This document shows, piece after piece, positions 1 through 64,000 of a DNA stretch of 64,000 nt. Position 1 is the stretch's first letter, and every line of letters begins with the position of its first letter. The notes beneath the pieces were generated by a model. The model was not told the origin of the DNA, did not search any database, and saw nothing but the letters and a program-made list of their open reading frames with translations. Location: contig NZ_CP045997.1 of the NCBI RefSeq assembly GCF_010233585.1, forward strand, positions 9,879,793-9,943,792, in the 5' to 3' direction. A program made the position numbers and the translations under genes. This stretch comes from Spirosoma endbachense (lineage in GTDB: Bacteria > Bacteroidota > Bacteroidia > Cytophagales > Spirosomataceae).

Positions 1-1788
1 ATGCCGAACTACCCGAAAGACACAGAAGGGAAAATCAAAGTAGGGATTGTAACAGAATACCAGTCGAATAACCGATTGCTGGGTGAGTCGGTGAGTTTAG
101 CATCCGGTGGAGCTCGCTGGGCCTGGAATCTGCGCGGTTCGCTACGGGCCGCCACGAATTACCAGAATAAAATCGACGGGCGCGTCTATAACACAGGGTT
201 TTCGGAAAAAACGCTGACGGCAATGCTGGGTTATTCGGGACAACGCGGTTACTCGCGCTTCGGGGCCTCGCTCTACGACAATTTGCAGGGCATTCCAGAT
301 GGAAGCCGGGATTCGCTGACACGTCAATTTACGAAGCAGGTCGACGAATCGGGCCTGGACGATATTCAAAACCGGCCCATTGTGCCCGCCAGCGATCTGT
401 TACCGTATAAGCTTGGCCCGCTGCATCAGCGTATTCAACACTATCGTCTCCACACCAACAATCACTACCAGATCGGTAACGGTGAAATCGATGTATTGCT
501 CGCATTCCAGCAAAACGTACGCCGGGAATACAACCACCCTACGCAACCTGATCAGCCAGGGCTATACGTACGTCTGAACACGCTCAACTATGGTGTTCGC
601 TACAACCTCCCTACCCTGTCGAATATTTCGACTACAGTGGGGGTAAACGGTATGTATCAGAGCAACAAAAATAAGAATGGTACAAACTTCCCGATTCCAG
701 ACTACACGCTCTTCGATGTCGGCACGTTCGTTTTTCTGAAGTGGCAGGTCGACAAACTGACATTAAGCGGGGGAGCCCGTTACGACCAGCGCCAGCTGCG
801 TGGCGATGATTTTTACGTTCGTGCCAATGTTCGGGATGGCTTCGATGAGCATGTTACCCTCCCCGATACAGCCGGAGCAACCTTACAATTCCCTCGTCTG
901 CATCAGTCCTTTACCGGCATTTCAATGAGCGTGGGCCTTACCTATGAGTTCTCCGACAAACTGGCTCTAAAAGCCAATATTGCACGGGGTTATCGCGCAC
1001 CCAGCATTACCGAAATTGCGTCGAACGGGCTCGATCCCGGTGCCCACATCGTGTATATGGGAAACCGAAATTTCAAACCCGAATTCAGCTTACAGGAAGA
1101 TATCGGCCTGACACTCACACTTCCCGACATGAATCTGGGGGTCAGCGTGTTCAATAACTACATTCAGAACTACATATCGCTGGCGCAGTTAGTTGATGCA
1201 CAAGGCAATCCGGTGGTCATTGTGCCGGGAAACAAAACGTTTCAATATCAGCAGGCATCGGCACAGCTTTATGGTTTCGAAACCCAGTTCAGTATTCACC
1301 CAACCGGCTGGCGGGGCTTCAGTTTCGACAATAGTATAGCTGTTGTCTATGGTTTCAATCGCGGGAGCCGCTTCGCAGAAACGGGCGTACATGGTGAATA
1401 TTTACCTTTTATTCCTCCCCTGCGCATCTCGACGGGTGTTAGTAAGCTCATTCCGACGAAAAGCCAGTGGCTCACGGAACTGACCGTTAAAGCCGATGTC
1501 GATCACAATGCCCGCCAGGATCGGTATCTGGGCCTGAACAATACCGAAACAGCCACAGCAGCCTATACGCTCGTCAATGCCGGAATCGATGGCGCGATTC
1601 ATATTGGCCAGAACCGACCTGCGCTACGCCTTTTGTTCCAGGTCAATAATTTGTTCGATGTAGCTTATCAGTCCAATCTGAGCCGATTGAAGTATTTCGA
1701 ATACTTTACGCATTCGCCCAATGGGCATCTGGGCATATACGGCATGGGCCGAAACATGTGCGTGAAACTAACGATTCCGTTTAATTGA
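1..1788 (+). CDS. TonB-dependent receptor, C-terminal beta-barrel part (5' end outside window)
   Basis: This is the barrel portion of an outer-membrane TonB-dependent receptor, which would import a siderophore, vitamin or glycan. It shows alternating aromatic and polar strands, the segment ANIARGYRAPSITEIAS followed by GNRNFKPEFS, and a C-terminal LFQVNNLFDVAYQSNLSR strand, all typical of late TonB-receptor barrels. There is no signal peptide, TonB box or plug domain, so the Met at base 1 is probably internal and the true start lies to the left. The ligand cannot be told. The stop is followed by a large palindromic repeat. Confidence 0.85.
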   Translation: MPNYPKDTEGKIKVGIVTEYQSNNRLLGESVSLASGGARWAWNLRGSLRAATNYQNKIDGRVYNTGFSEKTLTAMLGYSGQRGYSRFGASLYDNLQGIPDGSRDSLTRQFTKQVDESGLDDIQNRPIVPASDLLPYKLGPLHQRIQHYRLHTNNHYQIGNGEIDVLLAFQQNVRREYNHPTQPDQPGLYVRLNTLNYGVRYNLPTLSNISTTVGVNGMYQSNKNKNGTNFPIPDYTLFDVGTFVFLKWQVDKLTLSGGARYDQRQLRGDDFYVRANVRDGFDEHVTLPDTAGATLQFPRLHQSFTGISMSVGLTYEFSDKLALKANIARGYRAPSITEIASNGLDPGAHIVYMGNRNFKPEFSLQEDIGLTLTLPDMNLGVSVFNNYIQNYISLAQLVDAQGNPVVIVPGNKTFQYQQASAQLYGFETQFSIHPTGWRGFSFDNSIAVVYGFNRGSRFAETGVHGEYLPFIPPLRISTGVSKLIPTKSQWLTELTVKADVDHNARQDRYLGLNNTETATAAYTLVNAGIDGAIHIGQNRPALRLLFQVNNLFDVAYQSNLSRLKYFEYFTHSPNGHLGIYGMGRNMCVKLTIPFN

Positions 1789-1807
1789 ATGAGCCAGGTA
1801 ACTTAGC

Positions 1808-1942
1808 TGTCCTGCTGCTGAAAGTAGGGTTTTCGCTCAGAGGTGTGCAACGGTTTCTAATCGCACTCTTGCTAACCGTGGCACACCTTTGAGCGAAAAT
1901 CCTAGAAAGAAAATAGACACTGTTTTCATCGTCAGCAGGACA
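1808..1942. repeat. Dispersed palindrome, copy 1 (with nested outer arms)
   Basis: The inner arms at 1826-1855 and 1874-1903 pair over 30 positions (27 Watson-Crick, two G-T) around an 18-nt loop. The core nearest the loop is gtgcaacggtt / aaccgtggcac. A second, separate pair of 10-nt arms, tgtcctgctg at 1808-1817 and cagcaggaca at 1933-1942, encloses it. The element sits between the convergent TonB-receptor and YdeI-like genes, where it could end both transcripts, although no T-run follows. Three more copies of the core occur in this window. Confidence 0.85.
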
Positions 1943-1947
1943 ACTAA

Positions 1948-2469
1948 TTACTGCTGATTTTTAAAGTATCGGATCATCTCGCCGTATCCCATTCCCATCG
2001 ACAATCCCCGTAAGGCTTTGGTAATGCGATTGGCTTTGGTTTCGGTGGTTTTGGCGTCTTCGATCCATTTGCTGAAGTAGTTCTGGTGACCTTTGGGCAA
2101 CGTTTCAAAAAATTTCAGCGCATCAGGATCATCCTGCAAACACTCCAGGAAGTCGGCAGATAAGGGTAACGGCGAATCATCCACATCGATCGTGACCCGC
2201 ACCGATGCACCTTCTTCTTTCCGAATACTACGGCGCATGGTTGCGTTAACAGGCATAATAAACGCCCCTTCCGAACCGCCCGATCGTCCCATCGGGATCA
2301 GGGCTACCTGTTTAATTTCCAGATTATCCAGCGTTCCTTTAACCCGAAAAGATGTTTTCTGTCCGGGTTTCAGCACATCCGTCACATCAATCGGTAGTTC
2401 GATGTATGTCCAGCCGGTCTTTTCGCCTTTTTTGTCAAACTTCTGAAGAATGGTAGTAAACGTGGGCAT
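1948..2469 (-). CDS. YdeI/OmpD-associated family protein with DUF1905 domain
   Basis: A 173-residue cytoplasmic protein. The N-terminal ~95 residues match the DUF1905 small beta domain (WTYIELPIDVTDVLKPG, then FRVKGTLDN and ALIPMGRSG). The C-terminal ~70 residues resemble the YdeI/OmpD-associated helical domain (FETLPKGHQNYFSKWIEDAKTTETKANRI). The biochemical role of this family is not settled; it has been linked to bacteriocin or peptide resistance in other bacteria. It lies 17 nt downstream of the WYL regulator on the same strand, so the two probably share a transcript. Confidence 0.85.
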   Translation of the reverse strand: MPTFTTILQKFDKKGEKTGWTYIELPIDVTDVLKPGQKTSFRVKGTLDNLEIKQVALIPMGRSGGSEGAFIMPVNATMRRSIRKEEGASVRVTIDVDDSPLPLSADFLECLQDDPDALKFFETLPKGHQNYFSKWIEDAKTTETKANRITKALRGLSMGMGYGEMIRYFKNQQ

Positions 2470-2486
2470 AGTGAGTTATTGATAAG

Positions 2487-3509
2487 TCAATACCGCGCCA
2501 GTGTAGCCATTAGCGACTCTTTTATATCCTGAGCTAAACTGGCAGGCTGTATTACGGTCAGGTGTTCGCCATAACTGCGCAGATGCATCAGCAAATCGCG
2601 GTTGGGCGCAAGTCGCAGCCGGACAACACATTCTTCGTCCGTGTCGCGGATAACCTCCTGCGTCTGATGAATCGGCTTCGCCGTTACATAGCGACCAAAC
2701 AGGGGAGAAAACGACAATAAAATCTCTTCGACCGGCCCGCTGCTATCCGTAATGCCATAAATATGCTCAAACAATTCACTGACATTCGTTAACACATCGG
2801 GTGGAACGGCGCAGGGATCATCCGTAATTTCCAGATCACTCATTCGGTCAAGTGCGAAGGTTCGCTCTTTGCCCGAAGGTTCGTCATAGCCAATCACGTA
2901 CCAGCTATCGGCCACTTCGCGCAGTAAGATAGGATGCAACGTTCGTAGTTTTGGTACCTCAGCCAACGGATCGGACATAGTGACTGCCGTTTCGTGTTTC
3001 AGATAGCGAAAGGTAATCTGCCGGTTCTGGTTAATGGCCCGAATCAGAACCGGTACGTAATGGCGATTCCCGCCCAGCACACGCTCTTCTACATACACGA
3101 CGCGTCGCGTCAGACCTTCGGTTTTTACCTCCCGAATAATATCCAGACTTTGCCGCACTTTCTGCAGGGCGTTGGCCAACTCACCCGCTACCGACGCCCC
3201 TTGTGTGGCTGTCAGCACTTCACGGGCGTAATCGAGGGCTTCCATGTCGTCGGGTGAGAGCATCAGCCGGAGCAATCGAAACTGCGGATCGGTGTAGTAA
3301 TAGCCGTTGCGCCGTTTGTCGTAGGCAATGGGCGCGTCATGGTCTTCGCGCAATCGCTGAATGTCTTTTTCCAGGGATGAAATGGAGCGAATCCCGCACT
3401 TGTCGCGGCAGAGGTCAAACAGTTTCTGTTTGGAAAACTGGCGGGGATATCGGCTAATGATTTCGTCGATGAGTCGGTAACGTTGAAAGGCTGATCGGGT
3501 AATAGGCAT
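2487..3509 (-). CDS. WYL-domain transcriptional regulator
   Basis: A 340-residue DNA-binding regulator. Residues ~1-70 form a winged helix-turn-helix with the sequence ISSLEKDIQRLRED. Residues ~150-240 carry the WYL ligand-sensing domain, seen as RTLHPILLREVADSWYVIGYD followed by RTFALDRM. The C-terminus is a WCX-like extension. WYL regulators often sense nucleic acids or nucleotides and control stress, defence or repair genes. It is probably co-transcribed with the DUF1905 gene below it and diverges from the PARP island to its right, which makes it a candidate controller of either side; that link is inference. Confidence 0.9.
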   Translation of the reverse strand: MPITRSAFQRYRLIDEIISRYPRQFSKQKLFDLCRDKCGIRSISSLEKDIQRLREDHDAPIAYDKRRNGYYYTDPQFRLLRLMLSPDDMEALDYAREVLTATQGASVAGELANALQKVRQSLDIIREVKTEGLTRRVVYVEERVLGGNRHYVPVLIRAINQNRQITFRYLKHETAVTMSDPLAEVPKLRTLHPILLREVADSWYVIGYDEPSGKERTFALDRMSDLEITDDPCAVPPDVLTNVSELFEHIYGITDSSGPVEEILLSFSPLFGRYVTAKPIHQTQEVIRDTDEECVVRLRLAPNRDLLMHLRSYGEHLTVIQPASLAQDIKESLMATLARY

Positions 3510-3609
3510 ACGAATGACGAATGAGTTAAATCATCTGGAAAAATCTGCTCCGTTTGTCAGGACTAAATCCAGACAGACTGTCGGGGTACAAAGCCCGGCA
3601 CAAAAAAGA

Positions 3610-3672
3610 GAAAAATATTTTCACAAAAAAAGAAGGGCGTAAAAAGATTACGTTTTACCCGATAGAACTTTG
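3610..3672 (+). promoter_or_regulatory. Shared promoter/operator module, copy A
   Basis: Three elements in order: gaaaaatatttt (3610-3621), a perfect dyad CGTAA-N5-TTACG (3638-3652) and AACTTTG (3666-3672), which resembles the Bacteroidota -7 box. The start codon of the next gene lies 29 nt further on. The same elements with almost the same spacings precede the paralogous gene about 3.8 kb downstream. The dyad falls where a regulator would touch the -33 region. Confidence 0.6.
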
Positions 3673-3700
3673 TTCTGTGAATTTTTAAACAACCATACTA

Positions 3701-4177
3701 ATGAACACTTTCTTTCGCTCCAATCAGAATCGCGCTGCCAGCTCAGCACCATCTCTTTTTCCACCATTCAACACCGCTGCTCAATGGACAGCGGCAGCCG
3801 TTACGCCCCGCCCATCGAAACGGGCTACGTTGTCGGCAGGGCAGTTACTCGACATCGAACTGGGCCTGTTTCTGTTATCGCAACTCCTGCCCACGGCCCC
3901 TCCCGACGCTCTGCCGGGTTTACTGACCGACACCGATTCGTCGTTTCTGGAGCGGCCAACCTGGACTCCCAAGCAACTCAAATTACTGAACCGGGGCCGG
4001 GTTGTGCTGAGCCATATTCAGCAACGCAATGTATGGACAGCTTTGCTGGATGCCTACACCACCATCCCCGACCGGTTACAAGCCTATGACATCAGTACCG
4101 ATCGCAGCCGATTCTGCGAAAAGACGGTTGGCTTTTTCCGTAATCGCATTATTACGCTGAAGCAGATTGTGAGCTAA
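3701..4177 (+). CDS. Protein of unknown function, paralogue A of the gene at 7518
   Basis: I do not recognise a named family. The 158-residue protein has a variable Ser/Pro/Ala-rich N-terminus of ~40 residues and then a mostly helical core: LLDIELGLFLLSQLLP, then RPTWTPKQLKLLNRGRVVL, then a VWTALLDAYTTIPDRL segment. The core aligns with the protein encoded at 7518-7979 (shared ELGL.L...LLP.AP, W.P.Q, RV.L, VW...LD.Y.T). There is no signal peptide or clear membrane span, so it is probably cytoplasmic. It sits just upstream of the PARP gene on the same strand and has its own promoter module. Confidence 0.75.
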   Translation: MNTFFRSNQNRAASSAPSLFPPFNTAAQWTAAAVTPRPSKRATLSAGQLLDIELGLFLLSQLLPTAPPDALPGLLTDTDSSFLERPTWTPKQLKLLNRGRVVLSHIQQRNVWTALLDAYTTIPDRLQAYDISTDRSRFCEKTVGFFRNRIITLKQIVS

Positions 4178-4277
4178 CCACTAACCGACGGTTCTCTTTT
4201 TTACCACTTGCATTGCCGTTTTTACGCGATGACAGGCCTGTTATTGCCCAATTCCCTGCCTTCAATTCCCTTTCTCT

Positions 4278-5624
4278 ATGCTCACGAACCTGCTCCAGCG
4301 TGTCCAGAATTACTTCGATCCATCACTATCTCTAAAAAAATTACAACCTACAACCGCTTGTCCAACACCCCAACCCACACCCACACAGCTGCCTCTACCG
4401 ACTAAACCATTACGCACGCTGAAATTGATTATGGTAACGGCAGAAAACAACAACAAATACTATGAAATGCACGAGCAGGAAAATGATACGTTTACCGTTC
4501 ACTATGGGCGGGTAGGCGGCACAAAAAGTGTCGCAACCTATCCTATAGCGCAATGGAATAAAAAGTTTCGCGAGAAAGTAGCGAAAGGCTACGTCGATCA
4601 GACTCATCTCTATGCCGATACGACGGTAACCTCAGATGCCAGTTCCATTGCAGACCCTTCGGTACGTGGCCTGATGAGTCGGCTGATGGACTTCGCAAAT
4701 CAGTCAATTTACCAGAACTACGTCGTTACAGCCCAACAGGTAACGCGTAAACAAGTCGAAACGGCCCAGCAACTGCTCGATGAGCTAGCCAAACTGGTAT
4801 CGCTGGGCGTAGACATATCGGCCTACAACAGCAAACTGCTCGATCTCTTTAAAGTCATTCCCCGAAAAATGGGGAAAGTCGGTCAGCATCTGGTTGCTCA
4901 GGTCCCTCAAACGGCAGATGAGTTACAGACATTGCATACCCAGTTAGCCAGCGAGCAGGATACCCTCGACGTTATGCGTGGACAGGTCGAACTGGCCCAG
5001 TCGAAAACGGATAGTAATCTACCTCCGCCGGGCCTGCTGGAAACAATGAACCTTAGGGTCGAACCGGTCACCGACCAACGCGTGCTCAATCTCATTAAGC
5101 AGATGATGGGACCGGATGTCGATAAGTTCGACGCGGCCTTCAGTGTTCAGCAGGCGGCAACTCAGGCAGCTTTCGACGCTCATATAAAACAGGCCAGAAA
5201 ATCCAAAACGCAGCTTCTGTGGCATGGCAGTCGCAGCGAAAACTGGATGTCTATTCTAAAAACAGGCCTTGTGCTGCGTCCGGCCAATGCGGTCATTAAC
5301 GGCAAAATGTTTGGATACGGCATCTATTTCGCCGATCAGTTCAGCAAATCGCTGAACTATACCTCACTGCATGGCTCGGTCTGGGCCAATGGGAAGCAGA
5401 AAGAAGGGTATCTGGGCATCTATGAGGTACATGTGGGCGAACAAATGGTGGTAAGCCAGCACGAAGCCCGGTATCAACAGCTTGACAGCGATGCCCTTAA
5501 ACGCATTAATCCTGCTTACGATTCGGTCTTTGCTCAACGTGGGGTCAGCCTATTGAAAAACGAATTCATTGTTTACAACCAGGCTCAATGCACGGTTCGG
5601 TACATGGTTAAAATTAAGATCTGA
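4278..5624 (+). CDS. Bacterial poly(ADP-ribose) polymerase-like protein (WGR + PARP catalytic domains)
   Basis: A 448-residue PARP homologue. After a Pro/Thr-rich ~45-residue leader comes a WGR domain (residues ~46-115, with FTVHYGRVGG), a helical PARP regulatory domain (~125-240) and a catalytic domain (~255-448). The ART triad of the PARP1 type is visible as His316 in LLWHGS, Tyr350 in FGYGIYFAD and Glu429 in LLKNEFIVYN. It should use NAD+ to transfer ADP-ribose, and WGR domains usually bind DNA or RNA ends. Such full-architecture PARPs are sporadic in bacteria. There is no zinc finger, BRCT or macrodomain here. The next small gene starts 1 nt after its stop codon. Confidence 0.95.
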   Translation: MLTNLLQRVQNYFDPSLSLKKLQPTTACPTPQPTPTQLPLPTKPLRTLKLIMVTAENNNKYYEMHEQENDTFTVHYGRVGGTKSVATYPIAQWNKKFREKVAKGYVDQTHLYADTTVTSDASSIADPSVRGLMSRLMDFANQSIYQNYVVTAQQVTRKQVETAQQLLDELAKLVSLGVDISAYNSKLLDLFKVIPRKMGKVGQHLVAQVPQTADELQTLHTQLASEQDTLDVMRGQVELAQSKTDSNLPPPGLLETMNLRVEPVTDQRVLNLIKQMMGPDVDKFDAAFSVQQAATQAAFDAHIKQARKSKTQLLWHGSRSENWMSILKTGLVLRPANAVINGKMFGYGIYFADQFSKSLNYTSLHGSVWANGKQKEGYLGIYEVHVGEQMVVSQHEARYQQLDSDALKRINPAYDSVFAQRGVSLLKNEFIVYNQAQCTVRYMVKIKI

Positions 5625-5625
5625 C

Positions 5626-5874
5626 ATGAACGCATCACTGAAGCAAATAACACCCTCTGTTGTCTGTCTGGCAGCCACTACCCTGATCCTGGCCGAAGGG
5701 GCAACCAGTTCGCTTATTGTAAAGCAATTCCTGCGCAATCGGGGCTATCGGGCCTATCAGTCGGAGATATCGAACTGGTTGTTTACAGTAGCCTTGCAGG
5801 AAGGATGGGCCATCAACGACAACGGTATGTTCCGGGTCTACTACTTTCCCACGCTCAAAACATTACCCCAATAA
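5626..5874 (+). CDS. Small protein of unknown function, translationally coupled to the PARP gene
   Basis: An 82-residue protein beginning MNASLKQITPSVVCLAA. I do not recognise the family. Residues ~28-75 look like a compact helix-helix-strand unit (SLIVKQFLRNRGYRAYQ, then ISNWLFTVALQEGWA, then FRVYYFP), which could be a small winged-helix-like fold. The ATG lies one base after the PARP stop codon, so it is very likely co-translated with PARP. That makes it a candidate partner, substrate or regulator of the enzyme; this is inference from position only. Confidence 0.65.
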   Translation: MNASLKQITPSVVCLAATTLILAEGATSSLIVKQFLRNRGYRAYQSEISNWLFTVALQEGWAINDNGMFRVYYFPTLKTLPQ

Positions 5875-5976
5875 CACGAAGCATGGCCTGAAATTCTGGT
5901 CGTCAAGCGTAAACGTTCCGCTTCTTTTTGTCCGCTTTTTTACGTGTGCTGTCTCAACATTAAACAATTTGTACGC

Positions 5977-7233
5977 ATGACGCCCATACAGCCCGTATCG
6001 TTTGATGCCCCGCTTGAGCACTATCAGAATCAGGCCGAGGAGCTCCTTAAGGCCCAAAAATTGGGTGACAATCAACAATTTCAACAAATCCAGAACCACC
6101 AGCTGACCTTTCGAAACTGGCCGGAAGATGACTTTCACGAAACCGGATTCAGTCTGGTCGACGCTCAGCAGATCATTGCCCATGTGTACGGATTCGAGAA
6201 CTGGAAAGAGCTGGCTAATTATGTCGACCAGGTAACACAGGCGCATTCGGCGGTCTGGCAGTTTGAATCGGCCATTGAAGCAATGATAATCGGTGATGCA
6301 ACCACACTTTCGTCGCTGCTACAGAACAATCCAGAGTTGGTTCATATGCGTTCGATGCGTGTGCACCACGCTATGCTTCTCCACTATGTCGGGGCCAACG
6401 GTGTTGAGAACTACCGTCAGAAATCGCCGATGAACGCCGTTGCCATCACTGAATTAGTACTCAGATCGGGCGCCGACGTCGACGCTCTGGCCGACACCTA
6501 CGGCAAAGGGACAACTTTGGGGCTGGTAGCGACAAGCCTTCATCCCTTCAGGGCTGGTGTTCAAATTCCGCTGATCAAAAGCTTACTAACTCATGGCGCA
6601 TCGATGGTTGGTTTGGCTGATGGATGGTCACCGCTGATGGCGGCTTTGGCGAATGGCTATCCGGAAGCCGCTGAAACGCTGGCTACGCATGGCGCCCCAA
6701 TTGACAGTGTCGTGGCCGCAGCCGGATTGGGACGACTTGATCTCGTTCAGGGATTTTTCAATGAAACGGGTACAGCAAACACGCTGGCTACACCGCTTCA
6801 GGAAATGCCTCAAGAGCTGGAAGCACAACTGGAAAGTGCTTTTTTCTATGCCTGCACCTATGGGCATATCGACGTGGCCGAGTTCCTGTTAAACCGTGGA
6901 GTTGATCCAAACGCCCAGAACAGGGACGGTCAAAGCAGTTTACACTGCGCTGTACTGGGTGGACAGCCTGGCATGGTCAAATGGCTTCTGGAACACAACG
7001 CACCCCTTGAAGTCAGAAACCTATTCGGTGGAACGGTGCTGGGTCAGGCGCTCTGGTGCGTCAGCTACGGCAATCCAGCGATAGATTATGTACCGATTAT
7101 TGAGACATTGCTCGATGCCGGTGCCACGATTGAACCAGGAGTCATTACCTGGTTGAAGCAGCAGCCTGGACTCGCTGCTCAGACAATGATACGTATTGAA
7201 GAAATGCTCCGGCGGTACGGAGCGCAAGCCTAA
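5977..7233 (+). CDS. Ankyrin-repeat protein
   Basis: About 418 residues from the ATG at 5977; a GTG 33 bases upstream is also possible but lies in the likely promoter region. The N-terminal ~85 residues are a helical extension with GFSLVDAQQIIAHVYGFENWKELANYV, seen in many bacterial ankyrin proteins. The rest is ankyrin repeats, best seen at AFFYACTYGHIDVAEFLLNR and SLHCAVLGGQPGMVKWLLEH. These form a protein-binding surface. There is no signal peptide. It follows the PARP gene on the same strand after ~100 nt, so it may be part of the same functional unit. Confidence 0.9.
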   Translation: MTPIQPVSFDAPLEHYQNQAEELLKAQKLGDNQQFQQIQNHQLTFRNWPEDDFHETGFSLVDAQQIIAHVYGFENWKELANYVDQVTQAHSAVWQFESAIEAMIIGDATTLSSLLQNNPELVHMRSMRVHHAMLLHYVGANGVENYRQKSPMNAVAITELVLRSGADVDALADTYGKGTTLGLVATSLHPFRAGVQIPLIKSLLTHGASMVGLADGWSPLMAALANGYPEAAETLATHGAPIDSVVAAAGLGRLDLVQGFFNETGTANTLATPLQEMPQELEAQLESAFFYACTYGHIDVAEFLLNRGVDPNAQNRDGQSSLHCAVLGGQPGMVKWLLEHNAPLEVRNLFGGTVLGQALWCVSYGNPAIDYVPIIETLLDAGATIEPGVITWLKQQPGLAAQTMIRIEEMLRRYGAQA

Positions 7234-7415
7234 TGATTTGCTGGACACTACGCATGCATATCGGACTACTACTGTGGGGGCTAACGATGAGTCGCCACCT
7301 CTATTGGCATTACCTGACAGTTTGTGGAGCAGTGGTTTGCCAGTCCAGCCTGCTCTGCTGGGCCTATCAGCCGAGACTACGGTCTATCGCTCAAAAGCTT
7401 GCGAGATCCTGGTAA
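7233..7415 (+). CDS. Possible small hydrophobic protein overlapping the ankyrin stop codon
   Basis: A 60-codon frame whose ATG overlaps the ankyrin stop as TAATG, a classic coupling arrangement. The product is hydrophobic in the middle (MHIGLLLWGLTM, then YLTVCGAVVCQSSLLCWAY) with a basic tail, so it could be a small membrane protein. It matches nothing I know and is short, so it may be chance. Confidence 0.25.
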   Translation: MICWTLRMHIGLLLWGLTMSRHLYWHYLTVCGAVVCQSSLLCWAYQPRLRSIAQKLARSW

Positions 7416-7424
7416 GATTGGGGC

Positions 7425-7488
7425 GAAAAATATTTTTTGCACTAGTTACACAACGTAAGAAATTTACGTTCTTCTAGTTGCAACTTTG
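7425..7488 (+). promoter_or_regulatory. Shared promoter/operator module, copy B
   Basis: It contains gaaaaatatttt (7425-7436), the dyad CGTAA-N5-TTACG (7454-7468) and AACTTTG (7482-7488). Distances between the first base of each element are 29 and 28, against 28 and 28 in copy A upstream of the paralogue. The -7-like AACTTTG ends 30 nt before the ATG at 7518, matching 29 nt in copy A. This supports 7518 as the start rather than the ATG at 7491, which lies only 3 nt after the box. Confidence 0.6.
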
Positions 7489-7517
7489 ACATGAACAACG
7501 AACAACAAGATCAACTA

Positions 7518-7979
7518 ATGAACGCGCAATTAACCTCCTATCCCACCACAGCCCGCCCGGCCCTGTCCAGCCTTTTGCGCTGGCAGGAGCCGCTGGCGAC
7601 TCGGTTACGCTATCGCCATGCGCTGCCTGGCATGGTAGCCAACCGGCTGCTCAATGTCGAACTGGGCCTGTACCTGATGGCCGAATTGCTGCCCCTGGCT
7701 CCGGCGGTATCCCTCCCCGACCTGCTCAACGGTCAGGGTCCGGCCTATCGTCAGCGCACCATCTGGTCGCCCCGGCAACACCGCACCCTGAGTCAGGCTC
7801 GGGTATTGCTGGCTCCCTACCGCGACAGGGCGGTCTGGTTTAAAGCCCTGGACAAATACGCTACTTTATCGCCGGAATTACGGATTTACTCCCTGAAAGG
7901 CGGTGGTGGCTGGAATCCCGACGTTAGTAGTTACGTCATGCGCGAACGCCTGAGCCTGTTTCAGGATGCGCTGGCCTAG
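7518..7979 (+). CDS. Protein of unknown function, paralogue B of the gene at 3701
   Basis: 153 residues from the ATG at 7518; an in-frame ATG at 7491 would add nine residues. The later start is preferred because ctaATGAAC and the promoter spacing match paralogue A. The core has LLNVELGLYLMAELLPLAP, then IWSPRQHRTLSQARVLL, then VWFKALDKYATLSPELRIY. It looks soluble and helical and has no known motif or catalytic signature. With its paralogue it brackets the PARP and ankyrin genes, and both appear to be under the same regulator. Function unknown. Confidence 0.75.
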   Translation: MNAQLTSYPTTARPALSSLLRWQEPLATRLRYRHALPGMVANRLLNVELGLYLMAELLPLAPAVSLPDLLNGQGPAYRQRTIWSPRQHRTLSQARVLLAPYRDRAVWFKALDKYATLSPELRIYSLKGGGGWNPDVSSYVMRERLSLFQDALA

Positions 7980-8041
7980 GAAATCGCAATCGCGGGAATG
8001 ATTTTACCCAAATTTACGAATCGAACGAATCGCCTTTTATC

Positions 8042-8392
8042 ATGAAGTTTCTATCTCTTGAGCCCTTCATTCCATCAGGGAATAATTTTGAAGGCACTAA
8101 GCAATTTTTTCAGGAATTAGGGTTCACCATCAATTGGGATGCTGGTGACTATGTGGGCTTTGACCGAGACGGATGCAAATTCATTTTACAGAAATTTGAC
8201 AACGTCGAGTTTGCGCAAAATCTCATGGTGAATGTACGGATCAGCAACGCCGACGAATTCTGGCGGGAGGTAACGGAGAAAAAACTCCCTGAAACGTTTG
8301 GCATTCGGATCGGCAAACCAATCAACCAGCCTTATGGCCGGGAAGTGAACATAATTGATCTGGCCGGTGTCTGCTGGCATTTTGTTGAATAG
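8042..8392 (+). CDS. VOC (glyoxalase/bleomycin-resistance) family protein
   Basis: A 116-residue single-domain protein with the VOC beta-alpha-beta layout: an opening FLSLEPFIPSG strand, a helix FEGTKQFFQELGF, strands YVGFDRDGCKFILQK, and a closing REVNIIDLAGVCWHFVE. Members are small metal-dependent lyases, dioxygenases or drug-binding resistance proteins. The usual metal ligands are not obvious here, so a binding role is as likely as catalysis. It stands alone between the unknown paralogue and a palindromic repeat. Confidence 0.8.
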   Translation: MKFLSLEPFIPSGNNFEGTKQFFQELGFTINWDAGDYVGFDRDGCKFILQKFDNVEFAQNLMVNVRISNADEFWREVTEKKLPETFGIRIGKPINQPYGREVNIIDLAGVCWHFVE

Positions 8393-8423
8393 CCATGTTA
8401 TTTTTTTCTGTGCTCAATAGCAG

Positions 8424-8515
8424 GACTTCCGGTGAGCGCCTTCATAGGTGTGCCACGGTTGCTGATGACGCTCCTACTAACCGTGGCACACCCTCGAGGG
8501 CGCTTACTGAAAGTC
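8424..8515. repeat. Dispersed palindrome, copy 2
   Basis: Arms at 8424-8460 and 8479-8515 are complementary at 30 of 37 positions around an 18-nt loop. The core gtgccacggtt / aaccgtggcac is perfect, while the outer arm (gagcgcc / ggcgct) differs from that of the other copies. It begins 32 nt after the VOC gene stop. Confidence 0.85.
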
Positions 8516-8614
8516 GCTGGATGAATTGAGGCAATAAATAAGGCTTCTTAAACGGCCTTATGCGAAAGGGTGCTTAACTTCATGGCTCGTTACCCCCTTC
8601 GCCCCCCTCTTTTT

Positions 8615-10231
8615 ATGAACCGACGGAGTTTTGTTAAAGCCAGTTCAGTCCTTTCAGTATCTGCTGCTACATTGACAGCCTGCTCATCGCCAAAATCAGC
8701 AGGTACGGAAACCGACTCCGCCCCTTTTGTCGACGAGTTTGCGCTCAATGAATTAACCATCAACGACCTGCAGCAAAAAATGCAGTCGGGAGAATATACC
8801 TCCGAAGCCATCACCCAACTCTACCTGGACCGTATTGAGGCCATCGACAAAAAAGGTCCCCGCCTGAACGCTGTCATTGAGATCAACCCTGATGCCCTGA
8901 CCATAGCCCAATCGATGGATCAGGCGCGAAAGGCCGGTAAGCTCCGGGGGCCCATGCATGGCATTCCGGTACTGATCAAGGATAACATCGACACCGGCGA
9001 TCAACAGATGACAACTGCTGGTGCTTTAGCGCTGGAAGGCCGCAAAGCAGCTAAAGACGCCTTTATTGTTGTTCAATTGCGGAAGGCTGGCGCGGTCATA
9101 CTGGGTAAAACCAACCTGAGCGAGTGGGCCAACTTTCGATCGACCCGTTCCAGCAGCGGCTGGAGTAGTCGGGGCGGGCAAACCCGAAATCCTTACATTC
9201 TGGATCGCAATCCGAGCGGCTCCAGTTCGGGCTCCGGCTCGGCAACATCCGCAAATTTATGCGCCGTTGCGGTGGGCACCGAAACGGATGGTTCCATCAT
9301 TGCCCCTTCGTCTCATTGTGGGCTCGTTGGCCTGAAGCCAACGGTAGGACTGGTCAGCCGCAGTGGCATTATCCCCATCTCCCATACCCAGGATACCGCC
9401 GGACCCATGACCCGCACCGTAACCGATGCGGCTATTTTGCTGGGTGCGCTCACAGGCGTTGATCCCGACGATGCCGTGACGCTCGAAAGCCGTGGCAAGA
9501 GTGTAGCTGACTATACGCAATTTCTGAAAGCTGAAGGTTTGTCGGGCAAACGGATCGGCATTGAGAAATCGTTCTTAAAAGGGTACGAAGGCGTTGTTGG
9601 TCTGTACAAAGAAGCCATTGATGTACTGAAAAAGCAGGGGGCTACCATCGTGGAAGTCGAGTTAATGAAAGAGCTTCAGGGCATGGGCGGGGCCGAATTT
9701 ACCGTGCTTCAATATGAGTTCAAAGATGGCGTAAACCGCTACTTATCGACGGCCAATGCCAGGGTAAAGACCTTGGCCGATGTGATTGCCTTTAATCAAA
9801 AGAATCAGGCGAAGGCCATGCCTTTCTTTAAACAGGAAACGCTCGAAAGCAGTGAAGCCAAAGGCGATTTGACCAGTAAAGAATATACCGAAGCACTCGC
9901 CAGAACACAAAACTGGCGACAACGTATCGACCGGCTAATGGCGGCTAATAAACTGGATGCGATTGGCGGCACCAGCATCGGCCCAGCGGGCTGCATCGAC
10001 CTCATCAACGGCGACTACGACACGGGCTTTTACTTCTGCCCACCAGCCGCCATGGCGGGTTATCCCCACCTGACTATCCCCATGGGAACCGTTCACGGCT
10101 TACCGGTCGGTTTCTCGCTCATCGCCGGAGCCTATCAGGAAGGCGCGTTACTGGCAATCGGCTACGCCTACGAACAGGCTTCTAAAAAGCGAGAGCGGCC
10201 GGGGTTTTTGAAGTCGTTGATTCCGGGGTAA
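8615..10231 (+). CDS. Exported amidase (amidase signature family)
   Basis: 538 residues from the ATG at 8615, chosen because it gives a clean export signal ([14 protein letters not shown], then a LTAC lipobox); a GTG 45 nt upstream would bury it. The twin-Arg start and lipobox suggest Tat or Sec export and lipidation. The catalytic core has the Lys in [10 protein letters not shown], the signature [12 protein letters not shown] and [13 protein letters not shown], which supply the Ser-cisSer-Lys triad. Such enzymes hydrolyse amides such as peptide amides or nylon-type oligomers. The substrate is not clear, and GatA is excluded by the export signal. Confidence 0.92.
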
Positions 10232-10424
10232 TTGGAAACAATAAGTCAGATCTGATTCGAGTTCCAGATCGTCACCCCATTCAGCAACTAGTTTACGAAT
10301 CCCATGCTTATTTAAACCTATAAGGTCTTAGAGGTTTGCGGTTCACCAAAGAAACTTGCGCGCGATACGTAACAATTGATATATTAAGCAACATAACAGA
10401 GCCTTGCAAGGGTCACAAACCAAT

Positions 10425-12275
10425 TTACGCAAAATAATACAGTACCCATATACTCGCCCCCGTCAGCAAGCCCGCCCATAGCAGGTCACCGTCATGGCCG
10501 AAACGGGCTGTGTTCTGACCGATATTGAGTGCGGGCAGCTCTTCAGTGGTAGAGCGTTTGTGCAGAAAAAATAAACCAAACGTGGCCAACGCAGCCCAGA
10601 CGGCTACGCTTTTGGGGGAGATACCACCCAGGATAATCAACCCAATAAATATGCTCTGTAACGCCAGAAATAAACCAACGGCCCGCGCCAGTTGCCCGGC
10701 GTTTATGCTGACGCGCAATCGCTCGAAGCCTTCAGAGCTGCGGTTTGGAAATAGCGTTCGGCTGAGCGCAATGAGTGTTGTGAGGCTGAGCACAAATGTC
10801 AGAAAGACACGGTGCATAAAATTGAGATTCGTGCCGAAAATGGCAGCAACAGTGGCGTTTGTTCCCAGGAAATTGTTATAGATAAATTCTACCAATACGC
10901 CATAGAACGGAGCAGCGGCCATGGCAATCACGGCTGCACGCGCCGAAGCACCACGCCAGAGAATGCCCAGAAAAAACGCGACCATAATACCCGGTGTGAA
11001 ATAGGATAACTGCGCCGATACCTTCAGCATGAAGTTGTTCGTGCGGTCGGGGGTGTAGGTCCACAACGCCAGCCCAATGCTGGCGAGCACCATCACCACG
11101 ATCATTAACCGACCGAAGCCAACAATTTGTTTATCGCTGGCTTTTGGGTTCACGTATTTCTGGTATACATCAACCGTCAGCAAGGTTGTGGCTGCGTTCA
11201 TCATCGAATCCACCGACGAAAATGTAGCCGCAGTCAGGCCAGCCAGAATCATGCCGACCAGACCCGTACCGTGCGGTATTACAGTTTCGACCAGTTTCAA
11301 AAAGGCATTGTCGGACTGGGCCGACATCCGGATGAAGTCCATTTCTCCGAAGCGGGCCCGAAACAGGTAGTAGGCGGCTACACCAGCCGAAATGCTAAAG
11401 AAAGGAATGGTCAGCTTCAGAAATCCACTGGCAATTACCCCGCGCCGGGCATCAGCGTCGGAGTTGGCGGCCAGTACGCGTTGAACCAGAAACTGATTTG
11501 TCGAAAAATTAAAGCAGTGCTGAAGTAACAAGCCAGTGAAAATACCCGTCCAAGGCAAATTCGGATGATTCGAAGGTAAATACAGATGCATCTTCTGCAA
11601 CGCACGAGGCTGTGCGGCATCCAAGTGCAACAACCCTGTAAAGCCACCTATTTCGGGCTGACTAAGCGTAAAATACGCAACGGCAGTACCAGCCGCCAGC
11701 ATCATCACGGTTTGAATAGTATCGGTAACGACAATGGACTCCATACCGCCCCAGATTGTATAGCTACACGTAATCAGACCAATCAGAAGGAGACCTGTCG
11801 CATATGACATCTCGAATCCCGTTCCACCAAACAGCCATTGCAACGTGATACTCCCCACATAAAATGACCCGACCAGTTGCACCAGAATAATCAGAATTAG
11901 TAAAATGGTATAGAGCAATCGCGCCTTATCGTTATAACGAACCTCCAGATATTGTGAAAGCGTGAATACATCGAGTCGCCGGTATGAACCCAGAAAGACA
12001 AAACATAATAGCAGAATGGCGGGAAAGACAATTTCGTAATGGGCCTGTACAAAGCCAATCGAGTAGCCAATGCCAAGCATTCCGATGAGGTGAAACGACG
12101 AGATGTTGGTGCCGAACACCGATCCGGCCACAGCCCACCACCGGATCGTACGACCAGCGAGAAAATAATCTTCAGCGGTCTTTTTTCGTAAGGCAATTAT
12201 GATTCCAGCCATCGGCATAATGGCCAGCATAAGCACCAGAACAACAATATCGATGGTCTGAAGTTGGGAGAGCAT
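10425..12275 (-). CDS. Sodium:solute symporter (SSF/SLC5 family)
   Basis: About 616 residues starting at MLSQLQTIDIVVLV; the 17 codons further upstream are less likely. It is an integral inner-membrane transporter with roughly 14 predicted helices. Family marks are YFLAGRTIRWWAVAGSVFGT in helices 1-2, YTIWGGMESIVVTDTIQTVMM and the NQFLVQRVLAA loop, typical of Na+/sugar cotransporters. It would import a sugar or related solute with Na+. Its neighbours give no hint of the substrate. The 190 nt downstream of it show no clear terminator. Confidence 0.92.
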   Translation of the reverse strand: MLSQLQTIDIVVLVLMLAIMPMAGIIIALRKKTAEDYFLAGRTIRWWAVAGSVFGTNISSFHLIGMLGIGYSIGFVQAHYEIVFPAILLLCFVFLGSYRRLDVFTLSQYLEVRYNDKARLLYTILLILIILVQLVGSFYVGSITLQWLFGGTGFEMSYATGLLLIGLITCSYTIWGGMESIVVTDTIQTVMMLAAGTAVAYFTLSQPEIGGFTGLLHLDAAQPRALQKMHLYLPSNHPNLPWTGIFTGLLLQHCFNFSTNQFLVQRVLAANSDADARRGVIASGFLKLTIPFFSISAGVAAYYLFRARFGEMDFIRMSAQSDNAFLKLVETVIPHGTGLVGMILAGLTAATFSSVDSMMNAATTLLTVDVYQKYVNPKASDKQIVGFGRLMIVVMVLASIGLALWTYTPDRTNNFMLKVSAQLSYFTPGIMVAFFLGILWRGASARAAVIAMAAAPFYGVLVEFIYNNFLGTNATVAAIFGTNLNFMHRVFLTFVLSLTTLIALSRTLFPNRSSEGFERLRVSINAGQLARAVGLFLALQSIFIGLIILGGISPKSVAVWAALATFGLFFLHKRSTTEELPALNIGQNTARFGHDGDLLWAGLLTGASIWVLYYFA

Positions 12276-12560
12276 TGAGTAGTAAAGACGAGGGCACAAA
12301 ATAAAGAGTTTGTACGCAATGGTCATCCGCTCCCGTCAATAATCCCATCTGAAGAAATTAACCGGCTATATCAAAAGAGGTAAACTAAAAAGTCCTGTAC
12401 TTACTACTGGATGATTAAATTCGAACAGTTGCCGAGATAGCTACTCTATTTGATACCGGTTCGTGGCGTAAGGCCAGGTTTATTGGTGTGAGATCAGGTG
12501 CTTCAACCTGACCTCTATGGATTGAGAAGCCTAACCGGCAAGGTTGTAAAGAATCGCCAC
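12276..12560. other. Non-coding spacer upstream of the symporter
   Basis: No convincing gene. It probably carries the symporter promoter on the minus strand. A small hairpin with arms tcaggt / acctga around gcttca lies near 12498-12515. Nothing else stands out. Confidence 0.4.
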
Positions 12561-12686
12561 GGCGAACCGTCGCATCGGCGAACCGTCGCATCGGCGAACC
12601 GTCGCATCGGCGAACCGTCGCATCGGCGAACCGTCGCATCGGCGAACCGTCGCATCGGCGAACCGTCGCATCGGCGAACCGTCGCA
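12561..12686. repeat. 16-bp tandem repeat, eight copies
   Basis: Seven exact head-to-tail copies of ggcgaaccgtcgcatc start at 12561 and every 16 bases after it, followed by a 14-nt eighth copy that diverges in its last two bases. Each unit holds a mini-dyad gcga-accg-tcgc. Because 16 is not a multiple of 3, all frames stay open and translate into a 16-residue repeat, which explains spurious frames on both strands. The exact identity of copies indicates recent slippage, so copy number is probably variable. Confidence 0.95.
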
Positions 12687-12829
12687 ACCAATCATTTTGC
12701 CTTGAAAGGGCGGTTATACCTCAAAGCCCTGCAAGCGGCTTTTGCGGAACTGGCCGTCCTCAAAAATCAACTCAGCCAACATCCACAAATGGAGTTGGCG
12801 TAACATCAGTTAAGAAGTAGTGAACAGTT

Positions 12830-12911
12830 TTAGGCCTTTGGCCTGGAGCCGTGCCACGGTTACTAGTGATGCGTAAACAAACCGTGGTACGGCTCCAGGC
12901 CAAAGGCCTAA
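12830..12911. repeat. Dispersed palindrome, copy 3 (near-perfect)
   Basis: Arms 12830-12861 and 12880-12911 match at 31 of 32 positions, the exception being a G-T pair, around an 18-nt loop. The core is gtgccacggtt and the outer arm is ggcctttggcctggagcc, itself partly palindromic. It lies 7 nt beyond the stop codon of the MFS gene, on whose transcript it would form a very stable hairpin. Confidence 0.9.
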
Positions 12912-12918
12912 GTATTAG

Positions 12919-14004
12919 TTACCTAAAGAATTTTCGGTTCCGCGTCGATAGGGGCCTATCGGCTGATAAAAACGCGTAATACAGGATACCTACCAGTAAA
13001 CCGAACAGGATCAGTTGGAAACTCGGCGTACTAAAAGGCACAAAATTGATGAGCCCACCAATAGCAATAGCCAGGCCAAAAGCGGCACCGCTCACTGTGG
13101 CGGGTACGCCCGGCCAGAGACGTTGTAGGGCAATCACACTCATCGGCGTAAGCGATTGCAACAGGCCTGTACCCAAAAGAAGCCAGAATAATTTTCGGTA
13201 GCCCCAACCCAGCGCAGGAAGAGCAATCGATAAGGCAGTAAGCGCGTAGGGTTTCCAGGGAATATGATCGGTAAGCCAACCACCAAGGAGTTTACCAGCC
13301 ATGGCGGCCATAGCCACATAGAGCAGCCAGTCGTATTGATGGGCGTAACATAACTGAATGACATTCCATACCGCCGACCGTAGAGCGATGGCCATTAAGA
13401 GAAGGATCATTAGATAATCATGATTATCTAGCTGTGGTTTCGGGGCAGGTAAGTTTCGATTTCGGGCGAGCGGAAAATTAGCTTTCAATAAAGAAAGCAA
13501 TAGTACGGCCAGGCCAGCCTCCAGCAGATAACTCGCTCCATCCCATTGCCTCATGGCAGCCCACCCACCCAGGGCCAGGCCCAGTACACCGAAGGCAGAA
13601 AACACACCTACAAATCGCGATTTTTCCGGAAAACCAGCGATGGTAACGGCACCACCTGCCACATGAAAAATAGCGGAACTCAGTCCCGCTATAGCAATGG
13701 CAATCCATAAAAAATGACAGGACAATAGCCCCAGAGCCAGTATCATGCCCAATAAAGACAAAACGGCCGGGTTACGATAATGTCCGATACGATCCAACCA
13801 GATTCCGGCGGGGAGTTGCCCACCAAATGCAATCACATTATAGACCATCACGGCACTGCCTGTCTCGATGAAATTCGCATCATGCGACAAACTACCGATC
13901 AGGTAACCGGCGGCAGCATCTGAAAACCCATGCCCAATACCCAGAATCAAGACCGTTGTCTGATATCTTGCGTTTCCTGTTGACGATTTGATCCGTGCAT
14001 GCAT
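12919..14004 (-). CDS. MFS transporter
   Basis: About 361 residues from MHARIKSS; an upstream ATG would add 13 residues. The protein has about 11-12 hydrophobic segments with the MFS loop pattern GGQLPAGIWLDRIGHYRNPAV after helix 2 and GGWLTDHI in the second half. The overall look is that of the fosmidomycin-resistance-like branch of MFS exporters, but substrate assignment is not possible. Upstream lie two direct-repeat dyads that look like operators, so expression is probably repressor-controlled. Confidence 0.85.
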   Translation of the reverse strand: MHARIKSSTGNARYQTTVLILGIGHGFSDAAAGYLIGSLSHDANFIETGSAVMVYNVIAFGGQLPAGIWLDRIGHYRNPAVLSLLGMILALGLLSCHFLWIAIAIAGLSSAIFHVAGGAVTIAGFPEKSRFVGVFSAFGVLGLALGGWAAMRQWDGASYLLEAGLAVLLLSLLKANFPLARNRNLPAPKPQLDNHDYLMILLLMAIALRSAVWNVIQLCYAHQYDWLLYVAMAAMAGKLLGGWLTDHIPWKPYALTALSIALPALGWGYRKLFWLLLGTGLLQSLTPMSVIALQRLWPGVPATVSGAAFGLAIAIGGLINFVPFSTPSFQLILFGLLVGILYYAFLSADRPLSTRNRKFFR

Positions 14005-14070
14005 TTTCCCGGCAGCAAAGTGAACATGACAAAGGTCGAACATAGACCGTTGTTCTCAAATCAAGGAAAA

Positions 14071-14107
14071 CCTATATTTTTAGGGCGTAATACCTATATT
14101 TTCAGGG
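14071..14107 (-). promoter_or_regulatory. Twin operator-like direct repeats upstream of the MFS gene
   Basis: cctatatttttaggg (14071-14085) and cctatattttcaggg (14093-14107) are the same 15-mer with one change, spaced exactly 22 bases apart, about two helical turns. Each is itself a partial dyad (CCTA...TAGG). Spacing and position ~70 nt upstream of the MFS start suit two regulator dimers bound on one DNA face. Confidence 0.6.
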
Positions 14108-14279
14108 CTTTCGTTGGGAACAACACTACGCTTAGTACGGCTTCTGACGAAAGTCCCGATTTCAAAAAGGCTTTTGGATTGGCAACAATCGTTTCGTTTG
14201 AGCCTTTACGCTATTGATAGTTGTTAGGTATATAGATTACTTGCCTGCCGGGTTAGTTGCTGGTAAACAAACGGCATAA

Positions 14280-14837
14280 TTACAGGGTAAATACTACCGT
14301 AAATTTGAGCAGCATACCATCTTCTGTTTTCATGCCCATAAGCGATGGGCGTTCAATGGAATAATCGCTCATATTGACCGGAAATTCGCCAGCCAGTGTC
14401 ATTTTCCCACCAGCATCTTTCCGACTAACCTGCATAGTAACTGGCTTCGTAACGCCATGAAATGTCAGATTTCCTTTAGCCGTCAATGCACCATCTTCGC
14501 CCGCTTTAATGTCAGAGCTGACAAAGGTTACGTTCGGATACTTCAGCCCGTCGAGCACTTCCATTGCGTGCGAATCGCGGTTGTTATTATCACTATCGAA
14601 TGAAGACACTTTAATAGAAACAGCTACGTTTTCGGGCTGCTTCGCTTCATCATTATAGATCACGGCACAATTGACGTCGTGGCTGACCCCTTCCCATTTA
14701 TGAAGCGGATGTTTGGCCGCATAAATAACTGTCGAAAGCGATTTGTCGGCCATCAGTTTACGCTTAGCCATTGGACTCACAAAGGCGCAGAGAATCAGTA
14801 TGGCTAGCCAATAGCCACGAGTAATTGGATAGTTCAT
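14280..14837 (-). CDS. YceI-family exported protein
   Basis: 185 residues from MNYPITRGYWLAILIL; the longer frame upstream would hide the signal peptide. After the export signal comes a YceI lipocalin-like barrel (SLSTVIYAAKHPLHKWEG, then LKYPNVTFVSSDIK, LTFHGVTKPVTMQV and a closing FTVVFTL). YceI proteins bind polyisoprenoids or quinone-like lipids in the periplasm. It is the last gene of a same-strand group with a b561-like membrane protein and a Rieske protein, which suggests a role in quinone-linked redox chemistry outside the cytoplasm. Confidence 0.9.
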   Translation of the reverse strand: MNYPITRGYWLAILILCAFVSPMAKRKLMADKSLSTVIYAAKHPLHKWEGVSHDVNCAVIYNDEAKQPENVAVSIKVSSFDSDNNNRDSHAMEVLDGLKYPNVTFVSSDIKAGEDGALTAKGNLTFHGVTKPVTMQVSRKDAGGKMTLAGEFPVNMSDYSIERPSLMGMKTEDGMLLKFTVVFTL

Positions 14838-14976
14838 AATTGTAGGGGATTGGTAATTAAGGGAAATAGCAATGGAGAACGTAAGGAAGTGGGTAATTGT
14901 GGTGTAAAAGGTATGTATAGCCTCTCGTTCCGACAACTACCCAGTTACCCATTCACCTGCTCACCAAGTACCGAAA

Positions 14977-15666
14977 TCAAAATGTAAGTGATACAATTGA
15001 AGCAGCATAAGCGCCAAAAGTTCCGTAAGCAGCCGCCCGGTGATAGGGTTTCAGATCAGGATGATCCTCAATCATATGGGCCAGTATATTTGTTGCAACC
15101 ATACCCGTCAGGTGAACAATGGCCAGGTATTTATGCAGTTTGATCGAGGTAAACCCTTTTTTGGTTCCTACTACCGGGGGCGGTGCCGTCAGGGATAAAA
15201 CCAGGGTGGTACCATACGCAATGTTGATAAATGTAGCCGAGCGCTCATGCCACTTTTTTGTATCGACGTACTCCTGTCCTTTCGCATTGTAGAGCTTTGC
15301 ACCCAGTAGACCCTGGGCTATAAACCCGGCCAATGTAACAAAACCTCCGATCTGGTGCGTTATCAGCATCGTCCGCCGAACTTTCAGTTCTTTAGCACGG
15401 CCTTCGGGCGTTAGAGGGGCCACATTCATGGCTCTCAACAACCCTTTGGGCCCCCAGAATACCCGCTGCGTAAATATCATTTTTCGGGGCAGCAACGGCT
15501 GGGCATCAGTTGAATCGGCCAATCCCGCCAGTAGCGCATCGGCAGCGTTATTATCTTTGGGCGACAATGTATCGACAGCTACACGCGTCTTCACCGCCGT
15601 CGAATCCTGAGCTTGCAGCGAGCCAATCCCGAACGATAGGAGTACGGCAACAAAAATGTATTTCAT
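14977..15666 (-). CDS. Four-helix membrane protein, cytochrome b561-like
   Basis: 229 residues with a signal peptide ending SLQAQ, an ~80-residue periplasmic stretch and about four hydrophobic helices. Histidines sit in or beside helices at LITHQIGGFV, KKWHERSATF, LHKYLAIVHLTGM, ILAHMIE and PYHRAAAYG, the pattern expected of a b-type haem protein. I infer a cytochrome b561-like electron carrier; no family signature proves it. It lies between Rieske and YceI genes on the same strand with an 18-nt gap to Rieske, which supports a redox role. Confidence 0.6.
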   Translation of the reverse strand: MKYIFVAVLLSFGIGSLQAQDSTAVKTRVAVDTLSPKDNNAADALLAGLADSTDAQPLLPRKMIFTQRVFWGPKGLLRAMNVAPLTPEGRAKELKVRRTMLITHQIGGFVTLAGFIAQGLLGAKLYNAKGQEYVDTKKWHERSATFINIAYGTTLVLSLTAPPPVVGTKKGFTSIKLHKYLAIVHLTGMVATNILAHMIEDHPDLKPYHRAAAYGTFGAYAASIVSLTF

Positions 15667-15683
15667 TGAACGGGAATTTGTAG

Positions 15684-16208
15684 TTAAGCCGTAACGGTCA
15701 ATTTGTTACCGTCAGCACTGAGTGTCGTTTTGTATAATTTCATAGCAGCCTGGCCAGAAATTATAGCTACGGTTACACTTCCGTCTGTAGCATACGTTGA
15801 TCCATGAGCATTACAATAAAAATTATCAGATGCCAGTTGGTACGAAACCAGATCCTGGTGCTCATGCGTACAATCTCTTTGTATAGTTACATACTTGCCC
15901 CCTTTAGTATTGGCAATCAACACATTACCCACTTTCACAAACTCACCTACCGTTTTGAGCTTGGCAAAATCAGCGTTTGTCAAATCAACCGTAAAGTTAA
16001 TTGCACCTTTTGCTGTTTCGGCGTTACCCGTTAAACCCGAACTTGTTGTGGGCGTACCCGGAGTCGGTGATGGATCATCGCTCTTGCTGGAACAGGCTGT
16101 CAGTCCCGTACCCATACAATAGAAAGCCATTAGAGCTGCGCTGCTCATACCAAGGCTCCGCAAAAATTCACCACGCTTCATTTGGTCGGTCGTTGGATTG
16201 CTATTCAT
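15684..16208 (-). CDS. Exported Rieske [2Fe-2S] protein
   Basis: 174 residues. The N-terminus has a KRGEFLRSLGMSSAAL signal and an LTAC lipobox, so it is an exported lipoprotein. The Rieske cluster ligands are Cys113-x-His115 (RDCTHEH) and Cys132-x2-His135 (FYCNAHGS), at normal spacing. It would carry electrons outside the inner membrane. It precedes the b561-like gene by 18 nt, so the two probably form one transcript and perhaps one electron path. Confidence 0.93.
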   Translation of the reverse strand: MNSNPTTDQMKRGEFLRSLGMSSAALMAFYCMGTGLTACSSKSDDPSPTPGTPTTSSGLTGNAETAKGAINFTVDLTNADFAKLKTVGEFVKVGNVLIANTKGGKYVTIQRDCTHEHQDLVSYQLASDNFYCNAHGSTYATDGSVTVAIISGQAAMKLYKTTLSADGNKLTVTA

Positions 16209-16288
16209 CTGTTTGTAGGTTGTTTAATGTAGCTACACTGAATGACGTTTGATACGATTACTTGTACTCGTTTACTGCCTGGAAAAAT

Positions 16289-17878
16289 TTAAAGCTTGTA
16301 CCGCAAGGATAGGAACGCTCCGGTACTTAACAGATCAATCTTAAAAAAACCAACTCCCTTCAGAGGAACTTTCATAAATGGCTCTACCTGCCATGACAGC
16401 CGCCGACTCACGGCCCGTTCATAACCCGCCGACAGGTTTAGTTGGCTAAACCCATAGCCGCCAGAATTGGTACTCCACTGCGACGGAGCCCCATAGGTAT
16501 GGGGGGGATAATTTTCATACGTATAATCCTCCTTCAACATAATGTACGATGTTACTCCACCACTTATAAACCAACGACTTGGCTGCAATCGATTATCCAA
16601 CCGAGGGCGCAGAGCAATGTCATACCGGACATTAACCGGAATATCAAGCATGTTACATTGCCCAATGATACCACCTGGTTTCGCCGGAAACTTTACCCAG
16701 TACTCTGCATCGGCATCATACTGTGACGAGGTTGCCTTGTAAACTTTGGTACTTCGGATTACGCCTGCCTGAACGCTCCAGCGCGGTGACTGGCGATACT
16801 CCAGCATGACACCAACATTAGTACCCGGCCGGGAAAAGTTCTGTAAACCAATGGAACTCAGGTCAGGAGCAACCGCCACCCGAACACTTAGCCCTCGCGA
16901 CGATACCGGTGTTACTTGAGGCATAGCCAGCGGCTCCGATTTTTCTGGTTGAGTAATTTCCCGGTTTGCCAATCCTGGCAGCTTCATCAATTGCCACGGC
17001 CGAATTGTCAATTCAGCTAATGAAGGCAATGTTACTGGCGTATTCTCACTGATTTCAGTTGCCGTTGCAGCCGGCGTGTTTACCGTACTATTCGAACCAT
17101 CAAACGGTATCATTTCGCCACCGTTCTTTGCCCTTTGCTTACGTAATGAACCGGTAGAATTTACGACATATACAGACGTTGACGCAGGGAAAAAATCGCG
17201 TTTAGCTAAAGCGATAGGTTTATTGCCCGATCGCGTCGACACGGCTTTCTCTTTCTTACCAAGCGACCCGGAACGACGATTATTCCGGGCGACTAAACGG
17301 GATGAACGTGTCGCGACAACTCGTGCTACTGGATTTGAATTCTCCGTATTCGTTTTGTCTCTATACGATGTTACCGGGTCTTTTGTTGCATCAGCGCCAG
17401 TATTTATACTTAACGCTGATGCTGGTTTGTCGGCCCTTACAGCAGGGCTGGTCCGTTCAGAAGCTGCCTTTTCTGCTGCCACTCTCGGTGTTGAACCGGC
17501 GACTGTAGAAGACGCTTCTGCTCCTTCCGGCTTTATTACCACAGATTCGTCATCTGCTGATTGGGCGGCATCGGTCTGCGGGGTTTGCTTCGGATTAAGC
17601 GTTGGAGCTGTATTGCGTTTCGCAACACGTTCTGCAACAGATTTCCCACCGCCAGGGCGATCTTTCTGGTAAACATACCACACTCCACTCATCAATAATA
17701 ACAGCAGAAGAGGCAATCCCCAGGGCAACCATTTTTTCCATAAAGTGGCCCGGTCGCGATCATCTAGTTTATCCTTCATGGCCTCCCAGGCCGCTGGATC
17801 ATAAGGGGTATCGGACTCTTCAGTCGATTTTCTGAAGAGTCCGTCCAATTGGTCATCGGTTAGCTCTTGCATACTCAT
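16289..17878 (-). CDS. Anti-sigma-like protein fused to an outer-membrane beta-barrel domain
   Basis: 529 residues. A short acidic cytoplasmic head (MSMQELTDDQLDGLFRKSTE) typical of Bacteroidota anti-sigma proteins is followed by one membrane helix (LPWGLPLLLLLLMSGVWYVY, residues ~50-70). Next comes a long Ser/Thr/Ala-rich disordered region (~75-300), then a PorT-like beta-barrel (~330-529, with VGVMLEYRQSPRWSVQAGV and DIPVNVRYDI). It overlaps the sigma gene by 26 nt, so it is almost certainly the cognate regulator. If the barrel inserts, one chain could span both membranes and report envelope state. Confidence 0.8.
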   Translation of the reverse strand: MSMQELTDDQLDGLFRKSTEESDTPYDPAAWEAMKDKLDDRDRATLWKKWLPWGLPLLLLLLMSGVWYVYQKDRPGGGKSVAERVAKRNTAPTLNPKQTPQTDAAQSADDESVVIKPEGAEASSTVAGSTPRVAAEKAASERTSPAVRADKPASALSINTGADATKDPVTSYRDKTNTENSNPVARVVATRSSRLVARNNRRSGSLGKKEKAVSTRSGNKPIALAKRDFFPASTSVYVVNSTGSLRKQRAKNGGEMIPFDGSNSTVNTPAATATEISENTPVTLPSLAELTIRPWQLMKLPGLANREITQPEKSEPLAMPQVTPVSSRGLSVRVAVAPDLSSIGLQNFSRPGTNVGVMLEYRQSPRWSVQAGVIRSTKVYKATSSQYDADAEYWVKFPAKPGGIIGQCNMLDIPVNVRYDIALRPRLDNRLQPSRWFISGGVTSYIMLKEDYTYENYPPHTYGAPSQWSTNSGGYGFSQLNLSAGYERAVSRRLSWQVEPFMKVPLKGVGFFKIDLLSTGAFLSLRYKL

Positions 17879-18431
17879 CGTAATTAAAGTGCTTCAATAA
17901 TTGGCGTAGATTCTCCCGTGCTCGTGCCAGATTTGACTTCGAAGCGCCGACTGAGATACCAAGCTGAGCAGCAATTTCGTCATGCGTAAATCCGTCGATC
18001 ACATATAAATTAAATACTAATCGGTAAGCGGGCGACAACCGCTGAATCAGGCTCATCAATTCTTCATGAGCCAGCTGACTATATGCATCCGACGAGTCCG
18101 TCACGGCAATTTGATCGGCCTGATCAACGTCTTCATGGTAAAAATGTCGCACTTCCTGCCGGTAGTGATCTACCGCAGTATTAATCAATATGCGTCGTAA
18201 CCAGCCTTTAAAAGGCTGAGTCGGTTCATACTGATCCAATCGAGTAAATACTTTCAAAAAACCATCGTTCAATACCTCCAACGCTCCTTCACGAGTGGGC
18301 GCATACCTCAGGCAAACGCTCATAGCATAGCCATAGAATTGCCGGTAAAGCAATTCCTGACTGCGCCGGTGGTTGCGGAGGCAACCAGCCAGCAGTTCGG
18401 GCAGTGCAGGTATGTTCGACGCGTTGGACAA
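17853..18431 (-). CDS. ECF-type RNA polymerase sigma factor
   Basis: 192 residues. Region 2 covers ~25-95 (LLYRQFYGYAMSVCLRYAPT, then PFKGWLRRILINTAVDHYR) and region 4 covers ~130-180 (LSPAYRLVFNLYVIDGFTHDEIA, then a SVGASKSNLARARENLRQ recognition helix). It directs transcription of an envelope-related regulon. Its gene overlaps the barrel-fused anti-sigma, and it is flanked by the Rieske/b561/YceI group and a redox-type lipoprotein. Those are plausible targets, though I see no shared promoter motif. Confidence 0.93.
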   Translation of the reverse strand: MSNASNIPALPELLAGCLRNHRRSQELLYRQFYGYAMSVCLRYAPTREGALEVLNDGFLKVFTRLDQYEPTQPFKGWLRRILINTAVDHYRQEVRHFYHEDVDQADQIAVTDSSDAYSQLAHEELMSLIQRLSPAYRLVFNLYVIDGFTHDEIAAQLGISVGASKSNLARARENLRQLLKHFNYDEYARANR

Positions 18432-18525
18432 AGTTTAAGCTTACATTTTGGGTTTACGCCGGGCCGCCGAAGCGGTTTTGGGTTTACGGTATGGTACTAT
18501 CCGAGAACCCAAACTAAGGCAACAA

Positions 18526-19374
18526 TCAACTATTCGGCGCTACAGGTGATGTTGCATTCACTACTGGCCAAACGCCAGGCTTTGGAAAACTTACTCCTTT
18601 TGTACTGCCTCGCTGACCCTGGTCGGCACCAAAATAATAGAGGGGCCAGCCCTTATAGGTCAGTTGTGTTTTTCCATAAGAAGTTATAGTCGTAAAATCA
18701 GTCTTTGCGAGTGCCGAAGGAATTTCGCCAATCGTAGCCGACGTTTCAAATATGGGCCAGGTAGCATTATTGCTCAAATCGGCCTTGGTATATTTGTTTA
18801 CGTTCTTTTTATCACTGGCAAATGCATAGAGTGTACGGCCAAGACTGTCAGTCAAAAACAGCGAATTTCCCGTACCTTCTTTTGTATCAAATGTATAACT
18901 TTTGCCATCACTTCCGACCAGCTGCCGTGAGGCAAGCATGACGGTATAATTAGTTTTGGCTACCATCCAGACGTTTCCAACATTCTCACCGGCAACATCG
19001 CCTGCTTTGGCATCATTTTTAAAATAATAAAGTGGCCAGCCTTTGAAGGTTGTTTGTTTGGCCCCATCGGCACGGGTAATCGTTGCAAAGTCAGTAGCTT
19101 TCAGTCCACTGGCCAGTGTAGGCGTTTCTTTATAATACACGGGCCAGTTATCCTTACAGGCTCCCGAGCAATTAGCGTCACCGGCAGCATCTGCAGCAAA
19201 GAAATAGAGCGTTTTACCTCCTTCACCGGTTAGTACCTTGCCGAGTGTAGTTGTTCCCAATCCCAGATCAGGCTCGGTAGCAGGGGTGTTGTCGTCTTTG
19301 CTACAACCAAACAAGGCAACTACCACTAAAGCCGTTAGGGCCAACAGGCGACTACTGTAAACGGATGATTTCAT
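18526..19374 (-). CDS. Lipoprotein with COG4315-type secreted repeats
   Basis: 282 residues from MKSSVYSSRLLALTALVVV with lipobox FGCSKDD; an upstream start would add 19 residues ahead of the signal. Two copies of the Lipoprotein_15 type repeat are visible, each with GKTLYFFAADA or GRTLYAFASDK, then NWPVYYK or TWPIFET, then KGWPLYYF and a closing VWMV or VWPV. Family members are surface or periplasmic and appear near redox genes. Two Cys (ANCSGACKDNW) may form a disulphide or cofactor site. Reading the same way as the sigma operon, it may belong to that regulon. Confidence 0.88.
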   Translation of the reverse strand: MKSSVYSSRLLALTALVVVALFGCSKDDNTPATEPDLGLGTTTLGKVLTGEGGKTLYFFAADAAGDANCSGACKDNWPVYYKETPTLASGLKATDFATITRADGAKQTTFKGWPLYYFKNDAKAGDVAGENVGNVWMVAKTNYTVMLASRQLVGSDGKSYTFDTKEGTGNSLFLTDSLGRTLYAFASDKKNVNKYTKADLSNNATWPIFETSATIGEIPSALAKTDFTTITSYGKTQLTYKGWPLYYFGADQGQRGSTKGVSFPKPGVWPVVNATSPVAPNS

Positions 19375-19536
19375 TGTATCAACTGTGTTATAAGATGAGA
19401 AATAGAACAGTTGAACCGGTTCAGTCGTCAATACGGAACGGTTGAAAAAAGGGTTGCGTTGGGTTTGAAAAATAAATACAAAGACTTCATTTTCTGGCCA
19501 AATTCACGTAAAATTGACCGTAAATAACAACCCACT

Positions 19537-19776
19537 ATGACTGATCACGAGCGCATTGATGAATTGGAACGTAAGGTTGCTCTCTTGCAGGCCAAACAGG
19601 AAGAGCAGACAACCCGCCTGAATCAAGTAGTGTCGCGTCTGACTTTTCTGGAAGCCCGACAGTATCGGCTCATGAAGGAATTGGGAATTGAACCAACAGC
19701 GCTTGAAAGCCCCACCGTTGCCCAAACGGACGCCCAGGAAATCCTGCGGACGATTCCTGTTCACCGATTGAATTAA
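19537..19776 (+). CDS. Small coiled-coil protein
   Basis: 79 residues. Residues 1-50 are a strong heptad coiled coil (RIDELERKVALLQAKQEEQ, then LNQVVSRLTFLEARQ) and the tail is probably unstructured. The protein looks cytoplasmic and its function is unknown. It precedes gldG by 66 nt on the same strand, so they may be co-expressed. Confidence 0.65.
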   Translation: MTDHERIDELERKVALLQAKQEEQTTRLNQVVSRLTFLEARQYRLMKELGIEPTALESPTVAQTDAQEILRTIPVHRLN

Positions 19777-19842
19777 ATCCAGTAAGACCGGGCATTTCTC
19801 ACCAAAAGACTTTATAAGCCCGGTTGCTCGTTATAGTCCAGT

Positions 19843-21510
19843 ATGAAATCCGCTTCTTTGCGTACACTTCTTAGTATTGCGGCCCTCGTTGCCATTAATA
19901 CCTTATCGGCATTTGTCTTTTTCCGGCTTGATCTGACGCAGGAAAAACGATACACCTTATCTACTGCGACCCAAACCCTGCTGGCTAACCTGCCCGACGA
20001 CGTTCATGTAGACGTTTACCTGACCGGCGATCTTCCTCCTGCCTTCAAACGGCTCGAAAATGCGGTTCGCGAAACGCTCGACGAATTTCAGGCTGAAGCC
20101 GCAAAAAAGATCACCTATCGATTCATCGACCCAGACGGCATGATCAGCGTCGAAGAAAAGAATAAACTGATTGACAAGCTCCAGCAACGGGGCCTGTTAC
20201 CAACCAATCTGGTGGCTAATGAAGGTGGAAAGCGTACCGAAAAACTGGTATTTCCGGGCGTCGTTGTCTCCTATAAAGGAAAAGAAGCCGGGGTGCTGTT
20301 GCTGAAAGGAAACAAAACGGCCTCTAAAGAAGAGCAGTTGAATCAGTCGTATGAAGGTGTTGAGTTTCAGCTGGCTACCGCGATTCGAAAACTAACCCAG
20401 ACAGAAGGCAACCGGCGAAGCGTTGGGCTACTTTACGGGCATACGCAGGTTCCGCCCTCACGTTTCGCTGATTTGCTGGCTTCTGTCCAGGAAAACTACG
20501 ACCTGTTTTTCATCGATATGACTAAACCAGGCCCCATTGCGGGACTGGACGCGGTGCTGGTTCCGAAACCCGATCGGCCTTTTTCGGAAGACGAAATCTT
20601 TAAACTCGATCAGTTTGTCGTGAAAGGTGGTCGGGCTTTGTTTTTCGTGGATGGACAACGCGTAGACAGCGTAAACAACGAAGGCACTTATGCTCAACCG
20701 ATTAACCTCGGCCTCGATGACCTGTTTTTTCGGTGGGGTGTTCGCGTTAACCGCGACGTTGTGAAAGATTTTTACTGTGCTCCCATTCCGCTCAATGTCG
20801 GCAATATTGGTGACAAACCTAATGTTCAGCTGGTTCCCTGGCGATTCTATCCGCTGCTCAACAATTTTGGCACGAGCGGCAACCCGATCGTACGCAATCT
20901 CGATGCTGTGCTCGGTCGATTTATCAGCACACTCGACACCGTGCAATCGGCAGGTATTCAAAAAATTCCGCTCCTGCTGACATCCCAGTACACCAAAATT
21001 CTGAAAGCGCCTGCTTTAATCTCGTACAACGAAGCTCGTCAACAGCCCGATCCGAAGACCTATAACGACGGTGTTCGGATCATTGGCTGTTTGCTCGAAG
21101 GAAAATTCCAATCGTTGTTTACGAACCGGATTCTACCGGGCGATGCGCGTGCCAATGGTTTCCAGGCGGTCGGTGTACCCTCTCGGGTGCTGGTCTGCTC
21201 AGATGGCGACATGATTGTCAACGATGTTGATTTTAAGCGGAATGCGCCTTATCCGTTAGGTTTCGACAGGTTCACCCGCAACACATTTGCCAACAAAGAT
21301 TTTGTCCTTAACGCGATTGATTACCTGGTTGATCCGAATGGTGTTATTGCCGCCCGTGCACACACCGTCATGCTCCGTCCGTTAGACAAAATTCGCGTTA
21401 ATGCCAACCGCACTGGCTGGCAGGCCCTCAATTTACTCGGCCCATTGGCATTGGTTGGATTAGTCGGTGCAGTCTGGCAAGTAGCGCGGAAGAGAAAGTA
21501 TGGACGTTAA
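19843..21510 (+). CDS. gldG: Gliding motility-associated ABC transporter component GldG
   Basis: 555 residues with an N-terminal membrane helix (LLSIAALVAINTLSAFVFF), the family start RLDLTQEKRYTLSTATQTLL, a large periplasmic Gldg/DUF4350-like domain (VDVYLTGDLPPAFKRLE, then VLVPKPDRPFSEDEIFKLDQ) and a C-terminal helix with a basic tail. In gliding bacteria GldA, GldF and GldG form an ABC complex. Neither GldF nor GldA is next to it here, so its partners must lie elsewhere. Confidence 0.93.
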   Translation: MKSASLRTLLSIAALVAINTLSAFVFFRLDLTQEKRYTLSTATQTLLANLPDDVHVDVYLTGDLPPAFKRLENAVRETLDEFQAEAAKKITYRFIDPDGMISVEEKNKLIDKLQQRGLLPTNLVANEGGKRTEKLVFPGVVVSYKGKEAGVLLLKGNKTASKEEQLNQSYEGVEFQLATAIRKLTQTEGNRRSVGLLYGHTQVPPSRFADLLASVQENYDLFFIDMTKPGPIAGLDAVLVPKPDRPFSEDEIFKLDQFVVKGGRALFFVDGQRVDSVNNEGTYAQPINLGLDDLFFRWGVRVNRDVVKDFYCAPIPLNVGNIGDKPNVQLVPWRFYPLLNNFGTSGNPIVRNLDAVLGRFISTLDTVQSAGIQKIPLLLTSQYTKILKAPALISYNEARQQPDPKTYNDGVRIIGCLLEGKFQSLFTNRILPGDARANGFQAVGVPSRVLVCSDGDMIVNDVDFKRNAPYPLGFDRFTRNTFANKDFVLNAIDYLVDPNGVIAARAHTVMLRPLDKIRVNANRTGWQALNLLGPLALVGLVGAVWQVARKRKYGR

Positions 21511-21572
21511 GCGAAGCCGGGCAATCAACCGTTTTTGCATTATTAAGCGTAATTTCACCTGATAATCAACTT

Positions 21573-21779
21573 ATGCAGATGAAAACTCAAGATCAATCAA
21601 CAACGGCACAAACAGCACATGAGCGAGCCGTAGCGATTATAGAACGGCTCATTGCTGATAAACGGCAGGCTGAAAAAGACATCGTTGAAAACTTCCATAC
21701 CGACCCAATGATTCAGGCAGCTGTTGCCAAACTTAGAGAAGAAAATGAGCGAAGAGGAACGCCCATCGTCCAGCTATAA
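21573..21779 (+). CDS. Small helical protein paired with the DUF6169-like gene
   Basis: 68 residues, charged and helical (ERAVAIIERLIADKRQAEKD, then MIQAAVAKLREENERRGTP). It may start two codons later at a second ATG. The 3' end overlaps the start of the next gene by 35 nt, so the two are expressed together. The small size, charge and overlap resemble an antitoxin-like partner, but that is inference; I know of no demonstrated function. Confidence 0.65.
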   Translation: MQMKTQDQSTTAQTAHERAVAIIERLIADKRQAEKDIVENFHTDPMIQAAVAKLREENERRGTPIVQL

Positions 21780-22268
21780 TTTTAATTTTGCGGGAGGTAG
21801 TCAAAACATTTATTTCTTCGCTACCCTACAAAACATTATCTATGAGGTCCAGTTTAAACCAACACACCCTATCTGTTTGGTGAGGGGTTTGTATTAGCCG
21901 ACGAAATCGTTGTGCTGGTTATCAAAGTCGCTGATAATCCGACTAACCGACGCCCTCCGCTTGACTCGCTTATTGCGCCAACAGTGGCTGCTATTATTAA
22001 CGACTTTTATCAAAAAAGCAGCCTGACAATCACAATTTTCATTTGCGACACAGCTGACCGGAAACACGAAGCCCGCTGGAGGAAATTCAACCGCTGGTAC
22101 GATCACTTTGCGGCCAATGGTTATGTGCGGATCGACGATGCTTTTTTCGATACGACAAAACAACTAACCTATCATTGTGCTGTCATTGTCAAGTGTGCGA
22201 ATCCGCATCTGAGGGAAATTAGTCTCGCTTTTATTGATCTAATGGCCGATTACAATGCCGACAAGTAA
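21745..22268 (+). pseudogene. DUF6169-like gene interrupted by a single frameshift
   Basis: The first frame, from ATG 21745, reads ...FNFAGGSQNIYFFATLQNIIYEV and hits a TAG at 21895. The next frame carries the rest of the protein without a start of its own (FGEGFVLADEIVVLVIKVAD, then IFICDTADRKHEARWRKFNRW, ending AFIDLMADYNADK). Joining the frames at about 21865-21870, where one C seems missing from cacacccta, gives a continuous ~173-residue product with KPTHPYLFGEG across the junction. This matches what I recall of the DUF6169 layout. It could be a true mutation or an assembly error. Confidence 0.75.
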
Positions 22269-22298
22269 TAAGCCGACTGGCTTTTTCTGTCACATATC

Positions 22299-23978
22299 CT
22301 ATTCTACCGCGAATCTTACAAGCCATTGTGCCACTGTTGCACCGCTTAGATTAAAGACCAGATTCGGGAATAAGCCCAAAATTAACGCCATCAGGCCCAG
22401 CGGAATAAGCAGGAGTTTTTCGCGTGCAGTCAGGTCGGTCAGCACGGTTGACATACCCTGCTGGCCCTCAAAGGGACGCACCCAGGTCTGACCAAAGAAC
22501 ATACGCTGGAGTGTCCAGAGAAAATATGCAGCGGCCAGTAAAATACCAGTGGTCGCAACAGCGGTAAGCCAGCCAGGTAACCACTCAGACTGGAAGCTGC
22601 CCATCAGCGTAAACAGTTCACCGACAAATCCCGAAAATCCCGGCAAACCCAGCGATCCGAAAAAAGCCACTGCCGTCAGGGTCGTGTACTGCGGCATAGG
22701 CTGCATCAGCCCCCGGTACGAATCGATCCGGCGATCGTGGGTACGGTCATATAAAACGCCTGCGATCAGAAAGAGCATAGCCGATAAAATTCCGTGGCTC
22801 ACCATCTGATAAATAGCACCATTAATGCCTTCAGCCGTTAACGAGGCCACACCCAGCAATACAAATCCCATGTGCGACACCGATGAGTAAGCAATTAACT
22901 TCTTGACATCGGTCTGTGCCAGCGCATTTAATCCACCATAGACGATTGATAGCGTACCCAACATGGCGAGTGTCTGCGCATATTCAGCCGCCCCATCGGG
23001 AAAGAAATTCCAGGCAATACGCAGGAAACCATAACCGCCTATTTTAAGCAAGACCCCAGCCAGCACAACCGATACGGGCGTAGGAGCTTCTACGTGGGCA
23101 TCCGGTAACCACGTATGCAGAGGAACGATAGGCAATTTGATCGCAAAACCGATAAACACCGCCCAGAATGCCAGCATACGGGCCGGAATTCCCATCACGA
23201 TTGGCTCAGAAGTCGGATTTAGAAACGCGTCTGGCAGATAATTGCCCCCATCGGCCAGAAAACGCATATCGAATGTATGGACGATCTGGCCCGGATTCAA
23301 TTGGCCATTCTGGAGATAGGTCTGAATCATCCGGATGGTATCATCAGTAACGGTCAATGAATCAGGAATCAGCCCGGCGGCAACTGCTGTACTAATAGGG
23401 TCCATAACCGACAGATACAGGCCGATCATGACCAGTAAGATCAACAATGACCCGAGCAGTGTATAGAGGAAAAACTTGATGGATGCATACTCCCGGCGCG
23501 GTCCGCCCCACAGGCCAATGAGAAAATACATCGGCAGGAGCATAAATTCGAAAAACAGGAAAAACAGGAAGAAATCAAGCGACACAAAACAGCCCATGAT
23601 GGTGCCGGTCAGCAATAGATAGAGCGAATAATAGGCTCTCAGGCGGTTCGTCATGTTCCAGGATGCCACCACACCAATAACCATAACCACTGCCGACAGA
23701 ATAACTAATGGCAGGCTAAATCCATCGACACCAACCAAGTAGTCGATGGATGCAATACCTAAGTTGCCAAGCGGCAGGGTAATCCAGTCCGCTTTTTCCA
23801 GTAATTGATAGCCCGCTATCGTTGTGTCGAAAAGCGAATAAGCAAAGCCCGCCAGCACCAGATTAGCCAGTGTAACGATCAGGGCAATCAACCGAAATTG
23901 TGTTCGTTGACTCTCGGGCAGCAATGCGACCAGTAAAGACCCAACCAACGGCAGAAAAATAAGTAACGAAAGAACCAT
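22299..23978 (-). CDS. nuoM: NADH-quinone oxidoreductase subunit M
   Basis: 559 residues and about 14 membrane helices, forming one proton-pumping subunit of respiratory complex I. Family marks are FLFFEFMLLPMYFLIGLWGG in helix 4-5 with the conserved Glu, the broken-helix region LHTWLPDAHVEAPTPVSVVL, and KKLIAYSSVSHMGFVLLG with its pumping Lys. It follows nuoL by 57 nt on the same strand. No nuoN follows it; the next gene is on the other strand. Confidence 0.97.
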   Translation of the reverse strand: MVLSLLIFLPLVGSLLVALLPESQRTQFRLIALIVTLANLVLAGFAYSLFDTTIAGYQLLEKADWITLPLGNLGIASIDYLVGVDGFSLPLVILSAVVMVIGVVASWNMTNRLRAYYSLYLLLTGTIMGCFVSLDFFLFFLFFEFMLLPMYFLIGLWGGPRREYASIKFFLYTLLGSLLILLVMIGLYLSVMDPISTAVAAGLIPDSLTVTDDTIRMIQTYLQNGQLNPGQIVHTFDMRFLADGGNYLPDAFLNPTSEPIVMGIPARMLAFWAVFIGFAIKLPIVPLHTWLPDAHVEAPTPVSVVLAGVLLKIGGYGFLRIAWNFFPDGAAEYAQTLAMLGTLSIVYGGLNALAQTDVKKLIAYSSVSHMGFVLLGVASLTAEGINGAIYQMVSHGILSAMLFLIAGVLYDRTHDRRIDSYRGLMQPMPQYTTLTAVAFFGSLGLPGFSGFVGELFTLMGSFQSEWLPGWLTAVATTGILLAAAYFLWTLQRMFFGQTWVRPFEGQQGMSTVLTDLTAREKLLLIPLGLMALILGLFPNLVFNLSGATVAQWLVRFAVE

Positions 23979-24035
23979 ACGTAGCGCGGATTCGAATCCG
24001 CAGTCATTGACCTAAATCGCGGGTTTTCACCCGTG

Positions 24036-25943
24036 TTACAAAATCCACCAAAGCAACACCAGCAGGCCCACTACAGCTGCCGTAATGTACGACTGCACAC
24101 GACCGTTCTGAACGGAACGGGTTAATCGTCCGGCCTGACCGGCCAACCAGGCAGCACCGTTCACAAAGCCATCTACCCCAAAACGATCAACAACATGCGT
24201 AATTTGTGCCAGAACCACCGTTGTTACGCCCGCACCGTTCACGACCCCATCGACCACGCGCTGATCGGTGCGGTTGAGAAGCAGGGCCAGTTTGTGTATT
24301 GGCCTAATAACGAAGTATTGGTAAACCGTATCTAAAAAGCCATACTTAAGCGAAAGACGCACATAGCTTCGGGTATAACTGGGTTCACGCATCTGAAAGC
24401 CAAACCAGCCGCCTGCCAGTACAAGACCGATGGAAACCGGAGCCAGCCACCAACTGGCCACTTCTTCTGCTACGGGCACTAACCGGAAAAACCAGCTCGA
24501 ATGCCCCGATAACGGATTTATGGCAAACCAGAACCATACTGACAACACTGCCAGAATCACCACTGGCCCCCGCATGAGCCAGTCTGGTTCATGAACGTGT
24601 GCCATTGGCTCGGACTTGTTCTGGTATTCGCCGAAAAAAATCAGTCGCCACTGGCGAGCCATATACAAGGAGGTCAAACCAGAAGATCCTACCAAAAGTA
24701 CCGGCACCAGATAAGCCAGCCCATTGGTCTGTACACCAGCCCACCAAAAAGCCCCGCCCAGGATAGCCTCTTTCGATAAAAATCCGGCAAAGAAAGGCAA
24801 TCCAGCCAGAGCGGCCGCACAAACCGTGTAGGCAATGAATGTTGTTGGAATTGCCTTCCGCAAGCCACCCATCTGACGCATATCCTGCGTGTTGACTGCG
24901 TGAATCACAGCGCCAGCGCTCAGGAATAAACCGGCTTTAAAAAACGCATGAGTCAGCAAGTGGAACATGGCTCCTCCAACATTGTCGGTACCCATACCAG
25001 CAACCATCAGCCCCAGCTGCGAGACCGTCGAGAAGGCCAGTACTTTTTTGATGTCGGTTTGAAAAACAGCTGAATAGCCACCCCAAATGGTTGTTAGGGT
25101 GCCAATGAATGCAATGACGACCAGAGCATCCGGTGACAGCAGCGGATGAATTCGGGCCAGCAGAAAAATACCAGCCGCAACCATCGTGGCAGCATGCAAT
25201 AGAGCCGATACGGGTGTCGGTCCTTCCATGGCATCGGGCAACCAGGTCAATAGCGGGAATTGGGCCGATTTTCCAACACAACCCATAAACAGGCATAAAC
25301 CGATAGCTGTTGGTGGAATGGCCTGAATACCATTGGCCAGTAAAGCATTAAATTCAAGCGTATCGAAGTAATAGTACGTCAGGAAAATACCGAGCAAAAA
25401 ACCGATGTCGCCAACACGGTTCATCAAAAAAGCCTTTTTAGCCGCTTTTGATGCGGCAGGGCGCTCGGCATAAAAGCCAATCAGCAGGTAAGAAGCCAGA
25501 CCAACCAGTTCCCAGAAGGCATACATTACCAGGAGGTTACCGGACAGGACAATTCCCAGCATAGCCCCGACAAATAATTGCAGGTAAGCGAAATAGCGGG
25601 ATAACTTCGGTTCATCGTGCAGGTAGGAGAGCGAATAAATCTGGACGAGTAAAGCCACAAAATGGACTAATACGAGCATAATCCCAGTGAGCACATCCAG
25701 CCGGAAACTAACACCAAACGATACGCCTGACACCGTTGCCCAGTCGGTTCGGATCGTAACAGCCTGTTCGGGCATTGTTGCCGCCAGGAACACCGACACT
25801 ACCAGGCCAACCCCTGTCGACAGAATTGCCAGCTTACCCGAAACCAGTCGGCTTAGGCCCGTCAATGCCAGAAATCCGGCGAAGGGGAGCCCCAGTAAGG
25901 CAATCATCAGCAGGGAAATTAGTTGGGGAGCGTCGTCAGGCAT
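24036..25943 (-). CDS. nuoL: NADH-quinone oxidoreductase subunit L
   Basis: 635 residues, the largest membrane subunit of complex I. Visible marks are YAFWELVGLASYLLIGFYAE, LLTWLPDAMEGPTPVSALLHA and KKVLAFSTVSQLGLMVAGMG, plus the long C-terminal segment that includes the lateral helix. It lies directly upstream of nuoM. On the upstream side the usual partner nuoK is about 1.8 kb away, with an opposite-strand oxygenase gene between them, so nuoL-nuoM must have its own promoter. Confidence 0.97.
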   Translation of the reverse strand: MPDDAPQLISLLMIALLGLPFAGFLALTGLSRLVSGKLAILSTGVGLVVSVFLAATMPEQAVTIRTDWATVSGVSFGVSFRLDVLTGIMLVLVHFVALLVQIYSLSYLHDEPKLSRYFAYLQLFVGAMLGIVLSGNLLVMYAFWELVGLASYLLIGFYAERPAASKAAKKAFLMNRVGDIGFLLGIFLTYYYFDTLEFNALLANGIQAIPPTAIGLCLFMGCVGKSAQFPLLTWLPDAMEGPTPVSALLHAATMVAAGIFLLARIHPLLSPDALVVIAFIGTLTTIWGGYSAVFQTDIKKVLAFSTVSQLGLMVAGMGTDNVGGAMFHLLTHAFFKAGLFLSAGAVIHAVNTQDMRQMGGLRKAIPTTFIAYTVCAAALAGLPFFAGFLSKEAILGGAFWWAGVQTNGLAYLVPVLLVGSSGLTSLYMARQWRLIFFGEYQNKSEPMAHVHEPDWLMRGPVVILAVLSVWFWFAINPLSGHSSWFFRLVPVAEEVASWWLAPVSIGLVLAGGWFGFQMREPSYTRSYVRLSLKYGFLDTVYQYFVIRPIHKLALLLNRTDQRVVDGVVNGAGVTTVVLAQITHVVDRFGVDGFVNGAAWLAGQAGRLTRSVQNGRVQSYITAAVVGLLVLLWWIL

Positions 25944-26067
25944 TCGTTATTGGTCAGAATTGGCCGCAAATATCCCCATTATACTGTGGGGAAGCAAATT
26001 ACTATCCCTGTAAACCATATTAGCTTTTTAGGCATATTTGTAAAAAAAAAGCCATACCTACCTTATT

Positions 26068-27024
26068 ATGACTACTGCCCAAACCATTAACCTTCCCTGG
26101 GTTGAATCGCCTTTTTTCAACAGAGAATTACAACAAGTCAATCTTGACCCTGTACTTGCCGAACAGATTCGCCGGTATGCCGAAGACGGGTATCTGATTT
26201 TTGATCCGGAAATTGAGGAATCGGTGCTCGATGACGCCCGCCGGGAAGTTGAACCGCTCTACGGCAACGAACTTCGGAAACAGGATGCCTGGAAGACGGT
26301 TTCGGCCGTTCGAACCATTGCTACGGCACCTAAAATTATGGAGATGCTCCGCGTACTCTATCGTCGCGAGCCAATTCCATTCCAGACACTCAATTTCCCG
26401 GTTGGAACCCAGCAGCGCACCCACTCCGATTCGATTCACTTCAACTCCATTCCACAACGCTTTATGTGTGGTGTTTGGGTCGCTCTGGAAGATGTACGTC
26501 CTGATAATGGACCACTTCATTATTACCCTGGCAGCCACAAATTACCCTTCTACGATTTGATTGATATGGGCTTGAAGGGCTCGGAAGCGCAGACGGTAGA
26601 AGAGATTTATGGTGGTACATACAAAAAATACGAAGAACGGCTGGACGAAATTATTCAGGCGCATGGCCTGAAAAAAGAGACGCTGAATATGCCCAAGGGG
26701 AAGGCGATCATCTGGTCAGCCAATCTATTACACGGAGGTGAGAAAATCCTGACGCCCGGCTCATCCCGCCATAGCCAGGTAACCCATTATTTCTTCGAAA
26801 ACTGCGTGTATTACACCCCTTTACGCTCCGACGCTACGATTGACAAACTCTACATTCGCAAAATTACCAATATCGCAACTGGTCAGACAATTGATAATAA
26901 ATACTTCGACCAGACTTTAGCCTATGATAATGAAGGGTATCCCAAACGCTTTACAATTCCTTTATCGATTCGGCGAATGGGGCGGTTCGTACCTTCTTTT
27001 CTGATCAAAATGCTCAAGCGATGA
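26068..27024 (+). CDS. Phytanoyl-CoA dioxygenase (PhyH) family protein
   Basis: 318 residues. A non-haem Fe(II)/2-oxoglutarate oxygenase with the metal-binding HSDSIHFN motif (His-x-Asp), the PhyH strand GVWVALEDVRPDNGPLHYYP, GSHKLPFY, and the distal His in SANLLHGGEKI, with SSRHSQVTHYF supplying the 2OG-binding Arg. It hydroxylates an unknown small molecule or lipid. It is inserted in the opposite direction between nuoL and nuoK, next to a second 2OG oxygenase gene that converges on it. Confidence 0.93.
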   Translation: MTTAQTINLPWVESPFFNRELQQVNLDPVLAEQIRRYAEDGYLIFDPEIEESVLDDARREVEPLYGNELRKQDAWKTVSAVRTIATAPKIMEMLRVLYRREPIPFQTLNFPVGTQQRTHSDSIHFNSIPQRFMCGVWVALEDVRPDNGPLHYYPGSHKLPFYDLIDMGLKGSEAQTVEEIYGGTYKKYEERLDEIIQAHGLKKETLNMPKGKAIIWSANLLHGGEKILTPGSSRHSQVTHYFFENCVYYTPLRSDATIDKLYIRKITNIATGQTIDNKYFDQTLAYDNEGYPKRFTIPLSIRRMGRFVPSFLIKMLKR

Positions 27025-27044
27025 AGCTAGAATCGTAGCGGGTA

Positions 27045-27653
27045 CTAGGCCGTTTTCAACCAACCCGTTACGCTTAGCCGCTCGCGACCGGCAGGCCGCA
27101 CCTCGTGTTCGAGCCGACCGCTTTCAAAACAGACCAGCCTACCGCCAATGGGCTGAATGGTTAGTTCGTGCCCGGTAGAGCCATCTGATTCAGGGAGAAA
27201 TAAAGCCAGTTGCCCACCGTCTGTTTCCTGCCAGTCGGTATTCAGGTAGCAGATTACAGAGAGTCGTCGGCGCGAATCGCTCCGAAACTGGTCAAGGTGG
27301 CGCTTGTAGAAAGTGCCGGGAGGATAGAGTGCATAATGGAATTCGTAATCGCGCAGACCAAGGTAACAGGTACGATTTACATACTCCACAAACTCGCCGA
27401 TACGCTGGAGAAACATGGTTTCTTCGGGTGTAGCCGAAGCTTCTTCGAGCCACAGAATCTCGTCGCCCCGGATCGTATTTTCAACCGTTCTCTGTTGATT
27501 TCCGATACCAGCCGCTTTGAATTGGCCAGCTTCCCGGCGCACACGGAGTCGTTTCGCCAGGGCCGATACTTCGTTTGCCGTCAAAAAATTATCGACGATG
27601 CCGTAGCCTTCAGCCAGAATACCATCGATAATCGGTTCAAATAAAGAATTCAT
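27045..27653 (-). CDS. 2OG-Fe(II) oxygenase, prolyl-4-hydroxylase type
   Basis: About 202 residues from MNSLFEPIIDG. The double-stranded beta-helix core has the metal motif RHLDQFRSDSRRRLSVICYL (His-x-Asp) and, ~60 residues on, SGRLEHEVRPAGRERLSVTGWL with the distal His and the 2OG-binding Arg. GGQLALF is the conserved strand. It resembles SM-20/PiuC-like prolyl hydroxylases, which can modify proteins such as EF-Tu in some bacteria. It follows nuoK by 67 nt on the same strand and ends 20 nt from the convergent PhyH gene. Confidence 0.9.
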   Translation of the reverse strand: MNSLFEPIIDGILAEGYGIVDNFLTANEVSALAKRLRVRREAGQFKAAGIGNQQRTVENTIRGDEILWLEEASATPEETMFLQRIGEFVEYVNRTCYLGLRDYEFHYALYPPGTFYKRHLDQFRSDSRRRLSVICYLNTDWQETDGGQLALFLPESDGSTGHELTIQPIGGRLVCFESGRLEHEVRPAGRERLSVTGWLKTA

Positions 27654-27720
27654 GTATAGCGCTATTGGATCGTTGACTATGGGCGTTCGCTTGTTCGTCC
27701 AATAGTGCTTATCCAACGTC

Positions 27721-28032
27721 CTAGTTCTTCATTTCATTCAACTCATCGAGCTGAGCCGTGCGGAAATGCCGATAAACCTGCAACACGATTGCCAGTGCCA
27801 CTGCCGATTCGGCAGCTGCCACTACCATGACAAACAGGCTTAGCATCTGCCCCTGCAACCGGTCGGGGTCATACTGACTGAAGGCAACCAAATTGATATT
27901 GACGGCATTAAGCATCAGTTCGATACCCATCAGCACGACAATAGCGTGTCGCTTGAGCAGCACAACGGCGAGTCCAATGGCAAACAAAGCGGCTCCGACA
28001 ATCAGAAACAAATGGCTATCGACGGGTTCCAA
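27721..28032 (-). CDS. nuoK: NADH-quinone oxidoreductase subunit K
   Basis: 103 residues and three membrane helices, as expected for this small complex I subunit. KRHAIVVLMGIELMLNAVNINLVAF carries the conserved Glu and Asn residues of helix 2, and FVMVVAAAESAVALAIVLQ carries that of helix 3. nuoJ is not found upstream; instead an isomerase gene with a terminator-like hairpin lies there, so this nuoK is separated from both its normal neighbours. Confidence 0.96.
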   Translation of the reverse strand: MEPVDSHLFLIVGAALFAIGLAVVLLKRHAIVVLMGIELMLNAVNINLVAFSQYDPDRLQGQMLSLFVMVVAAAESAVALAIVLQVYRHFRTAQLDELNEMKN

Positions 28033-28073
28033 ATCAGATAATCAGTTAGTAGATAGTTGGGTAAATAAAGGAA

Positions 28074-28112
28074 TTGGGTAAATGGTTCCTGATTTTTGGC
28101 CCATTTACCCAA
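28074..28112 (-). terminator. Hairpin with TTGGGTAA arms downstream of the isomerase gene
   Basis: Perfect 12-bp arms ttgggtaaatgg / ccatttacccaa with a 15-nt loop, 40 nt past the stop of the isomerase gene on its strand. No long T-run follows, so Rho-independent termination is possible but not certain. Similar tgggta arms occur at 36251 and 52296. Confidence 0.6.
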
Positions 28113-28151
28113 CCCTATCTTTACCAGATTAACTCGTTACGTAGTTACTCG

Positions 28152-29024
28152 CTACACATCACACAGCAGAACGGCCTCTTTCAGGCTCGTTAGGGGATCG
28201 CGTTTCGGGATAAACTCCTGGGCCACATAGCCCTTGAAGCCTGTATCTACGATTGCCTTCATAATTGCCGGATAGTAAAGCTCCTGCGTTTCATCGATCT
28301 CATTCCGGCCAGGATTGCCGCCCGTATGATAATGACCAATGTATTTGCTATGCTCGCGGATGGTGCGAATGATGTCGCCCTCCATGATCTGCATATGGTA
28401 AATATCATATAGCAGCTTGAAGTTATCGGAACCGACGCGTTTACACAGATCTACCCCCCAGGCCGTATGATCACACATGTAATCTTTGTGATCGACTTTA
28501 CTGTTGAGTAATTCCATGATCATGGTAATACCATGTTTCTCAGCGCTTGGCATCAGGCGTTTCAGGCCTACCGCGCAGTTTTCGAGGCCCTGTTCGTTGC
28601 TCATGCCCCGGCGATTTCCTGAAAAACAGATGACGGTGTTTAAGCCAGCCTCTTTAAGCTTGGGAAAAATAGCCTCATAACTGGCAACCAGCTCGTCGTG
28701 GAACTTAGGGTCGTTAAATCCATCAGGAATACCCTTTCCTGCTCCCTGCGGCAACGCCGATGTCAGGCCGTGTTTTTTCAAGACAGGCCATTCATTTGGT
28801 CCGGTCAGGTCGATGGATGTGATCCCCATCTCTTTAGCCGCTTTGCAAAGATCATCCAGCGGAATTTTGCTATAACACCACCGGCAAACCGAGTGGTTGA
28901 TACGGCCCTTCAGCATGGGAGCCGCAGCGTCGGATTGAGTCATAGAAGTAGCTAAAGAATCGGTCAACGACAGCGCCAGTGCGCTACCAGTCAGGGTTTT
29001 CAAGGCCGTTCGGCGGGTGGTCAT
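28152..29024 (-). CDS. Exported sugar phosphate isomerase/epimerase-type TIM-barrel protein
   Basis: 290 residues. A Tat-like N-terminus (MTTRRTALKTLTGSALALSL) is followed by an AP-endonuclease-2/hydroxypyruvate-isomerase-like barrel. Metal-site residues appear in MIMELLNSK, LLYDIYHMQ, YIGHYHTGG and AQEFIPKRD. The fold interconverts keto and aldo sugars or acts on keto-sugar intermediates. It lies 52 nt after a DUF1080 hydrolase on the same strand, a pairing common in Bacteroidota gene sets that break down 3-keto-glycosides. Confidence 0.88.
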   Translation of the reverse strand: MTTRRTALKTLTGSALALSLTDSLATSMTQSDAAAPMLKGRINHSVCRWCYSKIPLDDLCKAAKEMGITSIDLTGPNEWPVLKKHGLTSALPQGAGKGIPDGFNDPKFHDELVASYEAIFPKLKEAGLNTVICFSGNRRGMSNEQGLENCAVGLKRLMPSAEKHGITMIMELLNSKVDHKDYMCDHTAWGVDLCKRVGSDNFKLLYDIYHMQIMEGDIIRTIREHSKYIGHYHTGGNPGRNEIDETQELYYPAIMKAIVDTGFKGYVAQEFIPKRDPLTSLKEAVLLCDV

Positions 29025-29076
29025 AGTGGTTTAGGATTTAGTTGCAGAAACGCAAGGTATTGCCTTTCTGCAATAA

Positions 29077-29778
29077 TTATAATTCGCGAATCCGGATGTT
29101 GCGGTACCAAACCTTATTGCCGTGATCCTGTAGGGCAATATGGCCGGTAGAATATTTACCAAAGCCCGGCCATCCTTTAAACTTGCTTTCTGATACCATT
29201 TTGTCCCATTCCGGGCCGCTGGTAGCGTATTCGGCTGTTTTTTTGCCGTTCAGATATTGTTCGGCTTTTCCGTTATGGATAACCAATCGGGCTTTGTTCC
29301 ACTCGCCAGCGGGTTTGGCAGCACCAGGCGTAACTGGCTTCTGGAGGTCATAAAGCGAACCAGCCGTCCGGTTACCGTCGCGGCCTTGTTTGGCATCTGG
29401 ATGACGTTCGTTGTCCAGAACCTGCATTTCGGGGCCAGTCTGGTAGGTAGCCTTAAACTGAGGATCTTCGTGAACGTGGAAAATAATGCCACTGTTGCCG
29501 CCTTCGGCAATTTTCCACTCTATTTCCAGTTCAAAATCGCCGTATTCTTTGTCCGTTACGAGATCTCCGGCACCCCCTTCTTTCAGGTGAATAGCGCCAT
29601 CGTCAATACCCCACTTGTCAGAAACAGGCTGACCTGATTTCAGATACGTGTGCCATCCTTTAAGATCCTTGCCATCAAAAAGCGTTTCCCACTTCCCCTT
29701 TCCCGGAAGATTTTCGGCCTGTATGTTAAAGGTTAGCGCGAGGGCCAGCAGGCCCGCAGATAAGCGCAGGTAGTTCAT
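29077..29778 (-). CDS. DUF1080 (3-keto-disaccharide hydrolase) family exported protein
   Basis: 233 residues with a signal peptide ending NIQAE and a single lectin-like beta-sandwich: WETLFDGKDLKGWHTYLKSG at the start, YGDFELEIEWKIAEGGNSGI in the middle and GHIALQDHGNKVWYRNIRIR at the end. Family members hydrolyse or eliminate 3-keto-disaccharides in the periplasm. It sits upstream of the TIM-barrel isomerase on the same strand; the two probably act on the same sugar route. Confidence 0.93.
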   Translation of the reverse strand: MNYLRLSAGLLALALTFNIQAENLPGKGKWETLFDGKDLKGWHTYLKSGQPVSDKWGIDDGAIHLKEGGAGDLVTDKEYGDFELEIEWKIAEGGNSGIIFHVHEDPQFKATYQTGPEMQVLDNERHPDAKQGRDGNRTAGSLYDLQKPVTPGAAKPAGEWNKARLVIHNGKAEQYLNGKKTAEYATSGPEWDKMVSESKFKGWPGFGKYSTGHIALQDHGNKVWYRNIRIREL

Positions 29779-29889
29779 GATAAATGAATTGATTGAATTT
29801 TACTGAAACACACTATTAACGAAAAAACAACGACAATCTGTCGTGACATACCGCTGTATACCAAAAGGCGCTTGCCGTAAAAAAATACC

Positions 29890-30756
29890 TCAATCGTTAC
29901 CAACAATCTCCTTCAGAAATGCCCGAAACTTATCGGCGAACTCTGGCCGCTTGAGCGCAAACTCAACGGTTGTTTTCAGAAAATCGAGCTTATTACCGAT
30001 GTCGTGGCGTTTTCCTTCGATCCGATGCGCATAGAGATTCTCGCGTTTAAGCAACAATAGAAGCGCATCGGTCAGTTGAATTTCGTTGTTTTTTCCAACT
30101 GGAGTCTGCTCCAGCATGGTAAAAATCTCCGGTGTCAGTACATAACGACCAGCAATAGCCAGATTCGAAGGCGCTTCATTGATCGCTGGTTTTTCTACGA
30201 GCGTTGTCAGCTCCAGAATCCGGTTATTCAACGGCTTGCCGCCAACAATACCATAGCGATTAACCTTATCGTGGGGCACTTCTTCAACGGCAATTACCGA
30301 TCCGCCATATTGCGCATACGTATCGATCAACTGCTGCGTAACCGGAATCACCGAGTCCATAATGGTATCGCCCAGCAGAACGGCAAACGGTTCGTTACCG
30401 ACATGATGCTTGGCATACCGAATGGCATCGCCAAGGCCATTCAGTTCGCGCTGACGAACATAATGGAGATTGGCCATGTCTGACAACCGACGCATCTCGT
30501 CCAGCAGCAACTGATCTTCTTTTTCTTCAAGCCGGGTTTCAAGTTCAAAGTTGCGATCGAAATGGTCTTCAATGGCGCGTTTGCCTTTCCCGGTAATAAT
30601 CAGAATATCTTCGATACCCGAATCGACAGCCTCCTGAACAACATACTGAATCGTAGGTCGGTCGATGATCGGCAGCATTTCTTTAGGTTGAGCCTTGGTG
30701 GCAGGTAGAAACCGGGTTCCAAGTCCGGCAGCGGGGATAACGGCTTTCTTTATCAT
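29890..30756 (-). CDS. galU: UTP-glucose-1-phosphate uridylyltransferase
   Basis: 288 residues. The nucleotidyltransferase loop PAAGLGTRFLPATKAQPKEM and the downstream marks EDILIITGKGKRAIEDHFD, FAVLLGDTI and LVEKP identify GalU, which makes UDP-glucose from UTP and glucose-1-phosphate in the cytoplasm. The length is normal. It lies 105 nt after a glucuronokinase-like gene on the same strand, with a repetitive hairpin between them. Confidence 0.96.
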   Translation of the reverse strand: MIKKAVIPAAGLGTRFLPATKAQPKEMLPIIDRPTIQYVVQEAVDSGIEDILIITGKGKRAIEDHFDRNFELETRLEEKEDQLLLDEMRRLSDMANLHYVRQRELNGLGDAIRYAKHHVGNEPFAVLLGDTIMDSVIPVTQQLIDTYAQYGGSVIAVEEVPHDKVNRYGIVGGKPLNNRILELTTLVEKPAINEAPSNLAIAGRYVLTPEIFTMLEQTPVGKNNEIQLTDALLLLLKRENLYAHRIEGKRHDIGNKLDFLKTTVEFALKRPEFADKFRAFLKEIVGND

Positions 30757-30788
30757 TTTTGACTGAGTGAGTGACTGACTGAGTAACT

Positions 30789-30845
30789 GAGTGAGTGACT
30801 GAATAGCTGACGCCTGGTATTATTCAATCATTCAGTCACTCACTC
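30789..30845. repeat. Repetitive hairpin between the kinase gene and galU
   Basis: Perfect 16-bp arms gagtgagtgactgaat / attcagtcactcactc flank a 25-nt loop. Both sides extend into further gtgagtgactga-type repeats (from ~30761 and to ~30855), so several pairings are possible. It lies in the spacer of a probable two-gene transcript and could weaken read-through into galU. Confidence 0.7.
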
Positions 30846-30861
30846 ATTCAGTCACTTGCAA

Positions 30862-31857
30862 TTAAACTACATAAGGCTTTATAACGCGGGCATTTACTTT
30901 TCTGAGTTCGATAAAGAGTCGGTTGAGCATGGCATCGTCGCGGTAGAGGCCGATAATAGAACCACCCGAACCCGTAAAGGAAGCCGAAGCACCGCAGGCT
31001 CGTGCTGTTTCGATCAGACTCCGGTTGCTGTCGCTGATCGTATAGATCTGGGCGCGCAGGTCGAAGTTACGGTTTACCAGCTCGTTTAATGATTTGATAT
31101 CCTGCCCCAGTAAGGACTCCCGGCCCTGGCGGGCAACATCGGCAATAGAGCTCATCGTTTCTACGACAAGAGGCTCTCCCTTCAACCACCGCGACCGCAC
31201 ATCGTTATGAACCCGCCCCGATTGTTTACCGAGATCGGTGTTGTAGGCGATGTACAGCTTAGGCAACTGGTGCGGATCGATCGGTTCGTATTGGCCGTGG
31301 CCCTGGCGCTCCATCGTTTCCCGATCAAAATCCATGTAAACACAACCCTCATAACACTGAATAACACGATCCTGCAAGCCAGCGGTAATACCCAGTTCGT
31401 CAGCTTCAGTTGCCAGTACCAGATTAGGCAGAATCGGCAACGGAATCTCGACATTATAGAACTGCATCAACGCCCGAAACGTAGCAACGATAATGGCACT
31501 GGAACCAGAAAGGCCAACCTGTCGTGGAATAGACGTGCTATAGCGAATCGAAAAATTCTGATTCGGCAACCGGATCTGTTCGCTTTCGCAATATTCAGCG
31601 AATTTTTTGATGGCTGCTTTCAACAGAGGAACACCGCCATGATAGCCGAGCGTACTAACGGCATCGCGCAGGTGATGAAGGCTTCGGAAAACGTTCGTAT
31701 CCTGCGGTTGCGCTTCAATTGTCAGCTCCGGCGATGGATAAAGCGTTACGGACGCACCGAAGTTGCGAACGGTAATGGCAATAGTTTTGCCAAAAAAGCC
31801 ATCAGACGGGTTGCCAAGCAGGCCCGCCCGGGCATAGGCACGGGTTTCGATAAGCAA
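30862..31857 (-). CDS. GHMP kinase, glucuronokinase-like
   Basis: 331 residues. The start AYARAGLLGNPSDGFFGKTI, the GHMP ATP loop IPRQVGLSGSSAIIVA, ELGITAGLQDRVIQCYEGCV, and the closing GASASFTGSGGSI closely match what I know of plant glucuronokinases. These phosphorylate D-glucuronate to glucuronate-1-phosphate for UDP-glucuronate salvage. The gene next to it, galU, makes UDP-sugars from sugar-1-phosphates, which fits. Other sugar kinases of the family (galacturonate, heptose) remain possible. Confidence 0.85.
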   Translation of the reverse strand: MLIETRAYARAGLLGNPSDGFFGKTIAITVRNFGASVTLYPSPELTIEAQPQDTNVFRSLHHLRDAVSTLGYHGGVPLLKAAIKKFAEYCESEQIRLPNQNFSIRYSTSIPRQVGLSGSSAIIVATFRALMQFYNVEIPLPILPNLVLATEADELGITAGLQDRVIQCYEGCVYMDFDRETMERQGHGQYEPIDPHQLPKLYIAYNTDLGKQSGRVHNDVRSRWLKGEPLVVETMSSIADVARQGRESLLGQDIKSLNELVNRNFDLRAQIYTISDSNRSLIETARACGASASFTGSGGSIIGLYRDDAMLNRLFIELRKVNARVIKPYVV

Positions 31858-31963
31858 GACTGTGGAGCGGGCAATTTACCCGGCGACTTTTTAATTGAAA
31901 AGCAAGTTTACAAAAGAATTCTGTTCATAACGGTGATATAACCATTTACCCCATCAATAAAAA

Positions 31964-31990
31964 GAGCGATCGGTCAATAACCGATCGCTC
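31964..31990 (-). terminator. Rho-independent terminator of the acidic protein gene
   Basis: Perfect 11-bp GC-rich stem gagcgatcggt / accgatcgctc with a 5-nt loop. Read on the minus strand it is followed by tctttttattg. It lies 38 nt after the stop codon of the upstream minus-strand gene. Confidence 0.85.
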
Positions 31991-32027
31991 CATTGGTTGA
32001 ATCATTGTACTAATTGTACTATACAGC

Positions 32028-32504
32028 TTATTGTGAATTCGACTTGTCTTTGCCATCATAGCCAACATTGTGCGGATCATAGCCCTCATTCGGGTTATCG
32101 CCTTCTTCGAGGTATGTGGCATCGGCCCGGTGAAATAGTGCATCATCCGATGGATTTTCGGCCACCTTGCTGAGTTTGTCAGCCGCTTCGTCGCTTATCA
32201 TTTTACTTTCGGGCTGCTTCGGATCGTTAATCAGTTCAGGCTCTACGTCCCACTCTTCTGTGGTGCCGTATTTATCGCCTTTTGGTTCACCCACACGGCC
32301 TACACCAAGATTAGCCTCGCGCGTATTGTGGGTGATTTCCATATTTTCGGTATCCATGTCCATACCCGACGTTGAGTCTTTGTAGGCATTTGTACCGACG
32401 CCTTCCGATTCGCGACCATAATCAGAGTCGCCATGCTGGTTAGGGTCGTGCGAATAGAATTCGGGGTCAACTTTATCGGGATCGAATGGTGATGTCGTTG
32501 CCAT
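32028..32504 (-). CDS. Acidic, probably disordered protein of unknown function
   Basis: 158 residues, very rich in Asp, Glu, Asn, Gly and Ser and poor in hydrophobic residues; it has no signal peptide or known domain. Segments such as DPDKVDPEFYSHDPNQHGD and DEAADKLSKVAENPSDD resemble stress-related hydrophilic proteins. It has its own terminator and lies beside an HTH gene, so it is probably expressed alone. Function unknown. Confidence 0.7.
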   Translation of the reverse strand: MATTSPFDPDKVDPEFYSHDPNQHGDSDYGRESEGVGTNAYKDSTSGMDMDTENMEITHNTREANLGVGRVGEPKGDKYGTTEEWDVEPELINDPKQPESKMISDEAADKLSKVAENPSDDALFHRADATYLEEGDNPNEGYDPHNVGYDGKDKSNSQ

Positions 32505-32601
32505 AACGTTGCGTGTTTTTTCAACATATAACCCGAAATGGCATTGGGTTGTTTAGTCAGGCGAAACGGGCGGCCGAAAATGCTACGGCCATTCGTTAGT
32601 T

Positions 32602-32982
32602 TTAAAGCCGGCTGTCGGTCGTTTTTTTCAGGGCTAACAGTTCGGTCATCAATTGGTCGTTTGTCTGCTGCAGTAACGCCATGCGTTCATTAAGCTGAAA
32701 AAGTAAAAACTCCACGTTTCTCAATCGCTCTTCGGTTGTAATGGCTGCCGATGGTGAATTAAGGGTTTTAAACATCATGCCTTCTCCCCTCAACAGCCAG
32801 TCGCCGTTAACCTGAGGATAGGCAACCAGAATTTTTTCGAGCGTATCGAAGCGTGGTTTCAGGCGGCCGTGCAAAATATGATAAACTTTTTCGCCCCGAT
32901 GCTCGCCCAACTGCCGGGCAAATTCAAGTACGCTGATATCAAGCGTATCGATCAGTTGCTGCAAACGAAGATGGATAGTCAT
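32602..32982 (-). CDS. Phage-repressor-like HTH protein with C-terminal coiled coil
   Basis: 126 residues. Residues ~1-70 are an XRE-like helix-turn-helix (VLEFARQLGEHRGEKVYHIL, then the NGDWLLRGEGMMF end typical of CI-type repressor N-domains). Residues ~85-120 form a leucine-rich coiled coil, likely for dimerisation, in place of a protease-like domain. It diverges from the genes for an unknown protein and a RecE-like nuclease and probably represses them from the ~255-nt spacer. Confidence 0.8.
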   Translation of the reverse strand: MTIHLRLQQLIDTLDISVLEFARQLGEHRGEKVYHILHGRLKPRFDTLEKILVAYPQVNGDWLLRGEGMMFKTLNSPSAAITTEERLRNVEFLLFQLNERMALLQQTNDQLMTELLALKKTTDSRL

Positions 32983-33237
32983 AGAAAAGGGTAGATTTTA
33001 CACAAATCCATGTAAAAATTCAACCAAAGGCAACGCCAATGAATTAGTGGAGCCAACACGCAGAAAACAGGCCAAATCAAGCTCATTTCCGATACTATTC
33101 ACGTTTAAAAATACTTACAGAATGGGTTTGCTTTTTACGCAAAACTGTGTAATTTTAAACCAGTAAACACCTCCTTTAAAAAGGCAAAAGGGACCGCAAA
33201 ATGGGCCCCCTGCTTGAACAGTAAACAACAAATACTA

Positions 33238-33897
33238 ATGAACACACAAAACAAAAGCCAAATCGAGACAAATCAAAGCGGTAACGCCCTGAAACCGTAT
33301 CAAAAGATTCATGAACTCACAAATGAGGTCGTAAATAAGTATAAATATCTGGAGGGACACCCGCGTCAGTATCGATTTGATGCCAAAGAGGGTGTGTTCA
33401 ATATCAACGGCACCGAGAAGTTAGGGCGCACATTAACGTTTCAGCCGATTGCCTGGCGGATCTTTACCGACAACATTCTGAACATGGGCACCAAAAACTG
33501 GGCGGAAATCTTTTTTATCGATGATAAAAACTGTGTTTCAGCTGTCCTGTTTCACGGCTACTCGGTCGATAATATTTTTCGGCTCATTGAACCACTCTAC
33601 TACGACGACCTGACGCTGGCCGATGTGGTCATTACAGCCGTTGCCGAAAAGAAGGAGAACGCTAAAATTCAGCCTAAAGGCGTCTATTACATTGCCACAT
33701 TTTCTTACAAAATGGGCGATGTCGAAAAAACCAGCGAATTGAAGCAGTTTGCGGCTGATGTCAAAATCTTCCGGCAGGAAACCCTGACCGATATTGCCAA
33801 CATCAAGACGGCAATGAACTACTATAACCCATTCGCGAATCTAACCGAAGACGCTGACGAGGCCGACCTTCGGCTACTGCCAGCAGGACAAGTCTAG
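33238..33897 (+). CDS. Unknown protein upstream of the RecE-like nuclease
   Basis: 219 residues from the ATG at 33238; the frame is open upstream through a TTG. I do not recognise a family. It is soluble and mixed alpha/beta, with ending DADEADLRLLPAGQV acidic. Sequences such as FQPIAWRIFTDNILNMGTKNWAEIFFIDDKN and KPKGVYY-like strands suggest one globular domain of ~190 residues. Lying just before an exonuclease-type gene and behind a repressor-like gene, it occupies the place of a single-strand annealing or ssDNA-binding partner, but nothing in the sequence proves that. Confidence 0.7.
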   Translation: MNTQNKSQIETNQSGNALKPYQKIHELTNEVVNKYKYLEGHPRQYRFDAKEGVFNINGTEKLGRTLTFQPIAWRIFTDNILNMGTKNWAEIFFIDDKNCVSAVLFHGYSVDNIFRLIEPLYYDDLTLADVVITAVAEKKENAKIQPKGVYYIATFSYKMGDVEKTSELKQFAADVKIFRQETLTDIANIKTAMNYYNPFANLTEDADEADLRLLPAGQV

Positions 33898-33909
33898 TAT
33901 GCCTTTGAA

Positions 33910-33975
33910 GAGGTGATTGAGTGATTTATGGTAAATCGTGCCTCAGCTATTTACCATAAATCACTCAATCACCTC
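33910..33975. repeat. Perfect 27-bp hairpin between the unknown gene and the RecE-like gene
   Basis: Arms 33910-33936 and 33949-33975 are exactly complementary over 27 bases with a 12-nt loop (cgtgcctcagct). It begins 13 nt after one stop codon and ends 29 nt before the next start. There is no T-run. It would be a strong RNA hairpin within a two-gene transcript or a DNA cruciform site. Confidence 0.9.
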
Positions 33976-34003
33976 ATTTATAGTACCCAATCAACCACTC
34001 TGA

Positions 34004-34822
34004 ATGATTTCTCAACAGCTGATCACCATCCCACAGCCGATCCTTAGCCCCGGCGACGATTATCGCGCTCTGATGCGTGTATCGAATTCTGATTTGACTC
34101 GACTCAAAGAAGAGCATCTGGGCTATTGGTCGGTTCCGTCGGCGCGGTTTATTCCCGAAAAGACGAAAGTATTTGGTCGTGCCTTTCACCAGCACCTGCT
34201 GGAACCCGAAACGGTCGGCACGGTACTGGAGCAATTGCTACCCGATATGGTCGACCATGATACCCTGGGGCCAGCGCAAACGGAGCAGCTAAATACACTG
34301 ATGCGTACCATTAAACAGGATACGTTCTGCCGGCGTTATCTCCGGCAATCGGAGCGGGAACGGGTGGTACTTTTTACGGAACCAACAACCGGTGTTGCCT
34401 GCAAAGCCAGACTGGATATGGTTTATACAAGTCCCAAGCGCCGGAATGCGCTGGTTATCGATATAAAAACAACGTCGGCGCGCACGCAGTCGCAGTTTCT
34501 GGAATCGTGTTATACCTACGATTATGACCGGCAGGCGGCTTTTTATATCGACAGCCTGCGCTATGCCGACGCTCGTCATGGCGAATTGGCCGAATGGGCG
34601 TCGACCCGTCAATTTCGGTTTGTATTCATAGGGGTTATGAAGCAGCGCCCTCACCGGCTTTTCGCAGTCGATGCCACGTCAATTCCTGGCTTTATGGACT
34701 ACGGCCGAAAAAAATACCGCTTTTGGCTGCGCAAATGGCGCGAAGAACAATCCGTTGTAACAAGTGGTCAATTATCGGCCGGTAACGGATCTCCAGCGCA
34801 AAGGCTATTGAAGACGGCCTAA
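34004..34822 (+). CDS. RecE-like PD-(D/E)XK nuclease
   Basis: 272 residues. The fold is recognisable from FGRAFHQHLLEP (His helix), CKARLDMVY (metal Asp), LVIDIKTTS (Asp-x-Lys) and YDRQAAFYIDSL (Gln/Tyr motif). This is the layout of phage exodeoxyribonuclease VIII/DUF3799 proteins, which resect duplex DNA for recombination by an annealing protein. It is usually encoded in prophages; here only a repressor-like gene and two unknown genes accompany it. The hairpin just upstream may tune its expression. Confidence 0.88.
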   Translation: MISQQLITIPQPILSPGDDYRALMRVSNSDLTRLKEEHLGYWSVPSARFIPEKTKVFGRAFHQHLLEPETVGTVLEQLLPDMVDHDTLGPAQTEQLNTLMRTIKQDTFCRRYLRQSERERVVLFTEPTTGVACKARLDMVYTSPKRRNALVIDIKTTSARTQSQFLESCYTYDYDRQAAFYIDSLRYADARHGELAEWASTRQFRFVFIGVMKQRPHRLFAVDATSIPGFMDYGRKKYRFWLRKWREEQSVVTSGQLSAGNGSPAQRLLKTA

Positions 34823-34861
34823 GACACATACAGGCTGCTACAAACTAAAAACTTAACGGGT

Positions 34862-35209
34862 ATGAACGCTTCCATTATTACACTAACGCCCACTCCCCTT
34901 AACTTCGATTGGGGAACCGATGGATTAGTGCTTTGGATTGAAGAACTGGACGGTGTTGATAGTCTGGCTGGCCAGATGAACGAAGTTATGGACCGGATTG
35001 CGTTTGCGATTGAGCTGCAGACGGGTTGGGACCATCGCACCGATGGCAGTACGTTGCATCCACTATACGGTTACCGGCTCCTGCTACGCGATGCGTCGGG
35101 TTGCTGGAACGCCGTCAGAACCGATGAAACTGGTCATTTTGCCGAACTGATTCCACTCGAAGAAATGGACTATGAGATTGCCTATGAGAAAGTTATGTGG
35201 CTGGACTAG
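34862..35209 (+). CDS. Small acidic protein of unknown function downstream of the nuclease
   Basis: 115 residues, pI clearly acidic, no signal peptide. It starts MNASIITLTPTPLNFDWGTD and ends with a helix of Glu residues (EEMDYEIAYEKVMWLD). It matches nothing I know. It follows the nuclease by 39 nt on the same strand and is closed by a good terminator, so it is probably the last gene of the nuclease transcript. Confidence 0.65.
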   Translation: MNASIITLTPTPLNFDWGTDGLVLWIEELDGVDSLAGQMNEVMDRIAFAIELQTGWDHRTDGSTLHPLYGYRLLLRDASGCWNAVRTDETGHFAELIPLEEMDYEIAYEKVMWLD

Positions 35210-35251
35210 CCTTTACACGACGTTCAGATTGCAGAAAATCTCCCAACTAAT

Positions 35252-35292
35252 AACCGCCAGTCTCCTCAAAAGCTGGCGGTTTCTGTTTTTTT
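35252..35292 (+). terminator. Rho-independent terminator
   Basis: Stem aaccgccag / ctggcggtt with a 12-nt loop, followed within a few bases by a run of seven T. It closes the nuclease gene group. Confidence 0.9.
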
Positions 35293-35448
35293 AGTACATT
35301 GAGCCAACCGGGTTTAATCAAGACAATCAGGGCAGAATAAATACATTCCGGGCCTCGTGCAACCGGCCATAATAATAGTTTCTCTACCCACGCAACGTTC
35401 TCAACGGCGTTTGCATCTTTACTAAAACACAACTCCGGAAATCACATC

Positions 35449-36228
35449 ATGAAAACATTCGTAACCTCTCTCCTGCTCACAGTCGTCGCGCTGGCCCCGT
35501 CGCTGGCCCAAACGACCGTTGATGCTAAAGACATTATTGCCAAAATCAACCGCAAGGAAACCGTTTCGTACCAGAACGCAACCATAACCGGCGATCTCGA
35601 TCTGACCAACTTAGCCAATCGGAAGGAAGTACGGGAAGGCAGCTGGAAAGGGGATTCGCGGGAGTTTTTGAGTACTGTCGAATCGCCGATCTCATTCAAA
35701 AACTGCACATTTAAAGGCAAATTCCTTGCTTATCACACCGATGAGACGGAAGAAAGACGGCTCATCAATAGAAACAATACGGTTTATAATGCCGATTTTA
35801 ACGAAGCCGTAACGTTCGAGAATTGTACTTTCAACGACGATGCCACGTTCAAATACTCCCATTTCCAGCAGCGAGCTATTTTTACGGGCAATACCTTCCG
35901 CGAAATAGCGCTGTTCAAATACGCAAAATTCAACAATGCCGCCGACTTCAGCGGATCGACCTTCAGCGGATATGCCGACTTCAAGTACACGAAGTTTGAC
36001 GAGTCTTCGGCGTTTCAGAAAGTCGTTTTTGAACGGAATGCCGATTTCAAATACACAAAATTTGACGAAAGTGTCGATTTTCGGCAGGCCCGCTTTACCA
36101 GCTCCGCCGATTTTAAATATACCCACCTGCCACGTGGGACTAACTTCGATGACGCTCGTTTCGAAGGATCAACCGACTTTAAATACACTACGCTGGACGG
36201 TCGGAAATTTTCACCGAATGGCCGGTAG
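35449..36228 (+). CDS. Secreted FKYxKF repeat protein, pentapeptide-like beta-helix
   Basis: 259 residues with a signal peptide ending SLAQ. From residue ~135 on, a 22-residue unit repeats about five times, each with ADFKYTKFDE followed by a second half such as SADF or SVDFRQARF. Phe falls at steps of 5 and 6 in turn, so the basic step is 11 residues, not the 5 of classic pentapeptide proteins. The fold is probably a right-handed beta-helix. Such proteins bind or shield other molecules; this one is exported and otherwise unknown. Confidence 0.8.
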   Translation: MKTFVTSLLLTVVALAPSLAQTTVDAKDIIAKINRKETVSYQNATITGDLDLTNLANRKEVREGSWKGDSREFLSTVESPISFKNCTFKGKFLAYHTDETEERRLINRNNTVYNADFNEAVTFENCTFNDDATFKYSHFQQRAIFTGNTFREIALFKYAKFNNAADFSGSTFSGYADFKYTKFDESSAFQKVVFERNADFKYTKFDESVDFRQARFTSSADFKYTHLPRGTNFDDARFEGSTDFKYTTLDGRKFSPNGR

Positions 36229-36250
36229 TCGATAATTGTCAAGTTAAGAG

Positions 36251-36340
36251 AATTGGGTAATCAGGGCATCTTTAGCGACGGGTTGGAAAGGTTTAACACC
36301 GCAATTATCCAATCATCCTGATGGCCTTGATTACCCAATT
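36251..36340 (+). terminator. Long imperfect hairpin after the repeat protein
   Basis: Arms aattgggtaatcagggcatc (36251-36270) and gatggcc-ttgattacccaatt (36320-36340) pair with a single bulge; the loop is ~49 nt. It begins 22 nt after a stop codon. It shares the tgggtaa arm end with hairpins at 28074 and 52296. No T-run. Confidence 0.5.
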
Positions 36341-36375
36341 GACTTTTCAACTCAGTTAACAATCAGCCAGATTGC

Positions 36376-37596
36376 TTGTTTATCAAAACGTTACATCAAC
36401 TACGCAACGTTTTGAAACGCACCACAAAGATCCTGTTAGCACTTGTTGTTCTGCTAATTATTGCCCGCTTACTGCTGCCTTACTTTGTATTGCGGTATGT
36501 CAATAAAACACTAGCCGACATGGGCGGCTATACAGGCCACGTAGAAGACATTGATATTCAGCTGATTCGGGGCGCTTACCAGATCGATGACCTGAGAGTC
36601 CGTAAGATTAACGGCAACATCAAGGAACCCTTTATTTTCATTCCGAAAACCGATTTATCTGTTGAATGGAAATCACTGTTTCGGGGTAGGCTGGTAAGCG
36701 AAGTTGAGTGTTATAATCCAGAACTTAACTTCGCCTTCAGCGATAACGAAGCGAGTAATCAGACCGGTGCTGAGGTCGACTGGACAGCTTTCCTGAAAAA
36801 ATTACTGCCAATCAGCATAAATCGATTCGCGATTATCGACGGCACGATTAATCTGGCAAGTTTAATTACCCAACCTCGCGCTGATTTATCCCTCAAAAAA
36901 TTTCAGGGTGAAATCCGAAACATTCGCAATGTGGAGGACAAAGACAAAAAACTACCTTCTCCAGTAGTGGCTTCGGGCGATGTGCCGGGTTATGGCGGTT
37001 CAATGGCCTTCAGCGCTAACATGAACCTACTGAAAGTTGTCCCGGATTTTGATTACAACCTGCGGTTTAGCGATTTGCAGCTAGTGAAGATCAATCCACT
37101 AGCCCGCGAATATGCCAACCTCGATTTTGAACAGGGAACAATGAGTGTTTACAGCGAAATGGCCATGCTCGACAGCAAGCTAAATGGCTACCTGAAGCCG
37201 CTGACAAAGGGCATGAAAATCTTCAAGCTCAATGAGCACGAAGGTCGCTCGGCTGGAAAATTCTTCACCGAACTGGTCGCACAGGCAGGAATCGCTGTTC
37301 TTAAGAATCAGAAGCATGATCAGGTGGCAACGAGAATTCCCCTCAATGGTACGATCGAAGAGATTAAAACCGCCATTTGGCCAACTATCTTCGGTGTATT
37401 GCGGAACGCTTATATTGAAGCCTTTAAAGGTGAGTTTGATAACAATATTACCCTACAGGATGCCGTCAAGAGCTTTAAAGACGATTATAAAGCGAAACGG
37501 ACAGAACGTAAAGCCGAAAAAAAAGAGAAACGCGAAGAGCGTAAGGCCGAACGCCGAAAAAAGCGGGAGGCTCGTAAACGGGAAAAAGCCAATTAG
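36376..37596 (+). CDS. AsmA/DUF748-like inner-membrane protein with a basic tail
   Basis: 406 residues. No ATG is available before residue 50, and a stop lies upstream at 36340-36342, so the start is the TTG at 36376. One N-terminal membrane helix (LLALVVLLIIARLLLPYFVL) is followed by a periplasmic domain like those of AsmA/DUF748 proteins (VEDIDIQLIRGAYQIDDLRV, then EVECYNPELNFAFS). These help move or bind lipids in the envelope. The last ~40 residues are almost all Lys, Arg and Glu, an unusual charged tail. Confidence 0.8.
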   Translation: MFIKTLHQLRNVLKRTTKILLALVVLLIIARLLLPYFVLRYVNKTLADMGGYTGHVEDIDIQLIRGAYQIDDLRVRKINGNIKEPFIFIPKTDLSVEWKSLFRGRLVSEVECYNPELNFAFSDNEASNQTGAEVDWTAFLKKLLPISINRFAIIDGTINLASLITQPRADLSLKKFQGEIRNIRNVEDKDKKLPSPVVASGDVPGYGGSMAFSANMNLLKVVPDFDYNLRFSDLQLVKINPLAREYANLDFEQGTMSVYSEMAMLDSKLNGYLKPLTKGMKIFKLNEHEGRSAGKFFTELVAQAGIAVLKNQKHDQVATRIPLNGTIEEIKTAIWPTIFGVLRNAYIEAFKGEFDNNITLQDAVKSFKDDYKAKRTERKAEKKEKREERKAERRKKREARKREKAN

Positions 37597-37601
37597 CTGA
37601 C

Positions 37602-37910
37602 TTATTGCCAGGTACCCCCTTTACTGAACACGAATCCTATAGCCAGAACGCCCAGCCAGCCCAGGTACGATACCGCTAAAACAGCAAAGCCGAACCCAAC
37701 TTTACCCTGAACCATAGCCAGCCCATAAGCCCAGACCAGCAGCGCCAGTACAATTGCACAGCCAGCCAGAAAAATCAAACTGTCACCTTTCCTGTAGGCG
37801 GGGCCCGGCGGAAAGAGTATCGAGAAAAAAGTCATGGTGAAATAAAACAACCCAATCAACCCAGTTATGGCAAGGGCTGCATAGAAAATAAGGTTTAGGA
37901 GAAGATTCAT
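37602..37910 (-). CDS. Small three-helix membrane protein
   Basis: 102 residues and three hydrophobic helices (LIFYAALAITGLIGLFYF, FLAGCAIVLALLVWAYGL, GFAVLAVSYLGWLGVLAIGF). No known family. It ends 5 nt from the convergent AsmA-like gene and lies 63 nt downstream of the DUF3592 gene on the same strand, so the two may be co-transcribed. Function unknown. Confidence 0.7.
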   Translation of the reverse strand: MNLLLNLIFYAALAITGLIGLFYFTMTFFSILFPPGPAYRKGDSLIFLAGCAIVLALLVWAYGLAMVQGKVGFGFAVLAVSYLGWLGVLAIGFVFSKGGTWQ

Positions 37911-37973
37911 GGTACTGATAATGAGTTAACAACAAATCAACAAGCTTCTTTAATGAGCGGACAATGAGCCAGC

Positions 37974-38456
37974 TTAAGGTGTATGCCGATGCCAGGCCCC
38001 ATTCGTGTACACATAGGTTACGGAGTTGAAGAAAGACAGGAAAAGGCCTGCGATCATGAAAACGACGCCAAGGGCACCCAGAACCAGCGGCACCAGCCAA
38101 ATGCTCATGAAGGCGTCTACTCTGGCATCAGATGGATTTTGCCGGTCATATAAGACGGGCACTGACTCACCAACCTGATAATCGGATGACGACGACCCAA
38201 CCGATGAGCGAAATGTGATTGACTGACCGGCTGGACCACTAAACTGAACAACTGGGTAATAGGCCGTAGAATAGCGATCACGGTCATTGGAACGATCAAC
38301 AGACTGCCGTTTATCGAGACCGATCACGCGGCCAGTCACTTTATCGGTCTCGCTGAGCCATTGTCTGGTGTTTCTATAGCTGAAAAAGGCACCGGCCAAT
38401 AAACCGATGCTAACTAGACCGAATACGGCGCCAAGCCTTCGGGCAAATGGGTCCAT
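37974..38456 (-). CDS. DUF3592 membrane protein
   Basis: 160 residues. Helix at ~8-28, then a soluble beta domain with VTGRVIGLDKRQS, YYPVVQFSGPAGQSITFRSS and VGESVPVLYDRQNPSDARVD, then two C-terminal helices. This is the DUF3592 layout, common in bacteria and of unknown role. It lies upstream of the three-helix protein gene. Confidence 0.85.
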   Translation of the reverse strand: MDPFARRLGAVFGLVSIGLLAGAFFSYRNTRQWLSETDKVTGRVIGLDKRQSVDRSNDRDRYSTAYYPVVQFSGPAGQSITFRSSVGSSSSDYQVGESVPVLYDRQNPSDARVDAFMSIWLVPLVLGALGVVFMIAGLFLSFFNSVTYVYTNGAWHRHTP

Positions 38457-38734
38457 GAGTAGATTAATCTGGTTTAACTACACCACAAAAAACCAGCTCA
38501 TAACCCCTCTTCAACAAACATAATCGCCTGAAACGTTGCTTTTGGCGAACCAACCGTTCGTCATGGCCCTCGAATGGCTTCTCGTCGAAACGATTCATTG
38601 ACAATCCTCTACGTTTCATTGACAAATTCGTGCTGTTTGCACGGATAAAATTGGCCAAATAGCTTAGTCAGAACCAACTTTGTGTCTCACTAACAACCGT
38701 TTACCGCATCGTCCCCTTGCAGAGCGCTGTCACA

Positions 38735-39025
38735 ATGAAATTGTATTTCTTAAATCTCCGGACCTCGTTACTGGCCTGGCTAGGCTACAAAACCCAGCCG
38801 GCAAAACAAAGCGGCATGCCGTTCTGGATGGGGTTCCTTTTATACTGTCTGGCTTATCCATTACTGGCATTTACTGTGGTGTGGGCTATCTGTCAGGTTA
38901 TTCAGGGTGAAACCTTATGGTGGCACAGTCTGCTACCGGATAGTGAGGAAGTTCACGACTCTCTGCAGCATTATCGATGCTTTTTTGTCGTAGATGAACG
39001 TTTTAATAGTCCTACCAATTGTTGA
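38735..39025 (+). CDS. Small membrane protein, first gene of a four-gene group
   Basis: 96 residues from MKLYFLNLRTSLLAWLG. One strong hydrophobic segment (MGFLLYCLAYPLLAFTVVWAICQVI) is followed by a soluble tail. The next gene starts 3 nt after its stop. Family unknown; it may be a membrane partner of the next protein. Confidence 0.6.
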   Translation: MKLYFLNLRTSLLAWLGYKTQPAKQSGMPFWMGFLLYCLAYPLLAFTVVWAICQVIQGETLWWHSLLPDSEEVHDSLQHYRCFFVVDERFNSPTNC

Positions 39026-39028
39026 CAA

Positions 39029-39568
39029 ATGCCCTACAAGACCGTTTATTCAATAGCGGGTCAGCCATCAATAGACCGAGTCTTTCTGGGAATTTCCGCT
39101 GGATTGCTTATAGCCACTTTCCTCGTTTTCTTCGTGACAAACTTGGCGTCCTGGCGGTACACTTTGCTGGCATTCAGCCTGCTGTTCATTCTGTTTACGC
39201 TGGTCATGCCTTACTGGGACCACCATCGTCTGGTGAATAAGCTATCGACTCCCGAATGTAAGGTTGCAGAGGGTAAAATAATGGGCTATTGGCGGAAAGA
39301 CTGGTATCAAAAAGACACTCATCGCAGCTATAGCTATGAATCGTTTCGGGTAGATACAGTTCAGTTTGGTTACCACCGACTGGTTGAAATGGCCGGGTTT
39401 CACAACGCTGAGGCTCATCATTTTCCGATCCTCAACGGGTTGATCGTACGAATTTACTACGTGCCCGAGCGTCAATTAGACGACGAAACCCAGTTCAACC
39501 GAATCCTTAAACTCGATATAACAACCAGTCAAACCATACTCCAGAGCACCTTAACTACTGTTTTATAA
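39029..39568 (+). CDS. Two-helix membrane protein of unknown function
   Basis: 179 residues with two adjacent helices (FLGISAGLLIATFLVFFVTN and YTLLAFSLLFILFTLVMP) and then a ~110-residue soluble domain rich in strands (EGKIMGYWRKDWY, then GLIVRIYYVPE). The layout recalls DUF3592-like proteins but has no firm match. Its stop codon overlaps the start of the lipoprotein gene that follows by one base, so they are coupled. Confidence 0.65.
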   Translation: MPYKTVYSIAGQPSIDRVFLGISAGLLIATFLVFFVTNLASWRYTLLAFSLLFILFTLVMPYWDHHRLVNKLSTPECKVAEGKIMGYWRKDWYQKDTHRSYSYESFRVDTVQFGYHRLVEMAGFHNAEAHHFPILNGLIVRIYYVPERQLDDETQFNRILKLDITTSQTILQSTLTTVL

Positions 39569-40110
39569 TGAATTTACCCTCAATTAGCTATTTACTGACA
39601 GCCAGCTTACTTATTCCGGCCTGTCAATCGACCGACAAACCGAACAATAATACGGCAGGCAAAGAAACCGTCATAGATACAATTCTTATCGCGGAAGCCA
39701 GGCTGAACGAAGGTACACGGTTCAATCCGACGGATCAGGCGATCACCCGCGATGATGTAAAAAGCTTTACGGGTAATGAACCAGAAAAGCCTGTTTATAA
39801 AGCCGATACGCTGGCCGCTACCGATAAGGTGTTTGCTGTCCTGTTTAGTCGGCTCTATTCAAATGAAACGATTGGGTGGCTCGTCACCTTCAATCGATCA
39901 ACTCAGCAACAGCTCGATAAACTGCAAGTGTATTATGACAATGCTGAAGGAATGACACAAACCGAGACCCGATGGCTTCCGCAACAACAACAGGCAATTG
40001 TAAAAACAGAGACTTATGAGGAAGAAGGCCAACCCAAAATCACTACCCTTATCTATCAACTAATGCCCGACGGCAAGCTTCGACAGGCGACACCCAACAC
40101 CAATAAGTAG
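39568..40110 (+). CDS. Lipoprotein of unknown function
   Basis: 180 residues with signal and lipobox (LLTASLLIPACQS), so it should be lipid-anchored. The mature part is soluble and polar. No family recognised. It overlaps the preceding membrane protein gene by one base and is followed 12 nt later by another small gene; all read as one operon. Confidence 0.75.
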   Translation: MNLPSISYLLTASLLIPACQSTDKPNNNTAGKETVIDTILIAEARLNEGTRFNPTDQAITRDDVKSFTGNEPEKPVYKADTLAATDKVFAVLFSRLYSNETIGWLVTFNRSTQQQLDKLQVYYDNAEGMTQTETRWLPQQQQAIVKTETYEEEGQPKITTLIYQLMPDGKLRQATPNTNK

Positions 40111-40122
40111 TACAAAATCATT

Positions 40123-40452
40123 ATGCTGGAAGAGCTATTTTCTCCCCAAAAAACGTTTAAAGTGGCAATCGGTAGCTACGAAATGAAAATGAGTCACTGG
40201 GTCGATCAACCCTACCTGATCCGGGTCAGTGATGACGTTGAACTGTTTAATCTCAACGGCGATCCCTGGTCGGCATCAGACGTAACCTGGCTCGACGACT
40301 CAACCGTCAAAATGCATTTACGCAGATACCCCGGCCATATTTTCTGTACTATACAATTAAATGCGTTGACCGATCAAGGCTCGGCAATCAGTCCGTCGGG
40401 CACTTATGCTGGATCGCTTTCTCAAGTGCAGAACTGGGTCATGAACCTTTAG
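40123..40452 (+). CDS. Small beta-rich protein of unknown function
   Basis: 109 residues, no signal peptide. Strand-rich pattern with FKVAIGSYEMKMSHWVDQP, LFNLNGDPWSASDVTWLDDS and VKMHLRRYPGHIFCTIQLN. It looks like a single small beta-sandwich. Last gene of the group that begins at 38735; a bidirectional hairpin follows. Confidence 0.65.
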   Translation: MLEELFSPQKTFKVAIGSYEMKMSHWVDQPYLIRVSDDVELFNLNGDPWSASDVTWLDDSTVKMHLRRYPGHIFCTIQLNALTDQGSAISPSGTYAGSLSQVQNWVMNL

Positions 40453-40530
40453 AGAAAAGCTTTATGCGTAAACAACAAGTACCATGAAAAAGTACGTCCT
40501 CTTAACCATACAAAACCTTACAGGGCTTTT

Positions 40531-40568
40531 AGCGAAGTAGCATGACCACAAGGCCACGCTACTTCGCT
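40531..40568. terminator. Hairpin between convergent genes
   Basis: Perfect 11-bp arms agcgaagtagc / gctacttcgct around a 16-nt loop, followed on the plus strand by attttctt. It serves the convergent ends of the four-gene group and the small secreted protein gene. Confidence 0.75.
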
Positions 40569-40574
40569 ATTTTC

Positions 40575-40949
40575 TTACTGTTTCCTGCGATCCATCGTAT
40601 CTGGACGAGCACCCGATGCCGTTCGGCGTGGCGAAAACTTGGGTTTGACTTTATGCTCCCCGGCCTGCTTCGCTTTCTTATAGCTGGGAATGGCGTTGTC
40701 TTTACTCTCCAGATTATCACTTAACGACGGCTTGGGTATTGGTTTCGAGGAACGCCGGGAGGCATCAGGCGCCGTAGACGTAGAGCTACTTTTCGTTGTC
40801 GCTTTAGCCGATGTCGCCGTTTGTTTCGATGGCCTGGTGACCGTTGAAGCGGACACCGATTTCGACGGGCTACTTTTTGCCGTTTGTGGTGCAGTCTGGG
40901 CCAACGTTGTGGTCGTTATCAGTAAGGCACCGATCATCAATTTAATCAT
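40575..40949 (-). CDS. Small exported Ser/Thr/Lys-rich protein
   Basis: 124 residues with a signal peptide ending TLAQ. The mature part is low-complexity, rich in Ser, Thr, Lys, Ala and Pro, and basic (KSSPSKSVSASTVTRPSKQ). Nothing suggests catalysis; it may coat or bind anionic polymers. Function unknown. A similar small basic exported protein is encoded next to it. Confidence 0.65.
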   Translation of the reverse strand: MIKLMIGALLITTTTLAQTAPQTAKSSPSKSVSASTVTRPSKQTATSAKATTKSSSTSTAPDASRRSSKPIPKPSLSDNLESKDNAIPSYKKAKQAGEHKVKPKFSPRRTASGARPDTMDRRKQ

Positions 40950-41101
40950 AACGTTTTGCTGGTTTATCTTACACGACTCTGTTTCAGCTAATTTGTTTGA
41001 CTATTTTAGCCAGGGTCTGTTTAGGGACATGTGCTCTGTGGAGTTAGCAGTTTAGCGATTCACGAATTGATCGGCGGAACAAACCATGTGGCTACTTTTC
41101 G

Positions 41102-41398
41102 TTACCGAATCGTATCTACACGTGTGGCTCCTCCCCGCCGAAGTGAATCGGGCGGAAGTCGGCGTGGCTTCCGGTCAGGTTTGGTGCGGTTTTTGGGTAA
41201 AGTGGTGTCCATGCCCTTTTCCAGTTCTTTCTGTTCCTGGGCACTTACCTTTTTTAGCCTTGGCTTAGGCGGATTGGCCCGCCGATTATCCTCCGTCGAC
41301 GTTGTCTGTTGTAAGGTTGGCGACTGATTGCTTTGTGCATAGACACTGGCCACTAAGCCAGCGCATAACAGGATGGTACTAAACACGATCCGTTTCAT
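41102..41398 (-). CDS. Small exported basic Pro/Arg-rich protein
   Basis: 98 residues with a signal peptide ending SVYAQ. The mature part is basic and Pro-rich (ANPPKPRLKKVSAQEQKELE, then RRLPPDSLRRGGATRVD). It resembles its upstream-strand neighbour in size and composition but not clearly in sequence. Function unknown. Confidence 0.65.
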   Translation of the reverse strand: MKRIVFSTILLCAGLVASVYAQSNQSPTLQQTTSTEDNRRANPPKPRLKKVSAQEQKELEKGMDTTLPKNRTKPDRKPRRLPPDSLRRGGATRVDTIR

Positions 41399-41545
41399 AA
41401 CATTGAGTATTTGTGTCTATACTCAACGAATGCCATACTAAGAAGGTTATTTTGTTGGTGGGTTATCGAGCAAGTGTCCAGGCTCGGCCGTTGAAAACCG
41501 GCCCGATTTCGGAGTAAACCAGGCCGGCCGGTTGAACGCTACTTA

Positions 41546-43411
41546 TTACTTATCCTCATCATCTGTTATTGATACTGAACTTAAGCCAGCAGCCGTTTTT
41601 ACCATTCGGACGAATTCACTACGATAGCCTTCGGAATCACCATTCAGCGATCCTTTAGCCAGTTTCACCACCTGGCCATACTGAGCTGACCCTTTGAAGG
41701 TGGATTCGCCCAGCAATAACCCGAATTCAGCCACGGCAGTCGCAAATCGGAAATCGGCCGAAGCCCGATCGAGTGTCACCGCTTGCCTTTGCACACTATG
41801 CTCCAATTGTCGGCTAACAGAATCAGTAGGTTGTTTGTAGCGTACCTTCAGCGTGAGCAGTTCGCCAGACTGGCCCGATGCTTTTGTTTCAACGAGCGTC
41901 TGGTATTTTAATGAATCGCGTTTGGGTAGATACGGACTTGTCATACCAGCCGGAATCAGTTCATAGATGGCCGTTACACTATGGCCTGCCCCTAAATCAC
42001 CGGCATCTTTACGGTCATCTTTAAAGTCTTCGTTGTTAAGCCGCCGATTTTCGTAGCCCAGTAACCGATACGCCTGTACATAGACCGGATTGAACTCCAA
42101 TTGCAACTTAACATCTTTGGCTACCGTAAATAACGTACCCCCAAACTCAGTAATGAACACTTTACGGGCCTCGGGCAAATTGTCGATATATGCGTAATTG
42201 CCATTTCCTTTGTCAGCGAGCGTTTCCAGATTAGCATCCTTCAAATTACCCATTCCAAAGCCAAGTACGCTCAGGGAAACGCCTTTCTTACGTTCCTGTT
42301 CGATCAAACGCTGCAACTCGCCATCGCCCGAAATACCCACGTTAAAATCACCATCTGTAGCCAGAATAACCCGGTTGTTTCCTTTTTCAACCAGGTTATC
42401 ATGCGCCACTTTATAAGCTAGTTCGATACCGGCTCCGCCAGCGGTTGAGCCTCCGGCATGAAGCTGATTAATGGCATCTTTGATTCGTTGCGGTTGGTTT
42501 CCGGGCGTTGGTGGCAACACAAGTCCAGCCGCTCCGGCATATACGACAATGGCTACGCGATCAATAGGCCGCAGTTGATCGACCAACAGATTGAGAGATG
42601 CCTGCACGAGTGGCAGTTTATTTTCATCACTCATTGACCCCGACACATCAATCAAAAATACCAGGTTCGCTGGTGGTAGACGATCATTCGCTACCCTACG
42701 CGCCTGCAACCCAATCCGCAGTAATTGCAGTCCGGGATTCCAGGGCGATTCGGCCAGTTCCGTTGTTATCGACACGGGAGCCTCGCCGGTTGGCTGTGGG
42801 TATTGGTAGGAAAAATAATTGATCATTTCTTCCAGCCGAACCGCGTCTTTGGGTGGACGCTTTGCGTTATTGAGCATTCTCCGAATGTTGCTATACGACG
42901 CCCGATCTACATCGGCCGAGAAGGTAGTAACTGGCTGGCGACGAACATCCTGAAAACCGGTTTCTTCAATGGCTTTGTAACTTTCGGTTGACGGATTTGG
43001 CGGGCGATAATAAGGGCTTGGGCGGGAATTTATCGGTCCAACACTACCCGTAATACTTCGCTTTTGCGCTACTTTATACCCAGTTACAACCACTTCTTTC
43101 AAGGCTTGACCGTCAGGACTTAATGTCACATTGATAGATTGGCGCTTCCCAATGGCAATTTCCTGCGTTCGATAACCCACTAAACGAAACACCAGACTTA
43201 CCGTATCCTTTGGCACACCAATCGAGTAGTATCCCTTAGCATCTGTGGCAACTCCCCGATTAGTTCCCTTAGCAACAACTGTTACGCCTGGCAATGGGCT
43301 ATTCGTAGAGTGGTCAGTTACGATACCCGTAATTGTCCTCACTATTTCCGTTTGGGCTCTGACACCAACCGTTAACCCAAGCAGCATCCAGCAAACAAAG
43401 AAAGTTTTCAT
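41546..43411 (-). CDS. VWA-domain protein (YfbK type) with a carboxypeptidase-regulatory N-terminal domain
   Basis: 621 residues. After the signal peptide (ending GVRAQ) comes a carboxypeptidase-like regulatory fold (ITGIVTDHSTNSPLPGVTVV) and a short plug-like LKEVVVTGY as found on TonB receptors, but no barrel. Residues ~150-240 are the YfbK N-terminal region (FSADVDRASYSNIRRMLN). The VWA domain follows with the metal site DVSGSMS and ATDGDFNVG, and a DUF3520-type C-terminus. VWA domains bind proteins through Mg2+. The divergent ECF sigma/anti-sigma genes next to it may control it. Confidence 0.92.
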   Translation of the reverse strand: MKTFFVCWMLLGLTVGVRAQTEIVRTITGIVTDHSTNSPLPGVTVVAKGTNRGVATDAKGYYSIGVPKDTVSLVFRLVGYRTQEIAIGKRQSINVTLSPDGQALKEVVVTGYKVAQKRSITGSVGPINSRPSPYYRPPNPSTESYKAIEETGFQDVRRQPVTTFSADVDRASYSNIRRMLNNAKRPPKDAVRLEEMINYFSYQYPQPTGEAPVSITTELAESPWNPGLQLLRIGLQARRVANDRLPPANLVFLIDVSGSMSDENKLPLVQASLNLLVDQLRPIDRVAIVVYAGAAGLVLPPTPGNQPQRIKDAINQLHAGGSTAGGAGIELAYKVAHDNLVEKGNNRVILATDGDFNVGISGDGELQRLIEQERKKGVSLSVLGFGMGNLKDANLETLADKGNGNYAYIDNLPEARKVFITEFGGTLFTVAKDVKLQLEFNPVYVQAYRLLGYENRRLNNEDFKDDRKDAGDLGAGHSVTAIYELIPAGMTSPYLPKRDSLKYQTLVETKASGQSGELLTLKVRYKQPTDSVSRQLEHSVQRQAVTLDRASADFRFATAVAEFGLLLGESTFKGSAQYGQVVKLAKGSLNGDSEGYRSEFVRMVKTAAGLSSVSITDDEDK

Positions 43412-43503
43412 GCATGTATGGAATTTAGGACAGTATTACATCCGTTTTATAGATGTGCAATTAATAGACGGCATCAACAGCATTATACCGTTCAACTGGG
43501 TCT

Positions 43504-44100
43504 ATGTTTCTTAAACGGTTTCGTAAATCAAAACTTACTACCGATGCGGAGTATGTTGCGGCTTACCGCGCCACGGGTGATTTATCCGTGCTTGGGGAGT
43601 TGTATGAACGACACATGGAGCTGGTCTATGCCGTTTGTTATAACTATCTGCGCGACGAAGACGAAGCTAAAGACGCCGTTATGCACCTGTTTGAGCAGTT
43701 AATTACGGATCTGCGCAAACATGACGTACAACAATTTCAGTCGTGGCTACACAGTGTTGCCCGGAACTACTGCCTGATGCAGTTACGCAAGAGTCAGGCG
43801 CACCCAAAAGCGGTTCAGCTAACCGGCTTAACCGCAGACAGTGATATGGACGATAATCCGGTCACGGCAACCATAGCGGATGAGTCGGACAACCGAACGC
43901 TTGATCTTGAAGAAGATCTTAGCCGAATGGAAGCGTGTCTTCAAACGTTACCGAGCGAACAGCGCACGTGTCTGACTTTATTTTATCTTGACCAAAAAAG
44001 TTATGTGGAAGTCGCTGACCTGACGGGATACGACCTGAAACAAGTGAAAAGTTATTTGCAAAACGGCCGACGAATGCTGAAACTTTGTATGAGTAAGTAA
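43504..44100 (+). CDS. ECF-type RNA polymerase sigma factor
   Basis: 198 residues. Region 2 is LGELYERHMELVYAVCYNYL, then FQSWLHSVARNYCLMQLRKS; region 4 is LPSEQRTCLTLFYLDQKSYVEVADLTGY with the recognition helix LKQVKSYLQNGRRML. It is followed 27 nt later by a one-helix anti-sigma-like gene. The divergent VWA gene starts only 92 nt away, so both directions may share control. Confidence 0.92.
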   Translation: MFLKRFRKSKLTTDAEYVAAYRATGDLSVLGELYERHMELVYAVCYNYLRDEDEAKDAVMHLFEQLITDLRKHDVQQFQSWLHSVARNYCLMQLRKSQAHPKAVQLTGLTADSDMDDNPVTATIADESDNRTLDLEEDLSRMEACLQTLPSEQRTCLTLFYLDQKSYVEVADLTGYDLKQVKSYLQNGRRMLKLCMSK

Positions 44101-44127
44101 TCTGGAACGCCTGTTTGCCTTACCAAT

Positions 44128-44550
44128 ATGAATGATCAATTGACCTTTGACGATTTGCGCGCCTATCAGGCCGGACGGCTGAATGGTCCGGCCCGGCACC
44201 GGGTCGAGCGGTTACTGCTCGAAGACCCCTTCTATGCCGATGCCCTGGCAGGTTTAGAAGCGATGCAGCAAACCGCCACACCGACAACACAACAACTGGC
44301 GAACCTACGTGATGCGCTTCAAGAGCGTATTCACTCATCAGCGACGAAAAAAAGGCTTTGGCCGCTCTGGATAGCCACAACTACTGCTGCCATTCTGCTT
44401 ATGCTGGCCGTGGCCATTTATATCATATTCTTTGTAGCCAAGCATCCGACCAAACAGAAACCAAATAACAAACCTAAAACGACCCTGAAAATCAGACAGA
44501 TAAGCCCGTTTATGGCATCTCTTCAACCTTATTCGTATCCTTGCGGATAG
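44128..44550 (+). CDS. Anti-sigma-like single-pass membrane protein
   Basis: 140 residues. An N-terminal cytoplasmic domain (LTFDDLRAYQAGRLNGPARHRVERLLLEDP-type head, split here by helices) precedes one helix (WIATTTAAILLMLAVAIYII) and a short basic tail. The head resembles zinc-free anti-sigma domains of Bacteroidota, and its place after the sigma gene supports that role. Confidence 0.8.
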   Translation: MNDQLTFDDLRAYQAGRLNGPARHRVERLLLEDPFYADALAGLEAMQQTATPTTQQLANLRDALQERIHSSATKKRLWPLWIATTTAAILLMLAVAIYIIFFVAKHPTKQKPNNKPKTTLKIRQISPFMASLQPYSYPCG

Positions 44551-44757
44551 GCTACTGAGCGAAATTAGATTCGTCTGAAAAGGCGAAAAAAAATAGTTTA
44601 TTGACCGTTTTCGTTCATAACTCGGTACAATTAATTCCCAATAAAAACCTACATAAAGTCGAATATATAAAACCGGAACATAAGAAGTAGTTTGATAGAG
44701 TAAAACATTTAGGAAAGCTAGGACGTTAACCCGGCATAACAACTCATTCTATAGTCT

Positions 44758-45459
44758 ATGTTTCGCTCAATTTCGCTACGTTCACTCGCCATTCCATGCG
44801 TAGCCCTTTTAACTTGCTTATCAACTACTTACGCACAGCAACGTTTCAGCGCAGGGCCGCGCGTTGGCTTGAATTTATCCACATTGCGGGGTGATGTGGA
44901 AGGCTACAAAATGACTCCTGGTCTTGTAGCGGGCGCTTTTCTGATGTACAGTTCATTAAATCACTTCGGCATCTCCGCCGACGTATTATATTCTCAACGC
45001 GGTGGTAAATTTACGGGAGTTAACCCAGGCAACGTACCCGTTGAACTGAAACAGCAAATTAACTATCTGGAAATCCCGGTGGCATTACGCTACTTCCTGA
45101 CATTGAGTGGTAATTTCCGGCCAAATCTTTTCTTCGGTCCAACGCTGGCTATACCATTAAGCGCCAAACGAGTTAATCAAAAGATCGGCGGATCAACCCA
45201 GCCGGATGTAACGAACTCAGAAGCGTTCAATAATCCCGACCTTGGCTTATTTGCCGGTTTCCAGTTAAACTTTCCAGGTTTGGGCGAACGGCAACGTTTT
45301 TTGATCGATGCCCGCTATACCTATGGCCTGGCCGATGCGACAAGCCAGCCGATCTCCGGTGGCATTGGGGGGCAAAACATTTACAACTCCACAATTACCT
45401 TAACACTAGGCTATGGCTTTGGTGTTGGTCCTGAATATCGTAGTCGGTATCGGCGGTAG
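44758..45459 (+). CDS. PorT-family outer-membrane beta-barrel protein
   Basis: 233 residues with a signal peptide ending TYAQ. PorT/OMP_b-brl_2 marks are AGPRVGLNLSTLRGDVEGYK at the start, GISADVLYSQRGGKF, YLEIPVALRYFL and the closing ITLTLGYGFGVG. It forms a small outer-membrane barrel. It follows the sigma/anti-sigma pair by ~200 nt and ends in a very strong terminator, so it could be part of their regulon. Confidence 0.9.
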   Translation: MFRSISLRSLAIPCVALLTCLSTTYAQQRFSAGPRVGLNLSTLRGDVEGYKMTPGLVAGAFLMYSSLNHFGISADVLYSQRGGKFTGVNPGNVPVELKQQINYLEIPVALRYFLTLSGNFRPNLFFGPTLAIPLSAKRVNQKIGGSTQPDVTNSEAFNNPDLGLFAGFQLNFPGLGERQRFLIDARYTYGLADATSQPISGGIGGQNIYNSTITLTLGYGFGVGPEYRSRYRR

Positions 45460-45475
45460 ATACTACCGAAAAATC

Positions 45476-45527
45476 ATTCCAATAAAAAAGCGCCCCTGTC
45501 TGGACAGGGGCGCTTTTTTATTGGAAT
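45476..45527. terminator. Strong bidirectional Rho-independent terminator
   Basis: A perfect 25-bp stem with a 2-nt loop; its core is gcgcccctgtc / gacaggggcgc with A-run before and T-run after, so it works on either strand. It follows the PorT gene by 16 nt. Confidence 0.95.
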
Positions 45528-45712
45528 GTAATAACTATTTATCCCATTAATAGACTGAAAACCAATCTATAACCTTCAAAATAATCACATTTTAACGCCA
45601 TATAATATGATTTTAATCTTTTTTTAATCTGATGCAATCTATTCAGCCTGCACGATCGTATAGGCTTTTATTGTGTACTCGTCTATGAAACTTTTTTCTA
45701 CAATCAACAGCC

Positions 45713-47290
45713 ATGTTTTATAACAAATCGCTCCGTTCTCTGATCGGTATGCTAACCCTGGGCACGCTACTGACCCTTAATGCCTGTCAGAATATGCAAC
45801 CACAGCTAGAGCCGCAAAGTGGCCTCTCTACTGCCAATGCACGTCTGTCTGCTGATTTTATGTTTTATGTCTTGACAGACAACAATCAGTTATTAAAACT
45901 GAATACGCAGAATCCTGGCGTCAATCTGGGCACGATCAATATTACAGGCGTTCAGAACAACGAACGGCTGGTAGCCATTGACTTCCGACCAGCAACGGGT
46001 CAGTTATATGGCGTCAGTAACGGTAGCCGAATTTATGCTATTAATCTGGCCAATGGTGCGGCTACAGCGTTGGGATCAGGCGCATTCTCACCCAGTATTA
46101 ACGGCGATGTGGTTGGCTTTGATTTTAACCCAACAGTTGATCGCATTCGGCTTGTTACGAATAAAGGTCAGAATTTGCGCTTAAATCCGGAGACAGGAAC
46201 GGTAATGATTGTTGATGGCTCCATCAATGGTGTAGCCAACGTGGCCGTTTCGGGGGTTGCCTACACCAACAACCGTTCAGGATCTACCACGACAACCTTA
46301 TACGATATTGACCCAATTACGGACAAACTGTATCGCCAGGACCCGCCCAATAATGGAACGCTGGCAGAGGTCGGTTCACTGGGTATTGACATTGCCGGTA
46401 CGGGTAGTTTCGACATCGCCCCCGATGGCAGTGCCATTGCAACCTTAATTAGCGGCATTACGCAAGGACTTTATCAGATTGATCTGGCAAGCGGCCGTGC
46501 CGAGCGTTTAGGCGACCTGCCAGGCACAACCAGCATTGTTGGGGTAGCCATTCCAACGGAGCCGGTTGCTTACGCCGTCGATGGTGCCAATACGCTGTAT
46601 ATCTTCAATCCAATGACAGGCTCGTCCGTAACCAAAGCCATTACGGGCTTACAAGGCGGTGAGACGTTGTATGGTATTGATTTCAGACCGGCTAACGGGC
46701 AGTTATTTGCGCTGGGTAGCACAAGCCGGCTCTATACCATAAACACCTCAAATGGTGCCGCTACGGCAGTGGGTTCAGGGCCATTTACGCCGTCGATTCC
46801 AAGTGCAGGAGGTGACTTCGGATTTGATTTCAACCCAACGGTTGACCGTATCCGGCTTGTCGGTTTCAATGGTCAGGATCTGCGACTCAACCCTAATGAT
46901 GGCACTGTAGTCGGTGTGGATGGCACATTGGCTTTTGCGTCAGGACAGGGCTCACCAAACGTAACAGCAGCCGCCTATACGAACAACTTCGCAGGCTCAA
47001 CGGCAACAACCCTATACGACATTGATACCCGCACAGGCAGTGCCTGGTTAGTTATGCAGACACCTCCCAACAATGGAACGCTGGTGCCTGTTGGCTCGCT
47101 TGGGGTTGAGATAGAAGGTGGTAACGGCTTCGATATCGGTGGTACCTCGAATATGGGTTATGCGCTGCTGCGTTCGGGCGGTTCGACTAAAGTCTATACG
47201 ATCAACCTGTCGTCAGGGGCCGCATCATTCAGCGCTAATCTCACAGGCAACCCATCGGTTCGCGGCTTTGCCGTTGGCCTGGGTTTCTAA
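45713..47290 (+). CDS. Lipoprotein with two DUF4394 domains
   Basis: 525 residues, lipobox LTLNACQN. Two copies of the DUF4394 beta-propeller-like domain follow (~50-285 and ~290-525). Each has LVAIDFRPATGQLYGV or LYGIDFRPANGQLFAL, then VGFDFNPTVDRIRLV or FGFDFNPTVDRIRLV, then LRLNPETGTV or LRLNPNDGTV, and TTLYDID plus PPNNGTL. The copies are well conserved, so the duplication is visible within the gene. Surface-exposed, function unknown. A terminator follows. Confidence 0.93.
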   Translation: MFYNKSLRSLIGMLTLGTLLTLNACQNMQPQLEPQSGLSTANARLSADFMFYVLTDNNQLLKLNTQNPGVNLGTINITGVQNNERLVAIDFRPATGQLYGVSNGSRIYAINLANGAATALGSGAFSPSINGDVVGFDFNPTVDRIRLVTNKGQNLRLNPETGTVMIVDGSINGVANVAVSGVAYTNNRSGSTTTTLYDIDPITDKLYRQDPPNNGTLAEVGSLGIDIAGTGSFDIAPDGSAIATLISGITQGLYQIDLASGRAERLGDLPGTTSIVGVAIPTEPVAYAVDGANTLYIFNPMTGSSVTKAITGLQGGETLYGIDFRPANGQLFALGSTSRLYTINTSNGAATAVGSGPFTPSIPSAGGDFGFDFNPTVDRIRLVGFNGQDLRLNPNDGTVVGVDGTLAFASGQGSPNVTAAAYTNNFAGSTATTLYDIDTRTGSAWLVMQTPPNNGTLVPVGSLGVEIEGGNGFDIGGTSNMGYALLRSGGSTKVYTINLSSGAASFSANLTGNPSVRGFAVGLGF

Positions 47291-47316
47291 TGACATAATC
47301 CAACTGTTAATTATCG

Positions 47317-47348
47317 GCCCAATCTGCGTGAGTAGGTTGGGCTTTTTT
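47317..47348 (+). terminator. Rho-independent terminator of the DUF4394 gene
   Basis: Stem gcccaatct / aggttgggc (one G-T pair) with a short loop and then six T. It lies 27 nt after the stop codon. Confidence 0.85.
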
Positions 47349-47452
47349 GTGTGTAGCGTAGGTAGCTTCTGTACAGAGCAGCCGGCTGGCTTTTTCGGTA
47401 ATGAAGACGCAATTGGATTTAATCATTCACGTATAAAACGCTACAATAAAAT

Positions 47453-47482
47453 AGGGTGTCAGTTTCCTAAAACTGACACCCT
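47453..47482 (-). terminator. Rho-independent terminator of carB
   Basis: Perfect 13-bp stem agggtgtcagttt / aaactgacaccct with a 4-nt loop. On the minus strand it is followed by attttattg. It lies 22 nt beyond the carB stop codon. Confidence 0.85.
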
Positions 47483-47503
47483 AACAAACAGGCTGTATGT
47501 ATT

Positions 47504-50380
47504 TTACCGGCTCAGATACAGATTCCGTTCGGAATATATTTTCTGAAAATAATCGTCCGTCAGGTCGTCGATGAAGTAGATGCCTTCGCCGGTCGATTTC
47601 ATTTCGGGGCCAAGTTCCTTGTTCACATTCGGGAATTTGCTGAACGAGAACACCGGAATCTTGATCGCGTAGCCTTTTTTCACCGGCTTAAAGTCGAAAT
47701 CCTTCACCTTTTTATCGCCCAGCATCACCTTCGTTGCATAGTTGACATAAGGTTCCTGATACGCTTTACAGATGAACGGAACTGTCCGGCTAGCGCGCGG
47801 ATTGGCTTCGATGATATAAACCACTTCGTTTTTAATGGCGAACTGGATGTTGATCAGCCCAACCGTTTTGAGAGCAACCGCAATTTTTTTGGTGTGCTCC
47901 TCAATTTGCCGGATCACATTCTCGCTCAGGTCAAACGTTGGTAAAACCGCATAGGAATCGCCCGAGTGAATACCAGCCGGTTCGATGTGCTCCATGATAC
48001 CAATAATATAAACATCTTCGCCATCGCAGATTGCATCGGCTTCGGCTTCAATCGCATTCTCAAGGAAGTGATCGAGCAGGATATTATTGTCTGGAATATC
48101 CTTCAGAATCTTCATCACGTGCTGCTCCAGCTCGTTCTCGTTAATGACGATCTTCATGTTCTGCCCGCCAAGTACGTAACTGGGACGAACCAGGAGCGGG
48201 AAGCCAAGCTCCCGCGATAGCTCGATAGCCCCTTCCGACTCGCGAATTGTTCCGAATTTTGGATACGGAATATCGAGTTTGCGCAGCAAATCGGAGAAAT
48301 GGCCCCGATCTTCAGCCAGATCGAGTGCTTCCCAGCTGGTACCGATAATCTTGATACCGTAGCGAGTCAGTTTTTCGGCCATTTTGAGCGCCGTCTGGCC
48401 ACCCAGCTGCACAATGACGCCTTCGGGCTGTTCGTGCATGATAATGGCGTGAACGTGCTCCCAGAAGACAGGCTCGAAATACAGTTTATCGGCAATATCG
48501 GGGTCGGTCGAGACAGTTTCCGGATTACAGTTAATCATGATCGTCTCATAACCCGCTTCTTTAGCGGCCAACACGCCATGCACGCACGAATAGTCGAACT
48601 CGATGCCCTGCCCAATGCGGTTCGGTCCCGAACCTAACACGACAATTTTCTTCCGATTACTCCGAACCGATTCATTACCCGGCAAGTCAGAAACAGGCTC
48701 CGGCCGGTCGGTTGTGATCGGCAGCTGGTTGTTGAACGTCGAGTAATAGTAGGGTGTTTTTGCCTCGAACTCAGCCGCGCAGGTATCTACGCATTTAAAT
48801 ACGCGACGGATATTGTGCGTCTGGCGGTAGTCATAAATCTTGCTTTCTTTCACCTGCAAAAGGTGAGCAAGCTGGCGGTCAGCATAGCCTTTCTGCTTGG
48901 CAATACGAAGCAGTTCGGGCGGCAGATCATCCAGATCGTACTGTTCGATCTCGCGCTCCAGCTCAATCAACTCTTCGATCTGGTGCAGAAACCACGGATC
49001 TATTTTGGTCAGTTGCTGGATGGTCCGGAAAGACATCCCGGCTTTAAACGCATCGTAGATGTGGAACAGACGGTTCCAGCTCGGATGGGCCAGACTCTGG
49101 GTCAGCGCATCGCGGTCAGTCAGTTCACGGCCATCGGCACCAAGGCCATTCCGGCGAATTTCAAGCGATTGACAGGCTTTTTGCAGGGCTTCCTGAAAAT
49201 TACGGCCAATACCCATTGTTTCACCAACCGACTTCATTTGCAGACCTAATGAACGGTCGGCACCCGGAAACTTGTCGAAATTCCAGCGCGGCACTTTCAC
49301 GATCACATAATCGATGGCAGGTTCGAAAAAGGCCGAAGTCGTGCCCGTAATGGGGTTCATTAACTCGTCCAGATTGTAACCAACGGCCATTTTAGCGGCA
49401 ATTTTGGCAATCGGATAACCCGTTGCTTTCGACGCCAGCGCCGACGACCGGCTAACACGTGGGTTTACTTCGATAACGATGATATCGTCGGTTTGCGGAT
49501 TCACCGAAAACTGAATGTTACAGCCTCCCGCAAACTGCCCAATACCAGCCATCACCCGGATGGCCAGATCGCGCATTTTCTGGTAGAGCGTATCGGGCAG
49601 GGTCATAGCCGGTGCAACAGTGATACTGTCGCCGGTATGAATACCCATTGGATCGAAGTTCTCGATGGAGCAGATGATGATAAAGTTGCCATTATTATCA
49701 CGCAGCAATTCAAGTTCATACTCTTTCCAACCCATCACACTTTGCTCAACCAGCACCTCATGAACGGGCGATGCGTGCAAACCGGCGGTGAGTGCCTTAT
49801 CGAAATCTTCAGGATGATTAACGAAGCCGCCCCCCGTGCCGCCGAGTGTAAACGACGGCCGGATAACGAGCGGAAAGCCTATTTCCTGCGCAATTTCTTT
49901 CCCTTCCAGAAAAGACCGGGCGGTGCGCCCTTCACAAACGCCTGCACCCAGCTTCAGCATCAGTAACCGGAATTTCTCCCGGTCTTCGGTCGTCTCGATG
50001 GCGCGAATATCGACACCGATAATTTTTACATTAAACTTCTCCCAGATACCAGCCTTTTCGCAGTCGATAGCCAGATTCAGCGCCGTTTGGCCACCCATCG
50101 TCGGCAAAACAGCATCGATGGGCCGTCCCATTTCCTGATGTTTCTTCAGGATTTCAACAATGGACTTTTTCTCCAGCGGCAACAGATAAACATGATCGGC
50201 GTTGATAGGGTCGGTCATGATGGTAGCCGGATTGGAGTTAATCAATGCAACTTCAATACCTTCTTCCCGAATAGAACGGGCCGCTTGAGAACCGGCATAA
50301 TCAAATTCACAGGCCTGTCCGATAACGATAGGGCCAGAACCGATAATAAGAACCGAGCGGATTTGAGCGTTTTTGGGCAT
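47504..50380 (-). CDS. carB: Carbamoyl-phosphate synthase large subunit, lacking the C-terminal regulatory domain
   Basis: 958 residues. It makes carbamoyl phosphate for pyrimidines and arginine. Both ATP-grasp halves are present: the first with LIIGSGPIVIGQACEFDYAG and LVEQSVMGWKEYELELLRD, the second with VLGSGPNRIGQGIEFDYSC and NPRASRTVPFICKAYQEP. The E. coli protein has 1073 residues, and the last ~140 form the MGS domain that binds UMP and ornithine. Here the chain stops at YFQKIYSERNLYLSR, about where that domain would start. carA is not adjacent. Confidence 0.96.
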   Translation of the reverse strand: MPKNAQIRSVLIIGSGPIVIGQACEFDYAGSQAARSIREEGIEVALINSNPATIMTDPINADHVYLLPLEKKSIVEILKKHQEMGRPIDAVLPTMGGQTALNLAIDCEKAGIWEKFNVKIIGVDIRAIETTEDREKFRLLMLKLGAGVCEGRTARSFLEGKEIAQEIGFPLVIRPSFTLGGTGGGFVNHPEDFDKALTAGLHASPVHEVLVEQSVMGWKEYELELLRDNNGNFIIICSIENFDPMGIHTGDSITVAPAMTLPDTLYQKMRDLAIRVMAGIGQFAGGCNIQFSVNPQTDDIIVIEVNPRVSRSSALASKATGYPIAKIAAKMAVGYNLDELMNPITGTTSAFFEPAIDYVIVKVPRWNFDKFPGADRSLGLQMKSVGETMGIGRNFQEALQKACQSLEIRRNGLGADGRELTDRDALTQSLAHPSWNRLFHIYDAFKAGMSFRTIQQLTKIDPWFLHQIEELIELEREIEQYDLDDLPPELLRIAKQKGYADRQLAHLLQVKESKIYDYRQTHNIRRVFKCVDTCAAEFEAKTPYYYSTFNNQLPITTDRPEPVSDLPGNESVRSNRKKIVVLGSGPNRIGQGIEFDYSCVHGVLAAKEAGYETIMINCNPETVSTDPDIADKLYFEPVFWEHVHAIIMHEQPEGVIVQLGGQTALKMAEKLTRYGIKIIGTSWEALDLAEDRGHFSDLLRKLDIPYPKFGTIRESEGAIELSRELGFPLLVRPSYVLGGQNMKIVINENELEQHVMKILKDIPDNNILLDHFLENAIEAEADAICDGEDVYIIGIMEHIEPAGIHSGDSYAVLPTFDLSENVIRQIEEHTKKIAVALKTVGLINIQFAIKNEVVYIIEANPRASRTVPFICKAYQEPYVNYATKVMLGDKKVKDFDFKPVKKGYAIKIPVFSFSKFPNVNKELGPEMKSTGEGIYFIDDLTDDYFQKIYSERNLYLSR

Positions 50381-50495
50381 TTTTCAGCGGGACAATGAAC
50401 CGCGTGGGCGGTCCCGAATGAATGATGAACGATTAACTATTGACGAACAGTGGCTAATTGACAACCAATCCGTTATGGGGTGGTCAAAAATCCTG

Positions 50496-50503
50496 CAAAA
50501 TTA
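50496..50503 (-). promoter_or_regulatory. Candidate -7 box for carB
   Basis: The minus-strand octamer TAATTTTG matches the Bacteroidota TAnnTTTG consensus and is followed by CA. No clear -33 TTTG element is visible. It would give a ~110-nt leader. Confidence 0.4.
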
Positions 50504-50634
50504 GGGGTTTAAGAGGGAACGGAAAAGGGGAATTTTAGAAATAGGCAGATTCGATATAATTATCCGATATAGGTCACTAGTATTCCGGCTATTACGAAAC
50601 GACTATGACTTACGTCCAGTTTCAGCAGACGCTA

Positions 50635-50642
50635 TATTTTTG
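50635..50642 (+). promoter_or_regulatory. Candidate -7 box for the lipoprotein gene
   Basis: TATTTTTG matches TAnnTTTG and is followed by CA. The leader to the start codon would be ~100 nt. Confidence 0.4.
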
Positions 50643-50745
50643 CACCGGGGTGCCAATTAGCGCAACGAAATTGACGGGTCAGTAAATAATAATAATTGGA
50701 AAACGTCGGGTAGGCTCGTATTTTTGATTAATAAGTTTTTAATAT

Positions 50746-52179
50746 ATGTTCCGAACTCGATTTTACCTTTACTTCCTGTGTGTAGCGGTTAGCATGTTGG
50801 CTTTTACCTGTGTACGCGAGTATCCAGCAACAGCCCCTTATACCCCTCCTACTACCCCTACCAATCCGGGTAATCTACCGCCACAAACCCAGCCCGTTGC
50901 GCAAAATCGCCTATTTATCGGTAACGATAAAATTCGGTTAGCCATTGACCTGAACATGGGCGGTGCCATCAATTACCTCTCCGAAGCAGGCAGTTCAGAA
51001 AATATGGTTAATAACTATGACTGGGGCCGGCAATTACAAACTGCACTTTATGGCGGTCCTTTTCCCTATTCAGTGAACGGAAAAGATCCCGTTTATTTCT
51101 GGCGTAACCTGGGGTGGAACCCCGTTCAGACTGGCGATTATTACAACCACCCGGCTCGTATTGTCAGTTATCAGCAGGGGCAGAATTCGCTCTATGTTAA
51201 GACGATTCCGCTTATCTGGCCGCTCTTTGACGAACCGGCCGATTGTTTTATGGAGCACTGGATCGAGCTTCAGGGCAATACCGCACACGTAAAAATCCGC
51301 AGTACTATCAATCGTGCCGATACGGCTCAATACGATGGCAGAACCCAGGAAATGCCCTGCGTATACCTGAATGCCCCCTGGTATCGTATGGTTACCTACA
51401 CCGGTACACAGCCGTTTACCAACGGCCCCGTAACCGAAATCTCAAAGCTTGAGATGCTCAGTCATTATACCACCGAAAACTGGACTGCTCTACTCAACGA
51501 TGAAGGGCGTGGCGTGGGTTTATACCAGCCTAACCAGTTTCGGTTCAAAACGAACGGATTCGGGTCTGGGCATGTCGGGAAAGAATTTGATGTGACCAGC
51601 TATTACATGAATGCCGACCCTTTCCTGCAAATTGATCACAATGGCGTTTATGAGTTCGAGTACACGCTCATCCTGGGAACGCTGGCCGATATCCGGCAGT
51701 ACGCCTACGCTCAGCCGCGCCCGGAAACGGTTCCAAACTTTAAGTTCACGAAGGATCGCCAGGGATGGTTTTACTACAACGTAACCGATAAAGGATGGCC
51801 TATTCAAAATGAATTGAACGTTAACTGGCAACGGGCCGACACGTCGAAAGCAAACTTCCGGGTATGTAGCCCCTTTGTCTACTGGAAACCGACCGATGTG
51901 CCTAAAATTTACATCCAGGCCGCCTTTACGACAAAAGCAACGACTGCCCGAATCGTCTGGCGTAAACCCGAAGATTATGATTTTCTGGACGGTCCGGATC
52001 GACAGATCGACTTTCCTATCGTTGGTGATGGTAAATTCCGAACCTATGAAGTTAATCTGAGCGGTCATTCGGGATGGAGCGGCCTTATTAATCAAATCTG
52101 TCTGCTCAATCCACAGAATAACCTTGAGAAAGGCTCGAATATGAGGCTAAAAAGTGTTACGGTTGCTCCGGTTCAATAA
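50746..52179 (+). CDS. Large lipoprotein of unknown function, possibly glycan-related
   Basis: 477 residues, signal plus lipobox (LAFTCVRE), then a Pro/Thr-rich linker (~25-50). The main part is strand-rich with many Trp and Tyr residues (RLAIDLNMGGAINYLSE, then FFDEP-like turns and DCFMEHWIELQGN). This looks like a large beta-sandwich of the sort seen in carbohydrate-active or surface glycan-binding proteins, but no catalytic motif is evident and no family is claimed. Likely on the cell surface. Confidence 0.7.
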   Translation: MFRTRFYLYFLCVAVSMLAFTCVREYPATAPYTPPTTPTNPGNLPPQTQPVAQNRLFIGNDKIRLAIDLNMGGAINYLSEAGSSENMVNNYDWGRQLQTALYGGPFPYSVNGKDPVYFWRNLGWNPVQTGDYYNHPARIVSYQQGQNSLYVKTIPLIWPLFDEPADCFMEHWIELQGNTAHVKIRSTINRADTAQYDGRTQEMPCVYLNAPWYRMVTYTGTQPFTNGPVTEISKLEMLSHYTTENWTALLNDEGRGVGLYQPNQFRFKTNGFGSGHVGKEFDVTSYYMNADPFLQIDHNGVYEFEYTLILGTLADIRQYAYAQPRPETVPNFKFTKDRQGWFYYNVTDKGWPIQNELNVNWQRADTSKANFRVCSPFVYWKPTDVPKIYIQAAFTTKATTARIVWRKPEDYDFLDGPDRQIDFPIVGDGKFRTYEVNLSGHSGWSGLINQICLLNPQNNLEKGSNMRLKSVTVAPVQ

Positions 52180-52182
52180 ACC

Positions 52183-52284
52183 GTTTTTTGGTGGGGGGCG
52201 GGCGGGTTCTGTCCCTGTCCACGGTTATTTTGTCGATCTTAAGAAACCATGGCACGGGAACAGAACCCGATCCCGACAAAAAAC
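52183..52284. repeat. Dispersed palindrome, copy 4 (less perfect)
   Basis: Arms 52183-52226 and 52245-52284 pair with bulges; the core is gtccacggtt / aaccatggcac and the loop is again 18 nt. Outer arms contain cgggttctgt / acagaacccg and end in gttttttg / caaaaaac. It starts 3 nt after the lipoprotein gene stop, between convergent genes. Confidence 0.75.
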
Positions 52285-52295
52285 AGTAAAAACAA

Positions 52296-52339
52296 TTGGG
52301 TAGTTGATTGAACAGGAAACCTGCTCACCAACTACCCAA
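52296..52339 (-). terminator. Hairpin downstream of the ferritin-like genes
   Basis: Arms ttgggtagttg / caactacccaa (11 bp, perfect) with a 22-nt loop that can pair further (acagg / cctgc). It lies 17 nt after the stop of the second ferritin-like gene. On that strand it is followed by gtttttactg. Confidence 0.7.
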
Positions 52340-52356
52340 CCATTCACTCCACTTAC

Positions 52357-53127
52357 TTACGCTAAGAATGGAGTGGCAATAGCCAGCACCTGTTCTTTAG
52401 TCAGTGGCTCATCAAAGGCCCCCGTGACCTGATCGACACCAAGGCCTGTTAGATTGACAACATCAACTCCACCTTCAACGCGCACATCTTCGCCGGAGTA
52501 AACGGCTGATGGCGAACCGGCAGCACCCATGATCCAGCCTCTGCTGCCACCCAGATACCGAACTTTAGCCGCGTGCATAGCCTCTACCGAGTGAATCTGC
52601 AAAGCTACAGTCAGGATATCCGGTGCGCTGATCAAATTGCCAGCCTGGCCTTTGTAAGCACGAACACCGGTATCTTCAAAAGCCTGAGCAAGAGCCATGA
52701 AAGTCCGATAGTTCGAGAACGTATCAGGATAGGCCCCTTTAGCAGAGAAGTCAAAATTAGGCTTCGAAATAGCCGCACCGCCCAGCGCTGATTTCAGCAA
52801 GGCAACGTGAGCATTTTCGTGTTTAGCAATTTGCTGGAAGGTATTCCAGCCTTCCATACCTGTGATCAGATTTGGCGAGGCCAGACCCCGATTGTAGAAT
52901 TCAGCTTCGAGGTATTCCAGCGTCAGCGCAAAATTGAGTACATCCGTAACAACGCTGCTTTGCGCATAGGCTTTGTTTAGAATGGCCCCAAAAGCTACTG
53001 GCGCAACGCCTGTCAGTGCTTTTTTAAGAAAATTATGGAAAACATGACGACGCGATACATGGTCAAGGCGTTCGAACACGTCAGCATCAACCTTCTCAAT
53101 TTCAGTAAGTATGTTTTGTAGATTCAT
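52357..53127 (-). CDS. Ferritin-like domain protein, second of a pair
   Basis: 256 residues. The helical ferritin-like core has the metal-ligand pattern FALTLEYLEAEFYNRGL, then KHENAHVALLKSAL, then AQAFEDTGVRAYKG, and HSVEAMHAAKVRYL. This matches the Ferritin_2/desiccation-related group. There is a short hydrophobic segment at ~35-55 but no classic signal. It lies 12 nt after its paralogue and is surely co-transcribed. A role in iron or oxidative-stress protection is likely but unproven. Confidence 0.9.
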   Translation of the reverse strand: MNLQNILTEIEKVDADVFERLDHVSRRHVFHNFLKKALTGVAPVAFGAILNKAYAQSSVVTDVLNFALTLEYLEAEFYNRGLASPNLITGMEGWNTFQQIAKHENAHVALLKSALGGAAISKPNFDFSAKGAYPDTFSNYRTFMALAQAFEDTGVRAYKGQAGNLISAPDILTVALQIHSVEAMHAAKVRYLGGSRGWIMGAAGSPSAVYSGEDVRVEGGVDVVNLTGLGVDQVTGAFDEPLTKEQVLAIATPFLA

Positions 53128-53139
53128 GGCTGTTGAAGT

Positions 53140-53889
53140 TTAGGCACGACGTCCGTTTTTACCATTAATAATTTCCAGAACAAACGGCCGGACCAAAGTC
53201 AGAACTTCTTCCGGTGTCCGTGCCTCACCCAGACCAGAGGCTGCTGCAACGATATCGTCACCAGCGAAAGAGGTCGTCTGAGGATTCACCAGCTCACTGA
53301 TAATTGCCGTATGGCGAGCTTCTACCGACACAATCTTACCAGCCAGTAGCAGGTAATCTGGCGTAGTGATATACTTGCCTGCCCCATTGTATGCCGAAAC
53401 GCCGATCGCTTCAAAAACGCGGGCGGTGCCAAGTACAGATGCGCGGCTGCCGAAATTGATGCTACTGAAATTAGGTGTCAGGCCTGGAATTGCGGCAGCA
53501 CCCAAAGCAGCTTTGAATAATTCACGGTGAGCGATTTCGTGATCACGGATATCACTCAGAATCGCCATTTCATACCCGTTGATGCCTGCATAAGGCGTCT
53601 TGATTACCTGGGTGTAGAAAGCAGCCTCTAACTGTTCCAGCGCGTAAGCGTAGTTTAGTACGTTTACGTCTTTAGAACCAATATCACCGAGGTCGATTGC
53701 TTCACCAGCGCGGGCTGAGCCTGTGGCAACAGTTGGGTCAACAATTTGATCGTGGCAAGCACTTAATACAACACCAGCCGCTGCGGTGGCGCCCAGATAG
53801 CGCATGAACACACGGCGTCCTAAAGCTGCCGATGCCTTACCGGTCAGGCCCTGCGGAGTTGCCGTTGGGTCATTTTGTAGTTTTTCCAT
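53140..53889 (-). CDS. Ferritin-like domain protein with Tat-type signal, first of a pair
   Basis: 249 residues. RRVFMRYLGATAAAGVVLSAC is a twin-arginine-like signal with a lipobox (given here as its two parts RRVFMRYLG and VVLSAC). The Ferritin_2 core follows: YALEQLEAAFYTQVI, DHEIAHREL, VFEAIGVSAYNG and SVEARHTAIISEL, with Glu and His at metal positions. A perfect dyad lies ~30 nt upstream of the start and probably controls the pair. Confidence 0.9.
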   Translation of the reverse strand: MEKLQNDPTATPQGLTGKASAALGRRVFMRYLGATAAAGVVLSACHDQIVDPTVATGSARAGEAIDLGDIGSKDVNVLNYAYALEQLEAAFYTQVIKTPYAGINGYEMAILSDIRDHEIAHRELFKAALGAAAIPGLTPNFSSINFGSRASVLGTARVFEAIGVSAYNGAGKYITTPDYLLLAGKIVSVEARHTAIISELVNPQTTSFAGDDIVAAASGLGEARTPEEVLTLVRPFVLEIINGKNGRRA

Positions 53890-53917
53890 TGAGCATTTTT
53901 ATTGTTTAGTGGAGTTA

Positions 53918-53936
53918 CTTCTCGACGGTCGAGAAG
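53918..53936 (-). promoter_or_regulatory. Perfect 19-bp dyad upstream of the ferritin-like pair
   Basis: Arms cttctcga / tcgagaag with a 3-nt spacer, 28 nt before the start codon. Placed and sized like an operator for a dimeric regulator; as RNA it would be a stable hairpin in the leader. Confidence 0.65.
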
Positions 53937-54186
53937 CTGCACTAACTACTCGCAAACGGGCTCAATGGATTTGCCTTTTCTGTCGGCCAGAGACCTTTTG
54001 GCACGTTTTTGAGCAAGTGGCCCAAAAACAACCGTTCAGTAATGATTATGAGGAAAAAAATTATACTATTTGATTCACTTAAAATGCAGTTTTCCGTCGA
54101 CTCTAACCAACTATCACAACAGCAAAATTGAGACCTGTTGTAACAAGGCGCTACAAGCAAAATCACATTTACCGATAAAGAGGTAT

Positions 54187-56028
54187 TTAAACATTTTGCA
54201 TTGTACTTAACTTCCGGTAGAATCCTTCGTCGAGCGTCAATAATTCGTCATGACGACCACGCTCAACAATACGTCCCTGATTAACAACCAGAATCTCATC
54301 GGCGTGTTGAATCGTACTGAGTCGATGCGCAATAACGAGTGTGGTCCGATTGGCCATCAGGCGGGTCAGGGCTTCCTGAACGAGTTTTTCCGATTCCGTA
54401 TCGAGAGCCGATGTTGCTTCGTCGAGAATCAGAATGGGTGGATTTTTCAGGATCGCCCGGGCAATACTAATGCGTTGCCGCTGCCCACCCGACAATTTCC
54501 CTCCGCGATCACCGATCACTGTTTGGTAACCATTCGACTGAGCCATAATGAAATCATGCGCATTGGCGATCCGGGCAGCTTCCATTATTTCGGCTTCGGT
54601 GGCCGCACTACCGAATGCGATATTATTGAAAATCGTATCGTTGAACAGAATACTTTCCTGGGTTACGATGCCCATCTGTGTCCGCAACGACTCCATGGTG
54701 CAATCGCGCAGGTCCACACCATCGATCAGAATCTGACCGGCCGTTGGATCATAGAATCGCGGAATTAAATCGGCAATGGTCGACTTTCCGCCCCCTGATG
54801 ATCCAACAAGCGCAATCGTCTTTCCCTTAGAAAGATCAAAACTTATATCCCGCAGAACCGGCGTGTCAGCGTTATAGGCAAACGACACATTCCGGACCGA
54901 AATTTCTTTCTGGAAGCTGTTCAGGGTCACAGCACCCGGCTTATCCCGAACAGTTGGCTGCGTATCAATCAATTCGAGGACACGTTCGCCCGAAGCCAGC
55001 CCCCGCTGGGAGCCGCTAAACGCATTGGAGATGTCTTTGGCCGGACGTGTTACCTGCGAGAAAATGGCAATGTAGGAGATAAATTCAGCAGCGGTTAAAT
55101 CCGATTGGCCATTAAGTACCAGCGATCCGCCATAGAGCAAAATTCCGGCAACGACGGCAACGCCCATCACTTCCGAAAATGGAGATGCCAGTTCGCGCCG
55201 ATTGGCCAGCGATCGAACCGCCCGTCGGTACCCTTCGTTTTCCTGCCGAAACTTATCCAGAATGAACCCTTCAGCCACGAACCCTTTCACAACCCGCATT
55301 CCGCCGAAGGTTTCGTCCAGTAAGCTCACCAGACTACTTAATCGCTGTTGGCCCTCCTGCGCATCACGTTTCATCCGACGAACAAGCGTAGCAATAAAAC
55401 CGCCGGAAATTGGAATTACGATGATAGCAAACAGAGTCAGTTTGACCGAAATACTCAATAGGGCAATGATGTATCCGATTAGCAAAAACACTTCTTTCGA
55501 AGCTGCCGAGAGTGTGTTGGCAATCGAATTTTCAACTTCCTGTACATCAGTTGTTATGCGGGAAATAAGATTTCCTTTGCGTTCATTGGAGAAAAAGCCA
55601 AGCTGCAATCGCAGTGTCTGCCCAAATACAGCCTCCCGAAGTTTAGCCACCATCCGTACCTTAAAGGACTCAAGCTGCCGGACCGACAAATATTTGAACA
55701 GGTTATTGAACAATACGGACAGCACAATGACAACGCAAACGAATCGAAGCGTACCGACCTGACCGTATGTAGAAAAAGCCTGCGCAAAATAATAATTAAA
55801 GACACGGGTCGGCGAGGTAACTACTGAAATCAGCGAGGGCGCTGGCTGGCTTAGTAGCCGCTGCATCTGGTTGGTATCGACCTGGTTGAACAGGGTGCTC
55901 AGCAACGGAATGAGGAGGGCAAAATTCAAAACACCAAACACACTGGACAGTAGTGACGTCAGCACAAATGGCGTCAGGAAGCGACCCAGCGGCCTGGCAA
56001 ACGAGAGTAAGCGAAGATATGTTTTCAT
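54187..56028 (-). CDS. ABC exporter, MsbA-like (fused membrane and ATPase domains)
   Basis: 613 residues. Residues ~15-330 hold six membrane helices of the exporter type I fold. The ATPase domain has Walker A GSSGGGKST, Q-loop GIVTQESILFND, signature LSGGQRQRISIARAI, Walker B ILILDEATSALD and the switch His in VIAHRLS. It most likely flips lipid A-core or another lipid across the inner membrane; the exact substrate is not set by sequence. A single gene with its own promoter. Confidence 0.93.
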   Translation of the reverse strand: MKTYLRLLSFARPLGRFLTPFVLTSLLSSVFGVLNFALLIPLLSTLFNQVDTNQMQRLLSQPAPSLISVVTSPTRVFNYYFAQAFSTYGQVGTLRFVCVVIVLSVLFNNLFKYLSVRQLESFKVRMVAKLREAVFGQTLRLQLGFFSNERKGNLISRITTDVQEVENSIANTLSAASKEVFLLIGYIIALLSISVKLTLFAIIVIPISGGFIATLVRRMKRDAQEGQQRLSSLVSLLDETFGGMRVVKGFVAEGFILDKFRQENEGYRRAVRSLANRRELASPFSEVMGVAVVAGILLYGGSLVLNGQSDLTAAEFISYIAIFSQVTRPAKDISNAFSGSQRGLASGERVLELIDTQPTVRDKPGAVTLNSFQKEISVRNVSFAYNADTPVLRDISFDLSKGKTIALVGSSGGGKSTIADLIPRFYDPTAGQILIDGVDLRDCTMESLRTQMGIVTQESILFNDTIFNNIAFGSAATEAEIMEAARIANAHDFIMAQSNGYQTVIGDRGGKLSGGQRQRISIARAILKNPPILILDEATSALDTESEKLVQEALTRLMANRTTLVIAHRLSTIQHADEILVVNQGRIVERGRHDELLTLDEGFYRKLSTMQNV

Positions 56029-56036
56029 TGGTTATG

Positions 56037-56044
56037 CAAAGGTA
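56037..56044 (-). promoter_or_regulatory. Candidate -7 box for the ABC exporter gene
   Basis: TACCTTTG on the minus strand matches TAnnTTTG and lies 8 nt before the start codon, so the transcript would have almost no leader. Confidence 0.5.
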
Positions 56045-56153
56045 ACCGGGATTTAGCTGATTTTAGGATTTACAGGATTTTGTAAAGTGGCTTTCTATTG
56101 AGAAGAATTATAGCCTCTCGCATCGATAAAGAAATTCCACTTCATGAAATTTG

Positions 56154-56174
56154 ATACCTAAGATTTATAGGTAT
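56154..56174 (+). promoter_or_regulatory. Operator-like dyad upstream of the PadR gene
   Basis: Perfect 7-bp arms atacc­ta / taggtat with a 7-nt spacer, located 14 nt before the -7 box, where it would cover the -33 region. PadR regulators commonly bind such dyads and repress themselves, so autoregulation is likely. Confidence 0.65.
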
Positions 56175-56188
56175 ATAGAATTCTTTTG

Positions 56189-56196
56189 TATGTTTG
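56189..56196 (+). promoter_or_regulatory. Candidate -7 box for the PadR gene
   Basis: TATGTTTG matches TAnnTTTG and lies 4 nt before the ATG, implying a very short leader. Confidence 0.5.
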
Positions 56197-56200
56197 GCAC

Positions 56201-56545
56201 ATGAGTACGCCAACAAATTCCTCTTTATTAAAAGGTAGTTTATCGATCATGATTCTTCGATTGCTCGAAGACCGCGAGAAGATGTACGGCTATGAGATAA
56301 CCCAAAAGGTGAAAGAGCTAACAGCAGGCGAAATGACAATTACGGAAGGTGCTCTTTATCCAGCGTTACATAAACTCGAAGCTGAAGGGCTACTAAGTAC
56401 TGAAATGCAGCTCGTAGATGGTCGGGCCAGAAAGTATTATTCACTGACAAAGACGGGGCACACCGAAGCAGTGGGACGCATCGCCGAGCTGACTAACTTT
56501 CTGGAGAACCTGAATTTGGTCTTAAAATTAAAACCAAATCTTTAA
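56201..56545 (+). CDS. PadR-family transcriptional regulator
   Basis: 114 residues from MSTPTNSSLLKGSL; an upstream TTG overlaps the promoter and is rejected. The winged helix is plain: SIMILRLLEDREKMYGYEI, then GEMTITEGALYPALHKLEAEG and the wing DGRARKYYSLTKTGH. PadR proteins are repressors that often control a neighbouring membrane protein. The next gene starts 2 nt after the stop and encodes one. Confidence 0.93.
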   Translation: MSTPTNSSLLKGSLSIMILRLLEDREKMYGYEITQKVKELTAGEMTITEGALYPALHKLEAEGLLSTEMQLVDGRARKYYSLTKTGHTEAVGRIAELTNFLENLNLVLKLKPNL

Positions 56546-56547
56546 CA

Positions 56548-57198
56548 ATGGCACTATCGAATTTTCAACTTAAGAGTCTGCGTTACGATTTACGGGAACT
56601 CGCTCATATTGACTATGACGAGGTTATGAACGAACTTCTTGACCACTATGCAACACTGACTGAGCTAAAAATGGAAACTGGCCTATCGTTTGATAATGCC
56701 AGTAAATGGGCATGGACTGAATTAGGTTCGGAAAAAGGATTACAAAAAATTCAGACGAATTACGAAAGAAGTACTAAAAATCAATTGATAATAAGACATT
56801 TATGGATTCTCAAATCGTATTTCCGGTGGCCAACCATCATTCTTACACTGGCATGTGCACTACTCGTATACCAGTTATCTGAGTTAATGACGAACCAGAT
56901 TGCAAGTATCGCATTTGTCATAATCCTGTTTACTCCAGGTCTGGCTTTATTATACACCTTCATGGGGTGGGGCATTGAGCATACTAATAGGCAAAAACTA
57001 GCCTGGCGCTATTTGAGCCGGTATGCCAATTTACCGGTTGCTATCATCTGCACTTTAGACCTGTTCTCTGATAATCTTTGGGCTGAGTATTTAATAGCTT
57101 ACCCGATATTTATGGCTTTTTTTTGTATTTCGTTTCTCCTGGTTTCGGCTAGCCTAATCCAGCTAGCTCGTGAAAATTTTCATTACAAATCCGCCTGA
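56548..57198 (+). CDS. PadR-associated membrane protein
   Basis: 216 residues. The N-terminal ~75 residues are a soluble helical domain (LSNFQLKSLRYDLRELAHI, then MNELLDHYATLTELK) resembling the DUF1700-like heads that accompany PadR genes. Four or more membrane helices follow. It is probably the target and partner of the PadR regulator; role unknown. Confidence 0.75.
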   Translation: MALSNFQLKSLRYDLRELAHIDYDEVMNELLDHYATLTELKMETGLSFDNASKWAWTELGSEKGLQKIQTNYERSTKNQLIIRHLWILKSYFRWPTIILTLACALLVYQLSELMTNQIASIAFVIILFTPGLALLYTFMGWGIEHTNRQKLAWRYLSRYANLPVAIICTLDLFSDNLWAEYLIAYPIFMAFFCISFLLVSASLIQLARENFHYKSA

Positions 57199-57266
57199 AT
57201 CGAATGCTAACGCCCAATCAAATCCAGGCTTCACACTAATTTAAGCCTCTTTTCTGGTTCCCCTGG

Positions 57267-58343
57267 TCAAACCCTTCCAGCTATCAACCCTTCATACAGC
57301 TTCCAGTAATCCCCGGCCACGGTTGGCCAGCTAAATCCGGCACCCCGCCTGCGCAATCGCTCCTGCCGAAGCTCATTTTGCCCAAAGTCATGCAAACCAT
57401 CATGGATGAGTTTAGCCATACTTTCCGGTTCGAAGTTGTCAAAGTAGTACGCTTCTTTGCCCCCAACTTCGGGTAAGCTCGTCAGATTAGAAATGAATAC
57501 CGGTTTCCCAAACGTCATGGCTTCCGCAACAGGCAAGCCAAACCCTTCCGACAACGATGGAAACAAAAACGCTTCACAGTGCGCATATAGCCACAATTTG
57601 GTTGATTCGTCCACCGATCCGGGCATCAGCAGTCGGTCGGCAACGCCTAGTTTCTGAGCCTGTTCGCGAATGTGTTCCGCGTAAGGATGTCGGTCGGGCC
57701 CAGCTAACACGAGCCGATAATCGGGAAATGCCTCGAGTAACGGCAGAAGCGTGTGAACGTTTTTCTTGGGATGAATAACGCCCACGAACAGAAAAAAGGG
57801 CGAATCGGTAAAGGAACGAATGGCTAAATCGGATGGTAGTTCAGCAGGTGTTTTAGCAGGATCGACAGCAACACCGGTATAGACGACTTTCAGCGGCAAT
57901 GTTTGCGGAATTCGCAAATGCTCCCGCACCACCGAGGCTGTGTAGGCCGATCCAGCCGTTAACAACGCAGCCCGGTTAATTTTACGCTGAAGACGAGCCA
58001 GTTTACGCGCCTTTTTATCGACGGAATAATCAGCCCGCTCCAGAAAATTGAGATCATAAATTGTCAGAATCAGCTTTGACCGCAATGGCAAATACATCGA
58101 ATCCTGATGGAGACAGTGCCAGACATCAAATTTTCCGGAAATCCATAGCTTCTGCCGCCACGATGCTTCAATGTAATTCACTGTATTTCCGAAAACACCA
58201 CTTTGACCTTTCGGTACCAGAAATGTTATATTCCATGAGTCGGGGCGCTGGCGAACAAGTTCATGGCCAAGATGCAGACATACCTGCCCAAGGCCGCTAT
58301 TCAGGTCGCGCAAACGCTCGGCATCGATAAAAAGAGAAGGCAT
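57267..58343 (-). CDS. Glycosyltransferase family 4-type protein
   Basis: 358 residues with the GT-B fold. The donor-site region has FFLFVGVIHPKKNVHTLLPL and the family end EAFLFPSLSEGFGLPVAEAM with the conserved Glu-x7-Glu. It would transfer a sugar from a nucleotide donor onto a lipid, LPS or polysaccharide in the cytoplasm. No other cell-surface genes are adjacent, so the acceptor cannot be inferred. Confidence 0.92.
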   Translation of the reverse strand: MPSLFIDAERLRDLNSGLGQVCLHLGHELVRQRPDSWNITFLVPKGQSGVFGNTVNYIEASWRQKLWISGKFDVWHCLHQDSMYLPLRSKLILTIYDLNFLERADYSVDKKARKLARLQRKINRAALLTAGSAYTASVVREHLRIPQTLPLKVVYTGVAVDPAKTPAELPSDLAIRSFTDSPFFLFVGVIHPKKNVHTLLPLLEAFPDYRLVLAGPDRHPYAEHIREQAQKLGVADRLLMPGSVDESTKLWLYAHCEAFLFPSLSEGFGLPVAEAMTFGKPVFISNLTSLPEVGGKEAYYFDNFEPESMAKLIHDGLHDFGQNELRQERLRRRGAGFSWPTVAGDYWKLYEGLIAGRV

Positions 58344-58364
58344 AAAGACATTTTAACGACAAAG

Positions 58365-59702
58365 TTACACTTCCCCCGTTAAACGTTCTCCCCGAATGTA
58401 GTGCCTTTCCTTACCATTAATAGGCAACTCTTCCAGAAATCTTGCCTGTACTAACATACGAATATCATTCCTGGCCGTTTGATTTGAAACCCCTAATCGT
58501 GTCTCTACTTCCTTAATAGATAATATACTGTTAGGGTCTTGCCTCAGCCATTCAACAATCTGGGCTTGACGGGGCGATAACTTTTCCTGGCGTTGCAGAA
58601 TGAGTAATTGGCGTTTTTCCTGATTTTTCCGATCAATGTATTTCTTCAGTTCATCATACGCCCGACTGAGCGTTTTTACCTGATAGTGCACAAAGTAAGT
58701 AAGGTCATTTTCATCAGCTTCAGTATACTGAATGGCCCGATAATACTGTGCCCTTGACTACATGATGACTCTGGAAATAGATAAGTATTCGGTTAGCCAG
58801 TAGCCCTTGCGCAATAGATACCAATAAAATAAGGCCCTGGCTGTTCGACCATTGCCATCCGTAAAAGGATGAAAATAGCCAATCAAGAAATGGATAATAC
58901 TTGCTTTAACTACTGGATGTACAAAAAAATCAGGTGTTTCATCGTTGAAAAATCGGCATAGATCATCAATAAATGTTGACAGTGATGAAGGAGATGGAGG
59001 AGTATGAATAATGTCTCCATTAATAGCGTCGACCACATAAATCGTATCGTGTGATCGAATTCGACCTGACTCTTCCGGATTGTCTAGTGTATCAGCCGTC
59101 ATTAGCCGATGTAATTCCATTAAATTGTTACTGGTTAAAGAATCTTTTCTTATGTCAATAATGTATTGAATGGTTAAATAATTATTGACAATCATTCGCT
59201 CCGACATATTTCTTGGCGGGCGCTTTTTGCGAAGCATTTCTTTAGCTACTATCCGTGATGTTATAGCCCCTTCGATCTGGCTGGATGCAATCGACTCCTC
59301 CATGATCGATCCGATCAGATACTGGTGTTTATCCACTTCACTAGCAGCCGTTGTTTGTTTACCAGGCGCGCCCGCCAGATGAAGGTCAAACTCGTGTAAT
59401 TGCTGTTCCAGCGAATCAGTCTTTGTAAAATAGAATCCTTCGTGGCCAACTTCGAAATAACGCCTATTATGTAAACGGTCTTCCTTAACGATAGACCAAA
59501 GATCTATCGGTGCCAAGACATCTTTATATTCTGTTGGAACCTTATATTTTACATCGCTCCAATACAGATAGTCATCGTTAATTTTTCGAATAATACCCTT
59601 CTGATACAGCGCTGCATGAACATCTAGACGCCCTTTTTTAATAAAGTCCTGAAAGTAGTCTATATATGATTGATAGGTTGGCGTCGGCTCTATTTTTCCC
59701 AT
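58365..59702 (-). pseudogene. Fic-family AMP-transferase gene interrupted by one in-frame amber codon
   Basis: One continuous frame from MGKIEPTPTYQS to a C-terminal winged helix (LSIKEVETRLGVSNQTARND), broken only by a TAG at 58758-58760. The upstream part (314 residues) carries the inhibitory motif SSQIEG and the active site HPFTDGNGRTAR, so the catalytic core is complete. The downstream part begins SRAQYYRAIQYTEADENDLT in the same frame. The family usually has Lys where TAG lies (AAG to TAG). The truncated protein could still be active; read-through would restore the DNA-binding tail. Confidence 0.85.
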
Positions 59703-59808
59703 TATTTCAAAAATTTGGAAATATTGGGCAATAATGGGCAATCTACTACATGTATTGTAATCGAGCAATATTCAATCGATCGACGGTTAACTCATCCCTG
59801 TTCAGGAT

Positions 59809-59816
59809 TATCTTTG
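59809..59816 (+). promoter_or_regulatory. Candidate -7 box for hemE
   Basis: TATCTTTG followed by CA matches the Bacteroidota -7 consensus. It lies 4 nt before the ATG, implying a leaderless or near-leaderless mRNA. Confidence 0.55.
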
Positions 59817-59820
59817 CACC

Positions 59821-60840
59821 ATGACTTTACAGAATGACTTGCTACTCCGGACTGCTCGGGGTGAATTGACGGAACGAGTTCCGGTCTGGATGATGCGGCA
59901 GGCAGGCCGGGTACTGCCTCAATATCGGGCTGTTCGGGAGCAGGCCGGGAGCTTTATTACGTTGGCGAAAACCCCCGAACTGGCCGCTGAAGTGACGATT
60001 CAGCCAGTCGATGCATTCGACGTAGATGCGGCCATTATTTTCTCCGACATTCTGGTCGTGCCCGAAGCGATGGGGCTTCCGTATGAGATGATCGAAAGTC
60101 GGGGGCCGGTATTTCCATCGACCGTCCGCACGTTGGCTGACTTGAGCCGTTTGCGGGTTGCCGATGCCGAAAGTGATCTGGGCTACGTATTGGATGCAAT
60201 CAAGCTGACCAAAAAAGAGCTGAATGGACGTGTCCCGCTGATCGGTTTTGCAGGTGCGCCATTCACCATTTTTTGCTACATGACCGAAGGAAAAGGCTCT
60301 AAAACGTTTTCGGTTGCCAAGAAACTTCTCTATACCGATCCCGACTTCGCCCATGCGCTCCTTCAGCAAATTACCGACAGTACGATTGGTTATTTGCAGG
60401 CGCAGATACGGGCAGGGGCCGATCTGGTCCAGATTTTCGACTCCTGGGCGGGCATTCTGTCGCCGGAACAATACCGTACCTTCTCTCTGCCTTACATCAA
60501 ACAGATTTGCGATCTGATAACGGATGCCCCAATAACAGTCTTCGCCAAAGGAGCCTTTTTTGCCCGACATGATATTGGGCAGTTGAGTTGCGACGTGGTC
60601 GGCCTGGACTGGAATATGGACCCGCATGAATCGCGTCAATTAATTCCGGATCGTGTCCTTCAGGGCAACCTCGACCCTTGTGTACTTTACGCCGATTTTG
60701 CCCAGATTCGGGCTGAAGTGAAGCAGATGTTCAATTCCTTTGGTCATCAGCATTACATTGCCAACCTGGGGCACGGCATTTACCCCGACACCGACCCCGA
60801 CAAAGCACGGTGTTTTGTTGATGCCGTGAAAGAAATGTAA
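59821..60840 (+). CDS. hemE: Uroporphyrinogen decarboxylase
   Basis: 339 residues, normal length. It converts uroporphyrinogen III to coproporphyrinogen III in haem synthesis. Family signatures are [20 protein letters not shown] near the N-terminus, [37 protein letters not shown] and [13 protein letters not shown] at the end. It stands alone and ends in a strong hairpin. Confidence 0.97.
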
Positions 60841-60849
60841 AATAGCAAA

Positions 60850-60896
60850 CGCCGGTTAAGTTGTAGACAATGAGTTGCCCTACAACTTAACCGGCG
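60850..60896. terminator. Hairpin between convergent hemE and the heptose kinase gene
   Basis: Perfect 17-bp arms cgccggttaagttgtag / ctacaacttaaccggcg with a 13-nt loop, 9 nt after the hemE stop. It can end transcripts from both sides, though T-runs are weak. Confidence 0.85.
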
Positions 60897-60928
60897 ACTT
60901 CCCAACTAACTTACATTCAGGGCTTTCG

Positions 60929-61924
60929 CTACAAGCTCTCTTTTGCTTCTTCTTTCAATTGGGCCTTATCAATCGGTACAACACCTACTGATTCACAAAC
61001 CAGTCCACCGCCCAGATTCGACAATCCGGCAATAATGCTGGCCGATTGCTTCAAAGCCACACAGCAGGCTGCAATACTGATAACCGTATCGCCCGCGCCC
61101 GACACGTCGGCAATCTTACGAATGTGAGCTGGCAACTGGCATTTTTCGCCGTTGAAATCAATAAATACACCTCGCTCAGAAAGCGTAATTAAGGCCCCCT
61201 TTACATTAAGCCTGTCTTTTAATTCCTCGACAGCCGCCTGAAACTCTTCGGCATTATCTACATCGAATTCAAGTTTCAATCCTTCGCGTAGTTCTTTCAG
61301 GTTAGGTTTAAACAGCGTCGTGTTTTGGTAGGACAGGAAGTTTCGCTTTTTCGGATCAACCACTGTAGGCACTCCCTGCTCGTTGGCAAAGTCCGTGATT
61401 TCGGCGATGGCTTCTTTACTCAATACCCCTTTATCGTAATCCTCAAAAATAATAACGTGACAGGTCGGAATCAGCTCTTTAGCCTTGGCTATCAACTGAT
61501 TCCGTTCCTCGCTGGTGATGTATCTATCGGTTTCGGTATCTACACGCACAACCTGTTGTGAGCTGGCAATAATGCGCTCTTTAATCGTTGTAATTCGTTC
61601 GTTACTGCGGATGAGTCCATCACAGTTGAGGTTCCGTTCATTGAGTTGCCCAATAAGTCGGTCGCCGGGTTCGTCGGTTCCAATGACCGAACAAATGATC
61701 GCTTCGGCCCCTAATGCCTGAACGTTCAGTAACACATTACCGGCTCCGCCAAGCCGAAGTTCGCGCCGGTCGACGGTTACAACAGGCACAGGCGCTTCGG
61801 GAGAAATGCGCTCAACATGCCCCCACACATAAGAATCGAGCATTACATCGCCAATAATCAGGACGCGCAGTTTATCGAATTGGTCGAACAGTTCGTCAAT
61901 GGTCATATCCAGGACCGGACTCAT
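60929..61924 (-). CDS. D-glycero-beta-D-manno-heptose-7-phosphate kinase-like protein (RfaE domain I)
   Basis: 331 residues; the start may be six codons later at MTIDELFDQF. A PfkB-type sugar kinase with RVLIIGDVMLDSYVWG, the substrate loop ELRLGGAGNVLLNVQALGAE and the ATP/anion hole DVSGAGDTVIS. It matches the kinase half of HldE/RfaE used for ADP-heptose in LPS; the nucleotidyltransferase half is absent. Convergent with hemE. Confidence 0.9.
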   Translation of the reverse strand: MSPVLDMTIDELFDQFDKLRVLIIGDVMLDSYVWGHVERISPEAPVPVVTVDRRELRLGGAGNVLLNVQALGAEAIICSVIGTDEPGDRLIGQLNERNLNCDGLIRSNERITTIKERIIASSQQVVRVDTETDRYITSEERNQLIAKAKELIPTCHVIIFEDYDKGVLSKEAIAEITDFANEQGVPTVVDPKKRNFLSYQNTTLFKPNLKELREGLKLEFDVDNAEEFQAAVEELKDRLNVKGALITLSERGVFIDFNGEKCQLPAHIRKIADVSGAGDTVISIAACCVALKQSASIIAGLSNLGGGLVCESVGVVPIDKAQLKEEAKESL

Positions 61925-62390
61925 AGGCGCAAATCATCTTGTTTCAGGATACAAAGAAACGAAAAGCAGCAGTGATTTTCGAACGGAGCCTGGTAGATTG
62001 AGGAAGCGGAGCCTCGTTGCTGCACCTTTCGGTAAAACTTACCTCCCAAAACGCGCTTTGACTGATCGATACGAAAAAAGTATATTGAGCTTTTATTAAA
62101 GAGACGTTTTCACAAAAAACACAGTTTATCCTACTGACTTAATTGATCTTTTCGTTCCATTGTCGGCCCATTATTATGCAACGTACCTCGCTAAAAATAG
62201 AACCAGACCCAATAATATTCCTCGCTGTCAAAGGCTTCCTGAGGATTATTTTAAAAGGATGTGGGAAATAATCCTGACAAGAACCTTTAAGAAATAAACT
62301 CATTGGCAATCTTTGTTGTGCGAGAGTTGGATAGGCGATAGTTCTCCAACTACAAAACAAATTAGATAAGCCCTCTCAATCACATACCTT
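61925..62390. other. Spacer upstream of xylB with a structured leader
   Basis: A 466-nt spacer with no credible gene. It probably holds the promoter of the kinase gene on one side and a possible promoter and leader of xylB on the other. A nested hairpin lies at 62231-62290; nothing else stands out. Confidence 0.45.
62242..62275 (+). promoter_or_regulatory. Nested hairpin upstream of xylB
   Basis: Inner arms aggattattt / aaataatcct (10 bp, perfect, 14-nt loop) are enclosed by aaaggcttc (62231-) and gaaccttt, which pair with one bulge. It lies ~115 nt upstream of the start codon and could be a regulatory leader or a terminator from the left. Confidence 0.45.
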
Positions 62391-63875
62391 ATGTATTTCC
62401 TTGGCTTCGACCTGGGCAGCTCGTCCGTTAAAGCGTGTTTAGTTAATGCCGAAAGCGGCACTGCCGTTGCTTCGGCATTTTTTCCTGAAACCGAAATGGC
62501 GATCGAAGCCCCTCTACCGGGTTTCGCCGAACAACAACCCGAAAACTGGTGGAAAAATGCCTGTCTGGCCAGTAAAGCCGTTCTGAAAAAGGCCAATGTT
62601 CAACCCGGCGATGTAAAAGCTATCGGTATTTCCTATCAGATGCACGGGCTGGTTGTTGTCGACAAAGATTTTACTGTCTTACGCCCATCCATCATCTGGT
62701 GCGACAGCCGGGCCGTTTCCTTCGGCAATCGTGCGTTCGACGATCTTGGCCATGATCGTACGCTTCAACATCTGCTCAATTCACCGGGCAACTTCACGGC
62801 GGCCAAACTCGCCTGGGTAAAAGCAAATGAACCCGATGTATACGCTCAGGTGCATAAATTTATGCTTCCTGGTGATTATCTGGCCGCCCGCATGACTGGC
62901 GATATTGTAACAACAGCTTCGGGCTTGTCGGAAGGCGTGTTCTGGGATTTTCAGGAGGACCAGCCAGCCAAATTCTTACTCGATTATTTTGGTTTCGATT
63001 CAGGTCTAATTCCAACGATCAAACCAACATTTGCTCCCCAAGGTGAGTTAAGTGCGTCGGCAGCAGCCGAACTTGGCCTCTCTGCCGGAACGCCCATTAC
63101 CTATCGCGCTGGCGATCAACCCAACAATGCCTTCTCACTGAACGTACTGGAGCCAGGTCAGATCGCAGCCACTGCCGGGACCTCGGGCGTAGTCTATGGC
63201 GTTAGCGACCAGATTAGTTACGATCCGAAATCACGGGTCAACACTTTTCTGCACGTAAGCCATACACCCCAGACACCTCGTTACGGTGTGTTGATGTGCG
63301 TAAACGGAACAGGCATTCTCAACAGTTGGCTACGCAACCAGGTATTAGGTCGCAGCATTGGCTACGATGAGATGAATGTTCTGGCTCATGAAGCCCCTAT
63401 CGGTGCTGACGGGTTGCTATGCCTGCCTTTTGGTAATGGAGCCGAGCGTATTCTTGAAAACGCCGACTTAGGCGCTTCATTTCATGGTCTGCAATTAACC
63501 CGGCATGGCTTACCGCATTTCATCCGTGCTGCTCAGGAAGGGATCGTATTTGCGTTATATTATGGTATCCAGATCATGGAAAGCGTGGGCGTGGGTTTAC
63601 AGACGATCAGAGCGGGTGAGGCTAATATGTTCCTGAGCCCTCTTTTCCGCGACACACTCGCCAACCTGACCGGTGCGTCTATCGAACTTTACAACACCGA
63701 TGGCGCACAAGGTGCAGCCCGAGGAGCCGGTATAGGATTGGGTTATTATAAAAGTGCCACCGAAGCCTTTGCAGGTCTGCACATTGTCCGCACCATTGAG
63801 CCAGACATGCGGGCGCAGGAGGCCTACCGCGATACGTATGGGCGATGGCTGGAGGTATTACAACAAAATGATTAA
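62391..63875 (+). CDS. xylB: Xylulokinase
   Basis: 494 residues, FGGY carbohydrate kinase. YFLGFDLGSSSVKACLVNAE is the first phosphate loop, GISYQMHGLVVVDKDF and SIIWCDSRAV are family segments with the catalytic Asp expected at RAGDQPNNAFS, and GGAR-like RAGEANMFLSPLF lies near the second phosphate site. It makes D-xylulose-5-phosphate from D-xylulose. xylA is not in the window. Confidence 0.93.
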   Translation: MYFLGFDLGSSSVKACLVNAESGTAVASAFFPETEMAIEAPLPGFAEQQPENWWKNACLASKAVLKKANVQPGDVKAIGISYQMHGLVVVDKDFTVLRPSIIWCDSRAVSFGNRAFDDLGHDRTLQHLLNSPGNFTAAKLAWVKANEPDVYAQVHKFMLPGDYLAARMTGDIVTTASGLSEGVFWDFQEDQPAKFLLDYFGFDSGLIPTIKPTFAPQGELSASAAAELGLSAGTPITYRAGDQPNNAFSLNVLEPGQIAATAGTSGVVYGVSDQISYDPKSRVNTFLHVSHTPQTPRYGVLMCVNGTGILNSWLRNQVLGRSIGYDEMNVLAHEAPIGADGLLCLPFGNGAERILENADLGASFHGLQLTRHGLPHFIRAAQEGIVFALYYGIQIMESVGVGLQTIRAGEANMFLSPLFRDTLANLTGASIELYNTDGAQGAARGAGIGLGYYKSATEAFAGLHIVRTIEPDMRAQEAYRDTYGRWLEVLQQND

Positions 63876-63909
63876 TAAGTACTCAGACAGATTTATTTAT
63901 GCAATGAAT

Positions 63910-63917
63910 TAGCTTTG
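63910..63917 (+). promoter_or_regulatory. Candidate -7 box for the right-edge gene
   Basis: TAGCTTTG matches TAnnTTTG and lies 4 nt before the ATG. Confidence 0.45.
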
Positions 63918-63921
63918 TGAA

Positions 63922-64000
63922 ATGCAACCACGCTTTGCCAGTCTCACTCCAGACGAAGAACGTACTCTGCGAGAGGGTCAGCAGCACGGGCCTCAGTTTC
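63922..64000 (+). CDS. Transposase-like protein, N-terminal fragment (cut by window edge)
   Basis: Twenty-six codons, MQPRFASLTPDEERTLREGQ and on, are visible before the window ends. The opening resembles the N-terminal helix-turn-helix start of IS630-type transposases (LTPEE..TLE.G). The call rests on this short stretch only. If right, an insertion sequence begins just after xylB. Confidence 0.45.
   Translation, partial: MQPRFASLTPDEERTLREGQQHGPQF

Follow-up and report, generated by a model that had tools for sequence, protein, structure and literature searches.

The palindromes described here are members of a family of 80-bp elements in Spirosoma endbachense which we consider probably to be MITE-like DNA, mobilised in trans, whose arms are re-copied by template switching during replication. 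The covariation between the arms was most likely written by replication and not maintained by selection on RNA. As far as our searches show, this MITE-like palindrome family, which evolves in an unusual way, is undescribed and unnamed; no description of it was found in titles and abstract openings, a coverage that most subscription papers lie beyond. The analysis started from a stretch of 64,000 nucleotides (G000:C1:9879793-9943792), termed the window, in the 10.33-Mb genome of S. endbachense (G000), termed the own genome.

The original prediction had placed four palindromes with a common core and a loop of exactly 18 nt at 1826-1903, 8424-8515, 12830-12911 and 52183-52284 of the window. All four are present there with both features (core mismatches 0, 0, 1 and 1), and their refined coordinates are listed in Table 1. 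Copy 4 is assigned to the family by its core and loop only. A core search of the window with up to three mismatches gave five matches, namely these copies and a chance-like fifth at 25415 with three mismatches; since 2.67 matches are expected at this threshold, only those with few mismatches are meaningful. The exact core with a loop of 5-35 nt was matched twice in the window and never in 100 shuffles, and the folding of each copy beats all of 200 shuffles (z -8.5, -8.6, -10.4 and -4.3). Copy 3 is matched by the covariance model of the family at genome positions 9892623-9892702 with 94.8 bits, and is directly flanked by the near-duplication AGTTT/AGTAT (four of five bases, by eye). At the flanks of copy 2 no clear target duplication was seen. 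The position of every copy shortly after a stop codon holds in the window, where the copies start 4-38 nt past the ORF ends at 1788, 8392, 12803 and 52179, but it is no rule genome-wide. The ORF ending at 12803 is doubtful and part of it recurs elsewhere in the genome. Directly upstream of copy 3, the 126 bp at 12687-12812 have at least seven further occurrences in the genome at 97-100% identity, and one of these lies close to an ISAs1-type end at 9211097; this stretch may be another repeat or a mobile fragment.

Table 1. Family members and target duplications in the window (positions counted from its first nucleotide)
Feature	Position	Strand	Description
Copy 1	1825..1904	- (near-tie: 9 vs 8 matches to loop consensus)	80-bp palindrome TAGGG..TCCTA; 18-nt loop 1856-1873
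Copy 1, left target duplication	1820..1824	.	GAAAG, 5 bp; same as 1905-1909
Copy 1, right target duplication	1905..1909	.	GAAAG, 5 bp
Copy 2	8424..8515	+	Palindrome; outer arms diverged, internal mismatches; core and 18-nt loop 8452-8487
Copy 3	12831..12910	+	80-bp palindrome TAGGCC..GGCCTA; loop 12862-12879
Copy 4	52183..52284	+	Diverged member; core with mismatches, 18-nt loop, GC-rich unrelated outer arms with bulges

A genome-wide search removed the concern that few further copies might exist. The exact pattern GCCACGGTT-N16-19-AACCGTGGC is matched 77 times in the own genome and its reversed control not at all, and CCACGGTT-N18-AACCGTGG is matched 60 times; the copies are dispersed along the chromosome. 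Exact copies with an 18-nt loop occur in seven of 36 genomes of the genus (own genome 60, G004 41, G003 17, G007 8, G009 5, G005 2, G006 1). A covariance model based on 52 of the own copies has matches in 19 of the 36 at E <= 0.001, a count that differs from copy numbers because 130 candidates were scored per genome and both strands of one palindrome may count. In a phylum sample of 395 genomes, including only one other genome of the genus, the sole match was the own genome. A scan of named genomes gave 30 stretches, in Spirosoma arboris, S. endophyticum, S. fluviale, three Niastella species (five stretches) and four others. Core matches in Pseudomonas, Rappaport, Paludibacteraceae and Phycisphaerae look like chance, with no more than six additional paired bases just outside the core. 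In the Niastella copies (L124-L127, L146), the core is that of the family, the loops partly share GTTTGCG and the outer arms are different; with one mismatch allowed, the three Niastella genomes hold 1, 4 and 1 copies, the last number being no higher than that of its control, which it equals. These copies are likely, though not proved, to be kin to the Spirosoma family, and their sequences suggest an older and wider core family. Viral contigs contained no exact core, and plasmids no match to copy 3. The family is found mainly in Spirosoma.

The unit of 80 bp reads YAGGnCTTTCGC..GAGCCGTGCCACGGTT, followed by a loop of usually 18 nt and the mirror image. Its consensus, TAGGnCTTTCGCTnAGAGCCGTGCCACGGTT - ACTAATGATGCnCAAACA - mirror image, was derived from 52 aligned own copies: 84 pattern matches were reduced to the 57 in which 20 or more of the 24 outer pairs are in register, and five of these, having irregular arms or mirrored insertions, were left out. 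The core hardly varies, and the outer arm is variable but changes in step. The earlier view that the outer arms differ completely between copies was mistaken, since they follow a genome-wide consensus (TAGGnCTTTCGCTnAGAGCCGTG) to which copies 1 and 3 conform and from which copies 2 and 4 have diverged. The constant loop proved to be a modal length: 18 nt in all four window copies and, among the copies found in the stretches examined, in 67 of 82 own copies and 44 of 53 in G004, but 3, 7, 9, 13, 16, 17 or 19 nt in the other 15 own copies. Copies with a 3-nt loop, namely L041 at 7570180 (CTA), L226 and L234 (both TAA) and L061 (ATG), have well-paired arms and by their sequence appear as loop-deleted members; the one at L041 is common to the own genome and G004. 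Unique insertions are mirrored in both arms at L022, L039, L040, L046 and L056. In addition, some palindromes of the own genome and G004 (L016, L060, L064, L067, L242 and L255) have a module rich in GC, of some 15-16 nt or more (e.g. CGCAGCCGCGGACGGT, sometimes in tandem), at the core position CCAC|GGTT, and at the first four of these it is present in just one of two orthologs. At L255 it forms the whole centre between the usual arms, and a few palindromes combine the same outer arms with another centre. The module may be a second element or a product of template switching.

That the palindromes are mobile, one of two readings initially offered, is supported by target duplications and by empty sites in G004, a relative with 90.5-94% identity in aligned blocks of the window. 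With the ends set at NAGG and CCTN, which are recognisable in 56 of 82 own copies, exact 5-bp direct repeats adjoin 11 of the 56, where 0.28 are expected and 300 swaps of the right flanks never gave more than 2. Repeats of other lengths numbered 0 for k=3 (1.11 expected), 1 for k=4 (0.37), 3 for k=6 (0.14) and 0 for k=7-9. A looser direct-repeat score was reached by 18 of 74 copies in the own genome against 2.45 expected; in G004 it was reached by 5 of 43 against 1.9, within the control range. Three loci show clear junctions, each consistent with a 5-bp duplication: L059 fits exactly (CTTGT twice, and once in the empty site), and at L031 (ATGCC and ATACC, empty site ATACC) and L054 (TTAGT and TTAAT, empty site TTGGT) the repeats differ by one base. 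Copies 1 and 2, L027 and L063 are also missing in G004, with less clean junctions; copy 2 is missing along with adjoining sequence. The site of copy 1 is occupied in G004 by a small hairpin resembling a terminator, and copy 1 may have entered the loop of such a pre-existing hairpin. Modelled empty sites of the 56 own copies fold at -7.13, lower than any of 40 flank swaps (mean -6.33, lowest -7.03). Pairing within 12 nt outside the copies is 4.79 compared with 3.56 in 500 swaps (highest 4.23), both scores including some copies that kept arm sequence in the "flank". The original prediction had also proposed an element that rebuilds its flanks as a palindrome. This found no support: the arms belong to the element and follow the family consensus, and the target duplication is located outside them. 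Because of the 5-bp direct repeats and the three empty sites, we regard the family as inserted, MITE-like DNA. It has terminal inverted repeats and a target-site duplication of fixed length, the latter pattern being weaker in G004, and it is non-coding, dispersed and multi-copy. What speaks against this reading is that no mobilising gene was found and that the core is much more conserved than the ends, the opposite of what is expected of a simple MITE.

The claim that the arms remain complementary within each copy was confirmed. In the 52 aligned copies, 97.3% of 1612 cells are paired, a value inflated by drawing them from 57 copies pre-chosen for at least 20 of 24 outer pairs, and in 256 cells both partners depart from the commonest pair. 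Covariation scores 0.497, compared with 0.128 after shuffling and at most 0.102 in slid controls. Of the 396 arm pairs at 14 sites common to G004 and the own genome, 24 have changed on both sides and still pair, where independence predicts about 1.6 mirrored changes or 4.8 of any two-sided kind. One-sided changes are more frequent (39 of 396), and 24 of these 39 lie in the decayed copies L041 (7571026), L057 and L220. At L007, a length difference of 5 nt between the orthologs is mirrored in both arms; one-sided length differences are present at L041 and L064. Furthermore, the loop is reverse-complemented in place at five of 16 informative sites: L007 (14/18), L026 (18/18), L044 (17/18), L058 (12/18) and, by eye, L060. 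Orientation is kept at L005, L024, L038, L039, L041 (7571026), L057, L222 and L235, and by eye at L016, L064 and L067. The count leaves out L041 at 7570180 with its 3-nt loop and L220 with unrelated loops, and L039 at 7338547 and L070, which were not spanned, lie outside the comparison. Most stretches of G004 were picked around exact-core copies, which biases the ratio of shared to empty sites and the core conservation seen in place. Orthologous sites of the family hence combine mirrored arm changes with inverted spacers, the pattern of template-switch hairpins.

The element inserts through a staggered cut of 5 bp, as the target duplications and empty sites show, and its mobilising enzyme would act in trans. 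From the pattern of mirrored arms and inverted loops we infer a polymerase mechanism that acts after insertion. The long inverted repeat would be re-copied repeatedly through template switches during fork progression, when the nascent strand may fold back or jump to the other strand, with one arm as template for the other. Mutations and small indels would in this way be erased or copied to the second arm, and the spacer would sometimes be inverted. The apparent covariation would in consequence arise at the DNA level, and stable RNA hairpins and any terminator activity would be by-products.

Mirrored differences and flipped loops could also appear in one step if ectopic gene conversion among family copies swapped whole palindromes. 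Some sites could be explained in this manner, such as L058, which is heavily different between orthologs, and L220 with its unrelated loop. Few changes are seen, however, at L026, L038, L041 (7570180) and L044, and the loop of L026 is the exact reverse complement of that in its own ortholog, which makes conversion an unlikely general explanation.

Selection on RNA structure, the other initial reading, would make the palindrome a 3'-UTR hairpin, acting as a bidirectional terminator or mRNA-stability element, with pairing preserved by compensatory substitutions. The covariation is strong, as this reading demands, and the window copies fold very stably. The median distance of the copies is 41 nt to a stop codon and 102 nt to a start codon (no control); this closeness to stop codons would suit terminators, but also selection against insertion in promoters. 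By rough ORF calling, both neighbours could be assigned for 71 own intergenic copies, of which 24 are in ++ and 15 in -- context, 20 convergent and 12 divergent; 11 of 82 are left out (four with weak arms, six inside called ORFs, one with a neighbour missing). Background gaps include 96 convergent and 99 divergent among 504, so that the convergent excess has p 0.08, but divergent gaps hold copies at near background frequency, also in G004 (9 divergent and 10 convergent, n=44). In 60 copies of tandem context from both genomes, read on the sense strand, G-U exceeds A-C by 34 to 22, which is not significant (p 0.14); the ratio is 21 to 11 in convergent copies, where the strand is arbitrary, and 6 to 9 in divergent ones. 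The same 60 copies lack a downstream T bias (3.5 T per 10 nt, 3.4 upstream), and the U-tract of an intrinsic terminator is represented by TTTT downstream in only 11. No Rfam match at gathering score was obtained across the window. Relative to flanking tandem genes, the loop has the same orientation in 29 and the opposite orientation in 28 of the clear cases, and loops are reverse-complemented in place. The inverted loops, the mirrored length difference at L007, the lack of a significant G-U excess and the 29:28 orientation lead us to prefer DNA template switching. Of the claimed selection on RNA structure, the covariation stands, while RNA selection is not needed and weakly supported; as the main cause we rate it as quite improbable.

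A further possibility is that transposition uses a single arm to build each copy, synthesising the second arm by snap-back, so that mirroring would happen then and not in place. Many copies are indeed perfectly mirrored, including ones with unique insertions, but mirrored changes and inverted loops build up at the same site after insertion, and such an origin is very improbable.

An origin as an ISAs1-derived MITE is most improbable: ends of some copies (CAGGGCTTTC) resemble those of ISAs1-family elements with ends CAGGGCTTTCTTATAAAA and an ISAs1 transposase (NF033564) in the same genome, but the similarity stops after about 10 nt, and of three readable short elements one (L302) has a 10-bp repeat (TAAAGTTGAT) and two have none, against 5 bp here. 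These elements (L302, L294, L296), with paired ISAs1-type ends about 250-290 bp apart, are themselves likely ISAs1 MITEs.

The search for the mobilising enzyme covered several candidates. REP palindromes go with a RAYT transposase of the Y1 type. HUH single-strand transposition would, to our knowledge, not be expected to leave a duplication of 5 bp. A REP/RAYT identity was rejected, as the Y1 transposase (PF01797) had no match in the own genome among nine candidates scored, with five of 14 control genomes positive. The exact end motif AGGACTTTCGCT occurs at 57 sites in the own genome, with 17 close pairs and 23 single sites. Nineteen single sites and one paired site were examined, of which four were already known copies; their flanks hold palindromes in variant or decayed form and some matches of an unrelated kind, and a relaxed search gave near partners for most. 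At the four loci with neither a near partner nor a visible hairpin (L239, L246, L249, L254), no transposase was detected among the 10 ORFs scanned within about 3.5 kb, the transposase scan being confined to these loci. Ten PF01609 loci, partly masked, showed no clear matching ends.

The preferred reading, re-copying by template switching, allows a more speculative extension, to which we give a small chance. The all-palindrome design may be an adaptation of a self-correcting element: arms would repair or share mutations, copies could drift freely in sequence yet keep a perfect structure and remain transposable, and the enzyme would read only the core GTGCCACGGTT and the loop, partly common with Niastella, at the hairpin tip.

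Bacterial MITEs include RUP, Correia/NEMIS and ERIC; these are short, non-coding, dispersed and mostly intergenic, with terminal inverted repeats and a target duplication. The family has the same traits, but it differs in being nearly all inverted repeat, with a centre more conserved than its ends, mirrored arm drift and no partner transposase found (bacterial MITEs in general are reviewed in PMC10969869). Template switching has been described to cause arm homogenisation and spacer inversion in yeast (PMC8604942) and multi-base compensatory changes and inverted loops in RNA genes such as rRNA (PMC8794818), all of which have counterparts here. As far as the main statements of these two papers go, the published cases are RNA genes on the one hand and, on the other, coding genes of yeast whose inverted spacers differ at 2-5 bp, whereas the present family has 31-bp arms and 18-nt spacers, is dispersed and mobile, and is compared between orthologous sites in bacteria. 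Mitochondrial DNA also has repetitive hairpin-forming elements that are mobile-looking, lineage-specific intergenic palindromes, but they are organellar and, in the outline given in PMC2800124, those of sponges have conserved stems and variable loops. REP/RAYT palindromes resemble the family as extragenic palindromes of high copy number (PMC3733652, in outline), in contrast to which the own genome has no match to the Y1 domain.

Covariation is usually taken as proof of RNA function. Here, DNA copying explains strong covariation better, a case based on dozens of dispersed copies, orthologous pairs and empty sites. The family offers a natural assay, within a bacterial chromosome, for the rates and polarity of template switching and for spacer inversion, and it calls for caution when RNAs are discovered by covariation.
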